NCBI RefSeq assembly: GCF_019059575.1
Contig: NW_024881714.1
Span: 372,001 to 436,000 of the forward strand
Source of the DNA: Amphibalanus amphitrite
Lineage: Eukaryota > Arthropoda > Thecostraca > Balanomorpha > Balanidae
DNA length: 64,000 bases
Reading direction: 5' to 3'
Under the pieces are notes generated by a model. The model ran no database searches. It saw only the letters and a program-made list of their open reading frames with translations, and had not been told where the DNA came from. A program made the position numbers and the translations under genes. Positions 1 to 64,000 of this stretch are shown here, piece after piece. Numbering within the stretch: the first letter of the stretch is position 1; each line of letters opens with the position of its first letter.

Positions 1-3000
1 CATATCCATGGCAGTTGACACATAGACAGTCCACCGCTGACCGTCAGAGGTTCAGCCTGCTGCAATCGAGCTGAGACCTATTATTTACAGTCTGCCAGTG
101 GTCGTCTGACAGGTTATCTTTCTTGACGACCTTGTGGCGACAGTGAACCAGCCCACCACGGCTAACCACTGCGACGACAGCCGAAAACAGCTTCATTGCA
201 ACATAGACTCAATGCGACCATGCACCGGCACTGCAGATCGTCAGTTCGTCGGCTGCAGCGAGACCGTGTAAGATATTGGCATTGTGGTTGTGTCGTTGAC
301 TGCTGTTTAGAAACTTCTTCAACAACTTTGCGTTAACCAATTAAAGCAGGATTACTGGCAACATCAGAAACGAATGTAATTGTTGGGCGCATATGCCTTC
401 ATCACGGCCGCGTGCTATGTTATCGTAGGGATTGCAATTACATCTTCATGGGCTGATCCGGAGGAAAAAGAAAACGACTTGGGGAACAGAGTGATCTACA
501 TAGTCCTGTGTATCCCTCAGGCAGGTTTCCCAGTGTCACCGACGAGTCATGACCCGCAAGCCACACCTTCGTCTCATCCCTTTATAAAGAGAGAGCCCTA
601 TTTCAGCCTTCGCATGCACATTTTTTGTGAGCAGAAAGTTCCTATACCGTATGCACGATAATTGTTGGCCTATATGTGTTCGCTAATTTGTTTGTTCGTT
701 AATTTGTTGCAAGTAAAAAGCTTTATTTGGGCTGTTTTATTATTCGTGACTGTTAATAACGGCTGTCGTTAATTTTATGCCCACTAATTGGCTAATAAAA
801 TCTTTACACGTCTGGTCCGTTACGATCACCGTTTTTGTTTTCTTGACTCGATCCTTTCTCTGGCATTCAAAATTTATCCTAGTCTGAACACACAGCCTCG
901 CCACGCGCTCCATTGAAATTCCACCCTTATCAGCTGGTATAAACACGGGTCAGGCCTTAAACACACAGTCGGACCGCACGGCTCCGTGGCGTGCCTCTAA
1001 CCATAGCTCATGCGCTTAGTCACACCAGCGCTTTTTGCCCGCTGTGTTCAATGCGATGTGGAGTAACCTACGCAGCGGGCTGACCGCTGATGGCTAGAGA
1101 GGCCTAGAAGGGGTGCTGTTTTGTAATTTTATTAGCTTTTCTAAGGAGCATGTTTAAGTTAGGTAAGTAATTCTTCCTTACATATCCTTGTTGTGGTTAG
1201 CAGTGTGCGAAAATATTTATCGCGCTACGATTCGATTTCGCCTATGAATACGAGTAGAGCCCATGCAGAACACAACAGCAGCTGGGTAGCTGTTATTTAG
1301 CTAACATCTGCTTCGGTGCTATGTTCCCGGGACAGCTGCATTTCCCCCATTCTACTCTCACCCGCCCAACAGGGTTGCCGCTGAGTGACTAGCGCGTGCT
1401 GATCCACTGATACGCCTCTCTGCCGGTCCCGGTGGGGTGGGGGCGACAACCGCCACTGCCCCAGCCCCGGTCCCGGTACGGCGCTACTCTGTAACCTGAC
1501 ACGGTCGTCGCCTGCTTACCATGCAAAACGGGGACGGGTCGGGGCGACCGCAGCTGGGCAGGGGCATTCATGACCGGCGAGCACTTCGCTACGCCGGGGC
1601 GAGGTGGGTCGGCGAGCGGAACAGCCAGCTACCGGCTTCTGGCTACTGGATGGGACAGTCACTGCATGGGACATGGATGACCACCGCTGATCAACATTTT
1701 CTGGATGGCATTGGCGTCTCGATAGCGTCAACGACGTCCACTGCACCATGTTAAGCCCAGACATTTGAGTGACTTACTTGTTTCCCACGTTTCGGTGTCG
1801 TTTTTGGACGCATGTTCCCGCGGCTGTTACTTGTCCAGGGCCGACGGAGGGCTCAGGGCATCCTGCGACCAATCCGTGACGGCCCACCCTCCGAGCGGCG
1901 CCAATGTGCGTCCACGGCGCTCCCACGGGCCGCCGAGAGACCGTCGACCTCGGAGAGTCAACACGGCGTCGAGATGCGCGCCACGCCGGCCGCCCCGTCA
2001 CGACGACCTCGCTCGGCGGCGACATCGCGAGCTCGGGAAGCCGGACAATGGCCGCGTCCGCCGGTCGGCGTTCCCGGGCTGGCGGGAGGTGATGTAGCGT
2101 CCCGCGCACGGTGGATAGTCATCGCTGCGATCGCCGCTCGCCGCTCGTCGTCCTCCGTGCTGCTGTGCCCTCCTCTCACAGCTGACAAGCCCCTCTCCCT
2201 CCCTGTCGCTCTCTCCCTCCCTGTACTTCCCCCAGGGGCCACGTTCCAGTCCACTTCCGGTAGTTTCCGGTCGTCCTGACCACCCCGGAACTAGTCCGCA
2301 TCCGGTCGGGACTTCCTGGATTGATGCTCGCCTTCACATTCCTGACGGTGTGGGGCCAGTGATATACTGTCCAACCCGTGTCCGATCCAAGGCGTCCATC
2401 CAGTCAACACAGCTGATCAGCGTTTTCGGTCTGCTCAGTCTGCTTCGTCCATACCGTTTGTTCCGTGTATTCCATGTATCTCGTCTGTTCCGATCAACTC
2501 TGTTTGTCCCCTCTCTATAGGTCATACCGTTGGGATGCAGCTCATGCAGCTCAGTGCAGGTGTCCGACGGTCCGGCCTGCCGCACTATATTCGCCGCCCG
2601 TGGTCCCGACGCTCGACGTGGATGTATGCACGCCGCCGCCTTTTGTGACATCCGTGTGACGAGGGCGGGTGGCAGCGCTGGGGGAATCGACACGCGACCA
2701 GATGCGCCGGTTTCGCCGCCGCCGCTCCACTGAGCACATTGTGCGCCGGCCGGGCCGTCAGCTGCGCCGCTGCTCGTCCCCGGTGCGCCGCGTTGCGCCA
2801 TCGCTGGTAATGGATCGGCACAACAAACAGGCGGTCGACTCTTCTGGGCTGTGCGGCCGGCGTGACGCCGTTTGTCGCACACCGCACGGCTGGCGCGGCG
2901 AAGGAGGACGCCGGCAGGACGGAGCGATTATCGGAAGGGATGTGGCGACTCGGTGATTACGGGTAGCCGTCCAGCCGCCGGCGCTAATTGCGGGGTGGTG

Positions 3001-3974
3001 GCCAGTGCTGCACGTGGGCCGCGACCCCGGCCATTTCCGTCGGGTAGGTCGTAAGGGTTTGTCAGTGGGAGCCCCAAGGTCACGGGTCGCTCCCTGGTAC
3101 GGGCGCTGCCCGAGGGTGAGAGGCCGTCGTCCAAATATGGCTCTGAGTGGGGGCTGCCGTGTAAGATGTGCGTGACGACGACCCACGCGCGCCGCGGCTG
3201 AATATTGATTTCACTCTGATAACGTTTTACCTTCATTAAAAAACTATGGACATTAGTGAAATAGCTGGGCTTGTTTGAATTCTGATCAGCGCGATAATAA
3301 GGCCATCTTGGCTACCTTAATGGCTACCAAACCTCAGAATATGGTGTTTTAGTGGCGATAATAACAACACAGTCTTACAGCCATTGACCGTGATCCATCA
3401 CATTCACGAACGTATTTAGTGCCTTTCTCAGTATTTCCTCGTCATTTCCCGTCAACAACTACGGAGTCTAGTTTCAACTCACGAAACTACGAAATAATTC
3501 AAAATTCTCCAGCAAGCCATGCAAAAGATTTATAATTAATTTGTTCTTCATCCAAAACCGCCAATCGCATGTTTTGAAGTATTTTTGCCTAATTAGCTCA
3601 GTTATACCGCATTTTCTGTAATTAACTGTGTTTTAGCCAGCTTCAATGCGAGATGCAGATTGATCATAATTGTTTCTCTTTTGGCACCTGTTGCACCGAA
3701 TACCGGGCAATTTCCTCTGAATTAACAAGCCACCTGCTGTGGCCCCAAAACGCCCGTTTGCAACGGGACCAGGGTCAATTTAGGACCAGGTTGGGAACGG
3801 GACCGGGCCGGGCCGGGCCGGGTGCGGTGTGTGACCGCTGACCCGGAACGGCATCTGCACCCGGACCGGACCGGAACGCCGAGAGGAGACGTGGTGGAGA
3901 GGTGAACCTGAGTGACCTCAGAGAGGGCCGCGACGGAGCCGGCTTCCACTTTCAGGTAGACAGTAGGATATTGG
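1..3974. other. No gene supported
   Basis: AT-leaning sequence (1-1300, 3190-3740) flanks a GC-rich block (1400-3190) in which many overlapping frames are open on both strands, as expected by chance. A frame at 380-661 starts with a hydrophobic stretch (GAYAFITAACYVIVGIAI), but it is preceded directly by a stop and has no acceptor that would admit the segment. CCGGG pentamers repeat at about 3801-3822. Confidence 0.6.
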
Positions 3975-4075
3975 TAGTGTTTCCTCCTCTATCGCCTTTG
4001 TCCCGTGCTCCCATTCCCATTTGGCTGTTATTGGCCGTACTCACCCACTTTTTGGTTGCGCTCCTCATCTACCAC
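3975..4075. repeat. Unit A, copy 1, of an interleaved duplication
   Basis: 101 bp that recur at 4431-4531 with two substitutions (cctttgtcc versus ccattgtcc, and cccatttgg versus cccagttgg). Part of the A-B-A'-B' arrangement. Confidence 0.95.
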
Positions 4076-4217
4076 AACCTTGGGTGAGACGACAGTACCT
4101 ATTACTGGGGACAACTAACAAAGACAACGAAGCAGGAGTGGAGTTAAAAAAAACGAGAGAAGCAGAGAAAAAGAAAGGAAGAGGAGCCGCTCACCGCTGT
4201 GTGGGGATGGTGGGCGG

Positions 4218-4429
4218 GGGACGCGCTGTCCGCGGTCCATCTCCGCTCCCCGCCGGCCTCTGCCGCAGACTGACGGCTGTCCCCTCCGTCCCGTTTCCCC
4301 CTCCCTCCCCGTCCTCGCCCCCTCCCCACAGAGTGTTCTCCCGACCCTGCCTCGGACCAGGCGGCTCGCGGAGTCTCCAATTCGCGCCTCGTCGAGCCAC
4401 TAAACTTCATTAGGGGGCCCTAATGTCGA
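4218..4429. repeat. Unit B, copy 1, 212 bp
   Basis: Identical over all 212 bases to 4778-4989. It ends in an 18-bp near-palindrome (cattaggg-gg-ccctaatg, 4408-4425) and then TCGA. Unit A copy 2 starts two bases later. Confidence 0.95.
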
Positions 4430-4430
4430 T

Positions 4431-4531
4431 TAGTGTTTCCTCCTCTATCGCCATTGTCCCGTGCTCCCATTCCCAGTTGGCTGTTATTGGCCGTACTCAC
4501 CCACTTTTTGGTTGCGCTCCTCATCTACCAC
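4431..4531. repeat. Unit A, copy 2
   Basis: 99 of 101 bases match 3975-4075, offset 456. It abuts the end of unit B copy 1 with one base between. Confidence 0.95.
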
Positions 4532-4777
4532 CAAACATAACAGGTACCCGGTAACTCGTCAACACAGCCAGCCATATCACACATGACCCATGTGGAGGAC
4601 GCTGGTGCCGGCGTACCGGACCCACCTGCCATGCCGTGACTGTCGCGGTCGTAGTGATAAGCGGTGTCCATGCCCTGTTTCTCCACTGAGTCGTCCTCGA
4701 TGGTGCTCACTAGGCGCCGTACCCACACTACTCACGAGCCCGACTCACAGGACGTAAAGCACACGCTCTATCACACA

Positions 4778-4989
4778 GGGACGCGCTGTCCGCGGTCCAT
4801 CTCCGCTCCCCGCCGGCCTCTGCCGCAGACTGACGGCTGTCCCCTCCGTCCCGTTTCCCCCTCCCTCCCCGTCCTCGCCCCCTCCCCACAGAGTGTTCTC
4901 CCGACCCTGCCTCGGACCAGGCGGCTCGCGGAGTCTCCAATTCGCGCCTCGTCGAGCCACTAAACTTCATTAGGGGGCCCTAATGTCGA
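4778..4989. repeat. Unit B, copy 2, 212 bp
   Basis: Identical to 4218-4429, offset 560. The sequence between A copy 2 and B copy 2 (4532-4777) is not present between A copy 1 and B copy 1 (4076-4217), so this is not a simple tandem duplication. Confidence 0.95.
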
Positions 4990-7900
4990 GTAGATGCTGG
5001 CGATGCTTGTAGCCTAGGTAAAGTGAAGATGAGATATGGTAGTCTGAATTATCGATAACGCCCGCTTCGCAGTTTCATTCCTCCTCAAAAATGCTTATTC
5101 AACCTTTTTTATGGCCAGTCGGTTATGATGACCGATCGCGCTCACCACCTGTCAATCACTGGGTGTCCTTTTCCCTGGTGACGCCCTTCAGGTCCTCCCC
5201 GGAACAGCTGTCTGTCAGTCCATTGCCACCGGATCGCCTGTGTGCCGGCGCCATCAAGCGAGTGTTGACCGTCGACCACGGCTACAGCTGCTGCCGACTC
5301 AAACCGCATCGTTACTCAGACTGACCGCCGACTGCCGCCGCCGGCCGCAGCTCGGGACGTTCTGCGTCGTGTGTCTGTTCGTGGTCGGGCTGCTCCTCTG
5401 TGTTTGTGCCTGGTTTGAGGGTCTGCCGTATGCCGGAGACTGTCCGTGAATATTCCGTCTGTCGAGAAGCTCTCTCACGTCTCCGGCCGGGTGTGAGTGA
5501 GTCGTGCTCACACGCGGTCATCTGCTTCCAGCCGATGAAAAGTGAGCCACGATTGAAAAACAAACTGTAGAAAGCCGCAATCTGTGTGCGCATGTGAACT
5601 AGCCCAGCTGCCAGGGGCTTTGGAACGGAATTGTATGCCAAATCCAAATGATCCAGTGGCTGTCGACCAAAGGCAACTCCACCGCTGTTTTTTGTGCCCC
5701 GCTGAAAAAATGACGCATTGCTCCGGTTTAACTACATTACAAGATACTCGATTCGTTTGCTTAAAAATCCAAAATCGGACTAGCTGTGACCCTTCTCCCG
5801 GGCAGCGGCACGTGGCGCTCGCGATGACCATGGGTTGAGTCTGCCAACCGGACAACAAACAGGTTTCTGGCTGATCCTGTCGACGATGGCAGGGCCGTCG
5901 GCAGCCACGAGACCTCCCCGGGCCCCGACAGCTCGCCAAAGGACGCTGAGCGTGGACTAGGCTGCTGTCGTTATATTGTATTGGCCGTCGTGACAATGTC
6001 ATGACAAATCATAAGACAGATATCCGTCTATGTGTGGCTGGTGAAGGCGCTTAGTCGGTATGACCGATTTAGGCCGTTGTGCGCTGTGAAGACCGTGTTA
6101 CCAGTATGGTCCCATTGACGACCATGGTGAAGCTGACGTGGCAGTGACGACCTCGATGACGAGTGACCCAATCAGCAGCCTCGGTCAGTCCGAGGGGCCT
6201 GCCGAGGGCGTCGGCGGCAGGGGCGGCGGGGGCGTCAGCTTTCCCCGCGGAGGTGTGTATGTGACCCGTGCCGGCCCTCTGCGATCAGCCCTTTGTCGGC
6301 CGGTGATAAGAAGCCCCGGCGGCGGCAGGGCGGGCGGGGCTCTACCAGCGGCCACCGAGGCGTGCCACTGGCTGGACCGTATTGGTCTGTGCATGTGCCC
6401 CGGCTTACCCACACCTTCTGGGACTACCAGTGGTCGACCACGACCCGCGGCACGACCTCGAACACTGCCGGTGAACGGTGCCGACACCGGCGCGTGATTT
6501 CATTCGGGGAAAATGTTGGGAGCACCATATTTGTTGGCGGTGCGGCTGTCGCGTGACGGGGCCGCATGCCGGCGCTGCCTTCCAGCCGGAATGCTACCCT
6601 CAACTCGGGCTCACACTGGCGCTTATCGGGGGACGGTTGAGTCGATTGGCGATTGGCGTCAATGTCCACGACAGGAGAAAGCTTGAATCAATAATACAAT
6701 CGATAGTTGGCACGAAATCCGGCATGGATCAGCGATGAAGCGAATGTTCTCATGGTGTTAGAAATCTGCCCATATTATCATGCTTGCACAGGATCGATAT
6801 TTATACTCGTGGCGGCTTTAAATCGGATGTAATTCATGTCTATGGTATATGCCCATCTGTTATTTTTTAGATTGCTTGCTTAACTTCTCTGTTAAGCTGT
6901 CGTGTTGATAGAGTTAATATGAATCGTTTGGCATTTTCTCAAAGACAGCCATGTCAAGCGATCGAATAGGGCCGCGAGAATCCATTGAGGAAGGAAAGCC
7001 TTACCTATTGAGTTTCAGTGAAACACGAACATATGGATGCCTACACGGTATTTCGTCCTGCCTTCCTGACCCGGTGTATCCTGAAGAAAAATGACGCAGT
7101 GACGACTTTCTTCCGATCGGTGCCGCCGTTTTCCTCTCCCGCAGTTCACTCGCCATCTGTTCCGATATTGTGGCCCCAACTTTCGCTGTATTTTCGCGAC
7201 TTACATCACATTCACGCGTGTGGCCGTAAGAGCGGACCGTTACCAATGGCTGTTACAGAAGTATCATAGATGGGGCCGGTAGACGTTCTGTGATGTGAGT
7301 TACATCACTAGGTAAGCACTTCTGGAGGAGACGAACGTTGTGGTATACGGCAGTGGACCGCCCTGTCAAGGATTCCACCTCTGACAATACCGGCGGCCTG
7401 CCAACCCGTGTCGGTGGGTAGCCACGCGCCGCGCAAAAAGGCCGCACAGGAAAACACGGCGCGGGGCTCTGCTCGAGTCTGCAGTTCACCGACCGGCGGC
7501 GGCGGCGGCGGCGACTACACAGGCGCAGTCGGCGTGTCGGCACGACTGGACCCTCCCCCCTCCCCCCCCACGACGGTCCCTCCCCTCCCCTGCAGTTCCG
7601 GTCGGCTTTGACGGGGGCCGCAGCTCCACTGAACCGGCGTGGTGTGTAGAAGGGTGCAGTGAGGAAGTAGGAGTATTAGGTAACCAGTGGGTGAACACTG
7701 AACAGTGTGATAATCGATGACGAACTTTGGTGTGCCTACGTTATAGCGTTAGCTACGTAACAAAAGAACCAAGCTCCTTTATCCTCACTGTGGCTGTGGC
7801 CGTCATTATGTATGAATCGGCTGTAACTGAAGGATTTGGCACCACCTGTTGTGGTGTAAGACGACAGTGATCCGGCACAATTTAAAACCCGGTCACTGAT

Positions 7901-9871
7901 TAGACACAACAGCTGTGCTCCAGTCATTGGTCCAGAAACATTGCAGACCAGAGAACTGAGCGACACCACAGATGCACCGCAATTAGTAGCTCTGCGCGGC
8001 GGCGGCCGACGCGCTGCTGACTGCTCCCAGCCGCGGTCGGAAGCCGCGCGAGCCGCCCGCCGCTCGGCCACCGCCTCCATTGGCGGCGCCCATTGGCGGC
8101 GCAGTGCGGCGCGTTTGTCGCTCTGCGGCCGGACAGCTGGCGTCGGTTTTTCTGCGCTGGCCGCAGAGAAAGTAGCCATCTGTCGCGGCGGCCGTCTGTC
8201 AGCCGCGCGGCCGTCCACCCCAGGCTGGGACCAGCCGACCGTTTAAAGACCACCGACGGACCATCGGCGGTCCAAGCGCAAATTTGTGTTATGTAATCGC
8301 CGTTCCACAGCGGAAATGCACGGCTTATATCCGTCCGGGTATGATCAAAACTTGACCTTGGTGGATCGGATAGACCAGGGATAGACGACATTTCAAACGG
8401 GTTCCACCGTTTGATCTGCTTTATCAATCGATGCATCAACTTCCTCTGCGATCGAGAACAGATTTAGCCTCGGACCCGGCAGCACAGCGGCGGCATTCCG
8501 ACAACAGCCGACCTTCAGTGGTGGGCGCGCAATGCTGCCGACCTCGCTGCCGCCCGGCGCCGTTTGAGGTCAGGGAGCGACCGAGCGATGAGAGCCGCTG
8601 CCCGCACCGCCTCCCGCCCGCCCGCCATCGCACCGCCGCGCAGCCCGCCGGCCTCTTGGGACGGTACACAGCATCCATTGTTCCGTTCTGCCTGTCAGAT
8701 TGATCGGAGAAACGCAGGGGATGGAAGGCCAGGCCAGGCGGCCAGCGGGAACTCTTCACGACCGGAGAGAAACAACCAGGAATGGGTGGAGATGAGACCA
8801 TAGCACATCCCAACCCGGGGAGAGCGGAACTGTTGTGTGTCTATGCGGCGTTGCAGTCTCGGGTTTCCTTATTGTGGAGCGTTGAAGTCTCCGAGGCGGT
8901 GTATGCTCCCATAAAACCGAGACAGTTGGTGTGGTCGCGGCTCGGCGGTGACATTTCCAGCCGCTGTGCGTTTATGGGCCGGATTTATTGCCGCGATTAG
9001 AGCTCTCCATTCAGGCGGGGATGGGAATGGCCTGTGCGGGCGGCGAACCGCGGCAGACGGTCTCCACTATCAGCGTCGCGGTGGAGGCGGCCCGCCCGGC
9101 GCCGCGCCGCCGCCGGCCGGGCCTGGTCGCGGCGCGAGCAGCAGTCCCGTTAGCCGGCGCTCAGCGGCGTCCGTCTATTGATAAAAACGGCAGCCGCGCG
9201 GAGGTCGTGTGCGGGAGCCGCCCGAGCGGCGGCCGGCCGCAGGACCGCTGCCGCCTGTGTCTAACATGATACACTGCACTGCTGCAGCCGGCGCAACCAG
9301 ACGTACTCACTGCAGCAGCAGCCATCCTATATCAGAACCAGCTGCATCGAGGGTGGGGTGATACGGCACCTAGGGACAGGGTAGCGCCAGCTCGTGACCA
9401 CTTGGTCACGTGATCGCATTCAGAAATATGGATCGTGGGCGAGTGCCGGTCAGGTGTAGGCGGTTCAATCAATACTCACTAATTGTCGGAGGGGTGAGAA
9501 ACCCATTCGTCCCAATGTCGTGACTGGTCCGAGCTGTGTGAACAAAGCTACAAAACACTCGGTAATATGCACGATCCAGACAACCAAATGCGACTATCAC
9601 CGCGCCTAACAACTCAGTAACATGCGATGTTTCGAAGAATCTCGGCTTATGCGCGCGGCGGGACGCCTTTTTGGGATGGCTCGCTGCCGATCGCACCGAT
9701 GACTGATGGCCGTCTTATTCCCACATTTCCCGGAGTCGAAGCAAAGTAACCACTACCTGGGACGGCTATCCATCTGCATTTATTTCCGCTCGACAGCCGT
9801 CGTGTCGAATCCATTGCCGCCGTACTGCGCGGGCTTCCGTTCCAAACATCCGTCCGAGGCGCCCGGAGAAT
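4990..9871. other. No gene supported; GC-rich islands
   Basis: GC-rich, CpG-dense patches at about 6140-6620 and 7940-9270 alternate with AT-rich sequence (6660-7090). A (CGG)n run of about six units is at 7494-7512, followed by C-rich sequence. Open frames up to 171 codons overlap each other on both strands without splice-site or family support. The islands could include promoters or first exons of neighbouring genes, but nothing fixes them. Confidence 0.55.
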
Positions 9872-10849
9872 TAGGGTGAAGTCGTATAAGAGTACGCACT
9901 TAGTGGATTTCTTGCTCTCATTTGTTTAATATTTGAAGGAAAGAAATCGCAAATAGGGAATATTAAAGTTCATTGAATTAGCCATCAACCCATGGGGCAA
10001 CGATCCTTCACCGTAAATGGAAGTGGTCTAAAACTGACATTTTCTGAACCGTTGCACTTGCGTACTCTTACCATATGGGGTGTGTAAGAGTACGCACGCC
10101 AGGCGGGTGGAGTACGCAAGCATATGAACACATACCTATGCAGCTTGCACTGTCCAAATGCTTAACTTCAAACTCAGAAGGCATATAAGTTAATTCTAGT
10201 ATCCAAAAAGAAAAACATAAAATAAATCTATCAAGTCTATAAATCAGGAAATAATCATGTCGTGTGTTTCTTAAAAAAATGCACAATCAAAAAGGAGAAT
10301 AACTCGTATTTGGAAGAATTTCGGGTACGCATCTGCACCATAGTGCTCCATTGATGATATAGGTACCTACAAAACAAACGTCATTGAGCGATAGATTAAT
10401 AATTCTATATTTCTGTATATTCGATTTAATGTATAATTCTGCGTACTCTTACCCTCCTGAACAGTGCGTCCTCTTACCGTACATGCAATTCGCGCACAAA
10501 ACAATCCCGAAGCGTTGTGCAAAACTTCGCAAACAGAATATTGCACTGTATAGTATTTCCCCAGATAACCTCACAAGTTTCCCACAACAATCACGGAAAT
10601 GTACCTTATCTCAACTGCCAAGTATCAAAATTATTGTACCATATCATAATAATATCATAACGCTCGAAAATAATATTCATCGCCTTAAACTCAACAGCGT
10701 CGCTGCTCAACGCCCACGTTCCGTTGGTGACATGCACGCACTGGCGGCTTCATGTCACTTCATGAACTCGACAAACCCGCGTTGCTAAGCAACCGAAACA
10801 GCTGATGCGTACTCTTATCGCCCGCGTACTCTTACCCGCCCTTACCCTA
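9872..10849. mobile_element. AT-rich non-autonomous DNA-transposon-like element
   Basis: The left end (9873-9897, AGGGTGAAGTCGTATAAGAG and on) and the right end (10824-10848) are inverted copies matching at 21 of 25 positions. TA lies at each outer edge and could be a 2-bp target duplication. The inside is markedly AT-rich compared with its GC-rich surroundings and has no transposase-like frame; the 134-codon frame at 10384-10788 is featureless. The terminal 12-mer GCGTACTCTTAC recurs inside at 10060(+), 10084(-), 10441(+), 10466(+, one mismatch) and 10807(+), like the sub-terminal binding sites of some transposases. The superfamily is undecided. GGG termini next to TTA would also suit a Harbinger-like element. 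Confidence 0.6.
10060..10095. repeat. Convergent pair of the GCGTACTCTTAC motif
   Basis: GCGTACTCTTAC at 10060-10071 faces GTAAGAGTACGC at 10084-10095 across a 12-base gap containing CATATG, giving a perfect 12-bp stem inside the 9872-10849 element. Confidence 0.85.
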
Positions 10850-12988
10850 CCGGTTTTCGGTCCAGGGCCTGCTCGTAAATACATCGGCCGAGCTGCATGT
10901 GCTGAGGAAGCTCTAGGTTTGGTTGTCAGAAATCGCCAGCTCTATTAAACCGTTTCGTGCGCGCTCGGCTGCTCCGTTCAGCGCCGTTCTCTGTGCGCTC
11001 AGCTGCTCTGCTCAGAGCCAGGCTCGCCGCCACCTTAGCGCACCGGCTCTGACCGCCACCGTGGGCGGTGACCCGTGAAGAGAGGACCGGACCGGCCTGG
11101 ACCGGACCGGCCTGTGGCGCGGCGGATGGCGGAAGCAGAAGCGGCGGCGGCGGTGGTCGCGCGGTCAGTCACCGCCTCCGTCCCGTGGCATTTGCGTTTG
11201 CGTTTGCTGACGCTTTTGTGAATTATTCGCTAAAAGGCATCGGGCATGTTTGTGCAATAGCCGGTTATACCTAGATTGTAAGATGCCTCAGTAGCAATGG
11301 GCATAACACCCTGTCTTGCGGCTGTTTTGCTATTGGGCAGCTGTGTAGCGGGTACCGTTGCACAAGGGATGCAGCGCCGCTCGCGATCTATTTTCTCCTG
11401 CTCTCCTGGACCCCACTGGTGACCTGTCGGACAGAGATCATGCCGAGGTCATGGTCCCGCCGCGCAGGTCAGGTGCCCCGCGGCGATTTCACATCTCGTG
11501 GGCGAGACTGAAGGGCGGAGCTCTAGATGAATGACCCGGCCTCGCAGGGGGCTGACCTGCACGGACAAAGACCATTGCGAGCGAGTGGACTGAGCTGACG
11601 GCTCCCGGCCGGCTGCCGTTTTTCTAAACCACTGCCGCTCTCGCCTGGCCGGGTCAGAACGCTGCCGGACTAGCGTGCTCCACTGCGAGGTCTCGTTATG
11701 GGTGTGGTCCGTGCTGTCTCGGGAGGTCCGCTCGGCACTCCTTTGTGAAGCCGCTGCGCCACCTCTGCTGTAGGTGTGTCCGGTTCACACTACGGGCGTG
11801 CCCCGAATCGGAGATGGGTCAGCGGCCGTCTGGCGGTTTCAGAGATGGGTCAGCGAGCCAGCTGGGCCCCGTGACGTCATCATCCACCTTTGCGGAGACG
11901 AATGCGGCGCGCTGGTGTGCAAATTATAGCGACCGGTTTCCGTTAATGGAACGGGATGTAGTGCCGTCTCAGGCCGCCTTGTGCACTTGCAGGCGACCTC
12001 GGAGTGGTCGTAATACGGGACGAACACGGAATGTTTTATCAGCTCCATCGCACATCTGGGGCGCACTTGTTCGGCGGACCTCTGACGTGCATGGCTGCAG
12101 TTACGAGATGACCTATCTGCCATGGAGTGCCTTATCTGTTGGCCGGCCTGGCGCGCCGCCAGATCTGCCGTGTACTGAAGGTCGACTAACCCGGCGGACG
12201 GCTGGAGTTGTGAGCTGGTCTGTGGTGGTGCTAAGGTAACCCTGGAGGGCCCCTGACCTGACGGACGGTCGGACGACTGGCTGACCGGTCCCGGTCTGAC
12301 CCATATAGCTGCAGTCTGCATGGTGCAGTAGGTCAGGCCTGGGTCCCACGTGCGTTAAAAACAACGCGTTCATGTGTTTTCATCTAGCTCAGTGAGTAGA
12401 GGTTGCAAGTGGTATCATTACTGCCGCAGTCAATTCTCAAAGACAGATTTATGAATTGTTGACCTGATCCATGCTGCGCGTGTCTCAGCACTAAATTTTT
12501 TGCTCTTCGAGAAGAAGAAGAAAAAATATCTGCCTGGAATCGTTTCTGTTTGATCCCGTTCTTTCCGGGTCCTCTGACGTTCATAGAGTGCAAGTGTTGC
12601 GCCTAATCTTCACAATGCCACTGGATAGTACATAGTCTGGACTGATCCGACATCTGCAGACGGTGGCTGCACCTAGATCATAAGGATTAGCGCGGTCCAC
12701 GGACATAGATAATTAGGCACGCCAGCTCTTCAAGGCGACGCCACCGTCTGCACCGGCTCTTACGCTTGAGCCAGCTCTCGCTTAACAGATGGATCTGCAG
12801 TGGCGACCCCGCTGTATAGCTTAGTGCAGCTTTGTAGAGCTCTGGCTAGCCTTGGATGGCTTTGTGCAGCCCTTTACAGCTCCCCTTTTATTGAGGTGGC
12901 TGCGGCCGCTGTCTCTCCTTGAGTTTGCCTCTCGGAGTCGAAGGTTCCGAAGATCTACCTCCGGTGCAAGTCGTGCGGACGGCTCTAT
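10850..12988. other. No gene supported
   Basis: Mixed composition. Short repeats include a degenerate tandem GCGCTCGGCTGCTC at about 10960-11020 and a GGACCGGACCGGCCT pair at about 11084-11115. Frames up to 164 codons (11745-12239) lack any recognisable feature. Confidence 0.55.
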
Positions 12989-13106
12989 GAATCCGTCTTC
13001 CTCTGAAGCTGATGTCTCTATCGACCAGCCTCGACAGCATACAGCAACGCGAATCCGCCTTCCTCCGAAGCTAATGGCTCTCTCGACCAGCCTCCAGATC
13101 CGACAG
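12989..13106. repeat. Two-copy tandem repeat, 62-bp period
   Basis: GAATCCGTCTTCCTCTGAAG at 12989 recurs as GAATCCGCCTTCCTCCGAAG at 13051. The match continues for about 50 bases (to CTCGACCAGCCTC) with a handful of substitutions. The 62-bp period is not a multiple of three. Confidence 0.85.
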
Positions 13107-14080
13107 CCGTGACGATGCGTCGCGCGCCGCGCCGCTGCCCACCATAATCGCCCTAACGGGTATCGTCGGCCCCCGGATGAGAGCCGATGTTTACGACTTC
13201 GGCGCTGATTGGGGCATTGTACTGACCCGACTGAGCCGGGAGCGGAACGCACTGTGATCGGTACGCAGTGTCAGAGGAGAGAGAACGGTGACAATAGATA
13301 GAGCTGGATGTGAGAGCGTCGCGCCTCACTGCCGGTAGAGATGGTCTTTGCTGGCGCGCGTCCAAGGACCCGTTCAGGTGACCCTCGGAATGGTGGGCGG
13401 GCCCCTGCCTACTGGTTAGTACCCTATCCGCAGCGCCTGTCTGGGTCGCCTCTCGAGGTCGTCACTGGGTTCCTATCACAGGTGGTGCCAGGAGGTGATA
13501 GGACGGGTTTGTGTGACCTCAAACGGTGGGATGCGTCATAGTGGAATCACGGGGAGAGATGAAGCAATCGCCGCTACCTGTTTTTCTCTATCATCGTATA
13601 TCCAGCAACGTAAACATGTCTTTCAAGCCCAACCAGCATATGTAACATGACACAATGGACCACGTTCGGCACTTAACCTGTGGATTTGTTCACGCTTAGC
13701 GGCTGTGGGGTCAGGTAAGAGTGTAACACCCGCCCACCGCGCTGACCGGGCGCCCTTCGTGTCTGACCGGGTCACGGGTCACGGGGTTCGACCGTGTGGT
13801 GCAGGCGTGACTGGGTGATCGTGACGCCCCCCTTTCCGTCAGGTCACACCCGTGATGCACCCCTTGACGTTAACCCTCCCTCAGTGGCGGCGGAACATCT
13901 TAAATTAAGAGGGGGGGGGGGGCACTGCCGAATTTTGGTCCCATTCTTTCCATACAACGCCCATAGGGCTAATGTTCAAAGGGGTGTCAAAATCAAAGGG
14001 GGGCACGGTGCCCCGGTGACCCCCCCCGTTCCGCCGCCCTCCCTCAGCTCTTCCGTCGGCAGCTGGCCAGTGGCCATTCG

Positions 14081-14104
14081 TCCGTGATCCGTAGGGATCA
14101 CGGA
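14081..14104. repeat. Perfect 10-bp hairpin
   Basis: TCCGTGATCC (14081-14090) and its exact complement GGATCACGGA (14095-14104) are separated by four bases. No T-run follows. The function is unknown. Confidence 0.9.
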
Positions 14105-14363
14105 TCATGGCTAAACCCTGAGACCGGTCGGACTCGCCGATGTAGCAAGAGGTCGCAGCGAATGGTGGGATGGAGCAAGCCAGGGCCCCTTGGATGGTTG
14201 TGTGGATGGGTAGAGCCAAGTAGGTGTGTGAGGAAAGATATGTAGCCGCATATGTAGAGTGTAGACGTAACTATACAAGTGCTCCCGGCATGCATTTTTC
14301 GAATGTTTTCGGGAGGCAAGTCTCACGGGTGACACGTGACCGTCCACCTTTGCGGTCACCTTG

Positions 14364-14403
14364 TGATCACGTAATCACGTAATCACGTGATACCGTGATT
14401 ACG
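14364..14403. repeat. CACGTAAT repeats and perfect 10-bp hairpin
   Basis: TCACGTAATCACGTAATCACG is a short tandem run. Its last unit CGTAATCACG (14378-14387) pairs exactly with CGTGATTACG (14394-14403) over a 6-base loop. Confidence 0.9.
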
Positions 14404-17400
14404 AAGTATCACGGTAATTTCAATTGCTATTGATCTGCTTGTTTGAATAGCAATTAAAACCTCTTGTGATTGAAGAATGACGCTCGGCGAAGCTATTGCC
14501 ATTCCAGAGGTCACAGAGCGGACGTCCTTCCCCTGGAGACTTTCACAACAGCGATGACGTGCAGTCGGCAACTGTTGCATCATGCATGCTTTATCGGCAC
14601 GAATGATGTGTCAGTGCATCTGGTGTTGTGAGCTGAATGCTATTAATATCATCAAGGGCCATCGCGTGCTGTCTGCTGCTGGTGATTTATTACCGTGGTA
14701 AAGGATCGATTACATTTCCGACGGGGCTTACTGCTTTCTTATCTTACACACTCGTTAAGTGTTTGCTGCTGGTCAGCATTTTTCTCGATTAGTTTGGAAG
14801 ACGTTGGTCAATGTTTTCTTGTCACTCGTTTTAGCCCAGAGTCGCAGAACTCATTTTTGTATGTAGGTATACCCTGACCACTAAATTATTGTGAGGAAAC
14901 TCTCCACGGCCCTTACCCGTGTCCCTGCAGTGTGTAATTAGCGGCGTCTTTCACCGTTCGAGCTGCTCTCACCAGACGGGGCCCACTCGGCCGATTAGCA
15001 TTCACGATAACCAAATCCCCCACCCAGCTGACTCGGTGAAAACAGACGGATCCATACCTTGGCACGGTACCCCAACCGCCCCGAATTCATCAGCGCGCGG
15101 ACGACAGAGTTTCGATTTCTCCGTGTTGGAACTGTCGGCATGGAAAGAACTCATACAAGAACAGGTGCTTGAAGAAGTCACAAATAATCAGTATTCAGAA
15201 GCGTAAAGACGTTTAAATGGTGGAATTTGTGTGGACTTCTGTTTGTTTGGGCTATTAGGTATTCATATGCGTCTTCTATTGTGCATGGGAAGGAGGCTGG
15301 GCTCCAAGGTCACAATATTTGACTATGTGCGCGCACATACGAGTAGATGGCTCGAATGGGTGCGTGGTTGGCCACCTTCGAAAATGACCTCATTAACTAC
15401 AAGATTCATGGTGCCTGCTATGTATTCAGACTTATTACGCCTACGATAATTAAGCAGACACTCGAGGGATGTTTTCACAAATTAGAGTCGGTAACTCATC
15501 ATTAGACCCGTTTCTTACATGATTAGCCGAGTCATTTTGAAGAATCGCCTCGTGCTGACCAGATAAGAGTGATGGCGGTCTGGATCGTGATGTGATTACT
15601 GCCCACCGCCGTCTTCTGACGCAGAAATGACGGGACACCTTAGATGGTCGTGCGCGATCAACTTAATTCCGTTCCTACCTCATCACTAGAAGTGCCGCGT
15701 GCGTACTACGTGCACTTTACAGCGGGGTCATTCCACAATGGTTCGCCCTCTTAGAGCACAGTTCTCGGTACACGAGCTGACCAGAGGTGCCGGTGTAGGC
15801 GGAGACTCAGACAGACCTACCCACCGGACATGTCTCTGTCCATGTCGCCGATAAGATCACGGGGGATCGGTAATCGGGAGCGGTCGCAACATTTCTCCGA
15901 CAGCGGACATTTCCTGTGGATCGGATGTCTCGCTAGCCGGCCGGTTTTCCTCAAGCAACTTCTTTGTGCTCTATACGTATGAGAAAGAGTTTGACTGTGA
16001 GCCCTTCTGATGCAGTCCCAAGTCAGAAAGTCCCATATTCGGAGCAAGTGAGAATGGTATGAAGCGTAGTTTCCTAGCTTTTTTCGGAATCTGGACATCA
16101 GGAGGAACAGGCTCACACATTCGTTTGACACCTCCTTCCTCATCTCCAGGATAGTTCAGGGTATCTCCCATCCCCACCGGTCTCTGAAGTCGCTCAGAGC
16201 CGGTTAGGGGTGTGGTATTCACATCCGCCGCCCAGGGGCACAGATCGTATCCGGTCGATGCCTTATGGGTAGATATGTAAATGGCGAGGGAGTGCCTGAC
16301 GACTCAGCTTCTGCAACAGATAACAACAGCGAGCCTGGTTTGACCTGGTCAACCTTGCGCCGTTTCGTTGTAAGTCGACAGCATCACGTTGGTGATAATA
16401 ACTTATGTCGAGTGTTGATTGTTGTGACACGATATCGTTATCTGGGATTGGCACCGTCAATGTGAGCCTCTCGATTTCTGTGTAGCTGTGCGAAGGTCGC
16501 CGGTTCTTTCCTGTGCCTTCATGGTTCGTGCCCGAATCACTCGCCTTCTCTGTCGCCGGCGAGTCGTGTACGAACTGCTCGCAGTCTGGTCGAGCGGACT
16601 GCACTATCCACCGAGCGTGCTCATCAGTCACGATCCGAGACTTCGTGTCGGGGACGAGCTGGATTGGAGCCCACGACGGAGCCGCCTGAATCTGTAGAAG
16701 GATATGCTGGTCCAAGGTTGTATTTTAGGGCCTGTTTACCATTACACTTGTGCCTTGCAACGCTACTTTCAACTTCTATCGGGCCGCGTTGTTTTGCCGG
16801 TTGGAGAGTAACGTCTTCGCTCAACTTTGCTCTCTGTCGAATATCACTGGTCGTCATGATGGTCAGTTCTCGGGAGATCTAGCCGGACGTGGAGCTGCGT
16901 CTGCCGTAGGCGGCAGAGGAGTGCCGATCAGTCGGGTCAGCCCGCGGAGAGGCGCCGGGCGGCAGCTCGCCAGGTCACAGAGAGGCGCCGAGCCGGTAGA
17001 AAGTGGTACCGGCCGGAACTGGCGCCCGCCCACCCGCTCCGGCTGACCCGCCTGACCCGGCGCCGGCCTGCCCGGCGGGGTTTCAATCGCCGCCGCGTCC
17101 ATCTCCGAGGATGGCGCCAGTGACGGATGACGGAACGGTACGTCTTTCTAATGTCCGTAGCTGGGAGGTATAGTTAGTGAGATGACGCCATAGATCGGCG
17201 GGATCTCTGTAGACTTCGCCGCGCACCAGCTGGTTTTACCACTGTCTGTGCTGGCTGATTAGTCCATGAACGCACCAGGCCATGATCAATCAGTGGTATC
17301 AGACCGAACGTATGGTTCAGTAGCGTCGCCAGCTGTCCATCGTCACTAAATAGCTGTGACGGTGTCACGGAGATGTAACGTTGTCTCTCGGCGTTCGCCG

Positions 17401-18736
17401 GCCATGGTTTCCGACCAACCTCTACGAGGCAGAACAGCTCGTTTACGGCCTATTACGAGCCCGGGCTGAGTTCACGGCTCCACCGCTGCCCGCTTTCAGC
17501 CGTCGCCGGCGGCGGATAACTTCCGTCCCGCTCGGGTCGTCATCCTCCGTCATTCGCTCGTCATTGGACTCGGTGGCGGCGCCATCAGTCCTCAATGACG
17601 CTCTGCGCGGAGGAACGGGCCTCCTCCACCGCCGCACACTGGTCGGAAACGCCCTCACGAGAGGCCACGGGCGATTCCGGAGTTTCGGATTATTTTTTAT
17701 ATAGATCGATTTGAAATTGATCAAATTATTATACTTAGGCCAAAAAAACTAATCCGGGTGACCAAAAATAGCTGTAATCAGCCCCCGAAGATGGGGTATC
17801 CCAGAACTCGGAAACTGACGCGGAGCAAGAGGTTTCTTGAGCCGGATATTCAGAGTCTTATTGCTGATAGACACCAAATTGAAACCCCACATATTATGCA
17901 TCAAAATGTTCGTTATGAAGTTGCCGACTGGTCAGTGCAAAATTTTTGGTATACTTTTTCCCTAACTAAGATGTACTAGGTATAGCTTTTTTATGAAGGC
18001 TCTCCTACAGTGATTCTGGAATATAACTGCAAAGTTTAGGTAAGGAAACAACAGGTAGTCCCATCTAGTTCCACTCTGATTTTTTGTGAGATGAAGTAGG
18101 ATTTAAATTTACACCAGGGCAACATAAAAGCTAACTGCGCATATTTGCGCAAAATTTGCAGGAGCCGTTCTTCCTACCCAACTACCGCCCGCCCCGCCCC
18201 AGTTTCGGCTCGGCCGCCGCGCCCGGCTTACGCTGACCTGTGTGGCCTGCACGCATCCATGCGTAGTTGACTGGTCATTAAAAACAGATGCGCTTGAGTT
18301 TATGAATTTTGTGAAAAGCGCGTTTTATGTATGCATTTATGTATGTATTGACATCAAAAGCCTTCCTCATATTGCGTGGCGATTACGGCTTGCATTTAGA
18401 GCCTTGCTATTGACAACCATCACTCGGCTGGAGAAAGTGGAAATTGAAACCTTCGTGAATATAAGACGCTGCAAATATAGGACACCTGTCACTGACGTCG
18501 GGTTACCTTGCGCCGTCTTTTTACATTAGATCACAATTCCGGTATTTAACCCTGGCCGGACCGATTGGTTTTCTACATTGACCGGGGAGGGTTGGTACAA
18601 CTCCCTCACCGTTTCGCCTCTTTGAGTTGGTACGACCCCCCTCGCGTTTGGCCCCTGATCGAGCTAGAGCCTCGTGGAAAAAACGACGTGTTGACCGTCA
18701 CGAGAGGCAGCCGATGATACCCAATTTTAAGGTCCT

Positions 18737-18774
18737 AGGTCATCGGGTGACCTTCCAGGTCAGGTCAATGACCC
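18737..18774. promoter_or_regulatory. AGGTCA half-site group with near-perfect IR1
   Basis: Exact hexamers at 18737 (+), 18748 (-), 18757 (+) and 18762 (+). The last, with ATGACCC, makes AGGTCAATGACCC (18762-18774), an inverted repeat with 1-base spacer and one mismatch. The corresponding site in copy 2 has decayed. Confidence 0.5.
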
Positions 18775-18905
18775 GAAAACCGGGAAAATCGGGACCTGTT
18801 AGAAAGTCGTAAATTGTGGCTGCTGTGTGGTTTTCCGGGGTGCTGATCACGAATATCGTATTAGTTTTGATCAGAGATGATGTCTTTAAGCATTTAGACC
18901 AGGTC

Positions 18906-18926
18906 GGGTCAGGTCAGGTCAGGTCA
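18906..18926. promoter_or_regulatory. Overlapping AGGTCA tandem
   Basis: GGGTCA followed by three AGGTCA in 5-base steps (18911, 18916, 18921). The 5-base period means adjacent sites overlap and could not all be filled at once. It is conserved in copy 2 at 27186-27196 with fewer intact units. Confidence 0.5.
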
Positions 18927-19097
18927 ACCGGTAGGGGCTGTGACGGGTATTCGTAATACATGTCAACCGCCTCTGACAGCTTCGTAACATGTTACGAAGG
19001 CGCCAAAACTACTTCGTTTATGTTCAAATGGTTGCTAAATTAGAATTCAGCTCCAAAAACTAGCCTAGAAACATGTAAAACTCGAAAAAGTGAACCG

Positions 19098-19154
19098 AGG
19101 TCACCCGAGGTCACCAAAGGTCAATGACCTGACCTGACCTTCAGGTGACCTTGA
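19098..19154. promoter_or_regulatory. Nuclear-receptor site array with perfect IR1 (ecdysone-receptor consensus)
   Basis: AGGTCA at 19098, 19108 and 19118 (direct repeats with 4-base spacing). The last joins TGACCT at 19125 to form AGGTCAATGACCT (19118-19130), the palindromic 1-base-spaced element recognised by EcR/USP (EcR/RXR) in arthropods. TGACCT follows at 19130, 19135 and 19146. The last reads TGACCTTGA, the reverse of TCAAGGTCA, the extended half-site of FTZ-F1/ERR-type receptors. Binding is an inference; the motifs are directly visible. Confidence 0.6.
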
Positions 19155-19291
19155 CACCCATCCTAATGTATGGGAGCAACATCAAATCACATGTTTGAAC
19201 GTTTGAAACCACGAAAAGCTTGCAAACGCGCGGCTAATGCGAGCCGACATACGCCGAATCGCGATTTCGGCCAAACATGGTCACGGAAAAG

Positions 19292-19326
19292 AGGTCACAG
19301 GTCAAAGGTCATTTGGGTCAGGGTCA
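19292..19326. promoter_or_regulatory. DR1 nuclear-receptor array
   Basis: AGGTCA at 19292, 19299 and 19306 are exact direct repeats with 1-base spacing, the arrangement used by RXR/USP, HNF4 and COUP-TF receptors. GGGTCA follows at 19315 and 19321. AGGTCAAAGGTCA (19299-19311) is preserved letter for letter in copy 2 at 27569-27581. Confidence 0.55.
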
Positions 19327-19648
19327 TGAAATTTTCAGGGTAGGTGTAAAATTGATCAATGCGAGGGTACTGAAAGTTTCATCGCGATCGGCCGCTTTTT
19401 ACGCGAGTTATTCGCGAAAAACCTTAGGGGGGGGGGGTTGCATCAACTCCCCCATGGGCCGGCGAGGGTTAAGGTGTTAACTTTGGGTCAAGGTCAGGTC
19501 GGAGCCCCTCAGGTCACGAAAATGGTTGAAGGAGGTCATATCGCATATCATTCGATTCGGCAGGTCTTCCTGAGTCCAATGGTGGCTTTCCCGACTCTCT
19601 AGCTCCATCTGATCAGGAGTTATTGACGAAAAACTTACATGGCCTTAG

Positions 19649-19812
19649 TGACGTCATAAATGACGTCACGCAAAGTCAACAATGCTAAAGTCAAGCACTG
19701 GACCTTGCAAGGAGTGCATGAAACCATTCCCGGTGCCCGAATAGCAGCTTCCAATTTCCCTTGTTGACTTAAAGTGGTGCTAGATCCTGTATTATACTCA
19801 ATTATGACGTCA
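19649..19812. promoter_or_regulatory. Three CRE palindromes
   Basis: TGACGTCA at 19649-19656, 19661-19668 and 19805-19812, the consensus for CREB/ATF bZIP factors. The first two are 12 bases apart. They lie to the right of the TTAA element, inside the inverted-repeat-bounded interval. Confidence 0.45.
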
Positions 19813-19990
19813 TAACTTAACAGATTCACGTCATATATTTAGTGCTGGACATCCAAATGATAGCTTACATATGACAGAGAAGGTATGCAAAGTTTTATGA
19901 AGTTTGCTTCACTAGTTGTGGAATAACAAGCAAAAAACTTTTGCGGAAAGGCCGCTGGCCTCTCGCTGGAGCGTTTCCGACCAGTGTGCG

Positions 19991-21714
19991 CCGGCGCCGT
20001 CTCGCCGCGCTGTATAACGGAGATTGGTCACGCACAGTGGTTGCGACCGGGCGATGATTCTCCGTCTTTGGCAGTGGCGCCGCCGGGGTCACGGCTCGAT
20101 AAACCAGTCATCAGCGGGACTCGCACCGGCTGCCGGGTCTGAGAGCGCGCCGCCAGCTCCAGCAGACCGAGGTCAGGGTGTAGTTAGGGTCCTCTCAGCA
20201 GGACGCTGCAGGAGAACGCTGACGCTGCGCTGCAGTCTGGAGAGTCCCTCATCGCGTGGCTCCGGGCCGGAGCGAGCTCCGCCGCGGCGCGCTGGCCTGT
20301 GATCAGCTCACGCCGTAACCGGCCGCGCTGACCTCCGCGACCCGAGCCGGACGCGGCACGACTCGACACCCGGTTTTTGCCCGCTCTAACGTGCCTGTGA
20401 TGACCGGCAATGGGCGAACAACGGAGACATGGCCGCTGCCTGCGGCGGTGCGCCGCCGAACACCGCGGTGGTTCGACCAACGGACCCTCCGAGCCAGTTC
20501 GCGGGCTGTTTTCCCCATGCTGTGCGCGTTCTCCGGCAGCCTCAGCCCAGCCTTTCCGATATGGTGCGCCGGGAGATTTCTCCTCATCTCGGCGCGGCCA
20601 TCCGTCTGAGGAAGGGGCGGGACGTGTCTCGCGGCCGGCGGTCGCGCCGACACCATCTGTTTCCCGGTAAATGAAAGGCGTCTCCGGCAGCGCGGCGCCG
20701 TACTGTTATGACACAGGCAGCTCGTGGGACCGCCATGGTGCTGGCCGGAACCCTGCAGATGGTGGGAGAAGTATGAGCTGCCTTTCACGTCTCCCCACGC
20801 ACGGCCAGAGATGTGGTATCACTACGACCAGTTTACGTTCTTCTTGCAGATCTGCGCTAGACATGATGTGACGGGCCAAACTGGACAGACGAGATGGACA
20901 GGTGTGGGAAGTACAGATACGTTTCTAGATTAGAAATACTAGAGCCATGGGAGGGAGATACTCTCGTACACAGAAATGTACGATGAGAGATAAATGTCTC
21001 GCGGTGCTAAACACGACAAGTTGTGTGAGCCGTTTGCCGTAACTTCACATTGCAGGGCGATTACGACATGCTGGCCTTCGTCTGGGGATCGAGCCTGCAG
21101 CAACGACTAAAACACCGTGAGAGGCTCTGGGGATGTCATTTCTGAGTTTGCTCGTGTGAATCGACACGAGGACGTAGTGACCTGGGTATTGCGGTCACGT
21201 ACGAGTACATCGCCCGGAGCTAATTGCGCCCCGGTCGCTGGAGGAGAGTTTATTTTTTTTGTTGGGTTAGGCCCTTTCGGTCCAATGGGACCATTTCAGA
21301 GCCGGGAGGATGATAGGATATAGGGGGAGACATTGGTCTGGGTAGGCACCATAGTGAGTCACCGGGGCTGAGCCCGTCCAGAGTGAGAGGTCAGGCCACC
21401 CAGCCCCAAGGTACTCACTGCACCCGGCTACGGGGTGCGCTCCCTCGGGAGCAGCGGTGCCGCTCCAAGGGAGCAGCCCGCATGAGATAAAGTTGCCTGT
21501 CCAGCCCGGAAGGGGGTTGCGGCGTGGAGGAGAAGGATTTCAGTATCCTGAGGATAGAAGCACGGAACGGTGTGCTGGAGGAGAGCTCGGTCCGTGCCTT
21601 ATGTAGAGGCGAACTCGGGTATCAGTTCCCTTCCGACTCTCAGCTAGTTTCCTCTTCTTCCTCGGTCGCTCATCAGCTCCCTCCCGCTCTCGCTTCTCTC
21701 TCTGTCCCCCCTCT
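19991..21714. other. No gene confirmed; GC-rich block with one candidate first exon
   Basis: A CpG-dense block (20.0-20.7 kb) holds overlapping open frames. One, at 20429-20666, begins at ATG in good context (gagacATGG), encodes MAAACGGAPPNTAVVRPTDP and onward, and reaches a possible donor CCCG/gtaaat. I found no matching second exon. The rest shows nothing. Confidence 0.45.
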
Positions 21715-21716
21715 CT

Positions 21717-21760
21717 CTCTCTCTCCCTCCCTCCCTCCCTCCCTCCCTCCCTCCCTCCCT

Positions 21761-21823
<63 letters not shown>
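21717..21823. repeat. (CCCT)n/(CT)n array
   Basis: CCCT tetramers to about 21768 pass into pure CT to about 21823, followed at once by cctcag/TCTGG, which looks like a splice acceptor with an extreme polypyrimidine tract. No downstream exon could be confirmed. Confidence 0.95.
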
Positions 21824-21826
<3 letters not shown>

Positions 21827-22052
21827 AGTCTGGCTGACAGCTGCCGTGACCGTGTCCACTTAGACAGTAGCCGTGAGTCGTGACACAGCGCCGTCCAGTG
21901 ACCAGTCTCCTGCACTGCGCCGCTGCTCACCGAGAGTGGCGCTTTGTGCGCAGGAAATGGATCTGCCAGCACCACGAGCCCAGTTGTGTGACGGGCACCA
22001 CCGCAGTCCTTGGCATGACGGAGACCCCTGCGGCTGAGCCATGGCTCTGGTG

Positions 22053-22054
<2 letters not shown>

Positions 22055-22134
<80 letters not shown>

Positions 22135-22203
22135 AAGAGAAGAGAAGAGAAGAGAAGAGAAGAGAAGAGAAGAGAAGAGAAGAGAGGGGAGAGAGAGAGA
22201 GAT
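22055..22203. repeat. (GA)n/(AGAGA)n array
   Basis: GA dinucleotides from 22055 to about 22130, then AGAGA pentamers to about 22185, then GA again. On the + strand it is purine-rich, complementary in sense to the pyrimidine array 230 bp upstream. Confidence 0.95.
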
Positions 22204-25200
22204 ATAGCCGCTACCCGCTGCAGAAGATGGACGCGTCGCCCCGTATAGACCATAAGCGAAAGTGACGCTATGCTGCGGCGATCGCGGGGATCTGCGGCAT
22301 TAATGACGCACAGCCGAATAGGCGGCTACCGATTACATCTTCAGATCAGTGGAGAGTAGTTAACGCGCCGCAGTGGCCCGATGCCCGGAGCCGACGCACG
22401 CAGAGGAAAGCCACTGCTGATCAGAGATTAATCATCGCCGGTATGGTAAGAGTTGGACGTTAGAAATCTCCGATCGCACGGCGGAGATGGGCGATGAGTT
22501 ATGGTGGGTTGTTTGAATGTTTCCAGTCTGATTGAACTGGCATCCATGAAGAGGCGGTAGAGGCATTGAGCTTTCTCGCGCCGTTCATTTTAAAATACGT
22601 CGCTAAATAGCACGTGATGATCCCCATTAACATGACTTTGTTCCCACTACCTATATTTGTTTGTCATGAAATGGACGATCAGAGTAGCTGATTGATTCCG
22701 CGGCTGTTTTCGCTGTCATTTTTAGTTTATAACTTCAGATCTCACCGTCGGCTTTTTCATATAGATCACCTGCTTCACACGGTTCGACAAAACGCGATGA
22801 CTGAGACAGCCCAACAATTGAAGTCTCGTCTTCGCCGAAGAGCCCGCGTGCCGCACTTTCTGTCTCGAGTGCTGTCAGTCTGTCCGTCTCTGCCGATACC
22901 CGTGCTCTGATTCGAGACAATCCCATATTATCTGGACAGCGTTTTCCTCGCCGAAATCGTCACGACATGAAATTTTGCGCCGTTCTATTGTTCTTCTCCA
23001 TTTCGTTTCGAGTGAGCGGCGCAGGTAGCTATCTTTGCGTCGATCAGCAGGGTGCCTATGGTTTCTCCATCACCCGGTCTTGTCTGCGTCCGCATTGTAA
23101 AAGGCGCCAATTGCTCTGTCGGGAAAGTCTTCCGCTTTATTCTGGTCTACCGTCAAACAACGCTTTGCGTCAAGTTTAAGGTTGGCTGCGACGTGCTATG
23201 TTCCACTGACGCAACCGATCACGATGGAACCTTTATATTCCATTTCCTCATTATTTGCTAGAGCTAGGTATGTGCGTAAACATCAGGGCGGAATGACCGC
23301 TCAGTGCGACAATTCAATCGGTTGTGTGACCACAACAGGCTGACTGAAATTATGCACAATCACTGGGTGGGCGCTGCAAATGCGATGCGACTGTGGTAAT
23401 TTAGAGGCCCAGTGTCACAATTATGGCGTTTACCCTGTCAGCGCTTGACCCCGGCATACAATGCGTGACACGACGTCATTGTTCGTGTATCGGTCGATTG
23501 GTGTGGCGGGGTGCTACTGCGGAGCACAAACGACTGATGTTTGCATCACAACAATGGGAATGCGCCCACAGTTCACATGTGTGCACTACAGCTTCCATAC
23601 AACGTAATACCGCTGGTCGCCTTACGACGTAATGTGGGACATAATTCGCGACACCAACACCATTGAAAGCGTGACAAAGCACCTGTATGACGACTATGCA
23701 TTGTAATGCCATGCTTTGCATCGTTGCGATTTGTGGCCGTGGACTGAGGTCACGTGCGGCGTTTGGTCCACCAACCTGAGGAGCGTGAGCAGACGGGTGG
23801 CAGGCGGCAGCGCCTCCTTTCAGGCACGATCCACATATTGGCTTCAGCTCAGAGCGTGTCGAAGCACCAAGCACCTGCCGTCGTTTTCAATGTTATGACC
23901 TTGCGAACGTTGTGGCCGTGTGCCCGCGTGCCTGCTGAGTGAAGCCATATCTGGTTTCTGACCCCGTTGCCATCATCGGCGTGACTGCAGGCAGTATTCA
24001 TATTGTATAACTCTGCACGGTGCTAGTGCAGAGTGCACGAGGTTCGAGTGCATGGCTCCTTTACTGCAAACCTCATCTTTGGCCGTCGGTTTCTGACTGA
24101 GTCCTGAGCCTCTTCCTCGCGGCAGCCTGCTGTAACTATCTGCACGACCTAACGAATAACCACCCTATCAGCAGCTGCAGCTGATACCTCCACCAATACT
24201 CCTGCGTGTCAGAACTCGGTAGTCTGTACCATTGGCAGAGCCCGTCGACGCGTTACCGTGAACGAGCCTCGGGCCTCGAGGTAAATCCGAGCTGAGTCTC
24301 GCAACGCCTCGTGTCAAAGCCTCGCACTGCTTTAAGCCTTGAGGCGAATGCGAGTGCTAGCTCATGGACCGAACGCGAGCCCCGAGCGCCAGTCCATGAG
24401 CCCATACAAGCTCGAGCTCGGCCGCGGAGGAGCCGCCGGGCAGGTACCGTTGCATTGCAGCGCGATGCGTGCGGCACGTCTGCCCGTCTGCGCTGCCATA
24501 GCGCCCCGTTAATCTGACTCGGTGTGAACTTGGGCACCGCTTAGAATCGCATCAGCCAGGAGTCTGTACAGTGTACAGGGTGCTATAAATGCTGTAATAG
24601 AGGACATCAGAGCGGTCTTGCCAAGAAGCCTGACATGACCGTATGAACACAGCACACCTCCACAGTCTTCCAGCCAATCATGAAGAGCTTGATTGGCGTT
24701 ACACACTCGCCTGAAGTCTCGAAGGCTATGGCTAGTGGCTTGTCGCTCTGCCTTCTGCATCTGACAGGTTAAACGGCAATCACGGTGGTCGCGGGCTGTG
24801 CTTCCGTCACGCTGTCCGTCCCGTGACGCAGTACCGTGACGTGACGCGCTGTACCAACGCTGTTACACGCTGCCGTGACGCTCCGGTGACGAGCGTGGGC
24901 AGCGGACGACTGCGGTCAGTCCGCCTTCGTATACGTCGGGGAAGGCAAATTAAAAATATACCTACCGCGGAGGGAAGGCGATGGGTGTTTGTGTTTAACC
25001 ATTTATTTTGTTTCTTGGCGTTGGAGTCAAATGGTTTTACTTTTTATGCATATAATTGATCTGAAACTAATTAATGAATGCCCAAGATTTTATAACTAAG
25101 ATTTTACAGAGGAAACGCTCGCTATTTTTATATAATAAACACAAGGACATATACAAAATCGATTGAAATTAGAGACATTTTGTACCGTTAACATTACAAG

Positions 25201-26381
25201 TATTCAAAGTAGACGGTTTGACACTTGTCAGTAAGCTAATTGTGGTTTCACACAACTAATTAAGCTACATCTCTCTTGCTCACTTTCACTGAAGCCGGTC
25301 TCCCTGATCCGCCTCGTTCCGGTGACTTGTACATCATTTAAGCCTGATCGGAGACGGGTCAGTAAAACTAGCCGTGTCATGAATATGCCAGATACTGCGG
25401 TCATATACGGCTTACGGTCATATACGGCTCGTCTCCGGTATGTGCCGGGCCTCTCTCGACACGGTACATATGCTCACTTTCCCCTTCCGTGGTCGAGGTT
25501 TCATCTCTGGACGTCCGCTCTTGCGTAGTGTGAGTGACGTATGTAGCTTGTCCCGGTTCGGTGCACTCGACACTACATGTGTGGCAGATGAGGCCAGGGT
25601 GGAGAACACGCTCCTAAGATGAGGGAGGACGGGCCCTCAGCCGCTCTCAGTCGGTTTAAAGTTGAGCCCAGCTCGGTCAGCAATATATGGAAATCACATA
25701 CAGCTATGGCGTAGCGGCCGCCCGGTCGTCTGTCTGGCCTTGGTGGCGTATCACAGTCACATGCAAGTCTTGTTTGTATTGAGCATCCCACGTCACCGGG
25801 CACATTTGCTACTGCGGTCGGTCGAGATGTTGATACCCCATGTAGACAGATATTTAGAGGCCGCAGGGGATTACCGTCACTCATTCATTGTGGGGCCGAT
25901 AAGCCAGGGCAGCTCGTGCAAAGTGCTGATGCACGGGCACAAGCGCCGAATGTTTACTGCGTCGCTTTTGTAGGAGCGCAAACATACCGAAAACTGCCTG
26001 GAATGTGGGCGGTTTTGGATCCAGCACTGGAATCTAGAAAACATAATTGACTAAAGGTTCTGTACACAACTCTTCCTGTCTTTTTGTGGCATGGTATTCC
26101 AGGCAACACTAGTTCATTAAAACGAGCTAGGTCTGGACAGGACTAGTTAAGCATTTAAGTCATTGAAGTTAATTTGCTGTTGTCGGCACGACATGCCGAA
26201 TTAGGCGTTTTATAAAAGATCATCATGCCGGTTTAGTCACCGAGGAAAGTTAGTAGGTACAGAATGAAATTTTCCTCCAATTGAAGATCACGGTATGTAA
26301 ACGATAACATCCGTGTTATAATCAACAGGACGGAAAAGGGTGGTCCGACGACCGGGAGGCTCCCCGAACTGTTCCTTTGGG
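22204..26381. other. No gene confirmed
   Basis: Mixed sequence. It contains a candidate signal-peptide exon (22967-23026), a GTGACG-rich degenerate patch at about 24805-24890 and an AT-rich stretch 24940-25280. Other frames up to 132 codons show no features. Confidence 0.55.
22967..23026 (+). CDS. Candidate signal-peptide-coding first exon
   Basis: ATG at 22967 opens MKFCAVLLFFSISFRVSGAG, a typical secretory signal (hydrophobic core, small residues at the likely cut after SGA). The frame continues to 23179 with several cysteines, or an exon could end at GCGCAG/gtagct around 23025. No partner exon was found, so the product is unknown and the frame may be accidental. Confidence 0.25.
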
Positions 26382-26499
26382 GAACTGTTCTGTAAAAGGT
26401 CGAAAAGTTTGGGAAAACCGTTCCTCAGAACTGATCCTCTGAGGAGAGGAACGGTTCTGTGAAAGCTCGAAAAGTGGTAAAATCGTTCCTCAAACTGTT
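26382..26499. repeat. Two-copy tandem repeat, 67-bp period
   Basis: GAACTGTTCTGTAAAAGGTC at 26382 recurs as GAACGGTTCTGTGAAAGCTC at 26449. The match extends about 50 bases. Extra GTTCCTC/GAGGAAC inversions lie between the copies (26419-26455). Confidence 0.8.
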
Positions 26500-27376
26500 C
26501 CACATCTGGTATCTCATTTTGTACATTGCAGTTTTACATCAGGAATGTAATTATTGTTACAGTCCAGGTAATTATCTTGCATTTGTAGGCTGTGTCATTA
26601 TGATGACGCTCAATCAACCATTCCCTTATTACTTTTTTATCGTTATTCCTTATGAGTAATCCAAACTTATTGAAGCAATGTTGTAAGCCATACGACTATG
26701 AGATACTAAACTGTTTCTTAGTTCCCTTGAGAGAAAATCGCCACAATGCACAGTGGGGATTTTTCCGATCTAGCACGTATTTATTCGTAGAGGGCAAACC
26801 ATAGGTAGAATTGTAGCCAGATTGTGCACAGATGTTGACTGGTGTGTCCTGGTGAGAATTTTACCTGTAAATGTGCATAATCAACATAGTATAGGGGGTT
26901 CAATTGGACCCCCCGCTCAGCCGTTTGGCCCCTGATCAAGCTAGAGCTTCGCGTAAAAGTCAAGCGTGCTGCCTATGACGAAATTAGGCCGAATATATCC
27001 AATTTCAAAGTCCAAGGTCATAAGCTGACTTTCCAAGTCAGTTTAATGACCCAACTAAAGTTGGGAAATCGAGACCTCTTGAAACTTCGCAAAGTTAGGG
27101 TGTTACGGGGTATTTTGGGGTGCTGATCACGAATTTCATGTTAGTTTTGATCACAGACGATGTCTTTATGCATTTAGGCCAGGTCGGGTCAGGTCAGGTT
27201 AGATCAACTAGTAGGCGTCCTGCCGGCCATCCATAGAAGTGTCACCTACTACTGATAGCTTCGTAACATGGAACGAAGGCACTAGAACTACTTCGTAAAT
27301 ATTCAAATGGCTGCTAAAATCGAAATCAGCACCAAAAACTACCCTAGAAACAAGTAAAACTCGAAAAAGTGAACCA

Positions 27377-27425
27377 AGGTCATCAAAAGGTCAATGACCT
27401 TGACTTGACCTTCACGTGACCTTGA
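27377..27425. promoter_or_regulatory. Nuclear-receptor array with perfect IR1, copy 2
   Basis: AGGTCA at 27377 and 27388, with the latter forming AGGTCAATGACCT (27388-27400). TGACCTTGA, the reversed FTZ-F1/ERR extended half-site, is at 27395 and 27417, and another TGACCT is at 27406. The IR1 is identical to copy 1 although surrounding bases have diverged. Confidence 0.55.
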
Positions 27426-27568
27426 CACCCACCATTATGCATGGCACCAACATCATTTCACATATTTGAACGTTTAAAACCACAAAAAGACTGGAAACCG
27501 CGGATAATGTGAGCTGGCATACGCCGAATCGCGATTCCGGCCAAACATGGTCTCGAGAAATATGCCAC

Positions 27569-27581
27569 AGGTCAAAGGTCA
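27569..27581. promoter_or_regulatory. Perfect DR1, copy 2
   Basis: AGGTCAAAGGTCA, two hexamers with a 1-base spacer, identical to 19299-19311. Confidence 0.55.
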
Positions 27582-28459
27582 GTTGGGTCAGAGTCATGAA
27601 ATTTTTTGGTTAGATGTAAAATTGATGATCTCGAGGGTACCGAAAGTTTCGGCGCGATCAGCCGCTTTTTGCGCGAGTAATTTGCGGAAAACCATGGGGT
27701 TTTATCCGACCCCTTCCCCCTCCCCCTCCCCACAAGTGCGATGGTTAATAAGGTTACGGTATGTATAATTTACGCTTGTCATCCTATTCCTAATGAATGT
27801 GTCTCAGAAAATATGCATCATATAAATCACGAAGTAAAATTATTCGCCTATGTCCGGAACATACCTATATCATGCTGTTTGCCCTAGCGCTCCTCGAGTG
27901 GGGTGTTAAGATACTCTAATGTGAATATTCCGTGTTCAGGCAAGTTTCGGCAGCCAAACTAGGCGTTGTCTTGTGCAGAAGAAAGTGGCGAATTCGATAG
28001 GATATATTTCGGAGTGGAAAAGTGTGGAGAACATTGTTGATTTCCTACATTTATTTAGAATACCATTCCTTCAATATGGTGTCTGTAAGGTTTTTTTGTA
28101 AAGGGCATTTTTGTGACGTTAGTAAGGTTGTGGCATACTTTCTGTTTGCCATTCCATTCCTAATAAAGGTGCCTTTCAGACGATATGCAACTTTAAGACC
28201 TCGCAAGATTAAAACCAACAGGACAGGACAATGAAATTGAGCTATACTTTCGGGCCTTGCTGAGCCCATTGAGTAATCACGCATGAGTGTGAACTTTGGG
28301 CGCATTTTTCCTAGTTTTGCTGTGGACATACAGATAAAACAATGCCATATATGAAAAATTCAGACATTTCTTAGCCCTACTGACACAAAAAATAAACCAA
28401 AATCCAAAAAATATTTTTTGAATTAATAGGCGCTAGATCGGAAAAATCCCCACTGTGCA

Positions 28460-31400
28460 ATGCCGCGGCTCACTGAAGTTGCGTTGGCTGGCTGTTGCGT
28501 TGCGTTGATCAGCAGCTGACTGCGGTGCACTGCTCACTCTGAGAGCTGTAAAACTGATAACCGACAGGCCACTCTCACTGCAGTCTCGGTGGCCGAATGA
28601 TTGGGTTCGGGACACTCGCAGGCCGCCGGGCTCACTGCGCGGAGAAAGTGGTCAGTTGGTACGAGCGCGTGCAGTGATTACAGGAGCGGACGTGGCTCCA
28701 TTCGCATGGGCTGATCCAGCTTCGAAGCCGCATTCCGCTGTGGTTTTGGCACGGACCAGCGTTGAATCCGTTGATCGTAGATGGGTGATCTGGGACCATT
28801 CAGCTTACGCTGTATTGCAGTGGTTCCAGCTTTCCAGGTTTCTTGTGCTTGTTTGAAAAAGCTGCTGTCTCTTAAGGTGAAGATTTAATATACCAATGCA
28901 CATCGTCCGTCGTGATCTGGGTTCGCCTAAGTTTACCTTTACCGTGAAAGTGAACATGGGCTATATATGCGTAGCGTCCAACGACAGACCACGCGCAGAT
29001 GAATGGCTCGGTGGTCGACCTCATTTGGCTAACAATCCCGGAGAACGGTTTCGTCGCAGGTGGAAGGCGAACCGTCCCGGCGCGTCAGTGTCATTAGGAA
29101 TGGTCCGCTCGATCACGGCGCGTCGGTGGCGGAAGCGGCGCGCCGCATACGTCGCACCTGCGCCATTATCGCTGCGGGCGTCAAGTGCTGACTTCCTCCG
29201 TGTAGGTACAGTTACGACATAGGTGTGTTTATACTGTTTATGTAAGCGCCGTCTGCGAATAACTGGCTGGGGCGGCACGAATTGTTACATAGGTATTTAA
29301 ATTCACCTTTTACCATTTACTTTGCGATTTCAATTGATGTCTTTCTTTGCCCATTTCAAGAGCAAAACTCCTTGTAGTTATCACTAAGATCTGGCGCTTT
29401 TTTGTGTCATGGACTCTGGTTCTAGCGACCTTCCAGCTCTATCTGGAGGTTATGTGTCAGATTTGGCGATCGGCGCCATCCATTGTCTCCGGAGCGCCAT
29501 CCGTCGTCTCAGCTGGCTTGCCCCGTCCCCGCCGGGTTTCACGTTAGTGTTTACCAGACGGGCATAATGGCAGCAGCGCTTGACTCTATCTTTGGTTGGT
29601 GGTAAATACAAATGAATAGGTACCCAATCGTGCTTCGCCATACATTCTCTTCTCCCGGTAATTGCATTAGTGCTTAGTTGATAACTTGCGAGCTTTCAAT
29701 TAAGTCGAAAGAGAGAAGCTGTTGTCGGTTACCGACCGAAAGCCTAAATGCCTTACAAATATGTGACGTTTTCGTGAATAACTAGCTAGGTAATTGTGAT
29801 AAAACGGCTTTCATGCATTGTTTCGGTGTCAGTTTGTTATAAGCTCTGATTGGTTTGATAAGCTCATTACATCAGATATGGCTAAGGGCAAGTATTTATA
29901 TTTAGCTCATGGAATTATGTGAGGTGTATGTAAAATAGCCATGGTATTTCATCCCCGTGGACAGCCTTCTTTTCTGTTCTTTCTGGTGAGATCTTAGTTG
30001 GGAATACATGCCATTGTGATGTAATTTAAAATTGATCGCTTATGCATGCGGTCTATAAAATGTGAAAGTGAAAATGATATAAATGCTTGTCCTAATTGGA
30101 TCGAAATTATCTCAAGCTTGTAGCCCAACTTTTTAATGACGCAAATGCGGCTATGTAGTTATTAGGTATGCCAAGCGTACGTTATTCGTCTTTTTTAATG
30201 TTACCCTAAATGAACATTTAGTTTGACTAGATAAACATTTAATTAGGCAAATGATAATTTCATTACCAAAGCTGAACTTACCAAATCCCAGTTGCAGACG
30301 AACCCTATTCAGACGAGACCTCACTCCCCTGCCCTGCTGAGAGCGTCTTTAAATTCAATTAAGATACTGTCACTGAGCCTGTCTCGGCACAGTGGCGCCC
30401 TAAGTGCCGGCTAACCCGACCTGTGATTAGTGATCACTCCAATGGAAGGACGGCGTGACTCCATCGAAACCAAGGACGCAGGTGCGGCTGCCACTCCCTC
30501 TTTGCTGCAGGGGTACTGGGTCCGGTGCCAGGTGTACCCTGGTGTTTCTTAGTAGAGGTGTTAGAAACAAAGCAATGGGCATAGAATAAGACTGGGATAA
30601 TATGAGAGGGAACTTGGTTATGCGGCACCCCAACCGACATGCTGTTTATATGCGCAGTGGCCAGTTCCATTTCGGACCAGTTTCCACTTGGGATACATCA
30701 CAGCCTTTAGGCGGCATCCTATGTAGCTTGCATGCTGCAGCCCTCCTTGTCCCTTGTACGAGCCTGCACAGTGCGCAGCTGCCGTGATGGAGCCTACGAT
30801 GCCGAGTCACGACTCAGACATGGCTACCGCTCAGCGGTGCAATTAGATTGGTGTCAGCCTTTTCAGACGTCAGTTCACTCCTCTTTCGCAGTGATGCACA
30901 CTGTCGGGCTCCCGCTGGGCCGGCGACTTAGCAGCCGCATGTAACCTTGTCTCATTAGACCCTGTGACCTGCATGTCACAGGAAGGTCACATGTCACATG
31001 GCCGTGACGGTCAGTCAGTGTGCCGGGGGCCGTACGCTAAAGTGCTGGAGCGCCGTGACCTCGCGTTCCTCGGGGCGAGGCGTGACGGGCCTGCGGTCGC
31101 GGTGTCGAATGTCGGTGATCGTGCCGTGAAATGTGATCTCCTCAGGGGCTCCGGGACACGTGCGTCGGCAGACCCCGAGGCGATGGCTCGTGACCAGTCA
31201 TGGTGCTCCACTGCAGACCTCCCCTGAGCCGGTGTCGGCTGTCCGGCATGAATGAATACAATATATTGCAGAACTATTGAACGATTTGAACATTCATTGC
31301 ATGCGTCGGCACATAGGCTGTGAATGGAGTAGCATGATGCCGAAGTAGTATGATATTACATGGGACGTGCCATACAAACACAGACATGACACGTAGCCGC

Positions 31401-33656
31401 TGTCGGACATCCTGAACCATCCCAAATAGTCTGCTGTCTACGATACTGAGGGTACTGACCCGTGACATTGCCTTATAGACGCTTCAGGACTGTGTGATAT
31501 GCCATGCCTTTAATGGCACCAATATCCATTAAATACCTGCCAACGTTCTTCGCGTGCTCGTCAGAGCGTGGCGAAGCTCCCATTCCGAATTGGCCATACC
31601 ACAGTATCCTCCCAGGGCCCAATATCCTCCCAGTCTTGGGTCCGGGGCCCGGAGGTCGTCAGGCCCAGCCCATGCCTTGTCGGGCCCCTCTGCCGCTGTG
31701 TCATGCCGCCTCCTCCCAGCTCAGGCCGATAACGGGCCTCACCAAACACGGAAACCGCTCATCGGCCGATCGCAGTCGCCGAATCTTCAGCTGCGTGGAG
31801 GGGACGGCCGAATTCAGAAAGAGAATTATATCGGTCGGAGCGATCTCAAGACCGTGTCAGTGGAGAGAGGACTGGAGGCAGAGAGGGACGAACAAATAAT
31901 GGAGGAAGGAGAACGTGAGGGACTGGGATGGGAAGGGGAGACGGGAGAAGCGTGCCGAGGACTGGTCTCTCGTTCCTATCGTAACGCCCGGTCGGGCCGG
32001 TCGGCCCGGGAGCTTTGATCAGTCGGCAGCCGATAAGTGGATGGAAAGGTGGTGTGTCTGGGTGTCAGGTAAAATTGAGACGGTGTGCGATATTTCAGAC
32101 ACGCTGCTTGAACCAGCGGGATTCATATAGCTATTGCGAAAGTGGCGTTGTGACTAGTCGATATTGATGTTCTACCGCTCAATCCCCTGCCAGGTGCGTG
32201 CTTCACTGGAATGACTGCATCCGTCTTTGCATAGATATTGAGCAACGGAGCAAATTAATCAATGCAATACATCACCCATTCTGGTATTGAGCCTCATCCG
32301 ACCTCAACAGACCAACGCGCGATATCTGGCCGGTGATGCGAGATGCCTTTGTAGTCGGCAGTAAGATCGTGCAGATTCGTTACATGATATCACGTCCTGC
32401 CCTGCTGAGCCGCTATGTCGTGTTTACCGTCAGCCCCGTGCACAGGAGCATAAGTGGAAAATGTAACTGAAGACCATCCCGTGATTATCTTCACGCACAT
32501 GATTCGGCTGACGGGCAAACACCACTGTGTTTTGTTCTTGGTTAGGGGGCGTGCAGTTTGCGCCGGGTGAGCAAGCGTTTTAGAAGGTGCATATTCCAAG
32601 GGGCTGCTGGCCTCATGCGCATGCTTCTTGTGATTGATGACATATCATTCTTTGAGTTTCTTCTTGTGATGTCATATTATTGCTGGTTACGGAGGGGTTT
32701 TCATTTCGTCTGCTGTAATACAGTTGTCGATTGTCATCGCTAATCAGGAGTCGCATCATCAGCGAGCCTGCCTCATTAACATTCCAGTAATTGACGAACT
32801 GGTGTAAAGGACAAAAGTGATCTCTTGTTCACCGCTCTGTCATGGATTCATAGGTACTCACAGTTGATCACGAATCCCATCTCACAATTTACTCAGTGTA
32901 TTGCCAGCAGAAAGGCCAGCTGTCTGATCTATCTGAAAGAAATCACCTCGCTACAGAATGGTCATATCGACCTGCACGACGATTTGTCGTAGAACATGTT
33001 TCTTTTATGGTATTTTGGAATGCTGCAGCTGCAGCTCGACATTGTTGCACGCCAACGTAAAACATGGTTGTCATTTCGGATTGTACGTACCTAGCTAGTC
33101 AGATGATAGGTATGTGTGTCGGCCCGTTTTAACCAGTCATGCGTTTGGTTCTCTGCAAAAAGTCATAAGCTGACTCGTTTTATTGTCCACTACATCGTAT
33201 CTGTACACAGCTTCGTTGCAGTTAGAGGAAATTTCAGGTCAATTCCAATATCCAGATTCTAGTGAATTTCCAATATTGCCACGTCTAATCCTTACTTGCT
33301 ATGGCATTGCCAACCCACTGCGCGTAGCCCCCATATACCTACTCGTATACGAGCATTCAGCGTTTCAACAGTCACGATTGAAATGTTCTTAAACTGTTGG
33401 CACCTCTCCTGCATGACATCCTCGTCTCTGTAAGACATCCCTCTTGACCTCATCCTCTCCTGATCCTTTGAGCTATCTGCCCGGCCAATTGATACCCGCC
33501 TTTTCTGTGCTGTCCACGCCAACACCCAATAGCGGCAGCCACTAACACCCCTAATACAGCAGTCAGACTCGTCTCACTGAAGTTGTCATAACTCCGACCT
33601 GTGATGCAACTGTACGGAGAAGAAGAGACCGGTTTCGATTGGTCGGGTCAAGGTCG
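28460..33656. other. No gene supported
   Basis: Mostly AT-leaning sequence, strongly so at 29280-30300. A perfect 8-bp hairpin CCTGTGAC/GTCACAGG is at 30961-30982. Frames up to 154 codons (31554-32018, + strand) have no recognisable features. Confidence 0.55.
30961..30982. repeat. 8-bp perfect hairpin
   Basis: CCTGTGAC (30961-30968) and GTCACAGG (30975-30982) flank ctgcat. GTCACATG repeats follow. Confidence 0.8.
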
Positions 33657-33658
33657 TG

Positions 33659-33711
33659 TTGACGTCACTGGGCCTGTAGGGAGGTGGGGGGAGGGGGCGG
33701 GGTGGGGGTGG
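33659..33711. promoter_or_regulatory. CRE plus G-rich, GC-box-like tract
   Basis: TGACGTCA at 33660-33667, then five G-blocks in 34 bases (gggaggtggggggagggggc and on, 33678-33711) containing ggggcgggg. It could form a G-quadruplex or act as a GC-box promoter. A TATATAA-like sequence lies 320 bases downstream (34029). No exon follows that I can support. Confidence 0.3.
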
Positions 33712-37913
<4,202 letters not shown>

Positions 37914-38053
37914 ATGTGGCTGGATTTCGTGGCCCGCCGGGATGTGAATGTGGCGAATATCGTAAACGAGCTCCAGTCGAAGCGACTCTGTGGTTCAGGG
38001 AGCTCTGAATTGCAGGTTGTCGCCGGCTCGAGTGAACTGCCGCTCACTCCGAG
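37914..38053 (+). CDS. Exon 1 (start-codon exon) of the 1525-residue protein
   Basis: The frame opens at ATG 37914, with TAG in frame only four codons upstream, and reads MWLDFVARRDVNVANIVNEL and onward for 46 codons. It ends with two bases, AG, before a consensus gtaagt donor. Exon 2 begins with C after a strong acceptor, so the joined codon AGC encodes Ser47 and the frame runs on into the long exon-2 frame. The exon is only 140 nt, which is why it hides below usual open-frame cut-offs. Its peptide looks more ordered (hydrophobic and charged residues alternating) than the rest of the protein. The transcription start is not identifiable. An upstream non-coding exon or another promoter remains possible. 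Confidence 0.75.
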
Positions 38054-41000
38054 GTAAGTGCTCCTGGCGATGTTTTGGTATAGAGCCGATTAAATTTCAA
38101 CTACAATTTTTCCATCGGCGTAGTGTGCGCCGAAGCTCTGCACGTAATCTCGGTTTGTCCCTACACACGATTCAGTGTTTGGCTATTATATCAAAGCACT
38201 TTCGATGTAAACAGCGTCTTATACCTACGCGTAAAAGATGTTTATTGGGGACACATTCAAGTTGCACGGAGTTTCAACGAATCAGTCTTCTAATTTCAAA
38301 TACTGTAGAAACCTCGTCACCCTGTGCATAATCACGTCATTGGTGACACTGTGTCACTCCCGTGCCACGTCAAGGTCATCAGGTCACTGTGCGCGAGACC
38401 GGAGCGCACGCGAGCGAGACCCCCCCCCCTGCCGCGCCGCCCCTCCCCGGCAGTATGCCACGGTGGGTGACCACTGCGTTCGAAGACCCTGTCGGATAGC
38501 GCTGTGGGAAGACGTCCGGTCTACTGCCCATTAGGCGAGTCGATCGGACGGTAGTGGGAACCTACAGGATGTTTCATTATATATGAGCGATGGATGGCGG
38601 CGAAGTTGTAAGCTGTTCATTATCTTATATCAGCCGAAGCTTATGTTGAAGCTCTGAACTGCCGTCTCCGCTAATCGAGGTTTAGGACGGACACAGACTT
38701 CAACCGTGCTCAGTGGACTGCCTACGCTACGTGGAAGTATCACAGCCTTTTACCTATACCGTTCAACTGCACCAGACAGGTGTTCTACCAGTTTTGACTT
38801 TTGACTGACCGTCGACCTGTGCGCAGTGCACCAGTGCAGTGATGCCTCACATGATGACGTGCGTCGTACGGTGACCGAGACCCGTCTACGTCATTTGGCA
38901 TTGTTCCTTTAGTGCTGCAAACGACGCTGTTATGGGAAACAGATAAAGATTGCTTAATATCTGCCTTCATTGTTCGAACAATGGCTTAGCTAAAATATTC
39001 GTCTTCCTCGGGACTGATCCTCATTAGGAAACGACCTAATGTTCGTCCCCTTATTTGGAGAAAAAGTGTTCTGCAAGGAACTCACGGTGCTCATAAATCG
39101 AACCAAATCAATTCATAAGTGAAGAACCGCCAACAGCAACCTTGGCTCGGCGTGCCTTCAATGGGCTGTTCTGCCACAAGACTCCGAATGGGTGAGGGCG
39201 GCGCTGCCGCGGGGGTTGAGCGGAGGGCGGTGCAATGTGGCTACCGCGGCTGCCGCGGGGTTGAGGGCGTTGCGGCTGCCGTGGGGGCGGACAAGCCCCA
39301 TTGACTGTGTGGTGTGACCGGGGCGGCACTGACCTCACCATCGCCTGGTGACCCGGTTTGGCTCAGGGTCGACCCCACAAGGCTGTCCGCCTAAACACAT
39401 GCCTATCTGTCGCTGGTGGGAGAGTGATATGAGAAAACAAAGCATTCCTTGTTAGCCGGAGAGGGTATTTATAACGAGCTATGACCGATGGCCCACTAAG
39501 CAAGGAGAACCCATGCTGGGATCGGGAATCACCGTCTCTCGCTAAATTGGTTCCCTGATAGTGATGCATCTTAATCGAGACTTGATGTGTGTTTATACAC
39601 ATAAGTCTCGCCTGTATCGTTTAATCACAGCTTGAGTCGGCGACTCGTACATGGGAATGAGTGCTGGGCGCGTCAGGTGACTGATGTTTTACAGCGATAG
39701 TACAGCTGCTGCCGCTTTGGGAAGTTTTTATTATCGGCTCGTTTTTCCGTCATGGTTATGCCGAGCGGATCTTGGCTGGACGCCAGCTCGACGAACGATT
39801 TCACGGTGGTTTTCTCAGGCAGGAAGCACACGCCGGTTTTTTTGACACGACTTCAGTGTGATATATCGCTGGCTTATGCGTTTGTGGTTTGGATAGCTGA
39901 AATCTGGTAATGTGTACGAAGAATGAGCTACAATTTTACTGGGATTATGAACCAAGCAGCAGTGTCGATGGCCGGTGTTTGACACACATGCTTCGCTCTT
40001 CAAACTCTTATAATTGAACGACGTTAAGGAGTGCCTCGTTGACACCATTTGCCGCATTGTTTTCCTAACACAATGGCTACTCCAGCCCACGGCTGCGGCT
40101 GGGCGGGCGTGCCTGTCTGTCGGCCGATTGGGGCCATCTCGTGTCTGGGCTGGCCGCTGCAGCTCCATGCAGCGGAGTGTGTCCGTCCGCCGGTGGGCTG
40201 GCCGCTCTCCGCAGTCCGCAGTGTTCACCGCCGAGTCGGCAGCTCCGGCGGACCGCAGCGAGCGACGGTACTGCGCCGCACTACACGGTCCACCGAGCCG
40301 CCGCCCAGTCTCTCCCGGCTGACCAGCCCCGTCCAGGGGCCCGCCCGAGAGAGTGGCCACCCGAGCGGACACCCCAGGGGGCTGGGAGATCGCGGCAGAC
40401 CGCTCTCACTGCCGCGTGTCGGTCAGCCCGTCACACAGCTGACGGTGCCGTGTTCCCTGCAGGGAGAAACCCGGCCGTCACCCGACTGGAGCTCGGGTGA
40501 CGAACTGACGGGTGGGTCCAAGTCCCAGGAAGCTCGTTCCCTGCAGAGGTCTTTGGTGAAGGTGGCACTCAATGGCTTCAGTCGTGTTCCGTTCGACTGG
40601 ATTAGAATAATCCTTCTCGATGCTCGTCGTCTGCCTGCTGTTCTGTTGCGCCATCTCGTCGCTCCGTCATCTTTCCCCGACTCGACCACGCCTTTCGTCT
40701 CCCCACGGTTCTCCCCGTCTCCCTCTCACACTTCCCCACTGCTTTTGAGCTCCCACATTCGGCACAAACGGTCGAGTTTCGGTGCTGCCTGCCGAACAGA
40801 TGGCCGGCCGGCCAGCGACGGTCCCGTTGCGGCGCGGTCGCTGGCGAGCCGGCACACACGGGCTCCGTCGGTACCTGTGCCGCTGCTACCGCCGCACCGG
40901 ACCGGCTACCGTCTGTCGGTGTGGCAGTGGTGGAGTGTCGGTCGGACCGACGGTCACTGCGCCGGTGCCGCTCGTGCAGTGGGCTTGGTGCTCGGTGGTG

Positions 41001-44000
41001 GGCGGTGGATGCGAGTTTGGAGGTGTCGAATAGTTGGTGAGCTGTCTTGAAAAGAGGTTGTGACTTGGTGAGTCAGCCCGAGTGGTGTCAGCCTGACGAG
41101 CTGGGTTCGTTTGTGTCGTCTCATGGATCTGTAGGTGCCCGTTGGTGGACCATTCGTCTGAATCTTCGGACTGTTTGTCGTTATTATCGTATGCACCGTG
41201 TGTGCGTTTAAGTTATCGATCGTTTTCTTACTGTGCAAATGCAAACTTGGGTACTGGGCGCATTTGCTTGGGTACTGGGCGTATGATATTATAGTGCTTG
41301 AATCATGTGTGCTCTTGCATAAATCCTTCTTTCGTGCTCCGTGAGCTCGGTTGCAGTTTTCACGTTTCGTAAGGTTTCTCTACTACGATAATGCAATACG
41401 AGGGAGTGTTTTATGATTCATATTTGCGTCATGTCCCTGACTTAGCTGTCTATGTGTTGCGAGCAGGTGTGATTAATAGGAAAAGCGACAAAACAAACAC
41501 GAATCCGTGTTGTGCGGCAATTGACGCACTTAGCTGACTATGGAAAGCGGATATGAGCTTGAACGTTTATTTGTTTTTACCGACATTTTTTTTTTTTTAC
41601 TTTACATAGACTGAGCTGGCACGAACCCCGCCTCAAACAATGGATATGCTACCACCATACCAGCTAATCACGACGCGTCAAGTCATGCAAATATGATTTT
41701 TTTTTTATTTATTCTTGTATTTTTTTTTCAATTCGAAACGTCAAGGTTGAGCAATAGCAATTACTGTAATGCCAATGTGACCCTCTGCAGTAGCTGATGT
41801 CTTTATGTGTCTCTCTGTCTGCAGCTCGGACGTCGAGTCGTCGCTAGCCGTGCTGGACCGCGTCCTCTCCGAGTTCGACGACATCGAGACGGACAGCTTC
41901 TTCAGCGGCGACGGCGAGTCGCCGGCGGCGGCCGCCGACGCGCTGGCCGAGCTGGAGGCCGAGGGCGCGGGCCGGCGCACCTCTCCGCCGCCCGTCGACC
42001 GGTCGACCAAGCCGCGCTCGGCCAGCGCCGCCGCCACGCCCGCAGCCAGCTGGAGGTCCAGCCGGAGTGATGCCAACACGGCCCACTCCTCGGCGGGAAA
42101 CAGGGCGGAGCGAGGAGCTCAGTCGCCCTCCCCGTCACCGCCGGGCAGGACTGGAAGCTCGAGGGTAAACGGACTGGTCAGGAGCTTCGAGAGCTCGAGT
42201 CGAGAGAGCTCGCCGCCGCAGACGGCGCTCTTGGTGAGGGCTCAGAGCTCCGTGGCTAAGTCGAGGCCCGGTGAGTCGCGACCGAGACGCTCACAGAGTG
42301 AGACAAGGTTTGGGGACTCGGTGGCTGCGCGCCGCTCGCCTCCCAAAGTGGTGCGTCCGATCGGGCCACCGCCTACCACGCGTCCGCCGCCACCTCCCCC
42401 GCCTCCGCCCCCGCCCCCGCCACCACCGAGTCACGAGCTGCCTCCCGCCGCGGAACAGTCACCGATGTCTGTCAGTCAAATCCAACCGACAGTCGTATCA
42501 GTCGGTCACACCGAGCGGGCCGGCCGCAGTCGACAGCGAGCCCCGTCCGCCGCCGCCGCACCTCCTCCGCCGCCGGAGCTACCGCCTCTGCCGACCAAAG
42601 CAGCGCTGAGACAGAAGTCGTCCCCGCACCTCAACTATTACCCTCCTGGCGACCCGCGCCGGCGCAGTCTACCTGCCAAGGAGGCGCTAAGCGGAGCGGC
42701 GCCAGAGGTCAGCGGGAATATCGATTCTAAAATCAAACGGCTCTCGCTCAATTTCGAGCCGCACGGCCCGATTGTGTTGACTGGTCGCGCTGGTTTGGCG
42801 AGAGACGAGCTGGGTAGGCTAGAGCGGGCACTGAACGGTCGGCCTGACCACCGTCCTCAGCCGCAGCTGCTGAGCCCCCGAGGGGACCGCAGCCTGGAGT
42901 ACAGACAGCCCAACAGACAGGAACTTCTTCGACAAGACGCTAGAGAAGGTCAGAGCGGATCTCAGACTCCGGTGCAAAACCATCCCGAGCAGAGAGCAGG
43001 GGAGAGGCTTCACGGCGCGCATGACACGACAGGTCAAGAACAAAGCGAGGCGACTTACCACACGGTGGAGGCGAGGCTGGAGCAGCAGCCGTCCCGCCCT
43101 CCGGAGCCCGGCAGGGACGTGAGCTACACACAACACACAGCTGCACCACCTGAAGATAAGGAGCGCACGCCTTCCCCAGTAGAGACGATTCGCTCAGCGG
43201 GTCCGACAGTCCGGCCGGCGCAGGAGACGGCCGCGCCGGGTGGCTCACTGCCACTCCGCCGGCCCGCCGGCACCCTGACCGAGGGGTCAGCCCGCGCGGG
43301 TCCGCGACCCGTGCGAGGGTCACCCCCGGCCGCCCCCGTCACCGAGGCAACCCCAGCCAGTGAGGAGCAGAAGCCATCTCTGCCGGCTAAGCAGCACTCA
43401 GCGAGGAACAGAGATGAGAGGAGACCGCCAGCTCGTCGGAAGAGGGACCGGAGACGGAACCCTGACGAGCCGCCTCCGCCGCCGGAGGAGGCCCAGAAGC
43501 AGATCTCCCTGCTCCTCAACCGGTGAGTGTTGTGGTCGGTCGGTCAGTGGGTCTTCAAATAATCATGATCGAATAGAGAGATCAAAATTAGGGGGGGGGG
43601 GTCATTGCCTTATGCTACAGAGACGCACAATGAATGCCATTTTATGTATGATACTTATGCAATGCGTTTAACCGGAAGGTATGACATGAACGTCGAACGC
43701 AGTGGGTCAAAGAAGTGGGCTTTAGAGTTGAGTTTCCCTAGCTACAATAAAAATGGGGTGCACTGAGCCTTGCATTTAAATCCCTCTTTCCGGTAGGCCT
43801 GATTGTCTGCGGTGTTCATGTTTTCATGTTGTCGGAACTGACGTCATGATGTGTTCATAATGCCGAAAATGACAGCAACATGTAAACGGTTTAAAAATGG
43901 CTTTAGATCATTGGTGATAACATAATGCATATTTGAGTCGTCTTGTTATGACTTCATTCATGTCTTAGTGGGTAGTTGATGTGTGGGTAGTTGCATGTGC

Positions 44001-47000
44001 TTCATTCATTTGGGTAGTTGCTATTCAATCGAAGTCGCTGCGCTTTGTTTTGGGGACTCATAACTCACAACGATCCTTCCTAGTTTTTATATCTTATTTT
44101 CTTATTTGTCTTATATGAAATACATTGATATAATGAAGGTAAACTATGTCACTGTGTGATAAACAAAACCGTACCTAATTGTCGAGTAAAGTTCATCATC
44201 TGAACCCATCGGCATAGCTCAAGTCCATGGTCTATACCGGCCAGATCCTCGGTGACTACATCTCAGATGTGTCATTAGTATCAGGTTCGATGTTCCGCCC
44301 ACGTGCCCGCTAAGGTGTCAGTGTGTCGTGCTACGCCGTGTCAGCCCCCGGTGTCTCTCGTGTGTCTGACCCGGTGTCATGTGTGGTGTCTCGGCAGCGG
44401 GCCCGACACACCGACCAGTACCCTGAACGGCTCCGTATCGACCATGCGGAGCACGGCCTCGACAGCGGCCACTGAGACGGGCACGGGTCAGCGTGGAACC
44501 GGCTCCCGGCCGCTGCGGCAGGCCAGTGTGGAGGTAAGGAACGGGGGAGTGAGGAGGGACTGAGAATTACCGGCTCCCGGCCGCTGCAACAGGCTAGCGT
44601 GGAGGCCAGGTTAGTGTGGGCTACATTTCATGGAACGGACTTCGGCGACCTTTCGTTGCTACAGGTCAGATTGGAGGTAAGGCAGAGAGGAGTAAGATGA
44701 ACCCATAATGACGCGTATAAAAAAAATGTTACAAACCGCCCCAGCCTTCTGTCAAGGTAAGACTGACTCCTTCGGTCACGAGACACTCATGGAGAAATGT
44801 GTGACTAACCGTGTCGAGGCCTACGTCCTGTGTGGGAAAATGCTGATGGGTCTGTCGTTCAAGGACTGGACAGCGGTATGGGCATTGTCGGGCTTGATCA
44901 GAGTGGCATTAGGCTATTATTCCTGTGACGGCCCCTCATTATACGTTGTTACTGATTACTGTGAAACGGACATCGGCTTCCGAGACTGAAATAACGCTGT
45001 CCGAACGTCATCCTTGATAACGATACGCTTCGATGCCTTTAACCAGCGCATTTAATCGTGATTATCCAGTTTGTCCATGAATTACTTTTTTGTGCGCCTC
45101 TGAATGCTATCTAACCGCAGTTCCGCTATTATAGATCGTCGAAAAATTTTCCCCAGCCCCCATTAGATGTCTAGTGTTAACCGGATACCGTCTAACATTA
45201 CGGCACTAACTGACCCTCTGACGTCCACTCTCTCCGCGCCTGCAGAGTCGTCTCCGCCCGAGCCGACCGGCGCCCTCCCCGCCGATCCAGCGCCAGGCCT
45301 CCGCACCCAGCGGCTCCCTCAGCTCGCGGCACAGCGACGCCAGCGCCACCGCCGGCGGCCGCGGCAGTCACAGCTTCCGCGCGGCGCCGACAGGCAGCGA
45401 GGAGCGCCGCGGTCGCGGTCTGCGCCGGAGCGACGAGCCGCCGACGCCGACGCGGTCCGTCGCTGCCGATGACCGCGTGCTGGAGAGAGGAGAAGACGGC
45501 GCCACGGTTGGAGAGGTGACGTTTGAACTGGATGGCGGTGGACGAACCTTCAACTATGTCTCATACCGAGATGGAGGCGACGGCAGCGGCCCGGCCATGG
45601 GTCCCATGTCCCTGCCTGGCTCACTGGCGATGGAGCAGCCCGACTCCCCGCCCACAAACAGCTACCCCAAGAAGATGCCGCTCTTCTCCCCCATCGTCAA
45701 GGACCGGCTGAACGATAACACCAACATGTACATCCCGGCGCCGCCGTCACCCCGCCCGGACTACTATGACTCCGAGCTCTCCGAGACGGACTCGCTGGCT
45801 CGCGAGGGCTCCGACACAGAGGCGCTGTTTGGGCTGCAGGAAAAGCAGAAGGTTGGAAAGAAGAAGACCTCTGGTGGTAGATTCGGAGCGACCAAAACCT
45901 CGCCACCGATGCATCGGAAGAACAAGGTTAAAGAGAGTAAGGAGCGACATCAAAAGAAGAAAACGCCAGAGAAGGACGCACCGGCGGCTGAAACGAAGAC
46001 GGACTCGAAGGGGCGTGGCAAGACCAGCGTGGCGACCACGCCCACTCGGGAGGTGACAGTGACACACCTGTCTCCACAGCAGGAGACACCTCCTTCGGTC
46101 CGTCAGACGGCAGCGGCAGGGAAGCAGCCGCCCACCCCGCAGAAATCCACCTCCCTGCTCAAACGGCCGTCACTCACCAAACAGCTTTCGTCGCCCAAAA
46201 AGACGCCAGCCCCGAAACCGGCACCCGCTCCGAAGCAGCCGGCAGCGCGGGTTTCGTCCAAGGTGTCGCCAGCGCCGAAACAGCCCAGCTCGTCGAAGGA
46301 GGCACTAGCTGCAAAGCAGTCAACCTCAGTAAAGCAGGGAGCACCTGTGTCCCAAGCACCCTCCTCACGCAAGAGCTCGGCCATATCAATCAAGCAGTCC
46401 GCACGAAGAACTTCCTCCCCGAAACAGCCGCCGTCCCCGGTCCATCCTCCCGCTGAGGAAGAGTCAGTCCTTCCCACACCTCCTCCCTCTCCTCCCTCCC
46501 CTCCGGCACAGTCGGCACCTCCTCCTCCCTCCGAGACAGCCATTTCTCCTCCGCACACCGCTGGTCCCTCATCCCCTCCCGCTGAGGAAACAGCAGCATC
46601 GTCTACCAAGCCAGCCATGACACCTCTTCAGGCAATGATTGAAGACTTCCACAGGAACCTTCCACCTCCCCCGGCCTTTGACGACGCCGACGCCCTGAAT
46701 GTGTCGATGGATGAGCCACCGTCGCTAGCTGAGGAGGTAGAAATGGAGCCCGATGACTCCTACTACTCTGATGACTCACTTGACTATCAGGACGGGCGCT
46801 CCAAGGGCGCAGCCAAGCGCCGAAGACGACGAAAGAGTGATTGGTCGACTACCACCAGCTTCGACTTTGTACATCGAAAGGAGGCTCGTAAACGGATCCC
46901 GGAGAAGCTAACTAATCGGGATGAGGGTATCAGCTCACTGGAGAGCCATAACTCGGCTAGTGATGAAAATGAGGGATCTAGAAAGAGGCGCCAGGCGGGT

Positions 47001-48270
47001 CTCATCGCCGCAGTCGCTGCTGAGCAGACCCCGACTGACTCCAAGCCAGCCCGCCAGGACAGCGGCAAACAGAGGAACAAGTTCGACTCGATCCGTAAAC
47101 TGCTGAAGGAAGGCCGACTGGAGGGTCTGGAGACGCCGCCGCCGGACTTCGTGCCACCTCCGCCGCCGGCTGTGGCCAAGAGTGCGCGCCGGCAGCCGGG
47201 CCGGCCGGCGGCGGACGCTACCGCTGGCTCCTCCGAGCAGACACCAGAGCAGGAGACGCCGGTCCGACTGAGGCCGCGAGACAGCTCGGCCGGCTCAGGA
47301 GGCTCCGGTCAGAGGCCACGCTCGCACAGTCAGCCTGCATCATCACTGGTGGATGCCGCCGCCAGTCGGGAGCGCAGCTCTCAGTCTCCCCATGAGGTGC
47401 GCACGTCACAGTCCTTCCTGCACCAGAAGGGACCTTCGTCGCTGTTTGTCGACTACCGTCGGCCGAGCGGCGGCGGCACCACGAGCAGCGGCGGGGGTCC
47501 GCCGTCAGGCCGACGCCGGCCGGCTCCGCGGCCTGACCCGGCTCTCCGGCTCCGAGCTGACTCCCCACTGCGCCGTAACCGGCCGGTGCGACCCGCAGAG
47601 GGGGTCCAGGTGAACCCGCTGACGCACGCGCGGCCCGGACCGCCGCTGTCTCCGCTGGCCACCTTCCACAGCGCCGAGAGTCTGCACAGCTCTCTGCCGC
47701 CGGTGCTGCGCGCGTCTGGAGGGAAGGGAGCCAACCGCGGCCACCTGACGCTGCCCGGGGAGAGGGGCCTCGAGCGCAGGGACGTCCGGAGGGCCGACAG
47801 CCTGGCCGTCAGCAAAAAGGAAAAAGGTGAGAGGAATAGGAATAGGGCATTGAAGGGAGTAAAGATACCGCGGTAATGAGAGCAGAGAGAAGGAAGGGAA
47901 AGAAGCCAGAAGGGAGATAGGGAGGGGAGAGAGAGGGAGGGGTGAGAAGATGTGGACCAAGAAAGATCGGTAGATAGAGTGAGATTGTATGTTAAACTAC
48001 GTACTGACATTCATATGCTGCGTGCTAAATGAATGCGCAGCGCAGCAGCTTTTCCTGGCTTCTTTACATTCCGCGCTTACGTACATACATACGTCAGGCA
48101 TGGCACGTGTTTATTTAAAGGGGAAAATAGTTTCTTAGCAGTACTTTTACCTACATGACATGCCTGGTAAGTTCGCTATTTTTCAGTTTTGCTCACGAAT
48201 TGCGCACAACACTGAAAACCTGGGAATGCCATGTTGTCTTCTTGCAGGGCCTCTAAAGGCCAAACGTTAG
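37914..48270 (+). CDS. Five-exon gene for a 1525-residue proline/serine-rich, largely disordered protein of unknown family
   Basis: Exons are 37914-38053, 41825-43522, 44398-44533, 45246-47826 and 48248-48270. All four introns are GT-AG with good consensus (gtaagt, gtgagt, gtaagg, gtgaga donors; pyrimidine-rich acceptors ending cag), and phases 2, 2, 0 and 1 all join without a frameshift. The total is 4578 nt, exactly 1526 codons including TAG. The start is the first ATG after an in-frame TAG at 37902. Visible protein features: a 15-Pro run (residues 234-248), a segment of Lys-Gln-Pro/Ser repeats (about 974-1030), a second Pro-rich stretch (about 1070-1092), an acidic Tyr/Ser/Asp patch (about 1164), a basic cluster K1182-K1188 and an amphipathic segment (1270-1285) just before another poly-Pro run. 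I see no signal peptide, membrane segment or catalytic domain. The Pro-rich tracts could bind SH3, WW or profilin partners, so a scaffold or cytoskeletal adaptor is a guess. The family is not recognised. The last exon is the least certain. Confidence 0.8.
38054..41824 (+). other. Intron 1, with a GC-rich 333-codon open frame of doubtful meaning
   Basis: This is a 3.77-kb intron. A GC-rich block around 39.1-41.0 kb holds an open frame at 40049-41050 on the sense strand. Its translation is Arg/Ser/Pro-rich with no family resemblance, and other frames nearby are also open, as expected of high GC. A 10-base C-run is at 38420-38429. The sequence cttgggtactgggcg is repeated in tandem at about 41246-41280. 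AT-rich sequence with poly-T runs (41587-41737) precedes exon 2. Confidence 0.6.
41825..43522 (+). CDS. Exon 2 of the 1525-residue protein
   Basis: The acceptor is a long pyrimidine run ending gtctgcag at 41824. The exon covers residues 47-613 and stays open for 1698 nt. It begins with a short acidic, leucine-patterned segment (SSLAVLDRVLSEFDDIE, residues 52-68) that could form a helix, then becomes Ser/Pro/Arg-rich. Fifteen consecutive prolines lie at residues 234-248. The donor is CG/gtgagt at 43523. Retention of intron 2 would hit a stop immediately after the donor (TGA within gtgag), which supports splicing here. GC content is much higher than in the flanking introns. Confidence 0.85.
43523..44397 (+). 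other. Intron 2, with a short tandem duplication
   Basis: This is an 875-nt intron. It carries an 11-base G-run at 43591-43601. It also has a degenerate duplication in which CTTCATTCAT (43952 and 44000) and TGGGTAGTTG (43969, 43984 and 44011) recur. No other feature is visible. Confidence 0.7.
44398..44533 (+). CDS. Exon 3 of the 1525-residue protein
   Basis: The acceptor tctcggcag ends at 44397 and the donor GAG/gtaagg begins at 44534. The exon adds residues 613-658, a Ser/Thr/Gly-rich linker, and its first base completes Arg613 from exon 2. The 3' end of the exon, including the donor, is duplicated downstream in intron 3 (see 44498-44680). Reading past the donor meets TGA at 44561, so the exon must end before that in this frame. 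Confidence 0.8.
44498..44680 (+). repeat. Triplicated exon-3 end and splice donor
   Basis: The last 36 bases of exon 3 (44498-44533, beginning ACCGGCTCCCGGCCGCTG) recur at 44569-44604 with a few changes. A third, more degenerate copy ends around 44680. Copy 1 carries the used donor GAG/gtaagg. Copy 2 has lost it (gaggccagg). Copy 3 keeps GGAG/gtaagg at 44674-44680. The copies lie about 71 and 143 nt apart. Confidence 0.75.
44681..45245 (+). other. Remainder of intron 3
   Basis: Ordinary intronic sequence ending in the ctctccgcgcctgcag acceptor. A 93-codon open frame at 44708-44989 has no recognisable protein features and no suitable splice phase. Confidence 0.6.
45246..47826 (+). CDS. Exon 4 (largest) of the 1525-residue protein
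   Basis: The acceptor is ctctccgcgcctgcag, ending at 45245. The exon is in frame from its first base, 231 nt before the point where a simple open frame would be called from an alternative start codon. It encodes residues 659-1518 plus the first base of codon 1519. In order there are an Arg/Ser-rich lead, a more ordered stretch around residues 748-862 (with MPLFSPIVKDRLND at 802 and an acidic Ser/Glu run after it), Lys-Gln-Pro repeats, Pro-rich segments, an acidic Tyr-Ser-Asp patch, KRRRRRK at 1182-1188 and the KFDSIRKLLKEGRLEG segment at 1270-1285 followed by PPPDFVPPPPP. The donor is AAAAAG/gtgaga. If it were not used, the frame would run on to a TAA ending at 47876. Confidence 0.85.
48248..48270 (+). 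CDS. Candidate terminal coding exon
   Basis: A strong acceptor (tgtcttcttgcag, ending 48247) is followed by 23 nt that complete Gly1519 and add PLKAKR, then TAG. Phase 1 matches the exon-4 donor exactly. The gene would end KKEKGPLKAKR. I found no AATAAA in the next kilobase, so the 3' UTR end is unknown. A different downstream exon, perhaps outside the window, or intron-4 retention ending at 47876, are alternatives. Confidence 0.5.
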
Positions 48271-49139
48271 CCCGCGCTCGCTCTGCCATTTGAGTGGGCG
48301 TCACTGCATTGCGATCTGCTTAGATCATGTTCGTGTTTTCCATACAGGCTAGCGATTCTGAGGAATTTCAACGTATTCAGACACGGTGCTGATTGGGGCA
48401 ATTGTGTCCATTGTTTTCACGCTAAGCTGTGGCTGTCACCTGGTGACTTTTCCTCGTCCACATAATTTGTTTATGAGCTATGTCGCTTTTTGGGCAATTC
48501 ATGAATTAGTGCTTTAAGTTCACGGCCTAGCTGCATGCACGATCCGTCGATGCATGTAAACCTAAGGAGACATGGCAACTACAGACATATTCGACTGTGC
48601 TACTGTGCAGCGCTGTTCGAGTTTCAGACAACTCTTCAGACGCCATATTGATGATAGCAGTTGATTGTTGGCCGGCCAATCCGTCGTAGCGGACAACATT
48701 TTATGTATCTCTGCTCTTCAATCAAGTAGCAAGGATCATCGCTGCGCTCTTAGACTGAATCAAAGTCCAAGTTACTATCTTGACGAGGTTTTTGTCTCAC
48801 CGTTTGATCAGAGTGACCAGCTGATCAGAACGAAATGACTGACTGGTTCCGTTCAAAGTGAATCGCTTATTGTCCAATGTCCATTCAGATCGGAACAGAG
48901 TCCTTGTGACAGTGTATGTGACTAAGAGAGGTGACAGTCGGCACCAGTAGCTGCCCACCTGGTCTCAATAGTGCCACGTGAGGATATGTGACACCTTGTG
49001 ACGCCATGTGACACCACGTGACGCACGTGATGCACATTGCACATACCGGCACGGATCTGCTGACACACCGTTGAGGCGCCCCCAATGCCCTTTGCCCTTT
49101 ACCCCTCTCTGCACTGCGTCTGCAACCACTACCGACCTC
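48271..49139. other. Likely 3' UTR or downstream flank, then intergenic
   Basis: No AATAAA is seen directly after the proposed stop. GTGACACC/GTGACGC units repeat imperfectly at about 48987-49030. Confidence 0.4.
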
Positions 49140-49560
49140 ACCAGCGTCTACAGACCCCATCTGCCTTTTACCGTTCCGCTCTCATCCGTTCTCGTACCAA
49201 CACCGTCTGTCAATCCCATCCATCAGCCGTCTCCCGAGTCCGACCCCAGCACCGTTTACCGTTTACCTCCGCCGTCTCCGTCTACTGTATGCCGTCTCCC
49301 GAACCCGTCTGCCGTCTCCCGACCCCGTCACCGTTTACCGTCTGCCGTCTCCGTCCACCGTCTGCCGTTCTCCAACCCTGCATGCCATCTTCAATCCCGT
49401 CTATCTTTCACCGTTTACCTTTACCGCTGTTGCATCCGCCGTGTGCGGCGTCTCCATCGCCGTCTACCGTCTTCCGACCCTAAATGCCGTCTCACGATCC
49501 TACATACCACCTCCAGACCACGTCACCGTTTACCGTCTACCGCTTTCGCCTCCTCCGTCT
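49140..49560. repeat. Degenerate CCGTCT-based minisatellite
   Basis: Variants of ccgtctgccgtctcccgaac and caccgtttaccgtctaccg recur about every 20-40 bases. The repeat keeps several frames open (49008-49691 and 49085-49483), so those frames are products of the repeat, not genes. Confidence 0.75.
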
Positions 49561-52280
49561 GCCTTCTCAATGTCTTTGACGCCATGACCGGCGCCACTAT
49601 CACCCGAGCCGTTAGGTTGTTTGGTGTCGCGACTGAGAAGGCGGAATCCCAAGAGCATTCCACGTGTCACGTTCACCGGGACTCGGGATAGCACAGCCCG
49701 GAGACAGGCGAGTGAGCCTTGGATAAATATAGAAAGAGGTCCGTGATTTCATGTTTGTGAGACAGGATGGTATGTGGTTAGATAAGGGATCCATTAGCTG
49801 TGACTTAGCTGTAAGTGTTGACTGAGACAGTGGGTATGATAATGTAATCGGTAAGTGGGTCCTCAGCAATGCATCGGAACCGAAATGAAATGGTCGAGGA
49901 CCGAGCTGGTATTCGGGTATTCCCGGATTTTCTCCACTTGACCCGATCAGCGGTCGCGGCTGAATGGGTTCTACAGATCCCAGTCCGGTTAAGGTCACCC
50001 GTTACGCCTCCGTGGGTCGACGACACCCGGTTCCATAAAATTCTCAGACGGAGCTCTCTTCAGCCGTAGCGGTACGGCGATCGCCCCGCCACCTATCGAC
50101 CAATCATCGCACTTTTACTGTGTTTGCTTACCGCTAGAGACGCGACCTTTGCCGGTATGTGCCTGTCCGCTCGGTCGGTCCAGCCTTCAGACGGGTTCGG
50201 AAGGCTCTGGACGGTGACGTCACCATCGGCCGGATGTCGGCTCACGTTCGAGCTCAGAGAGCTATTCGTGGCTGCCGCCGGGCTGGGGACGGGCCGGAGG
50301 GCGGCTGGGGACGGGGACGGGCTCGGCCGTCTACTCCTCCCCCCGTTTGCCACCGAACTGGTGCCGGGGAACAGCGATCGGTCCGTACTCCCCGCCGGGC
50401 TAATAATGGATCAGTCAGTCTCAGGGCACTGGAGCGGCGGCCGGCCGGGCCGTTTGGAGCCACCGTCAATGACATTCTGTCCGAATTCGGAGACAAATTG
50501 AATGACGGTCCCGATACCAATGCAGTTTTGAAACCATGAATCATTTCCGCCGGGTGCGTCAGAATTTCGGCGAATCGGTGATGTATTCGATACATAAGCT
50601 CAGAGCATAAGTTGGAAGGCTGCCAAGGACTCAACTCACTGGAAACTTTTCTGATGAACGCTAACCGGTCTCCCTGCCCTTGCGTCGCCCGGCATCCTTT
50701 CCCAGTTGCTGATCTTTACTTCTCAGTTCACATTGCAAGTTGTGCTGTTATCCGGCAAACTTTGTTCCCCGGCGCCGCCTAAATCGCTGCCAGACCTCCT
50801 CCCCTCTCCAGGCGCGGGGCAGTGGGGGGGGGGGGGCAGACAGCTGCCGGCCGGGCTCTTCAGCTTGACAGCAGCCGGCGCCACCTCCCCCTCCCCCCCG
50901 AGACGCGTCTGGTAGCGCGCTGTTCGGCTCTGAAAGACACCGCCCCTCCAGTTCAGCCAGGCACGCGACAACACTCGAACCTCGCCCATCCAACCCGGCT
51001 AAAACGGACTCGCGTCGTGTTGTAGCACTCGACTCCCAGTGCTCTATCTTTCCTCTCCCTTACCCTCGGGCTTTGACCTGCCCCCGGTCGAGCCGGCTAT
51101 TTCCAACTCACCGTCCGTCGTCTGCCCGTGTGTCTGAAGTGGCGCCGTAGTGACGGACGCCCGTCAGCAGCGCCGCAGTGATTGCGACACGTTTGGCACG
51201 AAGAGCGGCGCGGCGCCCAGCCGTGAAAGTGTTGGCGAACGGCGCAGCCGGGGACCGAGACCGTCCGTGGTTGGTTCGGCTCGGTCGGACTCCAGACTTC
51301 CCTGGGAGTCTCGGCGGGTCGCGGTGGGAGCTGCGCGCTTGGTCCACCGTTCAGAGGGAGACGTGTGTGGCTGAGAGCGCTGGACGGTTCCAGATGAGGT
51401 CGCCAGTCGCGGATGTCTGCGTTCGGACACGCACTGTGACTGCGCTGTCCATTGGGGTGTGGTGGATTCGCCGGCGCGCCGTCAGTGCCTTATTTGTCGT
51501 CGTTGGTCACGAATGAAATCGCTGGTGATCGATAGTGAGCTCATAGGTGACTTGGCCATGTCTTCTGTGCGCCGCCCTCGTCTATGCGCGGTCATATTCG
51601 TCAGATGTTTAGTGTTCATACTTCTTATACAGGAACATAAATCAAACCCCGCCGATCGCCGGGAGAGCGCTGTCGATTCAGCCGGGGCGTCCAATCGCGC
51701 TGAGTGGTCGCTGGCCTTGGCGTCTACCCGGTACCTCTCTGAGGCGCGTCGGGACGCTCGACTTTGACCGAGACTGGCCGGATGTGACCGCGAGTGCCTC
51801 AGTCGCACCTGGGGCACGTCGGCTCCAATCGAACGACGCCAAACTGAGCAAACAGATATGAGCTCCGCCGCCGCCGCCGCCGCCGCCTCGGTCGCGATCC
51901 GCCTTGGAGGGCGGGACTGGCGACAGGCGGAGAGTGGCCAGCGGTCGAGTCGCTCGCCGACACGTCAGCAAATAAACATGGCCAGTGGGGCCGGCATCGC
52001 CTTTGTCGACTGTTTGGACACGGTCGACGGTGACCAGTGCTCGGCGCTCGCCCTTCGTCCGCCGCAGACACGTGAGGGTCACGATCAGGGGCACCGCGGG
52101 GATCGGAGACCAGAAGCCACCAGCCGGGGGCGGGGGCGGCGCGGGTGGTCACTGGTTCTGGAAACGTCGCTGACAGCCCCTATGAGTCGCCGCCATGACG
52201 GGAGGGAGTGCTGAGTGGGCGCCGCCGCTGCACCCAGTTGGGTTAGACCGGCGGCGAACTATGAGCACGACTTTGAGTCG
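49561..52280. other. No gene confirmed; GC-rich with one poly-Ala frame
   Basis: A 13-base G-run is at 50824-50836. At 51858 an ATG is followed by a (CCG)n run (51865-51887) that would encode MSS then poly-Ala, in a 118-codon frame. Such frames occur in real first exons but also wherever CCG runs expand. No splice partner was found. Confidence 0.5.
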
Positions 52281-52281
52281 T

Positions 52282-52299
52282 GACTCAGGCGCCTGAGTC
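52282..52299. repeat. 18-bp perfect palindrome with AP-1-like ends
   Basis: GACTCAGGCGCCTGAGTC is its own reverse complement. With the preceding T it gives TGACTCA (52281-52287), an AP-1 site. GAGTCGTGA flanks it twice as a direct repeat (52275 and 52295). Confidence 0.85.
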
Positions 52300-55200
52300 G
52301 TGAGTTAGTCACGGGACCGGTCGACACATCAGGTGACTATGACGGACTTGCATCACGCTGTCATGGAACTGCAATGTAGCCAAGGCGCACATCTGTCCTT
52401 TTGTTTCGCGTTCGGGCGGCTGTCGGTAGACGGTTGACAGGCCCGAATAGACGTCTACGCATCTGCAGAAGGGTTGATTAAAGGCCAGACCAACAGACAA
52501 ACGGGTGGACATCCTTCAGTGGACGGTGATGCAATCCCAAAAACCAACCAACAGAAGCCTGGGGGCGGTCAGCGGACGGATGGGCCGACCACATTTGATT
52601 CGTGAAACCCAGCGAGTCTCCCCGATTCCGGTGGCCAGTCCGACGGATGGAGAGCCAGATTGCGTTTCCTGCGAAGTCGGCGCTGCACCGCTATCAGTCT
52701 GTCGGGCGACACCGGTGGGCGGGCGCCCCGGAAGGACGTCATCCGGTGCTGCGCTCGGGTCAGAGCGTTCACAGCGGTCACAGCGGCCGGCGTCGGCCGC
52801 TGGACGGACGGTGCGCTCCTGACCTCCATCGACCCGGCTGATGCCTGGACGGCCTGGAAGTTCGTTTTGTCGAATTATTAGGTCACCCAGAGTGGAGGCA
52901 AATAGGTGTGGATTTTTAGGTACCTAGTGTGTCGGTCGTTTCTTTTCTCGTTCATAATTGGTTAACTCGGGTAACAGTGTCCAGCGCCGTACCTATCTGT
53001 CATAACGGTATAATCAGCGCTGGCTCTCCGCGAGATAACCTGTCGCTACTGACGACTCCCACTCCTCTGTGCGTGGACTGAAGCCCCGGGCACGTGGGGG
53101 TCACTGGGGCATCTCATCATCCGCACCCGATACCTCATCCTGGCGTCTCGGACCTCGGGGAATGGCTGTAACGCCGTCTCGTGCACAGTTCACGGTCCGT
53201 CCTGGGGGCGTCGGCCGCTGCTGTCACCTTCCGTCGGTACGACCGGCATGCCGTGTTGATTAACGCCTGCCTACTGGGTATCGCTAACGACCAACGCTGC
53301 CGATCATAAGCTCTACTTAGATGGTGAGAAGTCAAAGTGAAGACGTACCGAAGTCAGAAGTGCAAATGCGGGCGCTATTGGTTCGAAGCGCGCTGTTGGC
53401 TTGGACGGGCCAGGCCGGCTTTATTTATAGGGTTACGAGCTATTTTGATCACGTATCTTGCAGTCTGATGACTGCTGTGCGGTGGCGGCCAGGCTGTTGT
53501 CTGCCAGTTATGTTGTGTCGTTTGGCTGTGGATGCGCTTTGTCCTCCCTGCACCGTCGTAAGACGTTGAGTGCAAGATACATGATGTTTATGGATTCGTT
53601 TTATTAACAAGTAACTAGGAGATAATACAAACCATGAACTTTTTTCTTTGCCGTTCGACCACCTCGCAACTTATTTGTCTCACAGAGATTGATTGTCAAG
53701 CCGTCTCTTTAAAAGCATTATTTTGGTTTTAGTTCTATAGAAATTCGCCCGACGGCTAATAAATTACATAATTTATAAATCAGTGACCGTCTCCTGTTGC
53801 CAAGTATTTACGGCCATGATCATCCTTCCTCCAAATTTAGCCGCAATTAATCACGTTCGTGCAACGAAAGCCTGCGATACATCTGGGCCGGATACCGGCC
53901 GTTTCCGGCTGGGCGCGTTATACGACTACTCGGTTCGCCCTTTGTCGGCCGGGTTGTCGGCCGGGTGTGCTGATGACGAGGTGTGTGTTGCCAACCTGGT
54001 GTCTCTTTGCCACCTCACTGACCGTCGCGGGTCGTCACAGGCCGTCCGGCCGACCCCCTGAGTCACTGGGGTTCCACTGAGGGAGGGGAGCGCCCCGTGC
54101 GAAACTCAGTTCCGAGCACAGCAGCTGCGCCTATTGATTCGGCCGGCCGGCTGGTTGGGTCCCCTGTGACCGGCCAAAGGGTCGGAGGGAGGGGAGGCGG
54201 GGGTGGACGGATCACACAGCCATCAGCTGATCAGTCGACCGGGGTGGGGGGGGGGCGGTTGTAAATGGGGATCGAAACGAACCGGCGCGTGCGCTTAGAG
54301 ACCACCCGCCGGGGAGGGTAGGGAAATGGGGTAGGACGGCGTGATGGGACACGGGGAACTGCCTTCACCGAGCGGCTTAGCTCTGGAATCTGGATATCTG
54401 TGGCAGAGGGTTGTCCGAGCAGCATGTTTGTGGTTTGTTGAGATGCTCCGTAGCCGAAGGAAGATCCGTCGTTCTTGGTGAGGTAAACCTTATTGCTATG
54501 GCAACAGCCGGCCCAGTCGGCACAAGACCACAACATAAAGTTATCTTTTCGCTTGGATAAGCCGGGCTTTGTTTGCTGGTTTAGTTTAAGCATTCGTCTC
54601 TGACGCAATAAATGCACCTTCATACGATACCGACGAACCCATGAGGAACCTCTTCGCGTTAGTCAGTGCGCCGCATTTCCTATGCCTCCGGCCGACTAGG
54701 GCACTGGGTTCGCCGGGGGCCGCGGTGCACGGTTTGCCTCTGTGGCCGACATGAGAGCCGCCGCCGCCGCCGCTGTCGGCCCCGCTGCCGAGCCGTGCCA
54801 CCCGACAGGACTGGCGAGCGGCGGACGGCAGTGGCACCCCGGCCGCACTCACACTGCACTTTGGCCAATTACTGAGTGCAGCAGCTCGCTGGCGTGTAGG
54901 CAATTACCGTCGGCAGAGAGCCCGCTCGGGCGCTGCACATGGGCTGGAGTTCGGCGCCAGAGTGATACGGGCAGACGGACGTTCAAAACTCGTGCGGCAA
55001 ATGGTCCAGTCTTGGTCCAGTCCAATCCGGCGCTTCAATCCAGACAGGCTCCCAAACCCATCTAAACGTATAACGGACGGACCATTTGGCCTCATATCTC
55101 TCGAACTCTCACACTAAACTGGTCTAAATACTGCTGTCTGGAATGCTGACCAGGCGTCCTCCGCTCCTCGCGCCGTTAGTTATCGCTCGACGGTACAGCC

Positions 55201-56705
55201 TCAGCCCGGGCTCATTGGCCGTGTTCTCATTACCTCGCCTTGTCACCTGTTGAAGCGCAGAGCCGCGGGCCGTTTGCGCGTCTCGGTCCCGTTAGCTGGT
55301 CCCAGCTACCGTAGGCAACAGCTGTGACGACGACGCACCAGCCCGGGGGTTTGACTGTGTGTGGACCCAGTTGGCTACGACTGTGGGCCACAGGTGATAT
55401 CTGCACCTGTGACTGAAGGCTGTTCCTCGGTCGTAACCTTACCGGACTGAAACTGATCTGGGATGAGTCACGAGGAGTTGAGTGGAGGGCTAAGAAGCCG
55501 ATTTAGCTGAAGTGACATGCATTATTTATGTCCCGGTAAATTGTGATGTTTCGCTTGTTTAGCACCGTGTGTTCCTAATCGCACGGTGTTTAGGCTATTT
55601 CCGCAACATGTGACCGAAATGTTTGACCGTTTTTATCCGGGAGTTCGTGATGTTAAACGGATATCCTGAGAGTTCTGACTGGCACTCGACATCGGCCTCA
55701 TTCACGTCCCGGTCTGTCACGGAATGCTGGGAAAACATTTCGCCGAACAGGCCAGCTCTGTTCCTCTGGGTCCGCTCTCGGCCGGGCTGAGTGGCGCCTT
55801 GTCACGAGTCGCTACTGACAGCTGCTCGCCGCTCGGGACTGATGACTTCGATCGTGACAGGGGGACGGCTCCCAGGAGACCCGAGCCCTGCAGAGGGGAA
55901 AAAGAGGCTCTGATAGGGGGCCAAACTGGGAGGCGCCCGGCGCCGGCGGCCGGGAGGGCATGAAGTGGGAGTCTGGGACCCCACCCAAAGCACGTCGACT
56001 CGCCCCGGGCCCCCAGCGGGGCAGGGTACCCACGTCGGCCCGGCAGGAGGCACTCGACCGGAACCGGAAAATGTAGAGAAACCCGGCCGGCACAGCGGTG
56101 CTTTACCGGCCGCTGATTTCATCATGTCGCGGCCGGGCGCCGTTTTCCGAGCGACTGACTGTCACCGCGGCCTCAGCTGTCGGGCCGCCGGCTGAGGGGC
56201 GGTGGGTTCAGTTGGCCGGCCGCGGCGGCCAGCACCCCGTTCCTGCCGCACTGCCTATCCGGCTGAGAGGCTGGCCACACCCGTCCGTTCGCGGCGTCCC
56301 TTCATGGTGCTATCGACCGGTAGCGGCGGCAGCTGCGGGCCCAGCAGCTGCCGAGCCGGCCCGTTCAACTCGCCGGCGGCCACCACAACGCCCCAATAAA
56401 GCCGGGGCATGACCGGCACGGCGCCTGCCCCGACCTCCATTCACGGTAAATCCTCCAGGCGATGAGATGGAGCCCAGCAACGCGTCGGTGAGACGCTCGC
56501 GTCGGCTGATGGATTTAGTTGCCGAGAACGACATGCGGGCTTTTGGGGGATCATCCATGCCCCCGGCAACGCTACCGCCGACTTGAGGTGAATACTGAAT
56601 GTCGAGCTGGTAGTGAAAATACGACAGGGGAAAATAGCACCGTCGCGATCGTCGCGCCCGACGCGGCCGTTCGTCGCGTCCGACGCGCTGCGATCAATGC
56701 GCCGA
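52300..56705. other. No gene supported
   Basis: GC-rich with an AT-rich window at 53570-53830. A 10-base G-run is at 54246-54255 and a short GCC run at about 54757-54773 (poly-Ala frame from 54742). Frames up to 130 codons lack recognisable features. Confidence 0.55.
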
Positions 56706-56849
56706 TGACTCAGAGCAGTGACTCAGCCGCCGGCGGTCCTGTGACACGTGTGACGTCATCGGTGACTCATCGGTCCTCTCGGCGTCGCTCCAAATTCTCA
56801 GGTGACGTCACATGGCGTGCCGCGCGTGATTCGCGCTCTGATGACGTCA
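56706..56849. promoter_or_regulatory. Dense CRE/AP-1 (bZIP) site cluster
   Basis: TGACTCA at 56706, 56719 and 56763; TGACGTCA at 56751, 56803 and 56842; and an E-box CACGTG at 56745 directly abutting the first CRE. Six full consensus bZIP palindromes in 144 bases is far above chance. They lie in CpG-rich DNA, suggesting an enhancer or promoter responsive to CREB/ATF and Fos/Jun-type factors. The target gene is not apparent in the window. Confidence 0.55.
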
Positions 56850-56924
56850 CACTGTGCCGTGTCCCGTGTCGGGTCCCAGGTGATCGGAGCTGGGGTGGGG
56901 AGCAGGACCGTTATGGGGACGGCT

Positions 56925-56940
56925 GGGGGGGGGGGGGGGG
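56925..56940. repeat. G16 homopolymer
   Basis: Longest mononucleotide run in the window. A second run, G14, is at 57861-57874. Confidence 0.95.
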
Positions 56941-59900
56941 AGCGAAATGACTAACGGGCATATCATGCTAAAAGAGTACCTAAACGAATAGGCTGATATC
57001 GAGCCCTGGTGAACCCATGAGAGGGAAGGCCAACCCAACGCCGTTGGGCATTGTTAAACACAACGGGGTTTCACTGTATCAACATCACCGGAAGGCACTT
57101 TTTCCTCTGATGAGAGCAGGTGACTCAGCTACCAAGACACACTGAACGCTAACTTGTAATTCGTGCACACAGTAAATATCTGGCTGCATTGATGAATGCA
57201 TTAGCTGAAATTTGCAGTCAGCAGGTTTTCCCTGTTCCTATCTGCGGCTCGGTCGGGCGGCACTGGTCTGAAGACGCGGCGAACGGCGGACGCCGATCGG
57301 CCGGTCTGTCGGTCGGTCCGCCCGCCCTGCACGCTGCCGAGCGCTGATAGCAGCGGAGGCCATTTCCGCCGGAATGTGCCGCGGACCGGCCACCAGTGAC
57401 CGGTCTGGTGAATCATCACCCTGGCAGCCGCCGCCGCCGCCGCCGCCGCGCCACCGTCGCTCCTAACGCTGCCGCCGCGACGGGCCTACCGTCCTTCGCC
57501 AATACCGGCCCACAAATGCGGAGCGCCGCGGCGGGCATCGGGAGGCGCTCGCGGCCGTCATATAGCATGGTTCAGATTTCAGTACTTCTGATCATGTGTG
57601 TTTTGTGTGGGTGGGTGTGTTTGACGGATAAGTCACAGCCCATCGATCTCCAAAATGGATGTTTGACTAGGGCGTTTCAGCGCTACTGCACCGGGCCATC
57701 ATGAGAGAGGACACGCCCCTTTTCAGCCGTCAGGCCACGGGATATTTGGCTCTGATGTTCATGTAGGTTGATGTGGCGCCTGGCGCTTGTGCTCGGCCTT
57801 TCAAATGGCGGCGTGTTCGAGTTGCCCTGACCGACAGCCGCTGGGGCCCCCGCGCCGGTCGGGGGGGGGGGGGGTAGGGAGGCGGTTTCCGCCACGTCAC
57901 CGCAGCTTTATCGGGCCGGCTGGTCGGGGGCCGGCAGCGTCTGCGGTCTGGCCCGCAGTGGGGCCGGCGCCGGCCCGTCCGGACCTCCAGGGCCCGCCCT
58001 CGAGGGCCCACAGACTCACAGAGACCCGGGGGTCTCACACGGTCGAGGGAGGGGCCGCCGGCCGACCGCTGGCGCCGCCTGGCGGCCTCTAAACCTGACC
58101 CACAAACAGCGGACGGGCTGCGGCGGGCCGACTGGTCCGGCTGCCCCTCCCCGGCCCCCTCAGCCTCCCCTCCGCTGTGTAGTCATGGTGACCATTTCGG
58201 TACCCGACCGGCGAGAAAATCGATACCACCAGCTGGCGGCGGCCCGGCTGAATTCGACTGGGCGCGGCCCGACGCCCGCCCGTCCGCGGCGCCGGCCGGG
58301 CCTGGCTCTCCGGCCTCCGGGCTGCCACGTGACCCGGCCGCGGGCGGCTGACCTTTGACCCGGAGCTGGCCGGCGACGACCCGCCTTGTTTGGCGTGATG
58401 TGCGCGCCCTGTTGGCAACACACGAACGAACACATCAGCCGCGGATCCGAGCCGAGAGCACGGCAGGCTTGCGAAATTCGCTCGCTCCGGTCGGTAGATC
58501 AGTCTGAGGCGAATCAGAGGAGCGGCCGCCGACCCGCGCGGAGCGAGCGTCCCTGCGCCGCGCGCTGCATGGGTGCTGACTGCATAGCAGGCGACTTTCT
58601 CCGTGGCGTGGAAAAACCGGCTGGCGAGCGGGCGAGTCTGCTGTCTCGCCTTCTCTATAGGCTGGTCGCGTAGAGCGGCAGCGATCGTTGGGAACCTAAC
58701 AGGAGTGAGGGGTTGAGGGAATGAGGGTAGGGTTGAGGGAAAGAGCCAGCTTGGGAAGGGGGTTGATAGGGAGGGACGAGGCTGACGTAGACCACCCCAT
58801 TCGGCGCCGGCCCGGTCCGCTGCCGCCCGTTAGGCAGTGCCCAGGAGACCGATACACTGCCTGCCATCAGCCGCTGCCGTCGGCGCCGGCCGCTCGCCGC
58901 CGCCATCAATGGGCGTGGCAGAGTAGCGGGCGCCGCCCCGGCCCGCTCTGTCCGTCGGCGGCGACGGCGGTCTCTGTGGGAGTCTGCGGCGCCGCTCCCC
59001 CAGCGCGGTCGGGCCGACGCAGTGGGGGAGCCGGCGCGTCGCGTCGGCGCCGTTGTTTGTTCTCGGCGAGGTGGGGCGACGCAGACCCGTGGGAGCCGGG
59101 CTCCGGCGTCTCTGAGGAGAGGCGCGGAGGAGAGAGGCAGGAGGGAGAGCAGCTGTGGCGGCCCGATACTAGCAAAACTGGGCCGAGGCGAGCCAATATT
59201 AGCAACAGGCGGCGATGTGTAGATCGGGTGAATGTCGGACGGGTGTAAATAAGATGTACCGACTCACTCCAACACAAATATCATACTGAAACTCGAGATC
59301 GTTTATACGGAGAGCACAATCTCACTCGGCTGCCTGGAAACCCTCTCACTGGCGTCCGTGGTGGTGCTCGCTCAGATCCGCAGGCATATTTTCACGTCCC
59401 GCTACCGCTGGACCATGGCAGTTAAGGCTGGCATGTGGTCGTAGCGAGTCCCAGCTGTTAGCCCTCCTGAATATTGCAGAAGCGGAGAGCCAGCCAGGCG
59501 TGACCGACGGCCGAGACGGCGCTCCGAGGGCTACACTGCCTCACGGGGACCGAGGCTAGTCCACTGCAGTGTCGGACTGGGATTCGAACACCGCTCCTGT
59601 GTCAAACTCTTGTCCTTTCTACCATTTCGTCTTTTATTTTAACGTTTTCCTTCGTCGCTAGTGTGTTGGTGTTTTCCATTTATTTTCGCCAGATTCGTGT
59701 CGCTTCTGATGACATTGACTTTCCATGCTCATCCAACGGCAATCATCTGATTTCTCCGGCACATTATTCGCCAGTTGGCGACTTGGCCTTTATCGCTAGG
59801 TCACGGCAACAGGTTGTCCGGCTATTATTTATCGTGTCGTGTCGTGTTATAACGCGACATTTATCAGCGATGGGAATGGAGTCTGTTGATCTCATTCTTC

Positions 59901-61357
59901 GCTGGCGAACGGTGTAGCGGTGTATGAGGAGAAAGGGATTTAGCTTAGGTATGCCTGTCGGCGGCTTCTGACTGGCCCTTCTCTCAGCCCGGACCCGACC
60001 GTCTCAGTCGCCTCCGGCCGCCACTGTGTGTTTGCGCAGCCGAGCTGGACCGGCTGACCTCTCGGTTTTTCTGCTCTGGCCTGGCCGCCGTTTCTTGCGG
60101 CCCGGCCGATATGAGCGCGGTGGCTACTCAGAGACAGTGAGGGGCCGCCGGGAACTGAATGCGACATGCAGAGCTCCGAGAGCTGTCTTTGTTTGCCGTC
60201 GCGCTCAGAATTCATGACGCAAGCGGCAGCGGGATCCGCGACAAAGAAACGCCAGGGTAAGCGACTTTTGGTCGTGGAATGGATCAGTCTAGCTCGGTCG
60301 GTACGTGACGTTCATTCAGTCAATCCAGTGCACTATTAATCATTGAGTGGCTCATTGCGAATGACGCAAACATCAATCAGCCTTGGTGCCCTTGCCGACA
60401 AATAGAACGATTAATTATTTAGCCACCGAAACGGCTCGCTCTGCCCGTATTGCAGCTCACTGCGGACTTCAAAGTCGGGCATTTCCGCTGCAGAGCTCGA
60501 TTGTTTTCCGAGTACGGCCAATTCGCGCATCACTTCGCTGTCGGTTTGTTCGCATTGAACCCAATAACAGCCCTGCCTAGCGTCGACTCTGTCCATTCCT
60601 GCGGCAAGTGTAGACCAGCGTTGGATCGAGTCCAGTGCACACTGCACAGCATACTGGACAGAGTGCAGCGGTTGGCTATCGGGCCGCGGTTGCATCACGG
60701 TCGCGCAGGCATCCGCCGCCTCCGCCGGGCGGTGGGTTGACTCGCGAGACGTGCAGGGCGCAGCCCCGCAGTACTGTTTACCGGAGCGGGGGCGTTGCCC
60801 GCTGCCAGCGCCGGTGCCGCTGTCACCGCCCGCTCTGTGACCGCTGCTACCTCTCCCAGACACCACCACCACCGCCGTTACCGCGGGCGCAGGTCGGGTT
60901 TCGCCGTGTCGGTCGGCTCGACGACGGACGCAGGTGCGGCTCGGTCAGGCGCCGCTGGTCGCCGGCACCGTCAGACCACACTACCGTCACCGCAGACACC
61001 GCGTGGCGAGCGGCGCCGTGCGGACCAGGGAGCGCCGGCCGGCCCGACCGTATCATTACTGCACAGCGGGCGCGAGCGGCGCTTCATGGCTGCAAGGCCG
61101 CCGACTGCCTTGCCTGCGGCGCTGGTGCGGCTGAGAAGGTATGCGGCCCGCCCGCCGCGCCGCCGCTGTTGCTGCTGGGAGGCGGACGGGTCCGCCCGAA
61201 CACTGCAGAGTGCGGGTCCGGCTGTGGTCCGGCATACCTCCCTCACTCCCTCCCTTCCTCGTCAGTCACTTGGGACAGCCAGAGTCCCAGACGAGAGTTG
61301 CTCCCGGAACTGGATCGCTATATGTCGGCTCAGGAGACGGATATGCCGTTCCATACC
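56941..61357. other. No gene supported; GC-rich
   Basis: A (CCG)n run is at 57428-57449 and G14 at 57861-57874. Very GC-rich blocks at 57.8-59.2 kb and 60.7-61.3 kb keep many frames open (up to 268 codons at 60635-61441) in overlapping registers, typical of chance at this composition. They may contain unrecognised promoters or first exons. Confidence 0.5.
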
Positions 61358-61502
61358 GACTCCGGTGATGGACCTGTGATTCCATACCGGCTCCGCGGCA
61401 GCTCCGGTGACGGAACTATGGCTCCACACCGGCTCCGTTAGTGAACCTCTGGCTCCATTCTGGCTCCGTTACCGGATCCGTGGCTCCGCACCGGCTCCGT
61501 GG
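61358..61502. repeat. Degenerate minisatellite based on CACCGGCTCCG
   Basis: About four units of 31-45 bases built on ggtgacggaactatggctcc and accggctccgtta-type sequence, with variable unit length. Confidence 0.65.
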
Positions 61503-64000
61503 TATTTCAAACGATGGCTTTGTCATCTGTGGCTCCGGCCGATCCCCACCGCATGATGTGGCGTTGCGGTAGCCCGGACAAGGCGCTAATGGAGGCTCAT
61601 ATGAGCTCAGAACGACACTCCTCAGAAGCACGAGAATGCAACCGGTACCGCTCCCGGCGGCTGTGAGCGCGGCTTTGGACCGAGGAATCTGGTAGTCTCG
61701 TCCTTGGCCGGGTCAGAGCTCAGAAAAATCGTCCAAGATTTCAAGTAAATCCTCTTGGTTCCATTGAAACATCATGCCGGTCGGCGGCTGGTGGCTATAT
61801 CTGCTTGATAACGAGGGCAGACCAAGCCTCTGGGCTTGGCTCGGAATTGGGGCGGATCGAAGGCATGGGTAACTCATCTTCTGAAATGGCCAGTGATCAA
61901 ACCAAATGGCTGTCATTGAGCGCGGCCGCATTATTGCGCGACTGTTATTCCGCTCAGAGCAACTAGTGCTGCTCCTTTTTGCTGAGTTTCGGTTACGCTC
62001 ATAACCTCTACTGCCGTACTGGTATTCAATAAACCAACGCAGGGGCAGCCATGCGCGACGTCAGCCACCATCGCAGGCCTAATTCTACCATAAAGCAGAT
62101 AAATTTATAACGCTCACTGCGACCGTTACCGTAATCGACCCATATTTCGCTGTGTGATTTACAAGCTCAGCACAAAAAGGAACAACCATTTCCTAAACGC
62201 ATGCCAGTGAGTACGGCTATCAATTTAGCATTTGTTCACCGGGTCGCCGTCACGTGATACCGGGTTGGCCGCCTTCCCGACGGCTCGCTCACGGCGGCTG
62301 CACTATCGGCGCGCGGCTTTGCACGTCTTCGTGAACCGTTAGCAGAGCCCGCTCCGGCGGCGCCGCTGCCTTTGTGCGGATCGTTAATCCTGGTGCCAGC
62401 CGCGGCGCCAATCGGCGACTGGCTGTTTGCTCGCCACCTCCGTACGGGCCGTATCAGCCGTCCGACTATCGGTGCGCAGACGGTCCCGATCGGAACCACG
62501 CCGGAGGACGGAGACGGGTCCTACAGAGACCGAGCTGGCGGTCATCGGTCACGCCGAGTGCCAGACGGCTGACCGCCAGACTGAGAGAGCGATGGAAGGT
62601 CGCGGCGCAGCGGCGGTCGTCGGACGCTAATGAAAGGCGACGTGGGGATTGATCCAGGCACATCGCTGACTGGCTGATGGTTGTTAGTGGAGGTAATGTT
62701 TCGGCGCTATACCATTGTCGATCTTCCGTTCGGTTTTGGTGCCCTATCCGTACCGAAGCTACCGTTATTGCTTGCGTGCTACAGGCGACCCCGTGCCACG
62801 CCGTCAGAGCGTGGGTTGTTTGCCACGCCCCAGTTCGCCCCTCCCCCCTCCCGCGACTGTCAGTGTGGCTGTGTCGCCAGGCCGCAGTTCGCCCGGCGTC
62901 GCCGCAAAAACGCCGCGCAAAAACCAGACAGCGGCCGCACCGGCGCGGCTCGGCCCGGTTGTGTATCGGGGTCAGACGGAGCCGGGCGCCCCGGCCGACT
63001 GCCGGCGACTATTCCTGTGTCGGCGCCGACAGAGGCCGGCTGGCAGCGGCGCCGGCGCCGCGCGCAGGGCGGGGCACCACCGGCCACGTGCCGCCCGGCC
63101 AGTGAGGGCCGTCGGGGCAGATCCGGAGCGGGTTCGGTCCCGAGACGCGGTGATGGATGATCGTCGGTGCGAGACAAATGCCTGTCTCCCGGCGTACCGT
63201 CGGGGGTCAGACGGAGGGCGGAGCCGACCCAATATGGCCGCGTCGAATCGCCACACCGCTGACTCGATCAGCAAACACGGACACGCCTGTTTGCCCAGAC
63301 TGGCGTTATCTGCAGCGATATGGGCGGCGAGGAGGTCGGTTCCTGCTGGCGGAGCCCCACTCCGGCCCGTGCTGACCGGCGCCCGCCGCCGACCGGCCGG
63401 CCGGCCGGCTGGCTCCAAAAACAGGCAGGGTCGAGCCGGCGGCCTCACTACCAAATAAGGCGCGCGCGCCTGCCGCCGCGCCGAGAGATAAACTCGCGCG
63501 CGCCGCGGCCGGCCGAGCGGTCACGGAAGCCAGCCGACCGGCGGCTGGCGGAGGCGGGTTTCCGTCCTGTCGGCTGCCGCAGTTTGTTGCCGGGGGGCCG
63601 AGCTGCCACCGATCTCGACTGTCGAACTCGGTGTGCTGGTGTTGGCTACCGGCCCGGCGCTGGAGGCCCGGAATAGGCGGGCCGCCGGCGTCCGACGCCG
63701 ACCTTCGCCGGTTTGGGTCGTGTTTGTCCGCCTCGCCGGCTGTGTACGTGCTTCTGCGCTGTGGCGACGGCCTCCCGGCCTGCCCCCGGGGCCGTCCCGG
63801 CCACAGGGCACAGAGACGGCCGGCGCGACCGCGCTCACCACCATGCATTAGCAGCAGCCACAGCGATTCCCGGGAACGGGCCGTGCCGCTTCAGTGGCAG
63901 CAGGTCCGTGTGCTCTGCGGAAACTAAGTGACCACTATTGCTTGTTGATGTTTATTGGGGCTTTAGGGCTCGTCACCTAGGGCAACACGATTGCTGATTC
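61503..64000. other. No gene supported
   Basis: AT-leaning 61.7-62.3 kb, then GC-rich to about 63.85 kb with many overlapping open frames (247 codons at 62715-63458; 180 codons on - at 63306-63848). No splice-consistent model or family match. Confidence 0.5.

Follow-up and report, generated by a model that had tools for sequence, protein, structure and literature searches.

The window, a stretch of 64,000 nucleotides of the Amphibalanus amphitrite genome, contains two diverged copies of an element rich in AGGTCA half-sites. The copies are 80% identical across 789 columns, and each is nested in another repeat with ends of its own. The features are as follows.

17635..19988, + strand: outer host repeat of copy 1, with inverted ends CACACTGGTCGGAAACGC and the duplication CGCCG at 17630-17634 and 19989-19993
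18546..19472, + strand: copy 1, a TTAA-bounded AGGTCA element, chimaeric, with a junction near 18626 and about 300 bp missing
18737..18767, no strand: half-site cluster A of copy 1, 4 sites
18911..18926, + strand: half-site cluster B of copy 1, 3 overlapping sites
19098..19151, no strand: half-site cluster C of copy 1, 7 sites
19118..19130, + strand: perfect IR1 AGGTCAATGACCT of copy 1
19292..19311, + strand: half-site cluster D of copy 1, including the DR1 AGGTCAAAGGTCA at 19299
19817..19820, no strand: single TTAA, empty, equally empty in five related loci and filled in L005 by a related TTAACCCTCGCC element
26749..28457, + strand: outer host repeat of copy 2, with inverted ends CACAGTGGGGATTTTTCC and the duplication CAATG at 26744-26748 and 28458-28462
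26895..27748, + strand: copy 2, a diverged AGGTCA element with its 3' TTAA kept and its 5' end decayed
27377..27425, no strand: half-site cluster C of copy 2, including TGACCTTGA at 27395 and 27417
27388..27400, + strand: perfect IR1 AGGTCAATGACCT of copy 2
27569..27581, + strand: DR1 AGGTCAAAGGTCA of copy 2

Seventeen exact AGGTCA half-sites were counted in copy 1 and nine in copy 2, against 0.45 and 0.41 expected by chance, in agreement with the counts of the first-pass annotation, and dinucleotide shuffles gave 0.3 half-sites for L002, a relative with 98% identity, and 0.4 for positions 26877-27748 of the window. The three words reported as common to both copies were recovered at 19118 and 27388 (AGGTCAATGACCT), 19299 and 27569 (AGGTCAAAGGTCA), and 19146 and 27417 (TGACCTTGA); an additional TGACCTTGA at 27395 had been overlooked, and the same word occurs in reverse outside both copies at 19488 and 38370. 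The description of two diverged copies stands, but neither interval is a single clean element: copy 1 is a fusion of one TTAACCC element's 5' end with most of another and lacks about 300 bp found in its relatives, and in copy 2 the 5' TTAACCC end is gone.

Matching 5-bp duplications bordered the copy-1 host repeat in six of eight related loci and the copy-2 host repeat in 10 of 12, the window's included in both cases, and the other two loci of each set lacked one recognisable end; taken together, the duplications matched in 16 of 20 loci, which comprise every locus with both ends identified. The repeat at 17635..19988 is presumably Transib-like. Features of such elements present in the outer repeats were the 5-bp target duplication and ends starting with CAC, a likeness to Transib/RAG-like elements (PMC9435367) in ends and duplications. 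Carried along inside other transposons, copies 1 and 2 were dispersed further.

The half-sites themselves reside in piggyBac-type elements. Segments 1-162, 159-209, 410-508, 493-712 and 708-902 of L002 matched L050 at 91-96% and flank, on both sides, a 504-aa piggyBac ORF in L050, the protein of which matched the solved piggyBac transposase 6x67 with an E value of 3.8e-73; L002 positions 210-409, including cluster B, had no match in L050. L002 is a MITE, being 903 bp long, gene-less, present in many copies and equipped with both L050 ends. L050 is its DDE_Tnp_1_7 transposase partner with shared ends, and L054 is that of the sister MITE e. A TTAA target is indicated by the site filled in L005, where the duplication belongs to a sister element rather than to the copy-1/copy-2 element itself, and by a single TTAA in six of eight related loci, including the window; the target site of L002 was not found by exact word. 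Inverted ends beside TTAA start with CCC (TTAACCCTCGCCGGCACAGG...CCTGTGCCGGCGAGGGTTAA) in the relatives, from which this result comes; the 5' end of copy 1 derives from another element and that of copy 2 has decayed. Both copies are members of a piggyBac lineage that comprises long elements bearing a transposase ORF as well as gene-less MITEs of about 0.9 kb, and the anatomy described here is very probably correct.

Searches of the host assembly (807.6 Mb) yielded 4,353 and 8,339 candidates at first look, of which 40 were scored in each search. Exact AGGTCAATGACCT occurred 10,275 times versus 6 for the reversed word used as a control, the DR1 word extended by two bases 8,604 times versus 2, and inverted half-site pairs with spacers of 0-12 150,702 times versus 866. 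The one-mismatch count (55,343 versus 449) cannot be used to test decay, since the word is almost self-complementary and exact matches come first. Thousands of candidates and the abundance of AGGTCAATGACCT ruled out that only two copies exist; the family is far larger than that, and the genome counts bear out the proposal that it is mobile and abundant and disperses perfect IR1 and DR1 words.

The further proposal that IR1 and DR1 are preserved as units was not supported. Inverted spacers of 1, 5, 6 and 11 occurred at similar frequencies (22, 15, 18 and 26 times), counted by hand among the first 100 matches listed, all on contig C1, and DR1 made up a small share of the direct pairs (5 of 133, non-redundant set), the commonest direct pairs overlapping by one base. 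Survival in genomic copies was 49/72 for IR1 and 54/77 for DR1, compared with 50/77 for a control word and 38/80 for a CpG-rich control, which comes close to the equal decay that the first-pass annotation had named as refuting its own proposal; IR1 was neither favoured nor preserved above background, contrary to what is expected of an ecdysone response element.

From one family to the next, the hexamer with its lattice remains exact, not IR1 or DR1. In the non-coding element ends, RGGTCA half-sites, most of them exact, are clustered on a lattice of about 5 bp, with one cluster per ~160-190 bp. Inverted spacers in 42 non-redundant clusters had a period of ~5.1 bp (R 0.88 over 29 pairs, against 0.53 at the 99th percentile of the null), consistent with the first 100 inverted pairs listed from contig C1, among which the IR3 spacing was absent. 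Cluster spacing approximated one nucleosome repeat in several families; it is explained by a tandem 187-bp duplication in L054, and the layout of families c1, d and e is common by descent.

Exact half-sites exceeded shuffled sequence far more than one-mismatch half-sites did in families c1 (16.7 versus 1.2), d (12.5 versus 0.7) and g (15.6 versus 0.5), for which BLAST found common sequence limited to end pieces and short stretches; the ratio of one-mismatch to exact sites was higher, 0.30 to 1.54, in families i, h, c2 and e and in L054. RGGTCA, with A or G at position 1, was the most frequent variant (GGGTCA 20), CRE-derived ACGTCA (24) aside. A column test on older copies, using columns common to both window copies, with L009-L024 hits dropped as duplicates and the window copies masked, gave 267/276 for half-sites versus 2941/3135 for the rest (p 0.047), and 213/222 versus 2400/2591 (p 0.075) when the main match of L029, a near-copy of copy 2, was left out. 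Higher half-site column identity between families was discarded as proof of constraint, being biased by conditioning on the exact sites of one row. The pattern of exactness and spacing suggests that the arrays are probably selected cis-elements of the transposon.

Among 20 piggyBac-gene loci, clusters were located in the gene-holding element's own ends for L050, L053 and L054, which form one clade (support 100/100), and 10 loci with CCCATTA ends contained 0 to 4 half-sites inside; element ends of L040, L044, L048 and L055 were looked for among these loci and not found. In the cysteine-rich domain of L050 and L054, a basic loop of 23 residues separates the first two cysteine pairs. The loop has 7 residues in 10 other loci found by the pattern, and loops of 12 (L040) and 14 (L049) residues were recognised by eye. 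L045 was rejected as an independent array-bearing long element, since its upstream clusters belong to a MITE nested at 1670-2599; a further 13 half-sites lie downstream at 5463-6140, and the tree requires two changes if L045 is counted as cluster-bearing. Because just two independent long elements remain, shared descent could explain the link between arrays and clade. The downstream half-sites of L045 and the weakened column test slightly reduce confidence in selection and in the transposase as reader.

Other regulatory motifs also occur in these elements. L054 has a perfect IR1 at 2647, 508 bp upstream of the ATG, adjoined by an 8-unit heat-shock-element-like array at 2798-2837, and the L053/L054 element contains CRE palindromes as well.

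A perfect inverted or direct pair of RGGTCA is a textbook nuclear-receptor site, and the genome therefore contains candidate receptor sites by the thousand, which would be a side effect. An organism without the receptor was ruled out: EcR-like DBD exons (93-96% and 77-78% identity to a Drosophila query) were found, and inspection by eye identified a DBD exon resembling that of RXR. One explanation of the arrays is that they are host nuclear-receptor enhancers: at hormone peaks, EcR-RXR and related receptors would bind them and activate the transposase or open chromatin. MITEs would inherit the arrays, and neighbouring genes could become able to respond to hormone. The preference for RGGTCA, the 10,275 perfect IR1, the position of the L054 IR1 among other regulatory motifs and the encoded receptor exons favour it, but spacing in the arrays obeys a 5-bp lattice instead of the rules for receptor dimers (IR6 and IR11 being about as frequent as IR1 among the first 100 matches listed, and DR1 rare), IR1 is not clearly better kept in copies, and the gene-element arrays in the loci examined were assigned to one transposase clade, L045 aside. 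We consider this explanation rather unlikely. Reading of the arrays by some other host DNA-binding or chromatin protein, in nucleosome phasing, silencing or nuclear organisation, with the transposon exploiting it or being marked by it, would agree with the nucleosome-like cluster spacing of several families and the ~5-bp phasing; tandem duplication accounts for the spacing in L054, and this reading appears distinctly unlikely. Still less probable is a neutral origin from an ancestral (GGTCA)n simple repeat, grown by slippage and merely inherited. The 5-bp period, the one-base overlap of the commonest direct pairs and the background-like decay of copies fit such a repeat, but slippage does not produce pairs in inverted orientation separated by unrelated spacers of 5 or 11 bp, exact sites far outnumber one-mismatch sites in c1, d and g, families that otherwise share little, and the CCCATTA-type piggyBac loci are nearly free of half-sites.

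The reading that we favour, which as a whole has close to an even chance of being correct, is that the arrays are selected and most likely are multiplied transposase binding sites; somewhat more tentatively, the transposase itself may be their reader. The lineage's own transposase would bind through its C-terminal cysteine-rich domain with the lengthened loop, half-turn phasing would allow cooperative binding, the ~180-bp spacing would position the clusters in the linkers between neighbouring nucleosomes, and MITEs would keep the arrays because their transposition still needs the enzyme. The arrays would double as nuclear-receptor sites. Trichoplusia ni piggyBac has CCC ends and two sites spaced like IR3, and the lineage resembles it in its TTAA target, related transposase and CCC ends. 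Binding of the T. ni internal repeat, with its TGACG-containing sites, by the cysteine-rich domain is taken as the precedent; one added site about doubled integration and a 5-bp insertion about halved transposition (PMC7351741). Unlike T. ni piggyBac, the barnacle MITEs of ~1 kb contain 6 to 21 exact AGGTCA/TGACCT sites each, in clusters ~160-190 bp apart, and the T. ni loop has 11 residues by our own numbering of the alignment.

Several observations argue against transposase reading. RGGTCA is exactly the nuclear-receptor half-site, the CRE palindromes and heat-shock-element-like array of L053/L054 point to host transcription factors, the IR3-like spacing of T. ni was not seen among the first 100 matches listed, the clade link is weak, loops of intermediate length exist, and L002 positions 210-409 are unmatched in L050. 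Selection and spacing are weakened by the duplication in L054, the descent of the c1, d and e layouts, the high ratios in i, h, c2, e and L054, and the column test without L029. It is also conceivable, but improbable, that the cysteine-rich domain evolved to read the receptor half-site, so that transposase and ecdysteroid receptors would compete for 10^4 to 10^5 nucleosome-spaced arrays, which would link the moulting hormone with transposition as well as with gene regulation.

Alu is a retroelement. It contains 90% of the 108,582 human DR2 sites, which arose there largely by CpG deamination, and the barnacle family resembles the Alu DR2/DR4 retinoic-acid-type elements as a numerous mobile element that multiplies consensus receptor sites genome-wide (PMC1785376). 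The barnacle family differs from Alu in being a DNA transposon, each copy of which bears numerous exact sites arrayed at regular intervals. Caenorhabditis Helitrons, DNA transposons that likewise distribute host transcription-factor sites, spread heat-shock elements for which HSF-1 occupancy and gene induction were demonstrated (PMC6927752); the present family differs in motif and element class. A search of PMC8896005 for receptor terms returned no occurrence.

Were receptors to occupy even some of the sites, one transposon lineage would have supplied thousands of candidate hormone switches, or a large receptor sink, and if the transposase reads the arrays, the element would be striking in having converged on the host regulatory code. 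The ~5-bp lattice and the nucleosome-length cluster spacing provide a concrete biochemical hypothesis. Either way, the thousands of copies would constitute a natural replicated test of how transposon receptor sites become gene enhancers.

Two AGGTCA elements of the window lie within longer outer repeats, which have the inverted ends CACAGTGGGG and CACACTGG:
26749-28457, 1.71-kb outer repeat, host of copy 2
26895-27748, copy 2
17635-19988, 2.35-kb outer repeat, host of copy 1
18546-19472, copy 1

Every receptor-site word claimed in the first-pass annotation was confirmed at its own window coordinate, and so was the excess of half-sites (AGGTCA/TGACCT) beyond chance, with 17 exact hexamers in copy 1 and nine in copy 2 versus 0.45 and 0.41 expected. 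Dinucleotide shuffles of seven ~1-kb elements gave 0.3-0.5. In a non-random 221-kb sample, comprising the window and 20 piggyBac loci, the half-site was the second hexamer by z-score (425 versus 136.8 expected from trinucleotides), behind CCCCCC (4.5-fold).

Across the assembly that contains the window (807,550,619 bases, 2,644 contigs), the perfect IR1 AGGTCAATGACCT occurred 10,275 times, versus six for the word read backwards and about 24 expected, by our arithmetic, from length alone; ACAGGTCAAAGGTCA, a DR1 with two more bases, occurred 8,604 times versus two for its control. Inverted pairs (AGGTCA-N0-12-TGACCT) numbered 150,702 versus 866 for the control and direct pairs (AGGTCA-N0-12-AGGTCA, both strands counted) 533,592 versus 4,529, these being counts of pairs rather than arrays because pairs within one array overlap. 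The proposal of a numerous family was borne out by 4,353 first-look candidates for copy 1 and 8,339 for copy 2, with main matches 96-100% and 99-100% identical, respectively, among the best 40 scored from each search, the copy itself included. Many receptor DBD exons, searched in assembly G000, appeared as equal-scoring pairs on different contigs (e.g. C493/C582 and C495/C620), which suggests unmerged haplotypes, and the genome-wide counts may therefore be up to twofold too high.

In relatives of copy 1, the element ends were TTAACCCTCGCCGGCACAGG and its inverse, located 887-904 bp apart in six of seven loci, the exception (L006) being without the exact 3' end. At locus L050, a 504-aa piggyBac ORF was flanked on both sides by 91-96% matches to the copy-1-type MITE (a gene-less derivative), with nested insertions and an altered last TTAA; MITE positions 210-409 had no match in L050. 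A second long element (L053/L054) was the parent type of MITE e, with end pieces 81-88% identical, and in L005 this MITE occupied a TTAA that was single in six of eight related loci, the window included (L002 was not found). Inside another ten piggyBac loci, which have CCCATTA ends, there were zero to four half-sites.

Several further arrangements were observed. At L038 (2636-5635), a CCCATTA-type piggyBac element has apparently split an AGGTCA element at a TTAA, with pieces of the latter on either side. The L049 piggyBac ORF held four half-sites (3059, 3445, 3833 and 4219, reverse-strand positions) at intervals of 386, 388 and 386 bp, which may be coincidence. Just inside both ends of L050 (970-1000 and 7454-7482), a G-run lay opposite a C-run, as near the ends of other elements seen, and a hairpin or G-quadruplex is possible.

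The inverted ends of both outer repeats start with CAC, and their 5-bp duplications differed from locus to locus (e.g. CAATG, CACTG, CGCCG) and agreed at every locus with both ends found (16 of 20). The start of CACAGTGGGG resembles an RSS heptamer. The outer repeats are Transib/RAG-like MITEs with piggyBac MITEs as passengers; since both-ended repeats carry varying, matching duplications, copies 1 and 2 were recently carried along by Transib-like elements. An account of RAG-like relatives of Transib describes 5-bp duplications (PMC9435367).

Among 42 non-redundant clusters (of 83), spacers of inverted pairs clustered at 1, 5/6, 11/12, 16, 21/22, 26 and 31/32, a period of about 5.1 (29 pairs; R 0.88 versus a null 99th percentile of 0.53). 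The period was also present, though weaker, in direct pairs (R 0.37 versus 0.28), and everted pairs (n = 20) showed no periodicity above the null. A hand count of the first 100 of the 150,702 inverted places, all on contig C1, gave 6, 22, 2, 0, 0, 15, 18, 4, 0, 1, 3, 26 and 3 for spacers 0 to 12. Half-site separations peaked near 180, 370 and 550 bp, and AGGTCA ranked second of 659 hexamers in the ratio of pairs at 150-210 bp to those at 60-120 bp (461 to 56). A further set of 75 clusters, covering the initial ~257 kb of contig C1 (clusters <60 bp apart merged; direct pairs from the + strand only, inverted pairs up to ~257 kb), had 23 cluster-to-cluster distances of 140-219 bp and none of 60-139 or 220-299 bp.

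Families c1, d and g had 17, 13 and 16 exact half-sites, with one-mismatch excesses over shuffles of 1.2, 0.7 and 0.5; in families i, h, c2 and e and in L054, the one-mismatch/exact ratio was greater (0.30 to 1.54). Identity outside half-sites was 44-51% between d, e and c1/c2, a divergence at which, by our calculation, free decay from a common ancestor would leave more one-mismatch than exact sites. The main variants were ACGTCA (24), which we read as derived from TGACGTCA, and GGGTCA (20). The earlier suggestion that IR1 and DR1 are specially preserved units was not supported. Within copies, extra conservation was barely evident: IR1 was retained in 49 of 72 cases and DR1 in 54 of 77, versus 50 of 77 for the control word CTCGAAAAAGTGA and 38 of 80 for the CpG-rich CATACGCCGAATC (161 groups on contig C1 and on C2 to 2.09 Mb, each word being scored in groups that contained two or more of the remaining three). 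In older copies, half-site columns matched in 267 of 276 cases and other columns in 2941 of 3135 (p = 0.047), or 213 of 222 and 2400 of 2591 (p = 0.075) without the L029 main match.

Heat-shock-element-like arrays of alternating TTCnnGAA immediately preceded the transposase ORF in L054 (2798-2837 and 2916-2938; 8 and 5 units) and L053 (5719 and 5616). The CRE palindrome TGACGTCA was 9.8-fold above expectation in the 221-kb sample and, at about 1850-2510 of L054, lay within 187-bp tandem units adjoining the AGGTCA array. There are precedents for transposons multiplying nuclear-receptor sites (PMC1785376) and heat-shock sites (PMC6927752); no report of this piggyBac lineage or of such half-site arrays was found in the open-licence literature searched.

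The arrays might be read by the transposase or by host nuclear receptors. In favour of the transposase, L050, L053 and L054 were the loci where arrays could be placed inside the element that carries the gene, and they form one clade at 100/100; with L045 also labelled array-bearing, the clade test requires two changes. L045 was dropped as an array-bearing long element after a nested MITE was found, its 13 downstream half-sites not being placed; among the 20 piggyBac loci, no element ends could be located in L040, L044, L048 and L055. The cysteine-rich domain of L050 and L054 had a 23-residue loop, versus seven residues in all 10 other loci matched by the pattern. The pattern had no match in eight loci (L040, L044, L047, L049, L051, L052, L053 and L055); by eye, the loop had seven residues in L047, L051, L052 and L055, 12 in L040 and 14 in L049, the short L044 ORF had no cysteine-rich domain, and the L053 ORF passed through this region in a different frame. 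The T. ni piggyBac domain is described as binding TGACG-containing sites, with one extra site about doubling integration and a 5-bp insertion about halving transposition (PMC7351741).

For host receptors speak the hexamer itself, which is a nuclear-receptor half-site, the perfect IR1 508 bp upstream of the start codon in L054, with heat-shock-like and CRE words next to it, and the EcR-like and RXR-like exons of the genome. Array geometry differs from that of receptor dimers, and because of this the sequence evidence modestly favours the transposase as the likelier reader. The two readings are not exclusive.
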